Positions 1-64,000 of a stretch of DNA of 64,000 nucleotides are shown here, piece by piece. Every line of letters starts with the position of its first letter. The stretch's first letter is position 1. The stretch is from assembly GCA_902509555.1 (NCBI GenBank), contig CABWYS010000001.1:62001-126000 (forward strand), in the 5' to 3' direction. Below the pieces are notes generated by a model that did no database searches, was not told the origin of the DNA, and saw nothing but the letters and a program-made list of their open reading frames with translations. A program made the translations under genes and the position numbers. The DNA is from an uncultured SAR86 cluster bacterium (lineage in GTDB: Bacteria > Pseudomonadota > Gammaproteobacteria > Magnimaribacterales > D2472).

Positions 1-522
1 ACTAAAAGAAGCGTCGACTTTTAATGCTCCAACAGCAGTCTCTTCTTCGCCTCTTGAGTCTGCAGGCTCATAGCCTCTTCCAGTTTTGACAGTTGCGGTG
101 AGAGATAAACTGACTTTATCAACCAATGAAGCAACATGATGCTCTGCGTCAGGTAATTCAACATTTCCTGGTACTTCAAAAGAGTTGGATGTGACCTCAC
201 ATGGACCAGAGACATCTAATTTTATAACAGCACTGGTACCTTCAATTAAGCTAATAGGCATATCCTTAAGGTTTAACAATATATCAATGACATCTTCTCT
301 AACGCCTTCAATAGTTGAATACTCATGAGAAATACCGTCAATGGTTACGTCAGTTATTGCTGCGCCTGGCATAGAAGACAAAAGAATTCTTCTTAGCGCA
401 TTTCCTAGAGTATGACCAAAGCCTCTTTCTAATGGCTCTAGTGTAATTTTAGATGTATTGTTATCTATGTCATCAACCTGAATGTCAGTTGGGACTAAAA
501 GATCTATTACTGATGTTTCCAT
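1..522 (-). CDS. rpoA: RNA polymerase alpha subunit (partial, C-terminus beyond window)
   Basis: Open frame from ATG (rc of 520-522), METSVIDLLVPTDIQVDD..., runs off the window edge; downstream of rpsD as in the alpha operon. Confidence 0.9.
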   Translation of the reverse strand, partial: METSVIDLLVPTDIQVDDIDNNTSKITLEPLERGFGHTLGNALRRILLSSMPGAAITDVTIDGISHEYSTIEGVREDVIDILLNLKDMPISLIEGTSAVIKLDVSGPCEVTSNSFEVPGNVELPDAEHHVASLVDKVSLSLTATVKTGRGYEPADSRGEEETAVGALKVDASFS

Positions 523-544
523 AATTTCCTTCCGTTTTTAAGTA

Positions 545-1165
545 TTATTTTGAATAAAGCTCAACAATGAGATTTTCATTAATTTCAGCACTTAAATCTG
601 TTCTGTCTGGTACAGATTTGAATACACCCTTGAGAGTTTTAGAATCTACTTCAAGCCACTCACATGCTTCTCTTTGACTAGCGAGATCTAATGCACTTTT
701 AATTCTTAATTGTGCTTTAGATTTTTCTCTTACCTCTAATTCATCACCTGGCTGAACCTGATATGATGGAATATTTACTGTAGCTCCATTGAGATGAAAG
801 GCTTTATGAGATACCAATTGTCTGGCTTCAGCCCGTGTTGCCGCAAAACCCATACGATAAACAACGTTATCTAATCTTTGCTCAAGGTAACTAAGAAGAT
901 TTTCTCCTGTATTACCCTTAGATTTTGATGCTTTTTTATAATAATTTCTAAACTGCTTTTCAAGAACACCATACATTCTTCTAACTTTTTGCTTTTCGCG
1001 CAGCTGAACACCATAATCGGACAGTCTACCTCTTCTTAGACCATGAACGCCTGGAGCTGTTTCCATGTTACATTTTGATTCAATTGATCTAGCGCCACTT
1101 TTGAGAAAAAGATCTGTGCCTTCTCTCCTTGATAATCTTAGTGATGGACCTCTATATCTTGCCAT
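545..1165 (-). CDS. rpsD: 30S ribosomal protein S4
   Basis: [27 protein letters not shown]...; synteny. Confidence 0.98.
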
Positions 1166-1174
1166 TTGATTCCC

Positions 1175-1549
1175 CTATACCCTACGTTTCTTTGAAGGAC
1201 GACAGCCATTGTGAGGCAATGGTGTTACATCCGTAATACTTTTAATTTTTAAACCACATGAATTCAAGGACCTGACTGCAGATTCTCTTCCACCACCTGG
1301 GCCCCTTACTTTTACATCTAAATTTATCATTCCAAATTCCTTTGCTGCATTGCCTGCTTTTTCTGCTGCTATCTGAGCAGCAAATGGTGTGCTTTTTCTT
1401 GAGCCACGAAAGCCAGAACCACCTGATGTAGCCCAGCAAACAGTATTGCCTTGTTTGTCTGTGATTGTGATGATCGTATTATTAAATGAAGCATGTATAT
1501 GCGCTATACCATCTGAAATAACCTTTTTAACTTTTTTACCAGTTGCCAT
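1175..1549 (-). CDS. rpsK: 30S ribosomal protein S11
   Basis: ORF with S11 signature [26 protein letters not shown]. Confidence 0.98.
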
Positions 1550-1552
1550 CGA

Positions 1553-1909
1553 TTAAGCCCTCATAGGTTTTTTAGGGCCTTTACGGGTCCTAGCGTTAGT
1601 TTTAGTTCTTTGACCGTTTACTGGAAGTTTTCTTCTATGCCTAATGCCTCTATAACACCCAAGATCCATAAGTCTCTTTATGTTTGTGCTAACTGAACGA
1701 CGGAGATCCCCTTCTACAGTGTATTCAGCCACAGCTGTTCTAATAGTTTCTACTTGCTCTTCAGAAAGGTCTGAGACTTTCTTTGAGTAGTCCAATTTAA
1801 CACTAGTACAAATATTTTGAGCTGTTTTTTTCCCTATCCCATATATATGAGTCAAAGCAATCTCAAGATGCTTGTTTTCTGGTATGTTTACGCCTGCTAT
1901 TCTAGCCAT
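1553..1909 (-). CDS. rpsM: 30S ribosomal protein S13
   Basis: [29 protein letters not shown]... Confidence 0.98.
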
Positions 1910-1915
1910 ATTCTA

Positions 1916-2032
1916 TTACCCTTGCTTTTGTTTATGTTTGGGATCTGTTTTGCATATCACATACAAAACTCCCTTACGCCTAACTGTTTTACAATTTCTA
2001 CAAATCTTTTTTACTGATGCTCGAACTTTCAT
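1916..2032 (-). CDS. rpmJ: 50S ribosomal protein L36
   Basis: Not in the ORF track; manual translation [38 protein letters not shown] (38 aa) between secY and rpsM. Confidence 0.95.
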
Positions 2033-2034
2033 AA

Positions 2035-3330
2035 TTATCTATTATAGTTTTTTAAATTAGCTTTCTTTAACAACGATGAGTACTGGTTCGACATCATATG
2101 TGACTGGACCTGAGACATAAAATCCATCAATACAACTACGATAATCAAAACAGATGTGCCACCTAAATAAAAAGAGACGCCTGCAAAGTTAATTAAAGCT
2201 AAAGGAAGTAAGCAAATTAGCGTTAAATATAAGCTGCCAAATACTGTAAGTCTTGCTAAAACACTATCAACGTATGCTGCTGTTTGCTCGCCTGGTCTAA
2301 TTCCAGGAACAAATGCCCCTGATTTTTTTAGATTATCTGTCACCTCTTTTGTATCAAAAGTTAAAGCTAGCCAGATAAAACAAAATGAAATAATGAGGGC
2401 TGAGAACGTGAGGATATATAAAGGCTGACCTGGATTTAATGCCAATGAAATTGTTTGCAAAAATCCAAAAGATTCTGCTTGACCAAACCATGTGGACAAT
2501 GAAGCAGGGAATAGCAAAAAAGTACTAGCAAAAATTGCGGGAATTACACCTGCCATATTAACTTTAAAAGGCAAATGGCTAGCCTGGGCTTGCATGAGCT
2601 TTCTGCCTTGCTGTCTTTGCGCATAGTTGACTGTAATTCTTCTCTGCCCTCTTTCGATGAATACGACAATCGCTATAACAAGCATTGCTAAAACCCCAAT
2701 ACCCAAAAGTAATAAAATATTTAAATCGCCTTGACGTGCCTGCTCCAAAGCTTGACCAATAGCACCAGGAATTCCAGTCAAAATACTTGTGGCAATTATA
2801 ATAGAAATTCCATTACCAATTCCTCGCTCTGAAATTTGCTCTCCAAGCCACATTAAGAAAATTGTTCCTGCTACTACACTAAAGACCGCTGAAATAAAAA
2901 AAGAAGTTCCTGGCTCATAAGCTAAGCCGCTTGCTCCTAATGTTACTGCTAGAGCTGAGGCCTGAACAAACGCAAGCACAACTGTTCCATATCTTGTGTA
3001 TTGGGTAATTTGATTGCGTCCAGCTTGACCGTCTTTTTTTAACTCTTGCAAATATGGGATTGAATTAGAGAATAACTGCATGATAATCGCAGCAGAGATA
3101 TATGGGACTACATTAAGAGCAAAGATACTCATCCTCTCTAAAGCACCACCAGAAAATAAATTAAACATCTCAAGAATAGTGCCTTGGTTTTGATCAAATA
3201 AAGCTGCAAGCCTGGTTGGATCAATGCCGGGGATCGGTATATGAGTTCCAAGGCGATAAACAACAATGGCCATAAAGACAAATCTAAGTCTTCTCCATAA
3301 GTCGCTCATTCCTTTATTTTGGTCAGCCAT
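2035..3330 (-). CDS. secY: Preprotein translocase subunit SecY
   Basis: 431-aa polytopic membrane protein, SecY motifs; spc operon position. Confidence 0.98.
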
Positions 3331-3335
3331 ATTAA

Positions 3336-3878
3336 TTACTCAGAAGACTCCTCTATATTTTTATGAGTTTTTGTATCTTTTTTCTTTGAAGTCTTTATAA
3401 ACTTTTCTTTGGTTGGTTTTGCTTCAATGGAAGCAACGGTTCCGCCAGCTTTTTCTATTGATTCCTTAGCACCTTTTGTTACTAGAATTCCAGTCACAAC
3501 CATTGGTTGAGAGATCTCACATATGCCAAAAATCTTTACTTTTTTAGTTGATTGAGAAATAACCCTATTAGCTTTCAGAGTATCTAAATTAACTTCAGTC
3601 ATAAAAGCTATATTTTTAAGATTAACTTCTTTAGAGCTTCTGTTTACTCTAGATGAAAAACCAAACTTAGGGATTCTTTGCTGCAATGGCATTTGGCCAC
3701 CCTCAAAACCTCTAGCAATTGAGCCGCCTGATCTAGATTTCTGACCTTTGTGGCCTCTACCAGCAGTTTTGCCAGCCCCAGAACCAATACCTCTTCCAAC
3801 ACGTTTTCTATTTTTAGATGTGCCTGTGCTAGTAAGAGTATTTAATCCTAAAGAATTGTTTATTTCTGAATTTTCCAT
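3336..3878 (-). CDS. rplO: 50S ribosomal protein L15 (with Lys-rich C-terminal extension)
   Basis: [27 protein letters not shown] motif; synteny. Confidence 0.96.
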
Positions 3879-3880
3879 TA

Positions 3881-4066
3881 TTAGCTCTCTATAACTTCCA
3901 GCATATCTCTTATTTTATTTATCATGCCTCGATTACTTGGTGTGTCCTCAACAGTCACAATCTGCTGCAACTTTCTAAAACCAAGACCTTTTACGCACTT
4001 CTTATGATTGGGCAGTCTGCCAATGCTGCTCTTTATAAGTTTAATGTCTATTGTTTTATTACTCAT
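3881..4066 (-). CDS. rpmD: 50S ribosomal protein L30
   Basis: Internal Met of ORF 3881..4183: [33 protein letters not shown]...; 4-bp overlap with rpsE stop. Confidence 0.93.
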
Positions 4067-4569
4067 GATATTTCTGCTGTCTTTTTGCCTCTTCTTAAAG
4101 CCACCTCTTCTGGAGATTCCATTGAGCTCAATGCATTGATAGTTGCTCTCACAACATTGACTGGATTTGTTGATCCATAGCATTTTGCTAAAACATTTTG
4201 AACGCCAACAAGCTCTAATACAGCTCTCATTGCGCCCCCAGCGATAATTCCTGTTCCCTCTGCGGCAGGCTGCATATACACTTTTGCAGCACCATGTTTT
4301 GCCTTAACGGGATACCATAGAGTGGAGGAATTTAAACTAACATCAACCATATTTCTTCTGGCGTTTTCCATGGCTTTTTGAATTGCGATTGGGACCTCTT
4401 TAGCCTTGCCTCTTCCAAACCCTACTTTTCCCTTACCATCACCCACAACGCATAAGGCTGTAAATCCAAAAATACGTCCACCCTTTACAACTTTGGCAAC
4501 TCTGTTTACCTGAACAAGTTTTTCTTCAAGTGCATCTTGCTGCTGCAAACTATTATTTTGTTGATTCAT
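4063..4569 (-). CDS. rpsE: 30S ribosomal protein S5
   Basis: ORF with S5 motif [26 protein letters not shown]. Confidence 0.98.
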
Positions 4570-4574
4570 TTTTT

Positions 4575-4922
4575 TTAAAACTCCAATCCAGCTTCGCGAG
4601 CTGATTCTGCAATGGCTTTTATGCGGCCATGATATTTATAACCTGATCGATCGAAGACCACTTTTTTGATACCTGCTTCAATTGCCCTTTCAGCTATTTT
4701 TTGCCCAATAGCCTTTGCAGAACTTAGATTATTTGATGCCATTTTATCTTCTTTCTCATTGGTAGAAGCTGAAGCTAATACAGTTGATCCAGTGGAATCA
4801 AAAACTTGCGCATATAAATTTTGAGAAGACTTAAAAACAGATAACCTAGGTTTGTCCTGCTGAGATATCCTGATCCTAGTTTTTGCTGCGCGTCTTATTC
4901 TAGAGTCTGATTTAGAATTCAT
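4575..4922 (-). CDS. rplR: 50S ribosomal protein L18
   Basis: L18 C-terminal [29 protein letters not shown]. Confidence 0.98.
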
Positions 4923-4925
4923 TGC

Positions 4926-5468
4926 TTATGCTCCTGCTGCTTTTTTGGCTTCTTTTCTTCGAATATTTTCATCAGCATATTTCACACCCTTACCTTTATA
5001 TGGTTCTGGTGGTCTGAATGCTCGAATTTCTGCTGCTACTTGACCTAAGACTTGCTTGTCATGACTTTTGAGAACAACTTCTGTTTGAGATGGTGTTTCC
5101 ACCTCAACTTGCTCAGGAAGGTCATAATGAACAGGATGAGAAAAGCCTAAGGTTAATTCTAGTTTTTTGCCACTAGCTTTAGCTCTATACCCAACTCCAA
5201 CTAGCAATAATGTTTTCTGAAAACCTTCAGACACTCCAATTACCATGTTATTTATTAAAGAGCGAGCTGTCCCAGCAAGTGCTGTTGATTCTGATGAAGA
5301 TTCGTCATACGAAATGGTAATCACATTATCTGCATGAGATGCAGATACTGATTCTGGAAGTGTGAAGTCAGACTTACCCTTAGACCCTGAAACTGAAATC
5401 ATTTTATCTTCAAGTTTAATTTCTACACCAGATGGAATTGAGACTGGATTTTTAGCAACTCTAGACAT
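4926..5468 (-). CDS. rplF: 50S ribosomal protein L6
   Basis: ORF MSRVAKNPVSIPSGVEIKLEDK...; PPEPYKGKGVKYADE. Confidence 0.98.
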   Translation of the reverse strand: MSRVAKNPVSIPSGVEIKLEDKMISVSGSKGKSDFTLPESVSASHADNVITISYDESSSESTALAGTARSLINNMVIGVSEGFQKTLLLVGVGYRAKASGKKLELTLGFSHPVHYDLPEQVEVETPSQTEVVLKSHDKQVLGQVAAEIRAFRPPEPYKGKGVKYADENIRRKEAKKAAGA

Positions 5469-5470
5469 AA

Positions 5471-5866
5471 TTAAAAAACCTCACAAATGACTTCGCCGCC
5501 AATATTTTGTGACCTCGCATCTTTGTCACTCATTAACCCTTTGTTGGTTGAGAGAACATACATGCCTAATCCATTTTTTACTTCTGGAAGATCTGAAGAT
5601 GACGAGTATCTTCTTAAGCTAGGCTTTGAGATTCTTTTAATTTCTCTAATTGCAGGAGCCTCATTAATATATTTAAGAGAAATGCTTAATGAATCTTTGC
5701 CGTGTAATGAAATTTTTTCACAAGCACTTAAATACCCTTCTTTCACAAGCAAAGATACTAGCTCATGCTTGAATTTAGAAAAAGGTGCGTTTACGACCTT
5801 TTTACCACGCATAAGGCCATTTCTAATTCTTGTTAAACAATCTGATGTAGGATCTTGAAAACTCAT
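5471..5866 (-). CDS. rpsH: 30S ribosomal protein S8
   Basis: Internal Met of ORF 5471..5965: MSFQDPTSDCLTRIRNGLMRGKK... Confidence 0.95.
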   Translation of the reverse strand: MSFQDPTSDCLTRIRNGLMRGKKVVNAPFSKFKHELVSLLVKEGYLSACEKISLHGKDSLSISLKYINEAPAIREIKRISKPSLRRYSSSSDLPEVKNGLGMYVLSTNKGLMSDKDARSQNIGGEVICEVF

Positions 5867-5870
5867 AATA

Positions 5871-6176
5871 TTACCAACTTGATTTAACCAATCCAGGAAT
5901 GTCGCCGCGCATCGCAGCTTCACGTAATTTAATTCTGCTAAGTCCAAATTTTCTATAGACAGCATGAGGCCTGCCAGTCAAAGAGCATCTTCTGGTAACT
6001 CTTGAGGGGCTTGCATTTCTAGGAAGCTTTTGTAATTTTTGAAAAGCTGCCATTTTTTCTTCGTAAGAATTTTCAGGATTTAGGAATGCTTCTTTCAATG
6101 CAGCTCTTTTAACTGCATAACGTTCCACCGTTTTTTGTCTTTTGACATCTCGAGCTATTACTGATTTTCTTGTCAT
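5871..6176 (-). CDS. rpsN: 30S ribosomal protein S14
   Basis: [43 protein letters not shown]; zinc-free (C-) form. Confidence 0.97.
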
Positions 6177-6187
6177 TTATTTTTACC

Positions 6188-6724
6188 TTATTTTTTAAAT
6201 GGGAAATTTAATACTTCTAGCAACGCTTTTGCATCTTCCTTATTCGAAGCTGATGTATTGATGCATATATCCATTCCTCGGATCTTATCTATATTGTCAT
6301 AGTTGATCTCTGGAAAGATAATTTGCTCCTTTATACCCATACTATAGTTACCTTGACCATCAAAAGATTTAGGATTTAGACCTCTAAAATCTCTCTCCCT
6401 AGGAATTGCTACATTCACTAAACGCTCTATGAAATCGTACATTCTGTCGCCTCTTAATGTAACTTTGCATCCAACTGGCCATCCCTCTCGCAATTTAAAG
6501 CTTGCAACTGATTTTTTTGCTTTTGTTATTACAGCTTTCTGACCAGCAATTAATTCTAGGTCGTTAACTGCAGACTCTAGATGCTTTTTATCAGTTAATG
6601 CTTCTCCAACACCCATGTTGATAACTACTTTAGTAAGTTTTGGCACAGCCATAACATTATCAATTCCCAATTTCTCTTTTAATTGAGGGAGCAATTCTTT
6701 ATTAAAGGTTTCTTTTAAATTCAT
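6188..6724 (-). CDS. rplE: 50S ribosomal protein L5
   Basis: L5 family sequence; synteny. Confidence 0.98.
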
Positions 6725-7059
6725 GATTTAATTTCTTTTTTGTCTGATGAATAAACTCTTAATTTCTTATCTCCATCTATCTGAAATGAGATTCTGTCAG
6801 CTTTCTTTTGTTGAGGATTCCAAATTGCAACATTGGATAGATTGATTGCAGCCTCTTTCTCGACTATGCCGCCTGTTTCTCCAATTTGTGGATTAGGCTT
6901 AGTATGTTTTTTCATCATATTAATACCTGTAATTACTGCTTTATTATTAAATTTAGAAATTTTTTGAACAGTTCCCTTTTTTCCAATATCCTTTCCAGCA
7001 ATAACAATAACCTCATCACCGGTTCTAAATTTCGTTACTGTTTCATTATTTTTTTTCAT
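6721..7059 (-). CDS. rplX: 50S ribosomal protein L24
   Basis: KOW motif [21 protein letters not shown]; synteny. Confidence 0.97.
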
Positions 7060-7427
7060 TACAAAACTTCCGGGGCTAGTGATAAAATTTTCATATGCTT
7101 GCCGTCTCTAAGTTCTCGGGTGACTGGTCCAAAAACTCTTGTACCAATTGGGGCTTTGTTACCACCGATTAAAACGGCTGCATTTTCATCAAATTTAATT
7201 AATGATCCATCCCTTCTTCGGACGCCTTTTTTAGTTCTAACTACCAAAGCATCGACAACCTGACCTTTTTTTACCTTGCCAGTTGGGATAGCTTCTCTTA
7301 TTGCTACCTTAATAACATCACCAATATTGGCATACCTTCTCTTTGAGCCACCAAGAACTTTGATGCACATTACACTTCTAGCTCCACTGTTGTCAGCTAT
7401 AGTTAATATAGATTGCATTTGGATCAT
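7059..7427 (-). CDS. rplN: 50S ribosomal protein L14
   Basis: [33 protein letters not shown]. Confidence 0.98.
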
Positions 7428-7705
7428 GTTTGACTCTCCTGAATCTCAACTTCAGATGTAACAGAGTCATTTGCAGAAAGCAGTTTCCAAGTTTTAGACT
7501 TGGAATATGGTTTGCACTCTTGCACTGTGACCACGTCACCAATCTTAGCCATATTATCTTCATCATGAGCATGCACTTTTGTAGAACGCTTCATAATTTT
7601 ACTGTATGTAGGATGCTTAACTTTGCGCTCAACTTTTACAGTTATCGTTTTATCAGCTTTATCGCTAATAACTACACCAGTCAGCTGCCTTGGATTAGTA
7701 CTCAT
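7424..7705 (-). CDS. rpsQ: 30S ribosomal protein S17
   Basis: [27 protein letters not shown]. Confidence 0.97.
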
Positions 7706-7920
7706 GCGGATGCTTCCTCAGATTTTTTTTCATTAATAATAGTTTTTATTTGAGCAATCTTTTTTCTATCAACGGTCAGTAAATGGGATTCAGTAAGCTG
7801 ACCAGTTTTATGCTTCATCCTATTTTTAAATTGATTTTCTCTAATTTCTAGAACTAAACTTTCTAAAGCTTTAACATTTTTCTTACGAAGGTCTTGAAGA
7901 TCACTGGTTAACTTTGCCAT
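7702..7920 (-). CDS. rpmC: 50S ribosomal protein L29
   Basis: 72-aa ORF in L29 position. Confidence 0.95.
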
Positions 7921-7922
7921 TT

Positions 7923-8333
7923 TTATAATGCCTTTTTAATAAATGTGGTTCTGACTGGTAACTTGGCTGCTGCTAATTTGAAAGCTTCTCTAGCAACTTC
8001 TTCTGATACTCCAGCCATTTCATATAAAACTGTTCCTGGTTGAACAAGGCTTACCCAATATTCAACATTACCTTTTCCTTTACCCATTCTTACCTCTAAT
8101 GGCTTTTTGGTAATGGGTTTATCAGGAAATATACGAATCCAAATGTTACCGCCACGTTTAATAGATCTTGTCATTGCTCTTCTAGCAGATTCAATCTGGC
8201 GAGCTGTAACCCTGCCTCTGGTTGTTGCCTTCAAAGCGTACTCACCAAATGCAATTGTATTGCCTGATTGAGCAAGGCCCCTGTTTCGGCCTTTATGCAT
8301 CTTTCTAAACTTTGTTTGTTTTGGCTGTAACAT
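7923..8333 (-). CDS. rplP: 50S ribosomal protein L16
   Basis: [22 protein letters not shown]. Confidence 0.98.
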
Positions 8334-8335
8334 GA

Positions 8336-8995
8336 TTAACTTCCTTGGCCCTCATCTTTAAAAGGATCGCCTAAGACTTCACCGGTATATACATGGACCT
8401 TTACACCAATTAATCCATATGTAGTTGCAGCTTCTGCTACCCCATAGTCTATATTTGCTCTTAAAGTATGAAGAGGTACTTGACCCTCTCTGTACCACTC
8501 AGCCCTTGCAATCTCTGCTCCACCCAATCTGCCAGAAACTTCGGTTCTAATACCTTTGGCACCTTGTCTCATAGCGCTTTGAACAGCTCGCTTCATAGCC
8601 CTTCTGAACTGAACTCTTCGTTCTAACTGTTGGGCAATTCCTTCGGCAAGAATTGTTGCATCAAGATCTGGCTTGCGAACTTCTTTAATATTGACTTGAA
8701 CTGGCAGAGAAACAATTTTTTGAACTGAGGCTTTCAAGGATTCAATCTCTTCACCCTTTTTTCCAATAATAATGCCAGGTCTAGATGTATGAATATTTAC
8801 AACAAAATTTTGAGCAGATCTTTCAAGCTCCACTTTGCTAATAGACGAGAATCTCAATCTATCTTTGATATGATTTCGAACTTTAAGATCTTCAATTAAA
8901 TTCTCTCTATAAGATTTTCCTTTTGCATACCACAAAGCATTATGCTTCTTGATAACACCAAGTCGAAAGCCAGTTGGATGAACTTTTTGACCCAT
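8336..8995 (-). CDS. rpsC: 30S ribosomal protein S3
   Basis: [26 protein letters not shown] domain [12 protein letters not shown]. Confidence 0.98.
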
Positions 8996-9333
8996 TACTT
9001 CTCCTGATCCGATAATATGATTTCAATATGGCAGGAAGGTTTAATGATCCTGTCAGCCCTGCCTCTCGCACGAGGTTTCATTCTTTTTAATCTCATTCCT
9101 TGGTTTACAATGACTGACTTAACAATTAACAAATCAATATCTGCCTTGTCATTATTTTCAGCATTTGCAATTGCAGACTCTAAAAGTTTTTTAATTACAG
9201 CTGATGCTTTTTGCTTGTGAAAAGTAAGAAAGTCCATTGCTGCATGCACTGATTTACCTCTGACTACATCAGCAACTAGACCCGCTTTTTGAGCAGATAA
9301 TCTAGTTCCTTTTAAATATGCTCTTGTTTCCAT
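8995..9333 (-). CDS. rplV: 50S ribosomal protein L22
   Basis: L22 family; synteny. Confidence 0.97.
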
Positions 9334-9605
9334 TATTTTGTTTTCCTATCACCTGAATGCATTCTAAAAGTTCTTGTGATGGCGAATTCACCTAATTTAT
9401 GTCCAACCATGTCTTCATTAATGTATACAGGGACATGCTGTCTTCCGTTATGAACAGATATAGTTAGACCAACCATTGATGGGCTAATCATAGATCTTCT
9501 AGACCAAGTTTTGATTGGCCTTTTACTATTTTCACTAATTGCTTTATCCACAGCTTTTTGCAGTGATAAATCAATAAATGGTCCTTTTTTAAGTGATCTA
9601 GGCAT
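9333..9605 (-). CDS. rpsS: 30S ribosomal protein S19
   Basis: [19 protein letters not shown]. Confidence 0.98.
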
Positions 9606-9608
9606 TAT

Positions 9609-10436
9609 TTATTTCCTTTTAGCTCTTCTTCTAACAATCAGATCATCTGTTCGTTGATTTTTTCTTGTTTTATAGCCTTTGGTTGGTATGCCCCAGGGCG
9701 TTGATGGATGTCTTCCCCCGGACGTTCTACCTTCGCCGCCTCCATGAGGGTGATCAACTGGATTCATGGCTACACCCCTTACTGTAGGCCTTACACCTCT
9801 CCATCTTTTAGCTCCTGCCTTCCCTAATGACCGTAAGTTATTTTCTTGATTTGAAACAGTGCCCAAAGTTGCTTTACATGCTGACAAGATTTTTCTCATT
9901 TCACCAGATTGCAATCTTAAAGTAGCGTAAATACCCTCTTTAGCAACCAATCTTGCTGATGATCCAGCGCTTCTAGCAATCTGTGCTCCTTTGCCAGGCT
10001 TCATTTCTACGCAGTGAATTGTTGTTCCGAGGGGGATATTTGCTAATTTCATGCAGTTACCTGCCTTCATTTCAGTTTGGTCTGCTGACAGCACTGGATC
10101 TCCAACCTTAATTTTACTTGGAGCAATAATGTATCTTCTTTCACCATCGGCGTACTTAAGCAAAGCTAAGTGCGCAGACCTGTTTGGATCGTACTCAATT
10201 CTCTCTACAATAGCAGGGACGTCTAATTTATCTCTTTTAAAATCTATAACTCTGTAATGCTGCTTGTGACCACCGCCTTGATGTCTAACAGTTATTCTGC
10301 CGTTATTATTTCGTCCGCCATTTTTTGATTTTTTCTCTAGCAGAGCTTTGTGAGGCCGACCTTTATAAAGATCGGATTTGATTGAAATAACGCCTCTTCT
10401 GCCTGGGCTAGTTGGTTTTGCTTTTATGACTGCCAT
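9609..10436 (-). CDS. rplB: 50S ribosomal protein L2
   Basis: [28 protein letters not shown]. Confidence 0.99.
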
Positions 10437-10438
10437 GA

Positions 10439-10732
10439 TTAACTAATGCCCTCAAATTGGATCTCAGAGCCTTCTTTCAATGAAACAAAGGCTTTCTTAT
10501 AGTCTGATCTTTTATAAATTCCAAATCTGTTTCTTTTTGTTTTTCCTTTTTGGGTTGATGTGGTAACACTATCAACTTTTACATCAAACAAGTCCTCAAC
10601 AGCCTTTTTGATCTCTGATTTTGATGCCGATAAATCTACCTTGAATACAACCTGATTCAAACTTCCAATAGATGTAGCTTTCTCAGTGATATATGGAGAA
10701 TGAATTAATGTGAGTAATTTTTCTTTATTCAT
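10439..10732 (-). CDS. rplW: 50S ribosomal protein L23
   Basis: [25 protein letters not shown] overlap with the rplD stop (ORF track starts 9 nt upstream). Confidence 0.93.
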
Positions 10733-11343
10733 TAGACCCATGCCTCAATTAGCTTAAATGCAGCAGGAGTGACTGCCACTTTTTCAGATCTTAATAAAAT
10801 CACTGGATTAATATCTTTCACGGTCACAACATCAACATGAGGAATATTTCGAGCTGAAAGATACAAATTTGTGTCCATTTCATCAAGGATAATAAGCACA
10901 TTATTAAGATCAAACTGCTGAAGAAAGCTATTCATTTCTTTTGTTTTCGGTGCTTCAAATTTTGGCTGCTCAATAGCTACCAAACGATTTTGTCTATGCA
11001 GTTCTGAAAATATAGAACTAATTGCAGCTCTATACATTTTTTTGTTAATTTTTTTAGAGTAATCTCTTGGCGTAGCTGCAAAAGCTACTCCACCGCCCCT
11101 CCATATAGGACTCCTAATTGTTCCAGCTCTAGCCCTACCAGTTCCTTTTTGTCGGTATGGTTTTTTGCCGCCGCCCCTAACTTCTGATCTTGTCTTTTGT
11201 TTATGCGAACCTTGTCTAGACCCAGCAAGATAGGTGACCACAGCTTGATGAACAAGTGTTTCATTAAACTCTTTTCCAAAAGTCGTTTCAGAAATTTGAA
11301 CATCAGTTTTTTTATTATCGATATTTAGTACATCTAATTTCAT
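10732..11343 (-). CDS. rplD: 50S ribosomal protein L4
   Basis: [35 protein letters not shown]. Confidence 0.98.
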
Positions 11344-11966
11344 CTTTGTTTCACCGCAGGGGTAATTTTTAATGTTGAGCCATTAAAGCCTGGTACCGCA
11401 CCCTTAACATAAAGAAGATTATTTTGGACATCTGCACCCATTAATTCCAAACTTTGAATAGTTTTTGTTTCATGACCCATATGGCCAGACATTTTTTTTC
11501 CTTTCCAAACTCTTCCAGGGGTCTGGCATTGACCAATTGAGCCATGAGCTCTATGTGCCAAGGAATTACCATGAGTAGCATCTTGCATTGCAAAGTTATG
11601 CCTTTTAATTACGCCGGCATACCCCTTACCTTTAGAGGTACCAGTTACATCAACCATTTTTCCAACTTCAAAAATATCAGCAGTTAAATGATGGCCAATC
11701 TTCAGCTCATCAGTTTCTTCAGTTCTGAATTCAAATAATTCTCCATTAGAGATATTTTGTTTTTTGAAGAATTCTGTGGATGATTTTGTTAAATTCTTAG
11801 ATGTATTCTTAGACACCACAATAGCACTGTATCCGTGCTTTTCATGGGTCTTAATATCAGCAACAAAATTTGCTGCAACTGAAATAACTGTTACAGGTAC
11901 AGAAGTGCCGTCTTCTTGAAAAAGTCTCGACATGCCTGATTTTTTTCCAACTAAGCCAATGCTCAA
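11340..11966 (-). CDS. rplC: 50S ribosomal protein L3
   Basis: L3 signature [35 protein letters not shown]. Confidence 0.98.
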
Positions 11967-12031
11967 TTTACTCTCCTTTTATACGGGGCTTATAACCCTC
12001 TATGGCCGCTAAGCGTTAAAAAAGTAACAAA

Positions 12032-12343
12032 TTAGCCCAAGCTAATTTGCACATCAACCCCAGATGAAAGATCGAGCTTCATTAAAGCATCAACAGTTTT
12101 ATCTGTAGGTTCTACTATATCCATAAGTCTTTTGTATGTTCTTATCTCATACTGATCTCTTGCATCTTTATCTTTATGCGGAGATGTTAGGATTGTGGTT
12201 CTTTCTTTCTTTACTGGCAAAGGAATTGGTCCTTTTACAATCGCGCCGGTTTTCTTTGCAGTTTCAACAATTAATTTTGTTGAAGCATCAATCAAACGAT
12301 AGTCAAAAGCTTTTAAGCGAATTCTTATTGATTGATTGTCCAA
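12032..12343 (-). CDS. rpsJ: 30S ribosomal protein S10
   Basis: [29 protein letters not shown]. Confidence 0.98.
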
Positions 12344-12386
12344 TTTATTTAATTCCTATATTTCTGCTTTATGCAAAATGTTGCGT

Positions 12387-12416
12387 ATTCTATGTCTCTA
12401 AAGCCCTTAATGTCAA
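12387..12416 (-). promoter_or_regulatory. Sigma-70 type promoter for the S10 operon
   Basis: Minus strand TTGACA-18 bp-TAGAAT between fusA and rpsJ. Confidence 0.65.
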
Positions 12417-12446
12417 CAAATTTAGGGTATTTATCAGTGTATTGTT

Positions 12447-14540
12447 TTAAGAAGTTTTTAACTGCTCAGCAATGTTATTTGGAACTTCAGCATATTTAAG
12501 AAATTCCATAGAAAAGCTTGCTCTACCTTGAGTTGCAGACCTTAAATCTGTTGCATATCCAAACATCTCCGATAAAGGCACTTCTGACCTCACGGTTTTT
12601 CCAGTTGGGATTTCATCCATTCCCAAAATTATTCCCCTTCTTCTATTTAAATCACCCACAACATCACCCATATGCTCTTCTGGAGTGACAACTTCTACTG
12701 CCATCATTGGCTCCAAGAGGACTGGACGTGCTTTAAGGCATCCTTCTTTTAATGCCATAGATCCAGCAATTTTAAAAGCCATTTCGCTCGAATCAACATC
12801 ATGGAATGACCCATCATATAAAGTTGCCCGCAGCGCAAGCAGAGGGTAGCCAGCAATCACACCATTTTTCATTTGCTCTTGAATACCCTTATCAACAGCT
12901 GGTATGTATTCTTTAGGAACTACACCTCCAACAATCTTATCCACAAACTCATATTCATCATCTAACCCAAGTGGTTCTAATTTCAGCCAAACATGGCCAT
13001 ATTGTCCTTTACCACCACTTTGCCTAACAAATTTTCCTTCAATATCGACTGATTCTCTGATTGTTTCACGATAAGAAACCTGTGGTTTACCAATATTTGC
13101 CTCTACATCAAACTCTCTTCTCATTCTGTCAACCAGAACATCTAAATGAAGTTCACCCATTCCTGAGATAATTGTTTGAGCAGACTCCTCATCGGTATGA
13201 ACTCTAAATGATGGATCTTCTTGAGCAAGCTTGCCAAGAGCAACGCCCATCTTCTCTTGATCTGATTTTGTTTTTGGCTCTACAGCTACTGAAATTACTG
13301 GCTCAGGAAAATCCATTCTCTCAAGCACAACCTGATCGCCTAAGTCACAAAGAGTATCTCCAGTGGTAACATCTTTAAGTCCAATACATGCAGCAATATC
13401 ACCAGCACGTATCTCTTTAATTTCATTACGATCATTTGAATGCATTTGCACCATTCGGCCAACTCTTTCTTTCTTTGTTTTGGTTGAGTTCATTACACCG
13501 TCGCCAACAGAGAGCACTCCAGAATAAACTCTAATAAATGTTAAAGTTCCAACAAAGGGATCGGTAGCAATTTTGAAAGCCAATGCTGAAAATGGCTCTT
13601 CGTCTGAAGATGATCTGCTGATTTCAACTTCCTCATCATCAGGCAATGATCCTTTAATGGCCTTAACTTCATTTGGAGCAGGCAAATATTCAATCGCAGC
13701 ATCTAAGACAGCTTGTACGCCTTTATTTTTAAATGCTGAACCACAAAAAGCAGGAACTATTTCATTTGCAAGAGTTCTAACTCTAATCCCTTCTTTAATC
13801 TGCTCTGGGCTTAATTCACCATTCTCTATATATGCATTCATTAATTCTTCATTTGCTTCTGCTGCACTTTCAACCATAGACTCTCTTAGAGATTCGCATG
13901 TATCTAAAATATCTGCTGGAATTTCTTGCTCTTCAAAAGTGAGTCCTTGATCATCCTCATTCCAAAAGATAGCTTTCATCTTAACTAAATCAACTACGCC
14001 TTTAAAATTCTCCTCTGCCCCAATGTTGTATTGCATAGGAACAACATTTGCTTTTAATCTATCCTTGATTTGATCAGTTACTCGTGAGAAATCTGCACCA
14101 GCTCTATCCATTTTGTTTACAAAAACAATTCTAGGAACCTCATATCTATCTGCTTGTCGCCAAACAGTTTCTGATTGAGGCTCAACACCGGAAGTTCCAC
14201 AAAATACCACTACTGCTCCATCTAAAACTCTTAAAGATCTTTCAACCTCAATAGTAAAATCTACGTGGCCAGGTGTATCGATGATATTAATTCTATGTTG
14301 AGGAAATTGTTGCTCCATGCCTGACCAAAAGCAGGTAGTTGCTGCTGAGGTAATAGTAATACCTCTTTCTTGCTCTTGCTCCATCCAATCCATGGTTGCT
14401 GCGCCATCATGAACTTCACCAATTTTATGAGATAACCCTGTATAAAAAAGGACTCTCTCAGTAGTAGTGGTTTTACCCGCATCAACATGAGCACAAATAC
14501 CAATATTTCTGTACTTACTAAGTTCAGTCTGTCTAGCCAT
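12447..14540 (-). CDS. fusA: Elongation factor G
   Basis: 697 aa, [18 protein letters not shown] GTPase motif. Confidence 0.99.
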
Positions 14541-14565
14541 ATTAAAACCTATGAAATGTTACTAA

Positions 14566-15410
<845 letters not shown>

Positions 15411-15429
15411 AATTTAATAGTTGGACGCG

Positions 15430-15458
15430 ATTTTATAGACATGATTCACTACGGTCAA
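15430..15458 (-). promoter_or_regulatory. Sigma-70 type promoter for the str operon
   Basis: Minus strand TTGACC-17 bp-TAAAAT in the short gap between rpoC and rpsL. Confidence 0.55.
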
Positions 15459-15460
15459 CA

Positions 15461-18400
15461 TTATTCCTCAGTTTCTTGTAATTCTTGTCGTAATGCTGCT
15501 TCAATGTCGTCCTCAGATAGCATCGATTCAGAAGAATCACTTGCTTTCTTAGCAGCCATTTGATCGTGGAACTCCATTCCGGTACCAGCTGGTATCAATC
15601 TTCCTACAACAACATTTTCCTTCAAGCCTCTTAAGTAATCCACTTTACCTGTTACAGATGCTTCTGTTAAAACACGTGTAGTTTCTTGGAAAGAAGCAGC
15701 TGAAATAAATGAATTAGTTGTAAGGGAAGCTTTAGTGATTCCAAGAAGAACTCTTTCAAAACGAGCAGGCTCTTTGTTTGCTGCAACAGCTTTAGCATTT
15801 TCTTCTACCAATTCAGCATATTCAACTTGATCGCCTTGAATAAACTTAGTATCTTCGCCATCAACAATTAATGCCTTTCTAAGCATTTGACGCAATATAG
15901 TTTCAATGTGTTTATCATTAATTAGCACGCCTTGAAGCCTGTAAACATCTTGAATTTCATTAACTATAAAGTTAGTTAACTGGGGGATTCCTCTTAAGCG
16001 CAATATATCATGAGGGCTTAATGGGCCGTCGGAGATAATGTCACCTTTTTCGATTCTCTCACCCTCAAACACTGTTAATATTCTGTGTTTAGGAATAAGC
16101 ATCTCAACATTTTGAGTTTTCTTAGTCGCTCCATCGGGAGTTATAACCAATCTAACCTTGCCCTTAGTTTCTTTTCCAAAAGCAATAATTCCACTTTCTT
16201 CAGCAAGCACCGCCGCATCTTTAGGCTTTCTTGCTTCAAAAAGATCAGCAACCCTTGGAAGACCACCTGTAATATCTTTAGTTTTTGATCCTTCTAATGG
16301 TATCCTTGCTAAGACTTCACCTGCATGCAATTTTTTACCATCTTTTAAATTAACCAATGCCTTAGCAGGTAAAGAGTAATTTGCTGGTGTTTTATGCTCA
16401 CCTAATGGAACAGGCTTACCTTTTGCGTCAACCAGGGCGATAGATGGAACCTTCTCTTTTCCTGCAGAAGGTCTTTCCGCTACATCAATAACCTCAATAC
16501 TACTTAGTCCAGTAAGTTCATCGGTTTTTGAGCGGACAGTTACACCATCATCTATGTCTGTAAATTGAACAATTCCTTCAACCTCACTAATAATTGGGCG
16601 AGTATATGGATCCCAGCCTGCAATTTTCAGTCCTGGCTCTACATTTGTTTGATCATCTACAAATAAAGTAGCTCCATAGATTAATTTATGTTGCTCAATT
16701 AATTTTCCTTTTTCATCAGTCAATGTAACTTGGCTATTTCTAGAGACAACAACCTCTTGCTTATTTTTGTTGGTAACTGTTTTCATGTCTGAAGAAAAGT
16801 TAATCATTCCAGCATTATTAACAACAATTGCATTATCTTCTGATGAGCTAGACGCAGCTCCACCAATATGGAAAGTACGCATTGTTAATTGAGTTCCTGG
16901 CTCACCAATTGATTGTGCAGCCACAACTCCAACAGCTTCTCCCCTATGAACTAGGTGACCCCTGGCTAAATCTCTACCATAGCACTTAGAGCAAACACCA
17001 TAACTGGCTTCGCAAGTCATTGGTGATCTAACTTTTAGTGATGAAATATTTAATTCATCAATTTTCTTCACTGAATCCTCATCAATAAGATGGCCAATTG
17101 GATAAACCTCTTCTCCATCTGCATTAAAGATTGGTTCAGCAATTACCCTGCCAAGAATCCTTTCTGTAAGTGGTTGAATAATATCTCCACCCTCAACAAT
17201 TGATGAAACAACAATTGATTGATCAGTTCCACAATCATCCTCAACAACAACAGAATCCATAGCAACATCACATAGCCTTCTAGTTAAATACCCTGAGTTA
17301 GCAGTTTTAAGGGCTGTATCAGCTAAACCTTTTCGGGCTCCATGAGTCGAGATAAAGTACTGAAGGACAGATAATCCCTCTCTAAAGTTTGCAGTAATTG
17401 GAGTTTCAATAATAGAGCCATCTGGCTTAGACATTAATCCACGCATTCCAGAGAGCTGCCTTATCTGAGCAGGAGATCCTCTAGCACCGGAGTCCGCATA
17501 AATAAATACAGAGTTAAATGATCCCTGATCAACCTCTTTACCTTCAGCATCTTCAACTTGATCTGTGCTGATTTTTGTCATCATTGCTTTTGCAACTTTT
17601 TCATTTGCACGAGACCAAATATCAATTACTTTATTATATCTTTCTCCTTGGGTAACAAGGCCAGACTCATATTGTGATTCAATCGATTTAACTTCTTTTT
17701 CCGCAGCATCAATAATACCTGGCTTCTCTTCTGGAATAACGAAATCATCCACACCAATTGAGGATCCAGAACGTGTTGAATGTTCAAACCCAAGATACAT
17801 GAGCTGATCTGCGAAGATCACGGTATCCTTTAGACCAGCCTTTCTATATGAAATATCTATTAAATTAGAAACAGATTTCTTATCTAAAGTTTTATTTACA
17901 TTATCAAAGCCAACCTCAATAGGCGCAATTCTCCAGACCAATACTCTACCTACTGTTGTATCTTCGAGGAAGGTTCCTTTATCAGCATTGGTAATCCTAA
18001 CTTTAATATTTGCGTGAATGTCTAAGGTCTCAGACTCATATGCTCTTAATACTTCATCAGGATTACTGAATACTCTGCCATCGCCTTTAACATTTACTTT
18101 ATCTCGAGTCATGTAATAAAGGCCTAAAACTATGTCCTGTGTAGGATTGATAATTGGCTCGCCATTTGCAGGAGATAAGATATTATTTGTGGACATCATT
18201 AGAGCTCTAGCTTCTAGTTGCGCTTCAATGGAAAGAGGAACATGAACAGCCATCTGATCTCCATCAAAGTCTGCGTTAAAAGCAACACAAACTAAAGGAT
18301 GCAGCTGAATAGCCTTACCTTCAACTAGAAGAGGTTCAAAAGCTTGGATTCCTAATCTATGGAGAGTTGGGGCTCTGTTTAATAGTATTGGATGTTCTCT

Positions 18401-19642
18401 AATTACATCTTCTAAAATTTCCCAAACTTCTGGTGTTTCTCTTTCTACTAATTTTTTAGCCGCTTTAATAGTGGTAGCAAGTTCTTTCTGCTCAAGCTTT
18501 CCATATACATATGGTTTGAATAACTCAAGCGCCATTTTTTTTGGCAGTCCGCATTGATGTAATTTCAAATTTGGACCTGCAACAATTACAGATCTGCCTG
18601 AATAATCAACACGCTTACCTAGTAAATTTTGTCTGAATCTTCCTCCTTTACCTTTAATCATGTCAGCCAAAGATTTAAGTGGTCGCTTGTTAGTTCCAGT
18701 AATTACGCGCCCTCTTCTTCCATTATCAAGAAGCGCATCAACACTCTCTTGAAGCATTCTTTTTTCATTTCTGACAATAATATCTGGAGCACTTAACTCC
18801 AATAAACGCTTTAATCTGTTATTCCTATTAATGACCCTTCTATAAAGATCATTAAGATCTGAAGTCGCAAAACGGCCTCCCTCTAAAGGAACCAAAGGCC
18901 TGAGATCAGGAGGTAAAACTGGCAGGACATTCATGATCATCCATTCTGGCTTATTTCCAGACTCATTAAATGCTTCGAGAAGCTTTAATCTTTTAGATAA
19001 TTTTTTAAGTTTAGTTTCTGAATTGGTTTGTGGCACTTCCTCGCGAATGATTCGAATCTCTTCTTCTAAATCAATCTCTTGTAATAGCATTTGAACAGCT
19101 TCTGCACCCATGGAAGCTGTAAATTCGTCACCATACTCATCGAAGGCTTCAACAAATTCTTCTTCCGTTAAGATTTGACATTTTTCCAATTCTGTTAAAC
19201 CAGGATCAGTAACGATATAACTTTCAAAATATAAAACTCGTTCAATTTCTCTAAGTGTAATATCAAGCAGTAATCCAATTCTTGAAGGAAGTGATTTTAA
19301 AAACCAGATATGTGCAACGGGTGCAGCAAGTTCAATATGCCCCATTCTCTCTCTTCTTACTTTTGCTAGAGTCACTTCTACTCCACACTTTTCACACACA
19401 ACACCACGATGCTTCATACGCTTGTATTTTCCACATACACACTCGTAATCTTTTACTGGGCCAAAGATTTTGGCACAGAAAAGACCATCTCTTTCTGGTT
19501 TAAAAGTACGATAGTTGATAGTTTCAGGTTTTTTTACTTCGCCAAATGACCAAGATCTGACCATCTGAGGAGAAGCAAGCCCAGCAGTAATTGAAGAAAA
19601 ATCTTCTTGCTTAGCCTTTAACGAATTTAGTAAATCTTTCAA
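15461..19642 (-). CDS. rpoC: RNA polymerase beta' subunit
   Basis: 1393 aa with [12 protein letters not shown] catalytic motif. Confidence 0.99.
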
Positions 19643-19651
19643 TTATTTCTC

Positions 19652-22600
19652 CTAATTTTCAGAATCAAGTTCTAGGTTAATTCCAAGTGATCGAATCTCT
19701 TTTGTTAGTACATTGAATGACTCAGGGATATTTGCATCCATTTCATAGTTCCCATCAACAATATTTTTATACATTTTAGTTCTACCAGGAACATCATCAG
19801 ATTTAACTGTGAGCATTTCTTGAAGAGTATATGAGGCGCCATATGCTTCGAGAGCCCATACTTCCATTTCACCAAATCTTTGACCACCAAACTGAGCTTT
19901 ACCGCCAAGAGGTTGCTGAGTAACAAGACTGTATGAGCCTGTAGAACGAGCATGCATTTTGTCATCAACCAAATGATTTAGTTTAATCATATACATGTAT
20001 CCAACCGTTACTGGTCGCTCAAACTGTCTCCCAGTTCTTCCATCGAAGAGAGTCAATTGGCCTGACTCAGGAAGATCAGCAAGCTTTAATAATTCTTTAA
20101 TCTCAGATTCTTTAGCGCCATCAAAGACAGGAGTTGCAATTGGTAAGCCTTCTGTGAGATTGCTTGCCAAGGACTGAATTTCAGTATTATTAAAGGAGTT
20201 GAGATCTTCTTTAATAGTTGCATTCTTGTTATACAAAACGTCTAAGTATTTTTTCAGCTCATCAGCTTTTGCTTTGGCTTTAATCATTTTATTGATTTTT
20301 TCGCCAATTCCTTTTGCAGCTGATCCCATATGAGTCTCAAGAATTTGTCCCACGTTCATTCGAGATGGAACACCAAGAGGATTCAAGACAATATCAACAG
20401 GGTTTCCATCATTGTCATATGGCATATCCTCAATTGGCATAATCTCTGATATGACGCCTTTGTTACCATGTCTACCAGCCATCTTATCTCCGGGTTGAAT
20501 TCTTCTTTTCACTGCAAGATATACTTTTACAATTTTAATAACTCCAGGTGCAAGATCATGGCCTCTAGTAATCTTTTGCTTTTTCACATCAAAGCTTTCC
20601 TGAATATCTTTCAGATATTGCTTTAAAGCTTTCTCCGCATCTTCAATTTTAGTATTTGCAGAGTCATCAGACGTTCTGACTGACAGCAAATCATCCAAGC
20701 TCAGCTCTGATAAATCATCAGCTGAAGGATTAGAGCCCTTCTTAAGTCCTGGACCCTTTGAGATCTTAGATCCTTTAATAATATCTACGAGACGAATTCT
20801 TGTTGCATCGTTGATAATTTTAATTTGATCATCAGCATCTTTCTTTGCAACAGATAGATGATCGGCCTCAATTGATTGAGTTCTATCATCTTTCTCCATA
20901 CCATCTCTGGTAAAGACTTCTACACAAATTACAGTTCCGTTAATACTTGATGGAACTCTCAATGATGTATCTTTTACATCAGAAGCTTTTTCTCCGAAAA
21001 TTGCACGCAGTAGCTTTTCTTCAGGCGATAATTGAGTTTCACCTTTAGGAGTAATCTTGCCTACTAAAATATCACCAGCTTTAACCTCAGCACCCACATA
21101 AACCATGCCACACTCATCAAGCTTTGCAAGTGATCCTTCGCCAACATTAGGAATGTCAGCTGTGATCTCCTCTGAACCGAGTTTAGTATCCCTTGAAATA
21201 CAAGTTAGCTCTTGGATATGTATGGAAGTAAATCTATCCTCTCTTGAAACTTTTTCGGACATTAAAATAGAATCTTCAAAGTTATATCCATTCCAAGGCA
21301 TGAATGCTATTCGAATATTTTGACCTAATGCTAACTCACCATTATCTACTGACGGTCCATCAGCTAGGATGTCTCCAAATTTAACCTTATCCCCAACTGA
21401 AACCAGAGGTCTCTGATTGATACATGTATTTTGATTGGATCTTGTGTACTTTGTAAGATTGTAAATATCAACAGCATTATTTGAGTTCTTAGAATCAGTT
21501 ACACGAACCACAATTCTTGCAGCATCAACATTTTCAACAACACCATTATTCTTGGCCACAACACAAACACCAGAATCACCAGCTACAATTGTTTCAAAAC
21601 CAGTTCCAACGAGAGGTTTCTCAGGTTTTAAGACTGGTACAGCTTGGCGCATCATGTTTGAACCCATCAGCGCTCTGTTGGCATCATCGTGTTCAAGAAA
21701 AGGAATTAAAGAAGCTGCAACTGAAACAACCTGTTGAGGAGCCACATCCATCAAATCAATTCTTTCAGGGCTCATCAACGCAGAATCACCGCTGTGTCGA
21801 ACTGGCACAAGGTCGTCTGCAAATTTTCCAGATTTATCTAATACCGCATTTGCCTGAGCAATAATGTGCTCTCCTTCATCAATTGCAGAAAGATAAATAA
21901 TGTCATTAGTTACCTTGCCTTTAACAACTTTTCTGTATGGGCTTTCTATAAATCCGTAAGAATTAGTTCTTGAATAACATGCAAATGAATTGATGAGTCC
22001 GATATTTGGGCCTTCAGGTGTTTCGATTGGACATAGTCTCCCATAATGGGTTGGATGCACATCTCTTACCTCAAAACCAGCGCGTTCTCTTGTTAAGCCG
22101 CCTGGCCCGAGCGCTGAAACTCTTCGCTTATGTGTAATTTCAGACAAAGGATTATTCTGATCCATAAACTGAGATAGCTGACTAGAACCAAAAAATTCTT
22201 TTATAGCAGCGGTAACTGGTTTTGCATTGATAAGATCCTGCGGGCCAAGCTCATCAGCTTCAGCCATACTAAGTCTTTCTCTCACAGCTCTTTCTACTCT
22301 AATTAAACCAACTCTAAATTGATTGGCTGTCATTTCACCTACAGATCTAACGCGTCTATTACCTAAGTGATCAATATCATCAACAGTATCATGCCCATCT
22401 CTGATCGCCACTATTCCTTTCATGACACCCAAGATGTCATCAAGATCTAAAATTCCAGGGGTTTCTTTTGAAGTATCTATTTTTAATCTACGATTAAATT
22501 TCATTCTGCCAACTTCAGAAAGATCATAGCGTTCATGATTGAAAAATAGATTTTGAAATAATTGCTCGGCTGAATCCTTGGTTGGTGGCTCACCAGGTCT

Positions 22601-23722
22601 CATCATTCTGTATATTTCAACCAATGCCTCTAGCCTATTTGAAGTAGGATCAGCCCTAAGAGTCGTAGAAATATATGGACCTTTATCAAGATCATTAATG
22701 TATAAAGTATGAAGTTCGGTTATATTTGCTTCCCTTATAGCTTCAATGATTGATTGGTCTATTTCGGTATTTGCGGAGACTAAAACTTCTCCAGTCTCTT
22801 GATTAAATATATCTTTTGCAAGAACTTTGCCAATCAAAAAATCGTCCTCAACTTTAAGTGAAGACATTTTAGCTTGCTCGAGCTCACGAACATGACGTGC
22901 AGTAATTCTCTTGTTAGCTTCAACAACAACTTTTGATTTAATTTTTAGGTCAACTGGTAGTGTTTGACCTCTCAATCTAGATGGAATTAATTCAATGCTA
23001 ATTCCAGCTTTTTCTATTTGAACATTATCTACTTCATAAAAATTCTTGAGAATTTCCTCAGTGCCCATATCCATAGCTTTTAAGATTATGGTAGCTGGTA
23101 TTTTTCTTCTTCTATCAATTCGGCAAAATAGGTTATCCTTTGGATCAAATTCAAAATCCAGCCAAGAGCCTCTATAAGGGATGATCCGAGCAGAATACAA
23201 GACTTTACCAGATGAATGTGTTTTACCTTTATCATGATCAAAGAAAACGCCTGGAGATCTATGAAGCTGATTAACGACAACTCTTTCTGTGCCGTTAATA
23301 ACAAAAGAGCCGTTTTCAGTCATCAATGGCACCTCGCCCATGAAAACCTCTCCCTCTTTAACATCTTTTACTTCTTGGAAGTTCGTGTCTCGATCATAAA
23401 TCACTAAACGGACTACAATTCGAAGGGGCGCAGAATAACTAAGACCTTGAATTAAGCACTCTTGTACTGTGTAACCAGGCTTTCCTAATTCGTATGAAAC
23501 ATATTCAAGGGCAGCATTACCAGAAACACTAGTAATAGGAAAAAGGGTTTGAAAAACTTCTTCAAGACCCTTATTTTCTCTTGCACCTGCCTCAACATGT
23601 TGTTGAAGAAATTGTGTGTAAGATTCAAGCTGAGTCTCAATCAGCTTAGGAAGCTTCATAACTTTTGGAAGTCTTCCGAAGTTTTTTCTAATTCTTCTTT
23701 TTTCTGTATAGCTATATGACAT
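19652..23722 (-). CDS. rpoB: RNA polymerase beta subunit
   Basis: 1356 aa, [27 protein letters not shown] rif region. Confidence 0.99.
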
Positions 23723-23754
23723 ATGTCGCCCTTTAAAAATGTTTTATTGAAAGA

Positions 23755-24138
23755 TTATTTAAGCTCTGCTGTTGCTCCTGCCTCAGTCAGTTGCTTAAGC
23801 ATTTCTTCAGCATCAGCCTTCTTAACAGCTTCTTTCAAAGTGTTAGGAGCGCCATCTACTAAATCTTTAGCTTCTTTCAATCCAAGCCCGGTAATAGCAC
23901 GTACAGCTTTAATTACTTGAACTTTCTGATCACCAGCTGCAGTTAATACCACATCAAAGTCATCTTTTTCTTCAGCAGCCTCACCAGCGTCGCCACCACC
24001 AGCAGCAGCAGGAGCAGCGGCCACAGCAGCGGCTGCAGTAACACCAAATTTCTCCTCTATAGCTGAAATAAGTTCAACCAAGTCCATAACGGACATTTCC
24101 TCTATCGCGCTTAGAATATCGTCTTTAGATATTGCCAT
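23755..24138 (-). CDS. rplL: 50S ribosomal protein L7/L12
   Basis: Internal Met of ORF 23755..24237: [48 protein letters not shown]. Confidence 0.96.
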
Positions 24139-24154
24139 TTTTTTTCTCCTAGAT

Positions 24155-24685
24155 TTAGGCGTTAGCCTGTTTGTTGTCTCGAACTGCAGAAAGAACCCTA
24201 GCCAATTTACTTGGCACTTCATTAAGAAGTGTTGCAAATTTACCTATAGGCGCTTGTAGAACCGCAGCAATGAGAGTTAGTGCCTCTTCTCGTGATGGCA
24301 AAGATGCAAGAACATCAATTTGTGATCCATCAAGAAGTTGCCCTTCCACAACCAAAGCTTTGATCTCAAGAGCTTCAAAGTTTTTTGCGTAAGTTTTTAA
24401 CATCTTCGCTGCTGCACCTGGCTCAGCATATGAGAAAGCAAAAAGTGAGGGACCTGTTAACACTTCATCAGTACAACCAAAGTCAGTGCCTTCAAATGCC
24501 AATTTTGCAAGAGAGTTTTTAATAACCTGGATATGAACTCCAGATTCTGTTCCTTGTTTTCTGATTTCAGTTAATTCAGAAACCTTAAGGCCTCTGGCAT
24601 CTGAAATCACAAGTGAAGATGCAGAAGCTGAAACTTCCTTAACTTCTTGAACTATTCTCTCTTTATCTTCTCTAGCTAACGCCAC
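24155..24685 (-). CDS. rplJ: 50S ribosomal protein L10
   Basis: [33 protein letters not shown]. Confidence 0.97.
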
Positions 24686-24694
24686 AGCAATTCT

Positions 24695-24830
24695 CCTATT
24701 AATGCCTTTCGGCTAATCGGTGACAAACCGCCTACGCAATTTGAACACCACCTACGTAGGAAATTAAGCTTTCGCACCTACGGTCTTTGACGGCTGCGAT
24801 TAACGCAACAATCTAGGGTCAAAAAAGACC
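24695..24830 (-). ncRNA. Probable L10 (rplJ) leader
   Basis: ~150-nt gap between rplA and rplJ rich in complementary segments (repeated CCTACG/CGTAGG) plus hairpin AGGGTC-TTTTTT-GACCCT after rplA; position of the autoregulatory L10 leader in gammaproteobacteria. Boundaries approximate. Confidence 0.5.
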
Positions 24831-24837
24831 CTAAAAC

Positions 24838-25533
24838 TTATACAACTAAGGATGCAGGAGCAACTTTAACCCCTGGTCCCATAGTACTACTTAAAGCAAC
24901 ACTTCGAATATATGAACCTTTAGCAGTAGCTGGCTTTAACTTCTTTACTTCTTCAAGCATAGCCGCTGCATTTTCTTGAATTTGACTTGATGAAAATGAA
25001 ACTTTTCCAATACAACCATGCAATATTCCATTTTTATCTGTTCTAAAACGGACTTGGCCTGATTTAGCATTATTAATTGCTTCTCCAACTTTTTCAGTAA
25101 CTGTTCCTGTCTTTGGATTTGGCATCAGTCCTTTAGGTCCAAGAACCTGACCCAATTGGCCCACTATCTTCATAGCTGCTTGTGATGAAATTACCACATC
25201 AACATCAATTTCTTCTTTTTTAAATTTCTCTGCTAAATCTTCCATACCTACAAAGTCTGCGCCTGCTTCATTAGCCTCCTTGGCTTGATCTCCATCAGCA
25301 AAAACAGCAACAGTAACCGTTTTACCTAGAGAATGGGGAAGTGTGATGGCGCCTCTAACATTCTGATCAGATTTTCCTGGATCGATGCCTAATCTAAGTG
25401 CGATATCTACAGATTCGTCAAACTTATTGGATTTAACTGTTTGAAATATATTCATTGCTTCTTCTAATGAATATGTATTCTCAGGATCAACAAGTTCCAA
25501 CAATTGTTTTTTCTTTTTTGTAAGCTTAGTCAT
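24838..25533 (-). CDS. rplA: 50S ribosomal protein L1
   Basis: L1 signature; synteny. Confidence 0.98.
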
Positions 25534-25958
25534 TATTTAACTTCTACTCCCATACTTCTTGCAGTGCCTGCAATAATTTTAACTGCCTGATCCATATCAT
25601 TTGCATTTAAATCTTTTTGTTTTGCTGTAACAATCTCTTCTAATTGGGCTCTAGTGATAGAGCCAACTTTTTCTCTATTCGGCTCACCACTTCCCTTGCT
25701 TATTCCTGCAGCCTTCTTTATAAGAACAGATGCTGGTGCTGATTTAACCTCAAAAGTAAAGGATTTATCTTCGTATACAGTAATAACAACGGGCAGTGGC
25801 AGTCCTTTTTCCATGCTTTGAGTTTCAGCATTGAATGCATTACAAAAATCCATAATATTGACTGCTGCCTGACCAAGAGCTGGCCCAACCGGAGGGCTTG
25901 GATTTGCTGCGCCTGCAGGTATTTGTAGTTTTAAAATTGTTGCTACGTTCTTTGCCAT
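25533..25958 (-). CDS. rplK: 50S ribosomal protein L11
   Basis: [33 protein letters not shown]. Confidence 0.98.
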
Positions 25959-26485
25959 TATGTTTTCTCTATTTGTATGAAATCTAATTGAACAGGAGTT
26001 GATCTACCAAGGATTTGAACAGAAACCTTCACACTGCTGCGCTCATAGTCGACCTCTTCAACAACTCCATTAAAATCATTGAATGGACCATCGCAAACTC
26101 TTATAACCTCACCAGGCTCAAATAATGTTTTAGGTCTAGGAGCTTCTTCTCCAACTTCAATTCTGTTAATAATGTTATCCACATCGCTTTTTGAAATAGG
26201 AGCTGGTTTATCTTTCTTGCCCCCAACAAATGTACTGACTCTGGGGGTGTGCTTAACAAGTTGCCAAGTATCATCATTCATTTCCATTTCAATTAAGATA
26301 TAGCCTGGGAAAAATTTACGCTCTGTTCTTTTCTTAGCACCACTTTTGAGCTCAACTACTGACTCTGTTGGAACTAAAATTTCACCAAATTGATCTTTTA
26401 AACCGGCAAGCTCAATACGCTCTTCGAGTGCGGCCTTAACTTTAAGCTCGTACCCTGAATATGCCATTATTACGTACCAATTCAC
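25958..26485 (-). CDS. nusG: Transcription termination/antitermination protein NusG
   Basis: [25 protein letters not shown] motif [12 protein letters not shown]. Confidence 0.97.
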
Positions 26486-26492
26486 TTTATAA

Positions 26493-26855
26493 CTATCCTA
26501 AAATTAATTTTGTTAACCAGCTTAAAAGAGATTCTAGCGCCCAAAAAAACAAGCAAAGAACTATGATAGATCCAAAAACAACCATAAAAGTTTGAGTTGT
26601 CTCCATGCGAGTTGGCCAAACCACTCGTCTCATTTCAGTTCTTGACTCCTTCATGAGCGAAACAGCTCCTTTACCAAAGACTGTAGTTGCAAGAATAATA
26701 GTTGCAAGAATAAATAGGGTGACAACAGCAAGCACTCTATATAGAAAAGCTACTTCTGTATAATAACCATTGCCAACAATAGCAATAGAGAAGATGCTTA
26801 TGGACAGAAGCCATTTGATCTTATCGGCAATGTTTGATGCTTTACCCTTTGCCAT
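26493..26855 (-). CDS. secE: Preprotein translocase subunit SecE
   Basis: E(M)RRVVWPTRMETTQTFMVVFG motif; synteny. Confidence 0.96.
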   Translation of the reverse strand: MAKGKASNIADKIKWLLSISIFSIAIVGNGYYTEVAFLYRVLAVVTLFILATIILATTVFGKGAVSLMKESRTEMRRVVWPTRMETTQTFMVVFGSIIVLCLFFWALESLLSWLTKLILG

Positions 26856-26878
26856 ATTTTTTCTTTAAACCAGCTCCT

Positions 26879-26954
26879 TGGCAGGCCAGGAGGGACTTGA
26901 ACCCCCAACCTACGGTTTTGGAGACCGTCGCTCTACCAGTTGAGCTACTGGCCT
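26879..26954 (-). tRNA. tRNA-Trp (CCA anticodon), CCA tail encoded
   Basis: rc AGGCCAGTAGCTCAACTGGTAGAGCGACGGTCTCCAAAACCGTAGGTTGGGGGTTCAAGTCCCTCCTGGCCTGCCA folds as a cloverleaf. Confidence 0.97.
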
Positions 26955-26974
26955 AAATTTTTCTCCTAAAAGAG

Positions 26975-27003
26975 ACAAAAATGCCGAGCTTTAAACTCGG
27001 CAA
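26975..27003 (-). terminator. Intrinsic terminator downstream of tuf
   Basis: Minus strand GCCGAGTTTAAAGCTCGGC followed by ATTTTTG. Confidence 0.75.
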
Positions 27004-27021
27004 AATTGTAAATTTGTTAAA

Positions 27022-28212
27022 TTACTTAATAATCTTCGCGACTACGCCAGCTCCGACGGTTCTTCCACCTTCTCTAATTGCAAATTTTAAACCTTCGTCC
27101 ATAGCAATTGGAGCAATAAGAGTAACTGTCATCTTGATGTTATCTCCTGGCATAACCATTTCTACACCATCAGGTAATACACAGGCACCAGTAACATCAG
27201 TAGTTCTAAAATAGAATTGCGGTCTATAATTACTAAAGAAAGGAGTGTGTCTTCCACCCTCTTCTTTGCTTAGTACATATATTTCTGCCTCAAATTCTGT
27301 ATGAGGGTTAATAGAACCCGGGGCACTTAATACCTGCCCTCTCTCTACTGCGTCTCTTTCAATACCTCTTAAAAGAACTCCGCAATTTTCACCAGCTCTT
27401 CCTTCATCAAGTGATTTTCTGAACATTTCAACGCCAGTACATGTGGTCGATGTTGTGTCTGAAATACCTACAATTTCTAATGGATCGCCAGTTTTAACAA
27501 TTCCTTGCTCAATTCTTCCTGTAACAACAGTTCCTCTTCCTGAGATTGTAAATACATCTTCTACAGGCATTAGGAAAGGCTTATCAACTTCTCTTTCTGG
27601 TTCTGGTACAAATGTATCTAAAGCTTCTACAAGCTTAGTGACCGCATCAACACCAATTTCAGAAGTATCGCCTTCCAATGCTTTTAATGCACTACCAGTA
27701 ATGATAGGTGTATCGTCGCCTGGGAAATCATACTCATCAAGAAGTTCTCTAATTTCCATTTCTACAAGTTCTTGTAACTCAGCATCATCAACTTGATCAG
27801 CCTTATTAAGGAAAACTACAATTTTAGGAACACCGACCTGACGCGCTAATAAGATGTGTTCTCTTGTTTGAGGCATAGGACCGTCTGCAGCACTTACCAC
27901 AAGGATAGCTCCATCCATCTGCGCAGCACCTGTAATCATATTTTTAACGTAATCAGCATGACCAGGACAATCTACGTGAGCGTAGTGTCTTGTTGTTGAA
28001 ACATACTCAACATGTGACGTAGCAATGGTAATACCTCGCTCTCTTTCTTCTGGAGCGTTATCAATCCCATCAAATGCAACTGCCTCACCACCATAAACTT
28101 CAGCACATACTTTAGTAAGCGCAGCAGTAAGAGTAGTTTTACCATGGTCAACGTGACCAATTGTTCCCACGTTTACGTGAGGTAACGTTCTTTCGTATTT
28201 TTCTCTAGCCAT
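27022..28212 (-). CDS. tuf: Elongation factor Tu
   Basis: [20 protein letters not shown]; 396 aa. Confidence 0.99.
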
Positions 28213-28260
28213 TTCTTGCCTCTCTTTTTATGAAATTAACTCTAAAATTTACCTATAAAA

Positions 28261-28335
28261 TGGAGCTCATAACCGGACTTGAACCGGTGACCTCTTACTT
28301 ACCAAGCAAGTGCTCTACCGCTGAGCTATATGAGC
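28261..28335 (-). tRNA. tRNA-Thr (GGT anticodon), CCA tail encoded
   Basis: rc GCTCATATAGCTCAGCGGTAGAGCACTTGCTTGGTAAGTAAGAGGTCACCGGTTCAAGTCCGGTTATGAGCTCCA; cloverleaf, just upstream of tuf. Confidence 0.96.
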
Positions 28336-28427
28336 CCGAATTACAGTATCCAAATTTAAGGTGGCGTATTATCCCCTTAAAAATTGATAAACTCAACCTT
28401 TTTTGCAGTAAATATTCTATTAAAAAA

Positions 28428-28512
28428 TGGTGGAGGAGGCTGGATTCGAACCAACGTACTCGTAGAGAACAGATTTACAGTCTGCCGCCTTTAACCACTC
28501 GGCCACTCCTCC
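28428..28512 (-). tRNA. tRNA-Tyr (GTA anticodon), CCA tail encoded
   Basis: rc GGAGGAGTGGCCGAGTGGTTAAAGGCGGCAGACTGTAAATCTGTTCTC...GGTTCGAATCCAGCCTCCTCCACCA; long variable arm. Confidence 0.97.
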
Positions 28513-28571
28513 ATTTCAAGGGTGCTATTTTTGTTCTAGAATGAGCTGAAGTCAACTAGATTATTCATAAC

Positions 28572-29318
28572 TTGCACAAATTAACACAAAAAGAAGTTTT
28601 TAAAGGGTTAAATCTAAGAAATATAGACTTTTATCTATTAGATACAGTTGATTCAACAAATACTTTTGCAAAAGAAAAGTTACTAAACAAAGATTATCTT
28701 GTTGTGATCTCAGAACAGCAAACCGCAGGCAGAGGAAGACAAGGCAAAGAATGGTATAGCCCAGATGCAGGAAATATTTACATGACTATAAAATTTATAG
28801 ATAAGGATCCTGCTCCGCTTAGCCTTATTATTGGACTTTTAATCTCAGAGGCCATGGATTCAGTCTCAGGCCAAAAAATTAATGCAGGTCTTAAATGGCC
28901 AAATGATTTATTGATCAATAAAAAGAAAATATGTGGAATTTTAATTGAATCTGAAATGAATTCAGATGACGTTGAATTCATAATTGGCATTGGAATTAAT
29001 TATTCCTTGCCAAAAAAAGAATCATGGTGGGGGGAAATTGGCGATATTGCAGATATTCTTCCGAGAGAAAAACTAATTAATAGCATTTTACGTGGAATTA
29101 TTAATTATTCAGAGAATGGCTATAAAAATTGGAAGACTGCATGGGAAAAAAAGTGTATGCATATGGATCTAGAATTAAAAGCCGTATCAAATAATAAAAG
29201 GGATTTCGAAATTGGTATTTTTAAAGGGATTAATGAGGAAGGTAAGATGCTTTTACAAACAGAAAGTGAACTGAAGTTAATCAGCTCAGGCGAATGCTCT
29301 ATTAAAGGGGTTTATTGA
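28572..29318 (+). CDS. birA: Biotin--[acetyl-CoA-carboxylase] ligase (no N-terminal HTH domain)
   Basis: TVDSTNTFAKEKL...SEQQTAGRGRQGKEWYSPDAGNIYMT...LKWPNDLL BPL motifs; TTG start. Confidence 0.9.
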   Translation: MHKLTQKEVFKGLNLRNIDFYLLDTVDSTNTFAKEKLLNKDYLVVISEQQTAGRGRQGKEWYSPDAGNIYMTIKFIDKDPAPLSLIIGLLISEAMDSVSGQKINAGLKWPNDLLINKKKICGILIESEMNSDDVEFIIGIGINYSLPKKESWWGEIGDIADILPREKLINSILRGIINYSENGYKNWKTAWEKKCMHMDLELKAVSNNKRDFEIGIFKGINEEGKMLLQTESELKLISSGECSIKGVY

Positions 29319-29322
29319 AAAT

Positions 29323-29877
29323 ATGATACATACATTTTTTAAAACAGAGATTACTCACAAACAATCAACTTCAATAAATTCAATAGTATTTGGTGCTGGT
29401 TGCTTTTGGGGAGTTGAAAGAAAATTTTGGTCATTGCCAGGAGTGATAATGACATCGGTTGGTTATGCAGGTGGTGATCATAATAATCCAACCTATGAAC
29501 TGGTTTGTGCAGGAGTTACAGCTCACGCTGAGGTTGTAAAGATTGACTATAATCCATCTCAGATTTCTTTGGTCGATTTGCTTAAAGTTTTTTGGGAATG
29601 TCATGATCCAACACAAGGAATGAGACAAGGAAATGATATCGGAACTCAATATAGGTCAGTATGTTACTGCGAAGAGATAGAAGAATTAAATGTAATTAAG
29701 GCTAGTTTAGAAAAATATCAGGGCACTCTTTCAGCATCTAATTTAGGCTCAATTACTACTGAATTGAAAATGAACCAAGAATATTTTTTAGCGGAGGAAT
29801 ATCACCAGCAGTACTTAGACAAAAATCCAAATGGATATTGCGGGATAGGTGGCACAGGCTGCGAATTTAAAATATAA
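29323..29877 (+). CDS. msrA: Peptide methionine sulfoxide reductase MsrA
   Basis: GAGCFWGVERKFWSLPGVIMTSVGYAGG. Confidence 0.97.
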   Translation: MIHTFFKTEITHKQSTSINSIVFGAGCFWGVERKFWSLPGVIMTSVGYAGGDHNNPTYELVCAGVTAHAEVVKIDYNPSQISLVDLLKVFWECHDPTQGMRQGNDIGTQYRSVCYCEEIEELNVIKASLEKYQGTLSASNLGSITTELKMNQEYFLAEEYHQQYLDKNPNGYCGIGGTGCEFKI

Positions 29878-29904
29878 AAAAATGGCCTCAAAAGAGTCCA
29901 TTTA
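29876..29904 (-). terminator. Probable intrinsic terminator between the convergent msrA and the 243-aa ORF
   Basis: AAATGGaCTC-TTTT-GAGgCCATTT followed by TTTT on the minus strand. Confidence 0.5.
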
Positions 29905-29919
29905 AGTTAGATCATAATA

Positions 29920-30651
29920 TTAGTCTGGATTGTATTGCTGCAAACTAATTTCCATATAAGATCTTTTAAACTTAGAGTACTTATTTGCTTGGGGCGAGAA
30001 CTTAGCAAATTCATCTGAACCATACATGCCACTAAGAAATTTTAATGCGCCTTGAGGTGAACTAAAGCTTGCCCATATCTCATGGGTTATACCGTTTCCA
30101 TTATTACCTAATAAATGAGACTGAAGACCATATGCATTTGCAGACCAATCATAGTTTTCAATGCTTTTAGAAAACTTAGCCCACAAAGGAACAAATTTAT
30201 CAGGGTTGGTTACCTCATGACTCCACCTAAGCGTGACAACATTTGAAGCTGTGTCCTCTGCAAGAACCACTCCAACTGAATGTACTGTTAGTGTGTCTGA
30301 AATTATCTCAGCACCAATATCATTCATGGCTTTTCTAAATTCTCTTCCGGCTTCTGAGGTTGTGTAGATTTGACCAGATTTTACATATTGATCTTCATCT
30401 AAAAAATACCAGCTTATGCCATGTGTTGAATCGTCCCAACCATTTTGATTAATTGCAAAAAAGTCTACTTCAAATTTTTCTGCAGCTACCTCTGGCGAGG
30501 ACATATATTTATCAAAAGCTGCAAAGCATTTTTCTGGTTCTGGGCAGTTAAATAAAAAATTAGATTGATACATAGAAAAATTTTCTGGCAAATTATTTGC
30601 GCTCATATCAAAGCTAAAAATCAGAGTGGAAAGTAAGAATAGTTTTTTCAT
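29920..30651 (-). CDS. Hypothetical secreted protein, apparently two related halves
   Basis: 243-aa ORF with N-terminal signal peptide-like segment MKKLFLLSTLIFSFDMSA; family not recognised. Confidence 0.8.
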   Translation of the reverse strand: MKKLFLLSTLIFSFDMSANNLPENFSMYQSNFLFNCPEPEKCFAAFDKYMSSPEVAAEKFEVDFFAINQNGWDDSTHGISWYFLDEDQYVKSGQIYTTSEAGREFRKAMNDIGAEIISDTLTVHSVGVVLAEDTASNVVTLRWSHEVTNPDKFVPLWAKFSKSIENYDWSANAYGLQSHLLGNNGNGITHEIWASFSSPQGALKFLSGMYGSDEFAKFSPQANKYSKFKRSYMEISLQQYNPD

Positions 30652-30769
30652 AGTTTTCTCCAGTGAATAAATAATGTTTTAACTATACATGTTTTATAAA
30701 AAAATATTTTGGCTGAATGGAGCAACTTCCAACATTGAAATTATTGATGTAAAATTCCGATCTTTCCAA

Positions 30770-30845
<76 letters not shown>

Positions 30846-30856
30846 TTTTCTGATAT

Positions 30857-30961
30857 CTAGAAAAAAACTATTAATAAAAGGATTATCAACCCAAAGTAGA
30901 CAGAGGCATAGATATATCTTGCCTTTTTAAATTCTTTTTCAATCTCATTATCATTTCCCAT
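30857..30961 (-). CDS. Putative 34-aa single-TM small protein
   Basis: Not in the ORF track; MGNDNEIEKEFKKARYIYASVYFGLIILLLIVFF: charged N-terminus followed by a hydrophobic helix. Confidence 0.35.
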   Translation of the reverse strand: MGNDNEIEKEFKKARYIYASVYFGLIILLLIVFF

Positions 30962-31029
30962 TTAACAATAATATCAGATATTAGTTTAGAAAATTTTAGG
31001 TGCTTGTCTTACAGTCTTTTAAAAAATTC

Positions 31030-32148
31030 TCACTCATCGCTATTCAAAAAATTAAGAAAATCACTCCTTTTAATAGCTTCTGCTACATGCAGATGTCCAA
31101 CTCTATTCCAATGCATATCATAAGAAAAATTAAATTTTTTATTATTCAGTAGCCACTCTTGATAAAAAATAGAGTGCATATCAAGCACTGTAATATTCTT
31201 AAATTTTTGAGATTGATCTTTCATATGCTCAAATGCAAGGTTGCTAACTCGATCCATATTACGTTTTCTATTTCCCGAGTAAATAGCCTTTCTGTCTCCA
31301 TCCAAAACTAGCAGTACTGGCTTTCCAGAAACCAGGCTTTCAAGTTTATGAAGAAAAAGTTCAACTGCTCTTAGCGAATATTCTGCCCGAAGTATTTTTT
31401 GACTATCATTAAAAGCAATCTGTTCATCTAAAATATTTGACTCTCCTTGAAAATATTTTTCTACGATTCGAGACAATTGGACTTGTATCTTTAGATCTAA
31501 ATACAAATAACGAATGAAAGCGCTTTCTCTAAGAAATGATTTTATTGAATTATGCTCGAGGTCAACTCTTATTAACTGCTGATCTTCTGAAAAGTAATGA
31601 AATCCAGGATTATTTTTATATCTTAGCCAAGACTCATCAAAATCATTTTCAATAATGATGAAAATATATCCATCAGGTGCAAAATTTTCAGAAATAAATT
31701 TTGTAAATACCAGGTATTGTGACAAAGGAGAGCCACTAATACCCAGGGGATAAAAATTAATTCCTGGATTTTGAAGTGACAACCTGCCGTGAAAGGAATC
31801 TTCATTGCTTACCTGGGATGCTTCAACAAAACTATCACCGACAATTCCTACAAGATTGCTATGGATGCCAACCTTGCCTTCAAAAAAAGTATCAGTAGCA
31901 TATCCATAATTATTTATTCTTTTTTTTACTATATGTTTAAAGTTGAACCCCGTCTGTCGGGTTAAAAGATTATTACTTTGAAAATGCAAAACAGGGTTTT
32001 CTTGATTTACAGGTTGAACTTTCAATGAATCTGAAACTGGAAGAAACCTGAAAATAACTTCAAGCAAAAAGAATGTTGATAAGCACAGGTATAAAAGAAA
32101 AGCACTAAAATTTAGCAATTTCATAACCCAGAATCTATTAGTTAACAT
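31030..32148 (-). CDS. Membrane-anchored SGNH/GDSL hydrolase-like protein
   Basis: N-terminal TM; block I VGIVGDSFVEASQ and C-terminal YDMHWNRVGHLHVAEAI (D-x-x-H dyad). Confidence 0.7.
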   Translation of the reverse strand: MLTNRFWVMKLLNFSAFLLYLCLSTFFLLEVIFRFLPVSDSLKVQPVNQENPVLHFQSNNLLTRQTGFNFKHIVKKRINNYGYATDTFFEGKVGIHSNLVGIVGDSFVEASQVSNEDSFHGRLSLQNPGINFYPLGISGSPLSQYLVFTKFISENFAPDGYIFIIIENDFDESWLRYKNNPGFHYFSEDQQLIRVDLEHNSIKSFLRESAFIRYLYLDLKIQVQLSRIVEKYFQGESNILDEQIAFNDSQKILRAEYSLRAVELFLHKLESLVSGKPVLLVLDGDRKAIYSGNRKRNMDRVSNLAFEHMKDQSQKFKNITVLDMHSIFYQEWLLNNKKFNFSYDMHWNRVGHLHVAEAIKRSDFLNFLNSDE

Positions 32149-32227
32149 GATTATTTTTGAGTATTGCCTATTGTCATATACATATCAAATCCTTATGACT
32201 ATTTATGATATGCCTTAAATTATTTTT

Positions 32228-32242
32228 TGGCATAAGAATTGC
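32228..32242 (+). promoter_or_regulatory. Sigma-54-like -24/-12 promoter element
   Basis: TGGCATAAGAATTGC, matching TGGCACG-N4-TTGC at 9/11 consensus positions with exact GG-GC spacing. Confidence 0.45.
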
Positions 32243-32253
32243 ATTTATATCGA

Positions 32254-32376
32254 TGTACGTTAAGCATTCTTTCTTTTCCCCTAAATAGAAGTTGAATACA
32301 AATTCACATAAAATGCTTAGCGTACTTTTCCCCCTAAGAATATTGAAGGGTCTTTCATTAGGCCCTTCATTTTTTC
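32254..32376 (+). ncRNA. Candidate small RNA, ~120 nt, unassigned family
   Basis: 14-bp inverted repeat GTACGTTAAGCATT (32255-32268)/AATGCTTAGCGTAC (32312-32325), duplicated CTTTTCCCC(C)TAA, terminator at 3' end, promoter-like element upstream; no plausible ORF. Confidence 0.55.
32344..32375 (+). terminator. Intrinsic terminator (plus strand)
   Basis: TGAAGGGTC-TTTCATTA-GGCCCTTCA followed by TTTTTT. Confidence 0.85.
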
Positions 32377-34968
32377 TTAAAGATTAAATTCTGCAGTAAG
32401 ATTTATTAATCGACCCCTTGGGTCATGTACTTTGGTATCAAAACTAAAGTCAGGAGCGTCATATAATAATGGAGCTTTCTTATCAAAAGCATTGATAATC
32501 CCTAGACCCACCTCCATTTCACCCAATGAAAACTGAAAAGATTTTTTTATTGAAAAGTCATGCACTAAAAATGATTTGACATAGTTTGTGTAACCAAGGC
32601 TGATCGCAGATGAAGGGATCTGACGCTCATTTGAATACCCTTTGACATACCTTGTATTCATTCCCATCACCAAATCATTGATTGCCCAGCTTAAAAATGT
32701 ATTCAATCGCAATTTTGGCAGTGAATGCGTATGCGCATCGTAGTTGAACTTGCCCACTCTGTTGACCATAATTGAGCGAACTCCCTGATCCCCTGCTTCA
32801 CTATCCTCAGGCGTTAAAAATTCAGAAAATTGAGTTGCCTTAATCGAATAATTAAAGTCACCATATTGAGTGGCTTTAAAGAAATTTATCTCTGCATCTA
32901 TGCCATTAATTTCAGTTTTTTCTTCGTTGAAATATGAGGTGCTTACTGCTATCAACTCTCCAAATTGATTTCTAGTTATGCTGGTCGCATAAGGATTTGT
33001 ATTTAATAACACCTGAGCGCTCTCTGCTTCAATTCGATCATTATAATTTATAGCCCAATAATCAATGGTTAGATTTACTTCTTTAATAATCTTCCATATA
33101 AATCCCAAACTAATATTTTTTGAAGTTGCAGACTTTAAGTTTGGATTTCCTAAAACTGCCAAACGAACAAATGGAGAATCATCTATATCTCTAACACTTC
33201 CAAGACGAATTTCAGAGGAGAACATTTGAGCCATCGAAGGAGCTGTAAAAGAAGTACCGAAAGAACCTCTTAATAAAAAATTTCTTAAGGCTGAGTACTT
33301 AAATGAGAATTTTGGATCAAATGACGATTCATTATCCAGTCTTTCATAGCGACCAGATAAAATTAAGTCCAATGCATTGCCAAAATTTTTATTTGCTTCA
33401 AAGAAAACAGCTTGTTTATTTCTGCTGGTGTTAACGTTTGTCCCGCCACCCAAAAATAATAAATCTGCACCTTTGGTTAATTTTCCAGTGGAATCAAACG
33501 CAACTCTGCTCATTTCAGAATAATTAATTTGCAAATCCTCTGCATTAAACTGAAAACCTAAAGCAAAGTTCGTTCCATTCTTTTGGCCTCTCAAAATTCC
33601 ATCCAAGGATATAAGACTGCCAGTCTTAGTTGAAGTCTCAGAGCCTTTTATGTAATCAATTAAAGTTGCTGAATTTTCTAAAGGTAAAAATATATTCCAC
33701 TGCTCATCACCATTTGGACCACCTTGCCCCAAAATTGCAGCCTCAAACCTTGATTCAATGGTATCCGGTCGATTGTGCTCATTCTCATGTTCGCTTGCAG
33801 TTAGAGACAGTTCAAAATCTAAATTCTGAGAAATATCAAAAATTAATCTATTACTAAAATGATATTGAAAAATGGCCTTGGGTGAATTGGGTGATGGGAA
33901 TGCAGAACCCAAAGGTCTGCCATACCAAATCACTGGTACGTTGAATGGACTGCCCCCCTGTCCTGGGAAAATTTTCTTAGATAAATATGATAGAGCTGGA
34001 TAAGATGGGGATTGTGGATTGTCATTCACATCAATTTTGGCCATCAGCACAGTGGCTGAATAATCAATCTTTGAACTAGATCTTGTAAAGTGCAGATATC
34101 CTTTTAGGTGATCCTCATCATTGACTATATTGAACCGCTCGCCATATAAAAATTTACATCTTGGTCCAGCCAACACGCCTCCATTTTCAACACAATTTGG
34201 ATCAGGGATTGTTTGATTTTTATTATAACTTCCAGCATATATGCCAGAAGCTACTGAATCTGCTTGAGTAACTTTAAAGCTATTCCCCAGACCGCTTAGA
34301 CCCAATTCAGCAAACTTGGGAATGCTTGAAGCATTTAGAGGAGATTTGTTCAAGGAGCTCAAGGCAAATACATAGTTTCCTCCCAAAGTCTCACCTCCAA
34401 CAAGCATGCCTAAAGAATTATCCCTTTGATCATGGTTACTAGTTTTCTGACTGCCAAGCGCAAGGCGTATGCCATTAAATTGTTGATATGTTTGAAAATT
34501 AATAACTCCTGCTACAGCATCAGAGCCATAAAGTGAAGTAGCTCCATCTTTTAGGATCTCAATTCTGTTAAGAGCTATTTCAGGAATAATATTTATATCA
34601 ATATAGCCCTCGCCTTCGTCTGAGGGTGTACCAGAATGGGTCTGGCGTTTTTTATTAATCAACACAAGGGTTGATGCATGATCCATTCCACGTAAAGTGA
34701 TGTTTGCCATTCCCTGGTCAACACCGTCCAAAGCATTCGTTTGAAAGTTAGAACCTGAGGCAATGCTTAAATATTTACTAAGTTCAGCAACAGTGGTTAC
34801 TCTCAAATTTTTAAACTCCTCAGCTGAAATAATATCTACCGGTGAGGCATTCACTTCACTAGATTCTAAATATGAAGCTACTGAAATAATTTCCTCAGTT
34901 TCTTGGGCTAAAACAAAATTATTGGCAAAGGTGAAAAGGAAGAATGTAATTAAAATTCTCAAGTTCAT
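32377..34968 (-). CDS. TonB-dependent receptor
   Basis: 863 aa; plug domain (SPVDIISAEEFKNLRVTTVAELSKYL...NITLRGM...VLINKKRQ...IEILKDGATSLYGSDAVAGVINF), C-terminal beta strand ending in F-N-L. Confidence 0.93.
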   Translation of the reverse strand: MNLRILITFFLFTFANNFVLAQETEEIISVASYLESSEVNASPVDIISAEEFKNLRVTTVAELSKYLSIASGSNFQTNALDGVDQGMANITLRGMDHASTLVLINKKRQTHSGTPSDEGEGYIDINIIPEIALNRIEILKDGATSLYGSDAVAGVINFQTYQQFNGIRLALGSQKTSNHDQRDNSLGMLVGGETLGGNYVFALSSLNKSPLNASSIPKFAELGLSGLGNSFKVTQADSVASGIYAGSYNKNQTIPDPNCVENGGVLAGPRCKFLYGERFNIVNDEDHLKGYLHFTRSSSKIDYSATVLMAKIDVNDNPQSPSYPALSYLSKKIFPGQGGSPFNVPVIWYGRPLGSAFPSPNSPKAIFQYHFSNRLIFDISQNLDFELSLTASEHENEHNRPDTIESRFEAAILGQGGPNGDEQWNIFLPLENSATLIDYIKGSETSTKTGSLISLDGILRGQKNGTNFALGFQFNAEDLQINYSEMSRVAFDSTGKLTKGADLLFLGGGTNVNTSRNKQAVFFEANKNFGNALDLILSGRYERLDNESSFDPKFSFKYSALRNFLLRGSFGTSFTAPSMAQMFSSEIRLGSVRDIDDSPFVRLAVLGNPNLKSATSKNISLGFIWKIIKEVNLTIDYWAINYNDRIEAESAQVLLNTNPYATSITRNQFGELIAVSTSYFNEEKTEINGIDAEINFFKATQYGDFNYSIKATQFSEFLTPEDSEAGDQGVRSIMVNRVGKFNYDAHTHSLPKLRLNTFLSWAINDLVMGMNTRYVKGYSNERQIPSSAISLGYTNYVKSFLVHDFSIKKSFQFSLGEMEVGLGIINAFDKKAPLLYDAPDFSFDTKVHDPRGRLINLTAEFNL

Positions 34969-35013
34969 GCAGCAAGTAATTAATAATTTTTAAATGATTA
35001 TACGTATTTTATA

Positions 35014-35053
35014 AATAAAAAAACCGGAAACTATTTGATAATAGTTTCCGGTT
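35014..35053 (-). terminator. Intrinsic terminator of the znuD-like gene
   Basis: Perfect 13-bp stem AACCGGAAACTAT/ATAGTTTCCGGTT, followed on the minus strand by TTTTTTATTTAT. Confidence 0.85.
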
Positions 35054-35078
35054 GTTAATGCCTATTTTGATGAAATAA

Positions 35079-37373
35079 TTAAAATGTTAGATTAAATCTA
35101 ATACCGTAATTTCTTCCAGGAAGAGGAACCTGAGTTTTTACATATGAAGAATGGTTTCTAGCAACTTCATCAAGTAAGTTGTTTCCAAACAATGAAACGG
35201 TTAAGTCTCCCTGACCGCCAAGATCAAAACTTCTAGATAATTTGGCATTCAACATTTGATAACCATCAGTATTAGTCTCAGCCAACCCGATGTCATTTTG
35301 CTTTTCTACATCTTTGAACATCAATCCCAAAATTAAATCATCTTGTGAATATTTCAATTTAAAGATATTTCGAGCTGGATTTAATCTTGGAATACTTCCA
35401 CCATTGGAAAAATCTCCAGAAATTTCATCTCTTCCAAATGACAGAGTTAACTCGCCAGAACCTAGGTCCATAGTGTTACCAAATTCAATTTCATATCCAT
35501 CTAATTCTGCATCTTGCTGAAGATAGTTAGCAAGGATAAGGCCTCCATGATCATCATGACCCTCCTCATGTTCTTCATCATGCTCTTCGTGCTCTTCTTC
35601 AGTTTCATCTTGAAGATAAATATAGTTATCAACATCGTTCATAAATACAGTAGCTGTAGCAAAAAAGCTGCCATTTTTCATGTTAAGTGTTAAATCTATA
35701 TTGTTAGATGTTTCTGAATTTAAATTTACATTACCAACCTCAAATCTAGCGGTTGCTAAATGTGCTCCATTCATAAACATTTCAGTGGTTGAAGGCGCTC
35801 TTTCTACTGAAGAAAAACCAAAATCAACGCTGAGAAAGTCGTTAAGCTCTTTTCCAATATTTAGGGCAATACTAGAATTCTTAAAAGACTCATCATAATA
35901 AGCAACTTCATTTTCTTCATGCTCATCGTGATCCTCATCATGATCCTCATCGTGATCCTCATCGTGATGCTCTTCTTCATGCATTGATACTATAGACCCT
36001 TCGTTATCAATCATGTCATATCTAACACCAAGATCTAAATCGAAAGAATCAAAACTTCGGCTCAAATAATAACCAAATGTAAGCTCATCCCTGGATGCAG
36101 GAGTCATAAATGCCTCTGCTCCTATAACTGAAGTATCCTCATTAACAAAGTTGATAGCAAATTTTTGAGAGACTATAGAATTTGAAAAATCCAAGATAGC
36201 TCCTGCCTCTATCGCATCATTTGTGAATGTAGTTGGTCCTTCGGAATGGCCTTCATGCTCATCATGGTCCTCGTCATGATCCTCATCTTCATCATGATGT
36301 TCTTCTTCTTCATGCGCTTCTTCAGCATGTTGCTCAGTGAAGGAGTAATCAGTATCTCGCATAAAAAAATCAAGTTTTTTTATAAGATTGCCAGCAAGAT
36401 TGAAAGATCCTCTGATGTCAAACTTCTCAGAATCGGTGGTAGAAAAAATTCTTTCACCCTCATGCTCATCATGGCCCTCTTCTTCATCATCATGCTCATC
36501 ACCATGCTCATCACCATGGCCACCGTGACCTTCGCCGTGATATGGGATTCCATACATGCTCTCAATACTTGCTAATGAAACACCAAGGTAGCCCCAATCG
36601 CCTGCAGATGATGCTCCAAATTTAAATGATTCTGATTCAAAATCGGAATTAGCTAAGAAACCTAGATTTTCTTCATGCTCATCATGATCTTCATCATGAT
36701 CTTCATCGTGGTCTTCATCTTCATCGTGATGTTCTTCCTCTTCATGCATAATTGCACCATTGGGAACATCAAAGTTACCAAGAGCAGTATTTTTGTAAGC
36801 GAGGCTAATATTTATCTCGCCACCAATGTTATCTTGATAAAAGAAGCTTTGGCTGTCCCCATCATTAACAGATTGTGACTCAGCCCCCACTTTAAATAAT
36901 CGCTCTACGTCTTTCATGGCTATAGAATTATCAACAATGTTAACGATGCCGCCGATTGTTCCATTGGTATAGAGCAAAGAAGAAGGTCCTCGAACGACCT
37001 CTATTTGTTGAACATTACTCATATCAACATCGTTAAGATGGTCAGCACCAAGCCCTGAAATATCACGATTAACCATACCATTGTCTAGGACTTTAACTCT
37101 TGTGCCTGACATCCCTCTAATTATTGGCTGACCTACTGCAGAGCCATAATCTGCTGAAGAAACACCTAATAAATCATCTATGCTTTCGCCTAGACTTTGG
37201 GTGGCTTCAGTTGCAATATCATCGCCACTTAAAATATGAATTGGATCAGCCAACTCGCTGGCAGCTTTATTAATGAATGCCGAGCTTACGATCACTTCAT
37301 CCATGTCATCAGCAAACAAGGGGCTGGTTGAAAAAGTAACTAACAGTAAAAAGAAAAATTTATTAATTTTCAT
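35079..37373 (-). CDS. TonB-dependent receptor with His/Asp/Glu-rich insertions, ZnuD-like (probable zinc uptake)
   Basis: 764 aa; plug ADPIHILSGDDIATEATQSLGESIDDLLGVSSADYGSAVGQPIIRGMSGTRVKVLDNGM; five HDEDHDEH-type stretches. Confidence 0.88.
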   Translation of the reverse strand: MKINKFFFLLLVTFSTSPLFADDMDEVIVSSAFINKAASELADPIHILSGDDIATEATQSLGESIDDLLGVSSADYGSAVGQPIIRGMSGTRVKVLDNGMVNRDISGLGADHLNDVDMSNVQQIEVVRGPSSLLYTNGTIGGIVNIVDNSIAMKDVERLFKVGAESQSVNDGDSQSFFYQDNIGGEINISLAYKNTALGNFDVPNGAIMHEEEEHHDEDEDHDEDHDEDHDEHEENLGFLANSDFESESFKFGASSAGDWGYLGVSLASIESMYGIPYHGEGHGGHGDEHGDEHDDEEEGHDEHEGERIFSTTDSEKFDIRGSFNLAGNLIKKLDFFMRDTDYSFTEQHAEEAHEEEEHHDEDEDHDEDHDEHEGHSEGPTTFTNDAIEAGAILDFSNSIVSQKFAINFVNEDTSVIGAEAFMTPASRDELTFGYYLSRSFDSFDLDLGVRYDMIDNEGSIVSMHEEEHHDEDHDEDHDEDHDEHEENEVAYYDESFKNSSIALNIGKELNDFLSVDFGFSSVERAPSTTEMFMNGAHLATARFEVGNVNLNSETSNNIDLTLNMKNGSFFATATVFMNDVDNYIYLQDETEEEHEEHDEEHEEGHDDHGGLILANYLQQDAELDGYEIEFGNTMDLGSGELTLSFGRDEISGDFSNGGSIPRLNPARNIFKLKYSQDDLILGLMFKDVEKQNDIGLAETNTDGYQMLNAKLSRSFDLGGQGDLTVSLFGNNLLDEVARNHSSYVKTQVPLPGRNYGIRFNLTF

Positions 37374-37411
37374 AAGAACCTCCTAAAAGAAAAATTAAAA
37401 TTTAAAAAGAT

Positions 37412-37696
37412 TTAAATATTAATTTTTGGAGGTGCTTGTGAATTAAAGGGCTTATTTACTTGAAGAGAAGAGTCTTGAGGGGACTTCTGATCTTCGAGTT
37501 GTGGAAAAATTTTCTTTGGAATAAAAACAAAAACTTCTATGTCTGAAGATACTTCATAGTGACAAGTAAGACATTCAAGCTGAGGACCCTCAGTTAAGGG
37601 AGCCTGATCAATGTGTGCAAATGAATGCAGTGATATACTTGCAAGAAAAAATAACCCAATAAATGAGATAGTTTTGCTTTTTAGCCCAAGATCCAT
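37412..37696 (-). CDS. Small secreted putative metal-binding protein upstream of the ZnuD-like receptor
   Basis: 94 aa, hydrophobic N-terminus, HSFAH...CLTCH motif; same strand, 38 bp from the receptor. Confidence 0.65.
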   Translation of the reverse strand: MDLGLKSKTISFIGLFFLASISLHSFAHIDQAPLTEGPQLECLTCHYEVSSDIEVFVFIPKKIFPQLEDQKSPQDSSLQVNKPFNSQAPPKINI

Positions 37697-37720
37697 AGAG
37701 CGATATTATAGCATCACATT
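37697..37720 (-). promoter_or_regulatory. Candidate Zur box / TATAAT promoter core
   Basis: Minus strand AATGTGATGCTATAATATCGCTCT; resembles the gammaproteobacterial Zur consensus GAAATGTTATANTATAACATTTC in its centre and contains TATAAT. Confidence 0.45.
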
Positions 37721-37745
37721 AAAATTACAATAGCTGCAAAATAGA

Positions 37746-39221
37746 ATGTACAAAGAAGCAATCCAAGACGTGATCTCAATGTATGAACTTCCATCAGAGT
37801 GGCGATCAGATCTCTTAAGTGAAGCGGAGCATGTAACTAAGAAGAAAAAAACCGCAAAATACAGAAAAGATTTAAGAAAGCTTCCCTTTGCAACAATTGA
37901 TGGTGAAGATGCTAAAGATTTTGATGATGCTGTTTATTGTGTCAAAAATAGCAATGGATATAAGCTCTACGTCGCCATTGCAGATGTCTCTTTCTATGTA
38001 GAACCTGGCTCAAAATTAGACAAAGAAGCAAAAAAAAGAGGCACCTCCATCTACTTTCCAGAAACTGTTATCCCAATGCTTCCAGAAAATCTATCAAATG
38101 GAATATGCTCACTAAGACCCAATGAGGATAGGTGCTCAATGATATGTGAAATGTCTATTGATCTTGATGGCACAAGAAAAAAATATAAGTTTTATAGCGG
38201 TTTAATAAACTCTAAAGCTAGACTTACTTATAGCCAAGTTGAAAAACACCTGAAAAAATTATCTAGCATTAAACAATCGATCGTTCACGAATCAATAAAG
38301 CATCTTTTTGATCTTACCAATCTAAGATTAAAACTTCGCAATAAAAGGAAAGCACTTGAAATCAATCCCAAAGAAGCAATTTTGGAGTTAAGCAAAAATA
38401 AAGAAGTAAAAAATATAATCATCAAAAAGTCTCTTTTTGCTCATAAGCTTGTTGAAGAATCGATGTTACTTGCAAATGAATCAGCTGCTGAATTTATGCA
38501 TGATAGATTAGATTTAGGAGTGTACAGGATTCATGAAGATCCAGATCCAAGCAAGCTTGAAGCGCTAAAGAAACATTTTAAAATCCCAACTCAAATTGCA
38601 AAAAAATCATCGCCTCTAGAAATGATTAGCAGATGTTTGCAAGAAGCTCACAAGAAGAAAGATGATACTGGTCAAATTCTAGTGCTTCAAACCCTTGCAA
38701 GAGCAGAGTATTCAACTAATAACTTAGGCCATTTTGGCCTTCAGCTCAAACAATACTCACATTTCACATCGCCCATTAGAAGATATCCAGATTTATTAGT
38801 TCACCGACTAATTAACTCTTCCCTCGCTCATAAAAAACTAGGCATGAGACAAAATGAGCTTCAGGATGAATGTGAAAATTCCTCTATATTAGAAAGGCGA
38901 GCAGAAAAAGCATCTAGACAAGTAGAGCAAGTTCTAATTTGCTCTTACTTAAAAACAAAAATAGGCTCCACAATGGATGGAGTTGTTACTGGTGTGACAG
39001 ATTTTGGTCTATTTATTAATTTAGAGCCCTACTTCATTTCAGGTCTATTACATGTGTCTGATCTTCCTGATGATCGATATCAATTCTTGCAAGATCGTAG
39101 TGCTCTAAAAGGAAAGAGAAGAGGTGTAATTTTTAAGCTTGGGCAAAAAATGAAGGTTAAAATTGCTGCTATCTTTCCTTTAGAAAGAAAGATTAATCTA
39201 ATAATTTCAAATGGAAAATAA
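37746..39221 (+). CDS. rnr: RNase R/II family exoribonuclease, short form (RNB + S1, no N-terminal HTH/cold-shock domains)
   Basis: RDLRKLPFATIDGEDAKDFDDAVYC catalytic motif, C-terminal S1 domain; followed by rlmB as in other gammaproteobacteria. Confidence 0.9.
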   Translation: MYKEAIQDVISMYELPSEWRSDLLSEAEHVTKKKKTAKYRKDLRKLPFATIDGEDAKDFDDAVYCVKNSNGYKLYVAIADVSFYVEPGSKLDKEAKKRGTSIYFPETVIPMLPENLSNGICSLRPNEDRCSMICEMSIDLDGTRKKYKFYSGLINSKARLTYSQVEKHLKKLSSIKQSIVHESIKHLFDLTNLRLKLRNKRKALEINPKEAILELSKNKEVKNIIIKKSLFAHKLVEESMLLANESAAEFMHDRLDLGVYRIHEDPDPSKLEALKKHFKIPTQIAKKSSPLEMISRCLQEAHKKKDDTGQILVLQTLARAEYSTNNLGHFGLQLKQYSHFTSPIRRYPDLLVHRLINSSLAHKKLGMRQNELQDECENSSILERRAEKASRQVEQVLICSYLKTKIGSTMDGVVTGVTDFGLFINLEPYFISGLLHVSDLPDDRYQFLQDRSALKGKRRGVIFKLGQKMKVKIAAIFPLERKINLIISNGK

Positions 39222-39936
39222 GAATTCTGAAAATCTTCGAGTGGGCTTTCATAGCATTGAGATGCTATTAAAAATTTGTCCTGAAAACATAAAAAAAATC
39301 TTTATACCAGCTAATCGAAATGATGAAAGAGTTCTCAATTTAATTTCTATAGCTGAAAAATTATCAGTTTCTGTTGAAAGAAAGAAAAGTTTAACGCAAT
39401 ACCCTGAAGCAATTCTTAAGAATGAAATAAGCCTGGGACTAAGTGACTTAAAAAAGTATGAAGAAAGCATTCAACATGACAATCCTACATTTTTGGTTAT
39501 CGATAATGTAATTGATCCTCGTAATCTTGGGGCATGCATCAGATCTGCGGCAGCGAGCAACATTGCAGGAGTAATTATTAACAAACACCACTGCTCTCCA
39601 ATCACTCCTTTAGTAAGACAGGTTTCAGCAGGAGGCACTGAGGCAATTCAGATTTTTACAGTGACCAACTTGATTAATACATTGAAGCACTTCGAGAGGC
39701 TGGGATATTTCATTTTAGGAACAAGCGAACACGCTAACTCAATGCATATTGAATTAGATCTAAACAAACCTACTCTAGTAATTATGGGTTCTGAAGAAGA
39801 TGGCGTTAGAGAGAAAACATTAGGAAAATGCTCTCAAATTTGCACACTATCGAAGAATCAAACAATAAATAGTCTCAATGTTTCAGTGGCTACCGGGGTG
39901 ATACTTTTTGAGATTGCGAGGCAGAAGTTAATATAA
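39211..39936 (+). CDS. rlmB: 23S rRNA (guanosine-2'-O-)-methyltransferase RlmB (SpoU family)
   Basis: FLVIDNVIDPRNLGACIRSAAA... and MGSEEDGVREKTL...NSLNVSVATGVILFE SpoU motifs. Confidence 0.93.
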   Translation: MENKNSENLRVGFHSIEMLLKICPENIKKIFIPANRNDERVLNLISIAEKLSVSVERKKSLTQYPEAILKNEISLGLSDLKKYEESIQHDNPTFLVIDNVIDPRNLGACIRSAAASNIAGVIINKHHCSPITPLVRQVSAGGTEAIQIFTVTNLINTLKHFERLGYFILGTSEHANSMHIELDLNKPTLVIMGSEEDGVREKTLGKCSQICTLSKNQTINSLNVSVATGVILFEIARQKLI

Positions 39937-39982
39937 AATTCATTTACAATGCAATGAATTAATAAAATCTTAATTTTTTTGA

Positions 39983-40906
39983 ATGCTTAATCAAAGAACT
40001 ATAAAAAATCCTATTAAAGCTGTTGGAGTAGGTCTGCACAGTGGCAGAGATATGAAATTGGAGCTTTTACCTGCGCCCATAGATGCGGGTATTACTTTTA
40101 TTAGAACAGATTTAGACCCTGAGATAAGTATTCCAGCAAAATTCGAATATGTTGGCGATACCACACTTTCAACTGCTCTCTTTAAAGAAGGTTATAAAAT
40201 TGGCACCATCGAGCATCTATTATCAGCAATTGCAGGCCTTGGAATCGATAACTGCTTTATCAAGGTGGATGGCCCCGAAATACCTATAATGGATGGCAGC
40301 GCAAGCCCATTTGTTTTTTTAATCCAATCAGCTGGGTTGGAAGTACAAGAAAAATTGAAAAAATTTATTAAAGTTAAAAAAGAAGTCAGAGTTGAGCGTG
40401 GAGATACATATGCAGCTATTAAACCTTTTGACGGTTTTAAAGTCTCGTTTGAGATTGACTTTGAAGACGCAACCATAAAAAAGCATGCTCAAAAATCATC
40501 AATTGATTTTTCATCTACTTCCTTTGTGAAAGAGGTTTGCAGGGCAAGAACTTTTGGATCAGTTAAAGATAAGGATGCTCTTCAATCTCAAGGATTGGCT
40601 CTGGGGGCAAGTTCTAATAATGCAATTGTTCTTGGGGAAGATGGGATTCTTAATGAAGAAGGTCTCAGATTTGATGATGAATTTGTAAAGCATAAAATGC
40701 TTGATGCTATCGGAGATTTGTACCTTCTTGGACATAATCTTATAGGTCAATTTTCTGGCTATAAATCTGGTCACTCGCTAAATAATGAATTATTAAGAAA
40801 AATTTTGGCATCAGAGGATGCTTGGGAAGTAGTTACATTTGAAGATTCATCAATTGCCCCCATATCATACGCTAGAGCTCCTTTCGGGGATGCTGTTGAG
40901 CTCTGA
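39983..40906 (+). CDS. lpxC: UDP-3-O-acyl-N-acetylglucosamine deacetylase
   Basis: [19 protein letters not shown]...[17 protein letters not shown]...[14 protein letters not shown]. Confidence 0.98.
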
Positions 40907-40938
40907 ATAAAATAAGGTAACTTGTAGCAATTTAATTC

Positions 40939-43656
40939 ATGTCATTTTTAACCAAAATATTTGGAAGCAGTAATCAACGTGCGTTAAAGCGCATGCAAAT
41001 ATCTGTAGATCAAATTAATGAACTAGAAACAGATTATCAGCAGCTTAGCGATGACGGGCTAGCAAAGTTAAGAAGCAAGCTAAAAGAATCATCTAAAGAT
41101 GAGAGCTTTAATCTTCTCCCACATGCTTTTGCAGCAACTCGTGAGGCAAGTGTCAGGGCTACAGGCCTCAGGCATTTTGATTCTCAGATGCTTGGAGGCA
41201 TAGCTCTTTCAGAAGGAAATATTGCAGAAATGAAAACTGGGGAAGGTAAAACTTTAGTTGCTACCCTTCCAGCATACCTTAATGCGGTGAATGACAAGAA
41301 AGTTGTCTTGGTTACTGTAAATGACTACCTTGCACAAAGAGATGCTGATTGGATGAGACCAATATATGAAAATCTTGGACTGACAGTTGGGGTAATTTAT
41401 TCCAATCAATCATTTGAAGAAAAAAAATCTGCATATCAATGTGATGTTATCTATGCAACTAATGGTGAGCTAGGCTTTGATTATTTAAGAGACAATATGG
41501 CTCTTCGCGCTGAAGACAAAGTTCAATGCTCACTTGATTTTGCGATAGTAGATGAGGTGGATTCTATTCTCATTGATGAGGCTAGAACGCCTTTAATTAT
41601 TTCTGGTCCATCAAATGAAAGTGCTGATTACTACGTCCAAATTAAAAAAATTATTCCAAATCTCAAAGAACAATTAAGAGAGGGAACTGAGGATGAGCCT
41701 CTTAATGAAGATGAGATAGGCCATTACATTATCGATGAAAAAAATAGATCTATAGAACTTACCGATGATGGGTATATAGTTGTCGAGAGGCATCTTGAAG
41801 ATTTGGGGCTGCTGCAATCAGAGGACAGCTTATATTCTGTTAGTAATTTAAAGATTATGCGTTATGTAAATGCAACTTTAAAAGCAGGGTTTTTATTTAA
41901 AAAAAATATCCACTATTTAGTCAGGGGGGAAGAAGTTCTCTTGATTGATGAGCATACTGGCAGAACAATGCCAGGCAGAAGAATGAGCGAGGGCATTCAT
42001 CAAGCGCTTGAATGCAAGGAAAATGTCCCTATTCAGAGAGAATCTCAAACTCTTGCATCAACAACTTATCAAAACTTTTTTAGACTTTTTAATCAACTTT
42101 CTGGAATGACTGGAACAGCTGACACTGAAGCAGCTGAGTTTGCAGAAATATATGGACTCAATGTATCAATTATTCCAACGAATAAACCAATGGCTAGAGA
42201 GGATAACGATGATTTAGTGTTCCTTACTCAAGAAGCAAAATTTAAAGCCTTAATTGAAGAAATAGAGCTACTGCGAAAAAAAGATGCACCAATATTGGTT
42301 GGAACAGCCTCTGTAGAGTCATCGGAAATAGTCTCAGCACTGTTAAATAAGAAAAATATCTCTCATCAAGTTCTTAATGCAAAACAGCATGAAAAAGAAG
42401 CTGAAGTGATTGCAAATGCGGGGCGTCCTGGAGTAGTTACAATAGCAACCAATATGGCTGGAAGAGGTACTGACATTGTGTTGGGGGGGAAGGAAAATAT
42501 TAATGATGGTGAATGGGAGAAAAGACATCAATTAGTTCTCGATGCTGGAGGGTTACATATTCTTGGGACCGAGAGACACGAATCCCGCAGAATTGATAAC
42601 CAGTTAAGAGGTAGATCGGGGAGGCAGGGAGATCCAGGTTATTCTAAGTTTTTCTTATCTCTAGAAGATGATTTACTTCGATTGTTTATATCTGATAGTC
42701 GAAGAAGTCTATTTGAAAGAATTGGTATGGGTGATGATCATATCGAACACAAGATGCTGTCTCGGGGGATAGAAAACGCACAAAAAAGAATCGAGAGTAG
42801 AAACTTTGATATAAGAAAAAACTTATTGGAATATGATGATGTTGCGAATGATCAGCGACAAGCAATCTATTCATTAAGAAATCAACTCTTAAATGAAGAT
42901 AATATTTCTGAAGCAATTCATGATTTAATTAATGAAGAGATGCTCGCAGTTTCAAATGATTTCGTTCCACTTGATTCAGTTGAAAGTCAATGGAGGCTTG
43001 AAGAGTTAGATAAATATCTATTAGATCATTATTTCATTGAAGAAAATATTGCTACTAAGGTACGGGATGATCAGAAACTGACTCCAACCTCTATTGCTAA
43101 TCTAATCGCCGAAAGCGCATCAAAGAAATACAAAGAAAAATACCTGAAGATTCAAGATAACTTAGCTCAACTTGAGAAGCAGGTAATGCTACAAATCCTT
43201 GATGTTCATTGGAAAGACCATTTAGCAGAAATGGACCACTTGAGACAAAGTGTTGGTCTGAGGGCTTATGCTCAAAAAAATCCTAAAAATGAATACAAAC
43301 GTGAAGCATTTGAGATGTTTGAGGTAATGTTAAATGAGATTAATAGTGAGGCGATAAAAGTTCTATTTAGAATTGAGCTTGCAAGCGAAGAAGAGATCCG
43401 GGAGTTAGAAGCAAGATCTCGCGAAGCCCAGAAGAACAGAGAAATGAAACTTCAGCAAGAGCAAATTCAACCAGTAATAGGAAGTGATCAGAGCGACGAA
43501 CCTGAACAATTAGCTAAAGTTGAAACAGTAAAAATAGATGAACCAAAGCCAAGAAGGAATGAAGTAGTAAAAATTACTAATGGCAAAGAAACAAAAGAAC
43601 TTAAGTATAAAAAGGCTAAGTCTCTAATAGAGACCGGAGAATGGAGGATAATTTAA
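40939..43656 (+). CDS. secA: Preprotein translocase ATPase SecA (no C-terminal SEC-C zinc motif)
   Basis: MKTGEGKTLVATLPAYLNA...GTDIVLGG...; 905 aa. Confidence 0.99.
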   Translation: MSFLTKIFGSSNQRALKRMQISVDQINELETDYQQLSDDGLAKLRSKLKESSKDESFNLLPHAFAATREASVRATGLRHFDSQMLGGIALSEGNIAEMKTGEGKTLVATLPAYLNAVNDKKVVLVTVNDYLAQRDADWMRPIYENLGLTVGVIYSNQSFEEKKSAYQCDVIYATNGELGFDYLRDNMALRAEDKVQCSLDFAIVDEVDSILIDEARTPLIISGPSNESADYYVQIKKIIPNLKEQLREGTEDEPLNEDEIGHYIIDEKNRSIELTDDGYIVVERHLEDLGLLQSEDSLYSVSNLKIMRYVNATLKAGFLFKKNIHYLVRGEEVLLIDEHTGRTMPGRRMSEGIHQALECKENVPIQRESQTLASTTYQNFFRLFNQLSGMTGTADTEAAEFAEIYGLNVSIIPTNKPMAREDNDDLVFLTQEAKFKALIEEIELLRKKDAPILVGTASVESSEIVSALLNKKNISHQVLNAKQHEKEAEVIANAGRPGVVTIATNMAGRGTDIVLGGKENINDGEWEKRHQLVLDAGGLHILGTERHESRRIDNQLRGRSGRQGDPGYSKFFLSLEDDLLRLFISDSRRSLFERIGMGDDHIEHKMLSRGIENAQKRIESRNFDIRKNLLEYDDVANDQRQAIYSLRNQLLNEDNISEAIHDLINEEMLAVSNDFVPLDSVESQWRLEELDKYLLDHYFIEENIATKVRDDQKLTPTSIANLIAESASKKYKEKYLKIQDNLAQLEKQVMLQILDVHWKDHLAEMDHLRQSVGLRAYAQKNPKNEYKREAFEMFEVMLNEINSEAIKVLFRIELASEEEIRELEARSREAQKNREMKLQQEQIQPVIGSDQSDEPEQLAKVETVKIDEPKPRRNEVVKITNGKETKELKYKKAKSLIETGEWRII

Positions 43657-43662
43657 TTAAAT

Positions 43663-43830
43663 TCAATCCTCATAAAAATCTTCAGACTCAATAGGCCTGC
43701 TAATTAACTTCTCTTCCTTGGTCCAAGTACCAAAATCTATTAACTTACATTTCTCAGAACAAAATGGGCGATAAACATTAGCTGGACTCAGATCCGTAGC
43801 TTTCTTACATTGTGGACAATCTTTTTTCAT
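43663..43830 (-). CDS. yacG: Zinc-binding protein YacG (DNA gyrase inhibitor family)
   Basis: Not in the ORF track; MKKDCPQCKKATDLSPANVYRPFCSEKCKLIDFGTWTKEEKLISRPIESEDFYED; CxxC...CxxxC; adjacent to coaE. Confidence 0.92.
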   Translation of the reverse strand: MKKDCPQCKKATDLSPANVYRPFCSEKCKLIDFGTWTKEEKLISRPIESEDFYED

Positions 43831-44420
43831 TTTTGAGTGAGGTCTAGATAAAATTTATGCATGATTAAAGATCGAGTTTTTAAATCATTCAATGAATCAT
43901 TGTTAGGTATAACATCATTGGCAATACTTAACCTTTCCTCTCGCGAGCATTGAGTATCGATGATTTTTTTAATCTGATCTTTTGAATTATTGTCTCGTGC
44001 AGTTGCTCTTTCTAATTGGAGGCTTGGATCACAATCAATAACAAGAATTCTATTATAGTTACTCATGCTGTTGGTCTCAAAGATTAAAGGCACCATGACA
44101 ATTGAATAAGAGGACTGTGCCATGGTTATTCTTTCAGCCATCAAATCCCTAACTAATGGATGAATAATAGATTCTAAAACCTTCTTTTTTTCATCATTAT
44201 CAAAAACTTCTTTTCTCAGGGAAGCCCTATCAATCAAACCATTGGCATCAATAATTCTTGAACCAAAATAATCTACTATGCTTTTATAACCAGGCGTGTT
44301 TATTTCAATGACCTCTCTAGCCAAATCATCTGCATCTATTACGGTAACACCTTCATTTTGAAAAAAATTAGCTGCAGCTGATTTTCCAGATCCAATTCCA
44401 CCAGTGAGTCCAATTATCAT
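43827..44420 (-). CDS. coaE: Dephospho-CoA kinase
   Basis: MIIGLTGGIGSGKSAAANFF P-loop; DADDLAREV. Confidence 0.97.
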   Translation of the reverse strand: MIIGLTGGIGSGKSAAANFFQNEGVTVIDADDLAREVIEINTPGYKSIVDYFGSRIIDANGLIDRASLRKEVFDNDEKKKVLESIIHPLVRDLMAERITMAQSSYSIVMVPLIFETNSMSNYNRILVIDCDPSLQLERATARDNNSKDQIKKIIDTQCSREERLSIANDVIPNNDSLNDLKTRSLIMHKFYLDLTQK

Positions 44421-44857
44421 TTTTTAGGTTTTGTATTTATAAAGCTTGGGACATTATGCGCCCAAGAGCTTTCCTCAACTCTTGAAGAAATAAACCATTG
44501 ATCATTAATTTTTTTATAAGTATCGTTGTACCACATCCCCAGAAAGAAGACTTGATCATCTTTTGCTTGCATTGGATTAAAACACATTACTTTACCAGTA
44601 GCTGAGTTGCCATTTATTGTAAGAGAAATATTTGAAATTAAATGTTGATAATTAGGGAAGGGATCTAACGCGGTTTCTAAATACTTAATAATTTCTTCAA
44701 GGTCCCCTGATATTCCGCCAACTGCTGTGTAGTCAATATGAGCGTCTTTTGTAAACAGATGATTGAACTCTTTAAAATTTTTAGTATCTACTGCGGTTGC
44801 ATAATCAGTGACAAGTTTTTCAAGTTCCATGCGATCTGAGATTTCAGTAATATCCAT
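44417..44857 (-). CDS. SnoaL-like/NTF2-fold protein
   Basis: 146 aa; LVTDYATAVDTKNFKEFNHLFTKDAHIDYT...; 4-bp overlap with coaE. Confidence 0.75.
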   Translation of the reverse strand: MDITEISDRMELEKLVTDYATAVDTKNFKEFNHLFTKDAHIDYTAVGGISGDLEEIIKYLETALDPFPNYQHLISNISLTINGNSATGKVMCFNPMQAKDDQVFFLGMWYNDTYKKINDQWFISSRVEESSWAHNVPSFINTKPKK

Positions 44858-44871
44858 TTACTTATTTTAAT

Positions 44872-44911
44872 ACAAAAAAAAGGCCCTCAGATAACTCTGA
44901 GAGCCTTTCAA
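44872..44911 (-). terminator. Intrinsic terminator of the rRNA operon
   Basis: Minus strand AAAGGCTCTCAGAGTTATCTGAGGGCCTTTTTTTTG. Confidence 0.85.
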
Positions 44912-44917
44912 AGAAAA

Positions 44918-45036
44918 AGCCTGACGATTACCTACTCTCACACAAGGAGACCTTGCACTACCATTGGCGTGAGTTCGTTTCACTTCTGAGTTCGAGATGG
45001 GATCAGGTGGTACCAAACTGCTATTGTCATCAGGCA
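44918..45036 (-). rRNA. rrf: 5S ribosomal RNA
   Basis: rc TGCCTGATGACAATAGC...CACCTGATCCCATCTCGAACTCAGAAGTGAAAC...GAGAGTAGGTAATCGTCAGGC; ends approximate. Confidence 0.95.
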
Positions 45037-45107
45037 AACTGGTATGTAATTCTTTTCACTACAAATATGTTATTCCTGAACAATGGAACCTTTTTTAAGG
45101 TTACATG

Positions 45108-47997
<2,890 letters not shown>

Positions 47998-48198
47998 TAA
48001 CCCTAAAAAAGGGTTATATACTTAGTTCTCCTTTTTAAGCGAACTAAGTTTTTTTGTTATTGTTTGAGAATAACTTAATAAAATTTTCTTCTATTAAATG
48101 CAGTGATCTACGTGTACATATCTAAAAGATATGACACTGGTGTAAATATCATAAAGATATAAACACTAGAAAATTACATACCAAAACTTATAAAGAAC

Positions 48199-48235
48199 TT
48201 CTTTTAAATATTTGATTACTCGTGTGGGCACTCTA
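48199..48235 (-). other. 3' arm of the 16S processing stem in the ITS (pairs with 49849-49883)
   Basis: Plus strand cttttaaatatttgattactcgtgtgggcactc is near-identical to rc of gaacacccacacgagtaaccaaatatgttaaaag, so the two ends of pre-16S pair over ~33 bp. Confidence 0.8.
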
Positions 48236-48250
48236 GTACGAAAGTATCGT

Positions 48251-49784
<1,534 letters not shown>

Positions 49785-49848
49785 AAAATCATGTTGTGTT
49801 ACTTTTATAAAATATTAAAAATAACTAAAAATATATATCTCGTATTTT

Positions 49849-49903
49849 GAACACCCACACGAGTAACCAAATATGTTAAAAGAACTTGCCGGCTCAAGGC
49901 CGG
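49849..49903 (-). promoter_or_regulatory. rrn leader: 5' arm of 16S processing stem plus boxB-boxA-like antitermination element
   Basis: Minus strand hairpin CCGGC-CTTGA-GCCGG followed by GTTCTTTTAACA (cf. boxA TGCTCTTTAACA). Confidence 0.65.
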
Positions 49904-49911
49904 AACGGAGA

Positions 49912-49939
49912 ATTGTATACCCTTAGTTGGAAATATCAA
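49912..49939 (-). promoter_or_regulatory. rRNA operon promoter
   Basis: Minus strand TTGATA-16 bp-TACAAT upstream of boxB/boxA and 16S. Confidence 0.6.
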
Positions 49940-49951
49940 CCAGTTTTATAA

Positions 49952-50995
49952 CTAATTTTTATCTTTATTTACTAGGCGTTCTGAATGAAGAAACTTCATC
50001 TTTGATCTAAGCTCTGCACCAACCTGCTCGATTGAATGAGAAGCAGTATTTTTACGGTTATCTTTCATAATTGGGCCGCCTGATCCATCGTTGCTTTGTC
50101 GACAATCATTTAAAAATTGATCAGCAAATTCACCAGTTTGAATTCTTTTTAGTATTCCTCTCATAGCCTCTTTTGTGTCATCTGTAATAATCTCGGGACC
50201 ACTAACATAGTCTCCAAATTCAGCAGTATTAGAAATAGAATAATGCATGTTTGCAATCCCGCCCTCGTGAATTAAATCTACTATCAATTTTGTTTCATGC
50301 AAGCATTCAAAATATGCCATTTCTGGACTATACCCAGCCTCAACTAAAGTTTCATACCCTGCTTTAATTAATGCAGTCATGCCGCCACATAAAACAGCTT
50401 GCTCGCCAAATAAATCTGTCTCAGTCTCCTCTTTAAATGTGGTCTCAAGAACGCCAGCTCTAGTTCCTCCATTAGCCTTAGCATATGAAAGAGCAATCTC
50501 TCTTGCGCTATGATTATTTGGATTGCCACCATCTTGATAAATTGCAATTAAAGATGGAACTCCTCCGCCATTTAAATAGGTACTCCTTACAGTATGACCA
50601 GGTCCTTTAGGAGCAATCATAATTACTGAAGTATCTTCACTTGGAATGATTTTTTTAAAATGGATATTAAATCCATGTGCAAATGCTAAAACTGCGTTCG
50701 GTTTTAAATTTGATTTAATTTCTGATTCATACAAGCCTTGTTGAAATTCATCAGGGGCAAGTATCATTACTAAGTCTGCATCACTTACAGCATCTGAAAC
50801 CCTTGCTACCCTCAATCCAGCAGTTTCTGCTTTTGACCATGATGAAGAGCCTTCTCGCAAAGCAACCGTAATATCTACTCCAGACTCATGAAGGTTATTT
50901 GCATGAGCATTTCCCTGTGAACCATATCCAATAATAGTAACTTTGAGATTTTGAATAATTGAGATATCTGCATCATCATCATAAAAAATTTTCAT
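49952..50995 (-). CDS. ilvC: Ketol-acid reductoisomerase
   Basis: [21 protein letters not shown]...[11 protein letters not shown]. Confidence 0.98.
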
Positions 50996-51007
50996 TCTAT
51001 TTTTCTC

Positions 51008-51487
51008 CTAAATTTTTAAAACCTTTTCACCTTCATGCAATCCTATACTTCCAGATCTGGCTATTTCAAGAAGATTTACTTTTCCAATAGATTTAATTGC
51101 AACCTCTATATCACTAGATGAGCCCCAAGCAGACATAACCATGACATCTTTATTCTTTTCATGAATCTTTCCATTCAAACCCTTAAGAATTTTTTGTATT
51201 TTTTCACTATGTTTAAATTTGATCAGAACAAATTCATATTCATGATGATCGCCCTCTGTTAAATCAGATACTTTAATTACATCAATAATTTTATTAATTT
51301 GTTTTGTGATTTGCTCAACATCATTCTCTGATCCTCTGGTAGTAACTGTCATTCTAGAAAAACTTCCATCGAATACCGGTCCAACATTAAGAGTTTCAAT
51401 GTTATAGCCACGTTGATGAAATAAGCCCACTACTCTCGCAAGGGCTCCAGGCTTATTCTCTATTAATATTGATATAATCCTTTTCAT
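51008..51487 (-). CDS. ilvH: Acetolactate synthase small subunit
   Basis: [41 protein letters not shown] overlap with the ilvB stop. Confidence 0.96.
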
Positions 51488-53220
51488 GCTTTGGTATTTT
51501 TTTTGATCCACATATCCTTCGTGCTGCCGTTAGGAGCAACCAGCATAGGATATACATGTTCATTTGGGTCAACATAGACATCTACAAAAACCAATCTATC
51601 CTTCATAGCGAATGCTTTTTCTAAAGTTTTCTTGAGCTGAGATTGCTTAGTAACTTTCATGCCTACATGCCCATAGGATTGCGCAAGCTTTACAAAGTCT
51701 GGTAATGAATCTGAATAGGTGCTTGCTGAGTGCCTTCCTCCATAGTTCATATCTTGCCATTGCCTTACCATCCCTAGCGCTTCATTATTTATGTTAATAA
51801 TTTTTATAGGTAGATTGTATTGCAAGCAAGTTGACAATTCTTGTATGCACATTTGAATACTGCCTTCTCCTGTAACACATACAACCTCTTGTTTGGGAAA
51901 TGCAAGTTTCACTCCCATAGCAGCAGGGAGACCAAAGCCCATGGTGCCAAGCCCTCCAGAATTAATCCATCTTCGAGGTTTATTAAAGTGATAATACTGA
52001 GCAACAAACATTTGATGCTGACCAACATCTGATGTGACAAAGGCATTGCCTTGCGTAGCATGATACAACTCTTGCACAACTACCTGAGGAGCAATCATTG
52101 AAGATTTTATTTTGCTTAAATATAAATCATGATCCAAGCCATGTTTTTCTCGCCACTGGGAAATTTGTATGTTCCATCTATCTAATGCTTCTGAGTCTAT
52201 TTTTATTTTTGCGCGTTTGATTTCTTTAATCAATGCAATTAAAGATTCTTTTACCTGCCCAACAATTGGAATATCAGCATTAATAATTTTAGAAATTGAA
52301 GCAGGATCTACGTCAATATGAACAATCTTTGCATTTGGGGCAAACATTGAAGGAGTGTTGGTAATACGATCATCAAACCTTGCACCAATTCCAATAATAA
52401 CGTCCGCATTATGCATCGCCATATTTGCTTGATAAGTTCCATGCATGCCAAGCATTCCCATAAAATATTTATCTTTTGCAGGGTATGCCCCAAGCCCCAT
52501 CAAGGTATTGGTTACAGGTGCTTTCAATAATTTATTTAGAGAGATTAATTCCTTATGAGCATTCCCTAAAATAACTCCTCCTCCAGCATAAATTACGGGC
52601 CTTTCTGCAGATAAGATCTTCTTACTAGCTTTTTTAATCTGGCCTGGATGAGGCAAGACTCTTGGTTGGTAAGAACGTAATGAGATTTCTTTCGCCCTTT
52701 TATATTCAAAAAGTTGCGAGGGGTCAGTTTTATCTTTTGGAATATCTATAACCACTGGACCTGGTCTTCCAGTTGTAGCAATATGGAATGCTTCTTGAAC
52801 AATGCGAGGAATATCTTGAGTGTTTTGAACAATAAAACTATGTTTGACTATTGGTCGAGAGATTCCAATCATATCTGTTTCTTGAAATGAATCAGTCCCA
52901 ATTAAATGACTTTGTACCTGGCCCGAGATAACAACGAGCGGAATGGAGTCCATAAAAGCAGTCGCAAGTCCTGTAATTGCATTGGTCGCTCCCGGCCCTG
53001 AAGTTACCAAAGCAACGCCAGGTTTTCCGGTTGCTCGAGAATAACCGTCTGCTGCATGGGTGGCACCTTGTTCGTGACGAACTAAAATGTGCTCAAAAGC
53101 CTTTTGTTTAAATATAGAATCATAGATGTGCAAAGCTGCCCCGCCAGGGTAGCCAAATACAAACTTAACCCCCTCATCTTTGAGGGCGCGCATTAACAGA
53201 TCTCCGCCTGACAGTTTCAT
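51484..53220 (-). CDS. ilvB: Acetolactate synthase large subunit
   Basis: ThDP enzyme: [14 protein letters not shown]...[32 protein letters not shown]. Confidence 0.96.
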
Positions 53221-53311
53221 TAATTCAAGGTATTTGCTTCAAAGTAAAGGGTTTTATACATCAATTATGATGAAAAACAAGTTTTTTGACTGATTTGAAA
53301 GGCTTTAGCAG

Positions 53312-54238
53312 TTATTCCATTTCTTTAATTAAAGATTGCATATCTTGGGGAAGATCTGCTTGAAATTCATAAAAAATATCTTCTTTTTTTAAAGATGGAA
53401 ATCTAATTTTTGAAGCATGTAAAGCTTGTCGAGGAAAATTTTGAACATAGCTTATTAAACTTTTAGGAGTATTTTTAGCAATAAGATTTCTAGGGTTATA
53501 TAAGTTGTCACCAATTATTGGTAGTTTTTGATGGCTTAAATGAACCCTTATTTGATGAGTTCTTCCGGTTTCAATCTCAACTGAAATGTGGGAATAGCCT
53601 TCATAAAACTTCATCAAAGAAACATGGGATAGGGCATCTCTTCCAAAATCAGTTACCCTCATTTTTACCCTATTTCTTGGGTCTCTTTCCAAAGGATGGT
53701 CTATAGAAAAACTTCCTATTACTTGCCCAACAACTATTGCCTCGTATTGCTTATAAACCTCCCTATCTTGAAGCCTATTAACAAAAAAATTTCTAAATTT
53801 TTCATTTTTAGCAACCACCAATAACCCAGAGGTATCTTTATCTAACCTATGGACTATCCCGCATCGAGGCAGTTTTTTTAGATCTGGAAAATGAAATGCT
53901 AAAGCATTTGCAAGAGTTCCGTTATGGCATCCTGCTCCTGGATGCATCACTAAACCTGGAGATTTGTTAATAATTAGAAAATCTTCTTCCTCATGCAAGA
54001 TATTTATAGGTATGTCTTCCCCATCCCAAGAGACCCTGTTTTTAAATATTGGATCTAGGGACATCTCATCACCAGTCTGGACTTTATCTTTTGCTTTTAG
54101 AATTTCTCCATTCACCAATAGATTGCCTTCCAATATCCATCTTTGAATTTGGCTTCTTGAAAAATCTTCAAATAAAGAAGTTGCAGCATGATCCAGTCTC
54201 GAATTATTCTGCTCTTCGTTAACATTTTTATGAATCAT
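53312..54238 (-). CDS. rluD: 23S rRNA pseudouridine synthase RluD
   Basis: S4 domain + HRLDKDTSGLLVVAKN motif; divergent from bamD. Confidence 0.93.
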   Translation of the reverse strand: MIHKNVNEEQNNSRLDHAATSLFEDFSRSQIQRWILEGNLLVNGEILKAKDKVQTGDEMSLDPIFKNRVSWDGEDIPINILHEEEDFLIINKSPGLVMHPGAGCHNGTLANALAFHFPDLKKLPRCGIVHRLDKDTSGLLVVAKNEKFRNFFVNRLQDREVYKQYEAIVVGQVIGSFSIDHPLERDPRNRVKMRVTDFGRDALSHVSLMKFYEGYSHISVEIETGRTHQIRVHLSHQKLPIIGDNLYNPRNLIAKNTPKSLISYVQNFPRQALHASKIRFPSLKKEDIFYEFQADLPQDMQSLIKEME

Positions 54239-54327
54239 ATTTCTAAACTAAAAACTTTTTTACTATCTTACAATCTAAAGTAATTGAATTAACCCAAATG
54301 CTTGAATAAATGTAAAATACAATACCG

Positions 54328-55143
54328 ATGACACAAATAAGAAAACATTTACGATTTAATATAGCAACTGCAATTATTCTTCCTTTATTAATAACAAGTT
54401 GTAACTCTGATGCTCCGGTCATGGAAAGACCTGAAAAGGTCTATTACGATACTGCTCAAAGAAGAATGAAAGCTAACAATTTCTTCTCTGCAATTGAGTC
54501 TCTTGAAGCTATAGAAGCAAGATATCCTTTTGGCAGATATGCAGAACAAGCCCAATCAGAATTAATTTATGCTTACTATATGAATGGCGAGGATGAAGCT
54601 TCGCATGAAGCTGCAGAAAAATTTATTCGTCTCAACCCAAGACATCCAAATATTGATTATGCATATTTTATGAGAGGCATAGCCAGCTTCACCAGAGATA
54701 AAGGAATGTTTGCTAGGATATTTAAATCTGATCTTTCTAACAGAGATATTTCAGGTGCAAAACAAGCCTTTGGTGAGCTGTCTGAATTTTTAACTAGATT
54801 TCCACAGAGCCAATATGCTCCATATGCATCTCAAAGATTAATATATTTAAGAAGTTTAATTGCAAAAAGTGAATTGGTTGCTGCAGAGTATTATTTAAGA
54901 AGAAAAGCTTATGTGGCAGCTCTTCGAAGAGCTAAGTATGTCATTGAAAATATTCCTAATTCATCAGAAACCATGCGAGCGTTAAAAATTATCAGAGAAT
55001 GTTACCAAGCCCTTGGTTACTTCGAATTAATGGAAGACATAGAAAAAGTTATTGAGGTTAATGGGGGCTCAATAATTGAAAGCTCAGAGTCATCTTCATG
55101 GAATTTCTTTTCGAGAAGAGCTCCTCAACCTAATCAAAACTAA
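54328..55143 (+). CDS. bamD: Outer membrane assembly lipoprotein BamD
   Basis: Lipobox LLITSCNS; YYDTAQRRMKANNFFSAIESLEAIEARYPFGRYAEQAQ TPR. Confidence 0.95.
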   Translation: MTQIRKHLRFNIATAIILPLLITSCNSDAPVMERPEKVYYDTAQRRMKANNFFSAIESLEAIEARYPFGRYAEQAQSELIYAYYMNGEDEASHEAAEKFIRLNPRHPNIDYAYFMRGIASFTRDKGMFARIFKSDLSNRDISGAKQAFGELSEFLTRFPQSQYAPYASQRLIYLRSLIAKSELVAAEYYLRRKAYVAALRRAKYVIENIPNSSETMRALKIIRECYQALGYFELMEDIEKVIEVNGGSIIESSESSSWNFFSRRAPQPNQN

Positions 55144-55149
55144 TTAAGC

Positions 55150-56361
55150 TTAAGAAATTATAGAATATAGCTCTGCTGTAAGCATATTACTGGTTCGATA
55201 TAATTCCTTGGGATTGTGCTGCTGATTACAGATAAATCCATACCCTATACCTTTATCAGGATCGCCAAATGCAACTGCACCTCCAACTCCGGCATGACCA
55301 AACATTTTATTATTTAAAGCTGGGGAAATATTTCCTACTGTAGCGATTCCTTGAGCCAGCTCATAACCGAGTCCAAATTTTATTGGAGCTCCAAAAAGTA
55401 CAGAATCAGGACCGCTTGAATGAGGTGTAATGGCATGCTGAAGAGAAGCTTCGCTCATAATGGATATTCCATCTCTAGAACAACCATTGCTCAAAATACC
55501 ATATAAAATTGCCAAACTTTTAGCAGTTCCATGTCCGTTTGCTGAAGGAATTTCTGCCATCCGCCAATCATGGGAATTGACATAATTATCATCATCTTCC
55601 TCTCTTTCTTGAAAAGCCTCTAGAAAATCTCCACTCAATAAAGCCCTTTTAAAATTTTGAAGTCTTTGCGGTAAGAAAAAGTTTGGGACATATCTAAGAA
55701 ACTCTCCTGGGAGCTTTATATTGTCTCTTGCTATCATCAACATTTCTGCGCATCTTCTAAATTCACTCTCAGCAAGACCGATGTGGAAGTCAATATTCAA
55801 TGGGTCTGCTATTTCTTCTTTAAAGTACCTGCCAACAGAACGGCCATCTACTCTTCTAATTAACTCACCAACTAACCAGCCAAATGTTAATGCATGATAT
55901 CCCTGAGATATACCAGGTTTTCTGTAAGGAGCTTGTAATTGAAGTGACTGAATGAACTTATCCCAGTCTTGAAATGAGCCTGATGGAATTCCATCTTTAA
56001 ATCCAAACATTGCAGCTCTATGACATAACAAATCACTGACCTTGGTGTCTTCTTTGCCATTGCAACTATATTCAGGCCAATAATGACCAACACTTTTACC
56101 TGGATCTAATTTACCTTGATCAATTAGCCTGGATATACATGTTGCTGTTACTCCTTTGGTAACTGAGAAAACATTAACCAGTGTGTCTTCTTCCCATGCT
56201 TTTGTTTTATTTAAATCTTGATGCCCGCCCCAGAGATTGATAATAATTTTTCCCTGATGCTCAATCGCAAGTGCTGCCCCTGTTTCAAATCCACTCGTTA
56301 TGACATTTGAAAAAGCATCATAAACTTTTTGAAATTTGGGGTCACAGTATCCTTTAATCAT
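55150..56361 (-). CDS. Serine hydrolase, beta-lactamase class C/EstB-like
   Basis: SVTK (SxxK) motif in VNVFSVTKGVTATCI; YHALTFGWLVGELIRRV. Confidence 0.88.
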   Translation of the reverse strand: MIKGYCDPKFQKVYDAFSNVITSGFETGAALAIEHQGKIIINLWGGHQDLNKTKAWEEDTLVNVFSVTKGVTATCISRLIDQGKLDPGKSVGHYWPEYSCNGKEDTKVSDLLCHRAAMFGFKDGIPSGSFQDWDKFIQSLQLQAPYRKPGISQGYHALTFGWLVGELIRRVDGRSVGRYFKEEIADPLNIDFHIGLAESEFRRCAEMLMIARDNIKLPGEFLRYVPNFFLPQRLQNFKRALLSGDFLEAFQEREEDDDNYVNSHDWRMAEIPSANGHGTAKSLAILYGILSNGCSRDGISIMSEASLQHAITPHSSGPDSVLFGAPIKFGLGYELAQGIATVGNISPALNNKMFGHAGVGGAVAFGDPDKGIGYGFICNQQHNPKELYRTSNMLTAELYSIIS

Positions 56362-57875
56362 GTTTCTCTAAAATTTTTTATTTCTCCACTTTTCAATCTT
56401 TTTTGATAATTTGCAAGCTCGCTTTTAATTGCGGGAGCTAAAATATATAACCCCAATATGTTTGGAAGAGCTACAACAAATATTACAGCATCAGAAAAAT
56501 CTAAAACTGCGGTTAGATTGATCGTGCAACCGAGAGCTATAAAAATACAAAAGAATATCTTGAAGATATTTTCTGCCCATGCAGATTCTCCAACAATATA
56601 TGTCCAGCCTTTCAAGCCATAGTAAGACCAAGATAAGATTGTTGAAAATGCAAATAATATTGCAATAAATGATAGGGGAAGTACTGACCAACTCAGTGTG
56701 CTGCTAAAAGCTTGAGAGGTCAAAGCAATACCCTGGATTCCTTGATTTGCCATTTCAGGCTCGTATACCGTGGTTAAAATCACCAAAGCTGTCAGGGTGC
56801 AAATCACAACAGTATCTATAAAAGGCTCCATTAAGCCAACATAACCTTCGGTTACAGGTTCTTGAGTTTTAACAGTGGCATGAGCTATAGCAGCCGAACC
56901 AATTCCAGCTTCATTAGAGAATGCTGCTCTTTGAAAACCTAAAATCATAATGCCTAACATTCCACCACTCATAGCACTTGGATTGAATGCTTCTGTCAAG
57001 ATTGCTGAGATGGCCCATGGGACTTTGTCTGCATTCATGACAATCACAAGCAATGCGCCAGCAACATAAGTTAGAGTCATAAATGGAACTAGCTTTGAAG
57101 TAACCTTTGCAATTCCCTTAATGCCGCCAATTACAACTAACCCCACTATGCCAGCTAGGATCGAGCCAAAAAGCCAGCCTTTATCCAAAAAATAGCTAGA
57201 ATCGCCACCTGTAATAAAGATAAATTGCTGAAAGGCTTGGTTGGATTGAAACATATTGCCTATACCTAAACATCCAACAACAATAGCTATTGCATAAAAT
57301 GCTCCCATTGGTTTTGCAAGCCAAGACAAATTTTTCTGACGCAGTCCAGCCTCTAAATAATACATAGGTCCGCCAGAAATACTTCCATCAGAGTTCACTT
57401 TTCTATACATAACACCAGCGACACATTCTGCAAATTTTGTAGACATGCCTAGAAAGCCAGCAACAATTAACCAAAATGTAGCGCCCGGACCACCAATAGA
57501 AATTACAATTGCCACTCCAGCAATATTTCCAATTCCTACAGTTCCAGAAACAGCTGTTGATAATGCCTGAAAATGAGTTAACTCTCCTTCATTATCTGGT
57601 CTTGAGTAATCTCCTCTTAATAATTGAAAGGCGTGTTTAAATCCACGAAGATTTAAAAACTTAAAGTAACCAGTAAAAAAAATTGCTGCTCCAATTAACC
57701 ACAAAACTATAAGCGGCATTGAAGCTCCAAAAATTTCAATCTCATAAAAAATAAAAGAGGATAAGATATTTGTTAAAGGTTGGATGGCAGCGTTAATTGA
57801 AGCATCAATGCCAGCAGCTGATAGAGGCATTGAAACTATTGCAATAATGGAAAAAATAAGTCTATTGCTTTTCAT
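56358..57875 (-). CDS. Sodium:alanine symporter family (AGCS) transporter
   Basis: TAVSGTVGIGNIAGVAIVISIGGPGATFWLIVAGFLGMSTKFAEC...FSNEAGIGSAAIAHA. Confidence 0.95.
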   Translation of the reverse strand: MKSNRLIFSIIAIVSMPLSAAGIDASINAAIQPLTNILSSFIFYEIEIFGASMPLIVLWLIGAAIFFTGYFKFLNLRGFKHAFQLLRGDYSRPDNEGELTHFQALSTAVSGTVGIGNIAGVAIVISIGGPGATFWLIVAGFLGMSTKFAECVAGVMYRKVNSDGSISGGPMYYLEAGLRQKNLSWLAKPMGAFYAIAIVVGCLGIGNMFQSNQAFQQFIFITGGDSSYFLDKGWLFGSILAGIVGLVVIGGIKGIAKVTSKLVPFMTLTYVAGALLVIVMNADKVPWAISAILTEAFNPSAMSGGMLGIMILGFQRAAFSNEAGIGSAAIAHATVKTQEPVTEGYVGLMEPFIDTVVICTLTALVILTTVYEPEMANQGIQGIALTSQAFSSTLSWSVLPLSFIAILFAFSTILSWSYYGLKGWTYIVGESAWAENIFKIFFCIFIALGCTINLTAVLDFSDAVIFVVALPNILGLYILAPAIKSELANYQKRLKSGEIKNFRET

Positions 57876-57911
57876 GGATTGAATATACTACATTAAGAAA
57901 AAATAATACTT

Positions 57912-58613
57912 ATGAAAATTGGAATCCTTAACTCCGATACTGTCAAAATAGATGGAGCCATGGAATTTGGCCAATACCCTGAAATGTTTTCTAAAATATT
58001 TTGGGCCGTGGATCCCAATATTCAATTCAAAACATATGAAGTTCAATTCAATAACTACCCTATAGATATTAATGAATGTGATGCTTATTTAATAACTGGC
58101 AGCAAAGCAAGCTCCTATGATGATGAGCAATGGATTCATGATCTTAAGAAATTTATACAAGTATTAGATCAAAATAAAAAAAAATTAGTGGGCATATGTT
58201 TTGGCCACCAAATTATTGCTGAGGCTCTTGGTGGATCAGTAAGAAAATCTCCAAGTGGCTGGCATGCTGGCGTTGATTCAATTTCTCTAAATAATAACGC
58301 TTTAGAATATGGAGATGAAGGAAAAAAATATAATTTGGTTTTTAGCCATCAAGATGAAGTGGAAAGACTTCCACAAAATGCAACTTTAATTGCAGGATCC
58401 TCAACGTGCCCTAATGGTATGTTTTTTGTTGAAAACCATATTATGTGCACCCAAGGTCATATTGAATTAGATAAAAAATTTGCAAGGATGATATATGACT
58501 TCAGAAAAGATCAAATTGGGGACTCTAAACATCAACGCGCATGTGCAACCTTGGACATAACAACTGATGAACATGAGGTTGCTAGCAATCTATTAAAATT
58601 TCTAAGAAAATAG
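57912..58613 (+). CDS. Class I glutamine amidotransferase-like protein
   Basis: LVGICFGHQIIAEALGG nucleophile elbow, C-terminal QGHIE. Confidence 0.88.
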   Translation: MKIGILNSDTVKIDGAMEFGQYPEMFSKIFWAVDPNIQFKTYEVQFNNYPIDINECDAYLITGSKASSYDDEQWIHDLKKFIQVLDQNKKKLVGICFGHQIIAEALGGSVRKSPSGWHAGVDSISLNNNALEYGDEGKKYNLVFSHQDEVERLPQNATLIAGSSTCPNGMFFVENHIMCTQGHIELDKKFARMIYDFRKDQIGDSKHQRACATLDITTDEHEVASNLLKFLRK

Positions 58614-58614
58614 C

Positions 58615-59445
58615 TTAATACGGTTTATCGCCATCAATTGCTACTCGTTGCAATAATCTGTGCGATGGAAAGTAATCATTAATTGGTTTGTGTTGAGTAC
58701 TTCGATTATCCCAAATAGCAATTGAATTTGGCTCCCATCTAAAACGACATGTATATTCAGCAGTAATTACATGATCATACAAAAATTGTAATATTGCAGA
58801 ACTTTCTTTCTCTGGCAACCCAATTATTTTTGTAGTAAATAATGCATTCACAAAAATCACTTTTTGATCGCTTTCTGGATGAGCTCTTATAACAGGATGC
58901 TGGACAGGTGGATTATCTTTTACAGCCTGTGCCAAACGCTCTTTTCCACCTGGCTCAGCTAAACTCTCCTTGAAACCATAGCTAAAATCATGCTCTGCCT
59001 CTAAATTAGAAAGAAATTTCTGCATATTCTTTGATAAACCTTCATATGCTGCAGTCATGCTTGCCCACATAGTATCACCGCCCTTTGGCGGACAAATTTT
59101 TGATCTCAAAACAGAGCCGAGAGGAGGATGTTTACGGAAGGTCATGTCTGAGTGCCAAACCTCTATTTTAGAAGGTTTATCAGGTGTGCTTTCCAATATA
59201 GTGATTTCTGGAAATCCATCTACTGTTTCATATGCAGGATGAGTTTGAACTGGCCCAAAAGATTCAGCAAGTGCTTTATGTTGTGCTGAAGATATATCCT
59301 GATCTCTAAAAAAAATAACTTGGTGCTCTATCAGCAATCTTCTGATCTCAGCGTAAACTTCTGAAGAGAGATCTTGACATAAATCAACACCATGCAATTC
59401 TGCTCCCAGGGCTGCTGCAACTGGCCTTACTTCAAACATAGACAA
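58615..59445 (-). CDS. TauD/TfdA family Fe(II)/2-oxoglutarate dioxygenase
   Basis: VIFFRDQDIS...VWHSDMTFRKHPPLGSVL...IWDNRSTQHKPINDY. Confidence 0.93.
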   Translation of the reverse strand: MSMFEVRPVAAALGAELHGVDLCQDLSSEVYAEIRRLLIEHQVIFFRDQDISSAQHKALAESFGPVQTHPAYETVDGFPEITILESTPDKPSKIEVWHSDMTFRKHPPLGSVLRSKICPPKGGDTMWASMTAAYEGLSKNMQKFLSNLEAEHDFSYGFKESLAEPGGKERLAQAVKDNPPVQHPVIRAHPESDQKVIFVNALFTTKIIGLPEKESSAILQFLYDHVITAEYTCRFRWEPNSIAIWDNRSTQHKPINDYFPSHRLLQRVAIDGDKPY

Positions 59446-59469
59446 TCTAAAATTTTCATTCTTTTCAGT

Positions 59470-59994
59470 TTAATCTTTTAACTCGCTATCAATCAAGACT
59501 GCAATTAGTAATGCAGGCTCATCACCATGATTGACCCATGCATGATTGGTACCTCGCTGCACAACAGTATCAAATGGCTCAAGCCTAACCTCTTCTTCAT
59601 CGAGTAAGAGACTTACATCGCCTTTCAATAAAATAATGTAGTCAATGGTTTTTGTTTTATGCATTGCGGGATGCTTGGAGGTATCGATTCTGTGATGAGC
59701 TGCTCCAATTCGATCAAAGGCCTCGGCTGCAAGATCTTGTAAAACATCCCAAGGAACACCTTCAGGGGTTGGATTAATTTGAAAATATCTAAACTTCGTT
59801 CCATTGGCTGGAGGCGATAAAATTATTTCTGAGTCCCCCCTATCAATATTATCCTTTGTATCAATTGGCATGCCATCAGTATTCCAAATTTCAAATAGGC
59901 CTCCGACATCCTCACCAATTGAGCGTGCAGGCGGACCATCAATTGCAATCACGGATTTGCCAGATTCATTATGACCAGTAACTATTCTTCTCAT
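59470..59994 (-). CDS. Cupin-domain protein
   Basis: TKTIDYIILLKGDVSLLLDEEEVRLEPFDTVVQRGTNHAWVNHGDEPALLI. Confidence 0.88.
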   Translation of the reverse strand: MRRIVTGHNESGKSVIAIDGPPARSIGEDVGGLFEIWNTDGMPIDTKDNIDRGDSEIILSPPANGTKFRYFQINPTPEGVPWDVLQDLAAEAFDRIGAAHHRIDTSKHPAMHKTKTIDYIILLKGDVSLLLDEEEVRLEPFDTVVQRGTNHAWVNHGDEPALLIAVLIDSELKD

Positions 59995-60115
59995 AGCATT
60001 TCTCCAATTTCAATAATTTTAACATCTATATTTAATCTATAGGTTCAATGGATGCTGGAACGACTTGAAGGTTACCGTTGGATTCTCTTTTCTTACTCCT
60101 TAAATTAATTAGTCA

Positions 60116-60730
60116 TCAGCTGAGGGTTTTTTTATTCCACCAGAAAATAACTGGTGTTATTAATACTGTTGGAAGCACCCACCATACCCATTCGGGCTCA
60201 AAAGGAGGGTTAACAACTAAAACAGCTGTAATAACTGCAATAGTGCCTCCCATCATATTAGTTAAGTGTCTTGAGATTCTTTCTTTTCCTGTAGCAGTAT
60301 TATTTTTATAGCTTATTAAATCAGCATAACCCAAACGAATAGCTAGAAATCCAAAAACAAGAAGCACTATGTACTGCGAGTTATCATTAGTGAAGAAAAT
60401 TACAGACAGTATCAACATTCCTAGTCCTGATAGAATCATTAAGTTAACAGCAATCCAATCTAAAGCAGTTGCGACACCTTTTCTATTTCGAGCGAAGCGC
60501 ATACCCGCGAAAGCCAAATAGAAAGAAAAGATAGCTATTAAAAACAAAAAGATGTTGCTACTGATAATCGACATTGGAATGGCTGTTAAGAAGATAGTAG
60601 CCATACCCCAGAAATATGTTCTACCTGCAAGAACATGCAGTCTTTTACCTTTCTTAGATGAAACTGCCAGAGCAGCACAAAGCAGTGCAATTGTTCCGGC
60701 TAGGATATGAATTGGTAATAGAACTGTCAT
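60116..60730 (-). CDS. Polytopic membrane protein of unknown function (DUF2306-like)
   Basis: 204 aa, several hydrophobic helices; HILAGTIALLCAALAVSSKKGKRLHVLAGRTYFWGM. Confidence 0.7.
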   Translation of the reverse strand: MTVLLPIHILAGTIALLCAALAVSSKKGKRLHVLAGRTYFWGMATIFLTAIPMSIISSNIFLFLIAIFSFYLAFAGMRFARNRKGVATALDWIAVNLMILSGLGMLILSVIFFTNDNSQYIVLLVFGFLAIRLGYADLISYKNNTATGKERISRHLTNMMGGTIAVITAVLVVNPPFEPEWVWWVLPTVLITPVIFWWNKKTLS

Positions 60731-60776
60731 CGCTCCCTCCCTATTTAAACTTTTTATTCATTCCCGTTCTATTGAT

Positions 60777-63700
60777 TTATAGCTTTTTTGAAATTGCGTA
60801 ACAAGCAGGAATATAAAACAAAGCAATGATTGCTGAGCCTATTACCCCACCAGCCATTGCCCAAGCCAATGGTCCATAGAAAATACTAGTAACCAATAAA
60901 GGCATAAACCCTCCAATTGTTGTTGCCGAAGTGGTGATAACATGTCGAGTTGATCTAATGATTACTTCAACAAGCTCTTCTTTGTTAATTGGTGAATTGG
61001 CGTTTGATTCTTTAATGTGAGACAAAACAACAATAGAGTCATTGATAGAAAGGCCTGCCAATCCAATGGCTCCTACCAAACCTATGAATCCAAAATTAGC
61101 CTGCCCTAATGTTAATCCTAGAAATGCTAAACCTGTGCACCAAAAAGCAACGCTCAAAATTAAGCCAGCTTGCCTAAATGAATTTAATGCTGCGACTAAT
61201 GCGATGATTATTAAGATAAAAAACAAAATAGCTGATGAGAAAATATTAGACTGAGATTGCCCCCTTGCCTCAGCTTCTCCGCCTACCTGAAAAGTATATC
61301 CAGGCGGAAGCTCAGCTTTAAAGGTTTCTAAATTATCTGCCAAATATTTTTCAGTTTGAGATGGAAGTAGATCAGGCCAGATCCATGCTGAAACATTATT
61401 CTGTCTCTTGCCAGCATCACGAGAAACAAAATTAGCCTGATTGGTTACCTCAAAATCTCCATAATTTGAAGAATAATCAAAACCCTCTTGAGAAGGTACA
61501 GATAAAAATCGAGTTGATTCTATTGAATCATTTGACGATCCTCGTATTTTGATTGATAGCTCTTTATTTCCATCAAGCATGGTGCCAACAACCGCGCCTT
61601 CACTTGCAATTGCTAACTCATTAATAAAAAAATCTCCTGAAATTGAGCCCAAAGCAAGATTGGATTCATTAAAGGCAAACTCCAAGTTTGTTGCTCCACC
61701 AGCAAGCCCGCTTTTGGTTAAGAAAACTCCTGGAGCATCTCTTACAATTAACTCTAATTTTTTTCCCAAAGCTCTCAAGATATCTAGATCAGGTCCATGA
61801 ATGCTGTACTCAACCGCTGCATCTACAGGTGGGCCCGAATCAAATTTATCCACAATAATTTTTAAGTCAGGGTTTTCAGCAGTGAGTCTTTTTGCAAGTT
61901 TTGGTAAGACTTCAACCATTTCTTTATAAGAAGTACTAATATATACTCCTTGAGCTATATTATTGGCACCTAGGGCTGTATCACCACCAACAACGTTATA
62001 TAGAATCCGTGGCAGTCTCCTACCAATAAACCAAAAATCATCTTGCACAATCCCACTTTTAGCAATGGAATCCCTTAACTCCAATACTGCTTTTTCAGAA
62101 CTTTTAACATTTGAATTTTGCGGAAGTTCTACCAACACCTTAAACATATTTCTATCAAGCTCAGGAAAGAAATCTGCTTTTAGAAATGGAAAACATATAA
62201 AGCCCAATGCGGGCAATATCATTGCAATCATTATTCCTCTTTTCGGAACATCATATGACCAAGTTAGGACAGCTCTATATCTTTGAACAAGTTTTTCATT
62301 TGAATAGCCATTACCACCAAAAATTTCCTTTTCAAAAAATTTTATTTGATCTAAATAATTTAAAAGAACTGGCACAATATAAAGCGCAAGGAATAGCGAA
62401 GAAGTAATCGAAAGAATTACTGTTTTTGCCATGCCTCCTACAAACTCTCCACTAGGGCCTGCTCCGGCAGCGATCGGAAAAAACGATAATGCTGTTGTGG
62501 CAGTTGCCGCTGCAAGGGGTATCCATAGATGTTGGAAAGTTTCATATGAAGCTTGCTCTCTAGAATGGCCTAGTCTGCGTCTATATTTAAAATCTTCAAC
62601 TACAATGATGGCATTGTCGATCAGCAACCCAAGAGCAATAATAATTCCAGTCATTGAGGTTTGATGCAATGGTAGTCCAAGCAATGTGCAGCCAAATAAC
62701 ACCAAAAAAATAGTTAGAGGAATGATTGATCCAACAATTAGCGCTGATTTAAAACCTAGGAGAAAATAACTAATCCCGATAACAATCAAGATTGCAAATA
62801 AAATACTTGTATATAAGGTATTAAATTTTTCTTTGAAATAATAAGATTCGTCATACACTTTCTTGAGCAAAATTTCTGAGGGTAATTGATCTCTAAATTC
62901 ATCGATTACCTTTTCAATATCTTCAACATAGCGGTCTACTCTTTGTGAGAAAGCTCCACTAATATTGACCAACACAGATCTCTCACCATTGAAAAGAGAA
63001 AGTTCTTCTGGCGGATCTCTAGGATTTTTTGATATGGTCGCAATATCACCCAATCGAATAATCTCATAGTCATTAAAAACTTTAATTGGTAAGTCGGCTA
63101 CTTGTGAAATATTGGTTAAATTATCTTTTGATTTAACAAGAAGCTCTTTTCCATTCTGTGAAATTTGTCCAATTGGTTTTTTTGTATCAAGTCCGGATAA
63201 TACTTTTACGACTTCTTGAAAAGATAAGCCTAGCGCAGACAATTTAGCATTATCTATCTCGACTAAAACTTCTTCATCAGCAGCTCCGTATGTATGACTT
63301 CTATCTGAACCACTGACATAGGCTAGGGTTTGTCGAAGATCCTCTGCAACGCGTGATAAAAGAATTAATGGAGTTTTTCCATCTCCATTCCAAGTTAAGG
63401 AATAAAGAAGGGTTATAGGCGGACCGCTACTTCTAATTAATTGTGGTTTAACATCTGGAGGCAGTAAAAATGATGCTTGATCCATTTTATCTTGAACTTC
63501 AGACCATACTTGCTCTATAAGAGATGGAGGAACCTCATCTTTAATAGCCAACACTGTGGTTGCAAATCCTTGAGAAGCGAATGAGATAATTTCATCAAGC
63601 TCATATACCTCTCTAAGCTTGGCTTCAAGTGGTTCTAAAATTTGCGTTTCAATTCTTGTTGGTGAGGCCCCAGGATAAATACTTTGCACTGATGACCATC

Positions 63701-63827
63701 GCTGAGCAAGCTCTGGATTTTCTTGTCTGGGAAGAGTGCTAAGAGAAAAAATGCCAGCTAAAAAGATAAAGGCTAAAAGTAGACTGAAGACCCGAGGTCG
63801 ATCAAATAAAATCTTGAGCAGGAACAT
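60777..63827 (-). CDS. RND-family efflux transporter (AcrB/HAE1-like)
   Basis: 1016 aa, duplicated RND architecture, GLLIDNAIIVVEDFKYRRR and GLAGLSINDSIVVLSHI. Confidence 0.95.
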   Translation of the reverse strand: MFLLKILFDRPRVFSLLLAFIFLAGIFSLSTLPRQENPELAQRWSSVQSIYPGASPTRIETQILEPLEAKLREVYELDEIISFASQGFATTVLAIKDEVPPSLIEQVWSEVQDKMDQASFLLPPDVKPQLIRSSGPPITLLYSLTWNGDGKTPLILLSRVAEDLRQTLAYVSGSDRSHTYGAADEEVLVEIDNAKLSALGLSFQEVVKVLSGLDTKKPIGQISQNGKELLVKSKDNLTNISQVADLPIKVFNDYEIIRLGDIATISKNPRDPPEELSLFNGERSVLVNISGAFSQRVDRYVEDIEKVIDEFRDQLPSEILLKKVYDESYYFKEKFNTLYTSILFAILIVIGISYFLLGFKSALIVGSIIPLTIFLVLFGCTLLGLPLHQTSMTGIIIALGLLIDNAIIVVEDFKYRRRLGHSREQASYETFQHLWIPLAAATATTALSFFPIAAGAGPSGEFVGGMAKTVILSITSSLFLALYIVPVLLNYLDQIKFFEKEIFGGNGYSNEKLVQRYRAVLTWSYDVPKRGIMIAMILPALGFICFPFLKADFFPELDRNMFKVLVELPQNSNVKSSEKAVLELRDSIAKSGIVQDDFWFIGRRLPRILYNVVGGDTALGANNIAQGVYISTSYKEMVEVLPKLAKRLTAENPDLKIIVDKFDSGPPVDAAVEYSIHGPDLDILRALGKKLELIVRDAPGVFLTKSGLAGGATNLEFAFNESNLALGSISGDFFINELAIASEGAVVGTMLDGNKELSIKIRGSSNDSIESTRFLSVPSQEGFDYSSNYGDFEVTNQANFVSRDAGKRQNNVSAWIWPDLLPSQTEKYLADNLETFKAELPPGYTFQVGGEAEARGQSQSNIFSSAILFFILIIIALVAALNSFRQAGLILSVAFWCTGLAFLGLTLGQANFGFIGLVGAIGLAGLSINDSIVVLSHIKESNANSPINKEELVEVIIRSTRHVITTSATTIGGFMPLLVTSIFYGPLAWAMAGGVIGSAIIALFYIPACYAISKKL

Positions 63828-63830
63828 GAT

Positions 63831-64000
63831 TTAGTTAACTTTTAAAATTTCATTTTCAATAACCTTCTCAGCCCCACCTGATACCACCATATCTCCAGTT
63901 GATATAGTTCCTGAAATATATGCGTTATCTCCTTCAACATGAATTAATTCAACAATTTCTTTAGCAACCTTCAATTGATTATTATTATCTTTTGAAACCG
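63831..64000 (-). CDS. C-terminal end of RND periplasmic adaptor (membrane fusion protein), partial
   Basis: Open frame ...VAKEIVELIHVEGDNAYISGTISTGDMVVSGGAEKVIENEILKVN* directly upstream of the RND pump. Confidence 0.75.
   Translation of the reverse strand, partial: VSKDNNNQLKVAKEIVELIHVEGDNAYISGTISTGDMVVSGGAEKVIENEILKVN

What the first reader, a model, noticed from the sequence alone, without database searches (positions are those of the whole stretch)
32149..32376. Candidate uncatalogued ~120-nt small RNA between an SGNH-type gene and a TonB-dependent receptor
Seen directly: on the plus strand, opposite to both flanking genes, there is a promoter-like element (32228-32242) and then a 14-bp long-range inverted repeat (GTACGTTAAGCATT at 32255-32268 with AATGCTTAGCGTAC at 32312-32325, one G.U). 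Within its loop is a small internal hairpin (TGAAT/ATTCA). Downstream is a strong terminator (9-bp stem, T6) ending at ~32375. The neighbouring minus-strand genes do not need a plus-strand terminator, and no credible ORF lies inside. Inference: a free-standing structured sRNA of ~120 nt, possibly regulating outer-membrane receptors.
Basis: partly seen in the sequence, partly recalled or inferred. Interest (0 to 1): 0.75.

Follow-up and report, generated by a model that had tools for sequence, protein, structure and literature searches.

The report
Nitrogen-regulated small RNA of SAR86 bacteria
Abundant uncultured ocean bacteria (SAR86) carry a conserved, uncatalogued folded small RNA gene, switched on by what looks like the cell's nitrogen-starvation promoter system, which probably tunes the making of other proteins, perhaps outer-membrane nutrient receptors, although these bacteria lack recognisable Hfq, ProQ and CsrA.

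Summary
The finding is real. The "promoter-like element" (32228-32243, TGGCATAAGAATTGCA) is a perfect sigma-54 promoter, predicting a start at ~32254. The ~122-nt RNA folds far better than shuffles (z -8.8). It matches no Rfam family. The window is from SAR86. The RNA was found in 18 of 27 genomes of the genus, and in 18 of the 20 where its slot is assembled; convincing homologues occur nowhere else in the order or in a class sample. In 17 homologues 98.4% of pair cells are kept and 8 pairs show two-sided compensatory change (shuffles 1.3; slid structures 1-5). The promoter is kept in all 18, while the sequence upstream is random-like. The genus has RpoN and one true enhancer-binding protein, NtrC; its other sigma-54 sites precede glnA-ntrBC, torF and glnK-amtB. 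So this is very probably an NtrC/sigma-54 nitrogen-stress sRNA, NrsZ-like in logic but not homologous. Hfq, ProQ and CsrA were not found. The invariant CCCC loop is complementary to G-rich ribosome-binding sites, which are strongly over-represented at TonB-dependent receptor genes. That supports receptors as targets, but sRNA-free SAR86 relatives show G-rich receptor leaders too, so targeting is plausible, not shown. Transcription was not observed.

The parts
32228..32243 (+). sigma-54 (RpoN) promoter, -24 GG at 32229-32230 and -12 GC at 32241-32242
   Evidence: Exact TGGCAY-N5-TTGCA; present in all 18 homologues, 87% mean identity versus 37% for the 70 bp upstream
32254..32375 (+). predicted sRNA transcript, ~122 nt
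   Evidence: Start inferred 12 nt after the -12 GC; spacing from GC to the stem constant at 13-14 nt in 15 homologues; end at the T-run; fold z -8.8; covariation
32255..32268 (+). 5' arm of the 14-bp closing stem
   Evidence: 99.6% of cells paired in 17 homologues, 3 pairs with compensatory change
32312..32325 (+). 3' arm of the 14-bp closing stem
32271..32290 (+). stem-loop 2 (TTCT/AGAA) presenting the C-rich loop; CCCC at 32278-32281 is the likely seed
   Evidence: CCCC invariant in 17 of 17 aligned sequences; one compensatory pair in the stem
32293..32306 (+). stem-loop 3 (TGAAT/ATTCA)
   Evidence: Predicted in the consensus fold; largely invariant, so little covariation information
32330..32334 (+). 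second C-run (CCCCC) in the linker before the terminator
   Evidence: Kept in most homologues, lost in L014 (G007) and L038 (G010)
32344..32375 (+). intrinsic terminator (10-pair stem, then T6)
   Evidence: 4 pairs with compensatory change; hairpin also retained in G015 where the RNA is gone, so probably shared with the convergent receptor gene
32377..32379 (-). stop codon of the convergent 863-aa TonB-dependent receptor gene (32377-34968)
   Evidence: Plug and beta-barrel Pfam domains; receptor is the constant neighbour in all homologues with long flanks except the L061 promoter fusion

Best explanation
A trans-acting regulatory sRNA gene of one SAR86 genus. Under nitrogen limitation NtrC~P activates RpoN polymerase at 32228-32243. 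A ~122-nt RNA is made from ~32254 and ends at the 32344-32375 terminator. A 14-bp closing stem holds two stem-loops and exposes an invariant CCCC loop, usually with a second C-run in the linker. The C-rich loop pairs with G-rich ribosome-binding sites and blocks translation initiation; TonB-dependent receptors are the most likely target class. Shown here by sequence: structure, sigma-54 promoter, membership among nitrogen genes with sigma-54 sites, no Hfq/ProQ/CsrA detected. Inferred: transcription, NtrC as activator, base-pairing and repression. My estimates: real sRNA gene 0.93; sigma-54 and NtrC control 0.8; pairing to G-rich initiation regions 0.5; receptors as main targets 0.35.
For: Fold z -8.8 and -2.9 to -7.7 in five homologues. 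Covariation on 17 homologues: 98.4% cells paired, 8 pairs with two-sided changes against 1.3 in shuffles (0/500) and 1-5 in slid structures. Promoter in all 18 homologues, constant spacing, unconserved upstream. RpoN in 28 of 41 relatives. One true bEBP per genome, scoring above the NtrC equivalog cut-off (TIGR01818, 639 vs 558.6 bits), beside a kinase whose best NCBIfam match is NtrB, just below its cut-off (229 vs 240 bits), and a GlnII-like glutamine synthetase. Sigma-54 sites 141 in 27 genomes versus 4 for the reversed pattern, including glnA-ntrBC, torF and glnK-amtB. C-rich loop: GGGG at 7 of 13 receptor-like starts versus 44 of 1398 other genes in G009 (p 8e-8); receptors rank 9-49 of 1411 for 6 of 13 by duplex energy (p 3e-7; best of 10 shuffled loops 2e-5).
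Against: No transcript data. No NtrC-type palindrome was found upstream of the sRNA promoter, although glnA has a perfect one; torF and the G000 glnK promoter lack an obvious one too. Two sRNA-free SAR86 genomes of family f3 also have GGGGRA at receptor starts (4 of 23 by position matching), so the G-rich leaders are not specific to sRNA carriers. The conserved-target screen over 769 orthologues is within the range of shuffled loops. The adjacent receptor's own leader shows only weak pairing. G016 has lost the RNA but keeps RpoN and NtrC, so it is dispensable. NtrC was not found in the window's own, 70% complete, assembly.
Confidence: 0.5

Rival explanations
1. A nitrogen-stress sRNA as above, but its main targets are other G-rich leaders (for example glnK2, or the conserved 72-aa membrane protein with AUAGGGGGAAAUUAUG), not receptors.
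For: glnK2 ranks 2nd by duplex energy in G009; the 72-aa gene has the same AGGGGGAAA leader in G009 and G010 and ranks 2nd of 769 orthologues.
Against: glnK2 pairing is not evident in the G000 glnK leader, which is AAGGAGG; the screen as a whole does not exceed shuffled controls.
Confidence: 0.25
2. A cis-acting antisense: the RNA overlaps the 3' end of the convergent receptor mRNA and affects its termination or stability.
For: Always convergent with the same receptor; on the minus strand the terminator hairpin is followed only by ATATTCTTAGGGGG, a weak T-run, so receptor transcripts may run on into the complement of the RNA.
Against: Compensatory changes in the 14-bp stem and an invariant loop are not needed for full-complement antisense; the receptor reading frame stays open in G016 without the RNA.
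Confidence: 0.12
3. A sponge or protein-binding RNA that acts by titrating a protein, as CsrA-binding sRNAs do.
For: Many invariant loop positions.
Against: No CsrA found by tblastn in the fetched parts of G009 and G010; no Hfq or ProQ in 41 genomes; loops are C-rich, not GGA.
Confidence: 0.08
4. Not an RNA gene: only a receptor terminator beside a sigma-54 promoter that drives something else.
For: The hairpin is kept in G015 without the RNA; a short unrelated ORF is possible.
Against: No + strand gene follows; covariation in all helices but the small stem-loop 3; indels of 1-3 nt inside homologues break any reading frame.
Confidence: 0.05

Closest known systems
NrsZ (Pseudomonas aeruginosa nitrogen-regulated sRNA; PMC9308961)
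   Same: RpoN promoter with NtrB/NtrC control inferred here; free-standing; expected induction by nitrogen limitation.
   Different: NrsZ is 226 nt, processed, lies next to ntrC, has motif ACAGGCAG and activates rhlA. This RNA is ~122 nt, lies elsewhere, has CCCC loops, and no Rfam family matched it.
GlnZ (Enterobacteriaceae; PMC9731577)
   Same: NtrC-driven nitrogen-stress sRNA.
   Different: GlnZ is cut from the glnA 3'UTR, requires Hfq and pairs with sucA. Here there is an own promoter and no Hfq.
Qrr, GlmY/GlmZ, CrcZ (other sigma-54-dependent sRNAs; from general knowledge)
   Same: Sigma-54 promoters driving structured sRNAs.
   Different: Other activators (LuxO, GlrR, CbrB); none of these families appears among the Rfam matches up to E 10; the only bEBP here is NtrC.
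UCCC/C-rich-loop sRNAs that block Shine-Dalgarno sites, e.g. RsaE/RoxS, LhrC (from general knowledge)
   Same: Exposed C-rich loops complementary to G-rich ribosome-binding sites.
   Different: Firmicutes RNAs, unrelated in sequence and promoter; pairing not tested here beyond energy calculation.

Membership tests
Sigma-54-dependent sRNA (functional class) | -24/-12 promoter directly upstream of the RNA | tested here: met
   Exact match, conserved in 18 of 18 homologues with fixed spacing
Sigma-54-dependent sRNA (functional class) | RpoN and a bEBP encoded by the organism | tested here: met
   RpoN in G000; NtrC as the only true bEBP in the genus, not found in the 70% complete G000 itself
NtrC-regulated sRNA (NrsZ-like logic) | NtrC binding sites upstream | tested here: inconclusive
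   None found for the sRNA; a clear palindrome only at glnA, and a near one at glnK2
NtrC-regulated sRNA (NrsZ-like logic) | Induction by nitrogen limitation | not testable with these tools
   No expression data
Any Rfam family, including known sigma-54 sRNAs | Covariance-model match | tested here: not met
   None over the gathering score; best chance matches E 0.6-8
Structured RNA gene | Compensatory changes across homologues | tested here: met
   8 pairs with two-sided change, 0/500 shuffles
Hfq- or ProQ-dependent trans-acting sRNA | Hfq or ProQ present | tested here: not met
   PF17209 and PF04352 in 0 of 41 SAR86 genomes, with E. coli positive
Receptor-repressing sRNA | Complementarity to receptor initiation regions beyond background | tested here: inconclusive
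   Strong enrichment, but G-rich receptor leaders also occur in sRNA-free relatives
Protein-coding remnant | Conserved open frame | tested here: not met
   Only a 31-codon TTG ORF in the window RNA; length changes of 1-3 nt between homologues

The most novel reading that the evidence does not exclude
A nitrogen-starvation sRNA that works by base-pairing without any known global RNA chaperone (no Hfq, ProQ or CsrA found) in streamlined SAR86 cells, and represses a set of TonB-dependent receptors through one exposed C-rich loop, linking nitrogen status to uptake of organic matter in the surface ocean.
Probability: 0.3. Interest if true: 0.8.

Novelty: new member of a known kind. Interest (0 to 1): 0.6.

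Why it matters
SAR86 is an abundant, largely uncultured group of the surface ocean, and my literature searches found no paper on its small RNAs. This gives a defined RNA family with a covariance model, a predicted inducing signal (nitrogen limitation) and a testable target class. It also poses a question: how do regulatory RNAs work in cells where Hfq, ProQ and CsrA could not be found? It can be tested in existing metatranscriptomes.

Tried and rejected
Rfam family membership: rejected. Sigma-70 promoter: none on the + strand there. Coding remnant: indels break any frame. Phage or mobile origin: no match in viral contigs. Wider distribution: no convincing homologue in the other SAR86 genera (204 genomes) or in 387 genomes of the class; weak matches in G058 (27 bits) and G301 (35.7 bits) are taken as chance. 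G058 looks like a terminator with no sigma-54 site beside it; G301 was not read. Antisense-strand model matches (L042-L050) come from the self-complementary stem. Conserved target screen over two genomes: not better than shuffled loops as a whole. Receptor-leader argument as evidence of coevolution: rejected after the control in sRNA-free relatives, which was listed in full only for G026 and G032. An NtrC site at the sRNA promoter: looked for, not found.

Full report
OBSERVATION. 32250-32380 folds to -40.8 kcal/mol against -16.2 for shuffles, z -8.8. The terminator has a 10-pair stem and T6. No Rfam family reaches its threshold, and nothing meaningful appears at E<=10.

PROMOTER. 32228-32243 TGGCATAAGAATTGCA is an exact sigma-54 consensus: GG and GC at the right distance, and the only exact match in the window. 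By the usual -12 rule the start is ~32254, one base before the 14-bp stem. The scanner finds no sigma-70-like site on that strand there.

ORGANISM AND HOMOLOGUES. A scan with promoter plus stem returns only SAR86 records. DNA and covariance-model searches find the RNA in 18 of 27 genomes of the genus. The weak model match in G015 is a degenerate slot, described below. No convincing match was found in the other SAR86 genera or in 387 genomes sampled from the class. Where flanks are long enough, the RNA lies at the 3' end of orthologues of the same 863-aa TonB-dependent receptor, convergent with it, while the gene on the other side changes (SGNH-like protein here, a 171-aa or 120-aa protein elsewhere); the exception is the L061 promoter fusion (see noticed in passing). 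Of the nine genus genomes without the RNA, seven lack a match to this receptor at the threshold used (absent or unassembled) and two have the slot empty: G016, and G015, which also lacks detectable RpoN and NtrC and has a shortened receptor frame at a contig end. G015 still has the terminator hairpin, so the hairpin is probably shared with the receptor gene.

STRUCTURE. On 17 homologues (alignment A5) the predicted structure keeps 98.4% of pair cells, with two-sided changes at 8 pairs against 1.3 expected from shuffles, 0/500; sliding the partners drops pairing to 22-45%. G090 (L036) changes three pairs of the 14-bp stem from A-U to G-C and keeps all 14 paired. Mean pairwise identity is 37% in the 70 bp upstream, 87% in the promoter and 76% downstream. 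The loop CCCC is invariant in 17 of 17; the second C-run is lost in G007 and G010. Length changes of 1-3 nt rule out a conserved frame.

REGULATION. RpoN (PF04552) is in G000 and most relatives of families f1 and f2, and largely absent from f3 and f4. Real sigma-54 activators: at most one per genome, found in most of the 27 genus genomes. It scores over the NtrC equivalog cut-off and sits in glnA(GlnII-like)-ntrB-ntrC. The sigma-54 pattern occurs 141 times in 27 genomes against 4 for the reversed pattern. In the genomes examined the sites lie before glnA-ntrB-ntrC, torF, glnK-amtB (one or two sets), a receptor gene, and this RNA, besides some inside genes. NtrC control of the RNA therefore follows by elimination. 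A perfect NtrC-like palindrome stands before glnA but none before the RNA; torF and the G000 glnK promoter also lack an obvious one. G000 itself is 70% complete and its NtrC was not found.

CHAPERONES. Hfq and ProQ were found in none of 41 SAR86 genomes, 14 of them at least 90% complete, with E. coli positive in both. CsrA and Hfq queries gave no tblastn match in the fetched parts of G009 and G010. Very divergent proteins could be missed.

TARGETS. In G009 (nearly whole genome) GGGG stands within 25 nt of the start in 7 of 13 receptor-like genes and 44 of 1398 others (p 8e-8); in the incomplete G010 4 of 18 and 29 of 967 (p 0.002). By duplex energy with the C-loop, 6 of 13 receptors are among the best 50 of 1411 genes; p 3e-7, while ten shuffled loops gave 2e-5 at best. 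Two cautions. First, GGGGRA at receptor starts also occurs in sRNA-free SAR86 (4 of 23 in G026 and G032 by matching positions, versus 5 of 13 in G009), so G-rich receptor leaders do not depend on the RNA. Second, a cross-genome screen of all orthologues was no better than shuffled loops. The receptor next door does not look like a target.

COMPARISON. The logic is that of NrsZ (PMC9308961): RpoN plus NtrC. GlnZ (PMC9731577) differs in origin and in needing Hfq. No homology to any Rfam family was found. Searches for SAR86 with small RNA, Hfq or NtrC found no paper on the subject in the held library.

VERDICT. A real, new RNA family, well supported as a sigma-54-driven sRNA, probably of the nitrogen response; target class plausible, not shown.

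Noticed in passing
L061:7127-7180 (FRAM18_bin311, CAJIYN010000002.1): 47 bp identical to the G010/FRAM18_bin297 sRNA promoter and first ~25 nt, but fused upstream of a different TonB-dependent receptor gene: a real promoter transfer or a chimeric assembly.
   Followed up: partly
L109:1533-1548 (G009:C1:164932-164947): Sigma-54 site TGGCATTAATGTTGCA directly upstream of a TonB-dependent receptor; the same or a similar site sequence recurs in several genus genomes, so at least one receptor may itself be in the sigma-54 regulon.
   Followed up: partly
L114:1527-1600 (G009:C2:32326): Sigma-54 site with ~300 bp and no clear ORF before the next gene: possible second sigma-54 small RNA or small protein.
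   Followed up: no
SAR86 order, 41 genomes: No Hfq, no ProQ, and no CsrA in the parts examined: SAR86 seems to lack all three common sRNA-related RNA-binding proteins.
   Followed up: partly
L186:15957-16175 (G009) and L228:4293-4517 (G010): A conserved 72-74-aa membrane protein with leader AUAGGGGGAAAUUAUG, identical in two diverged genomes and complementary to the sRNA C-loop.
   Followed up: partly
window 31030-32148 and its counterparts: The slot between the sRNA and the conserved 243-aa gene holds different cargo in different genomes (SGNH-like 372 aa, 171 aa, 120 aa, or none): a small variable spot.
   Followed up: no
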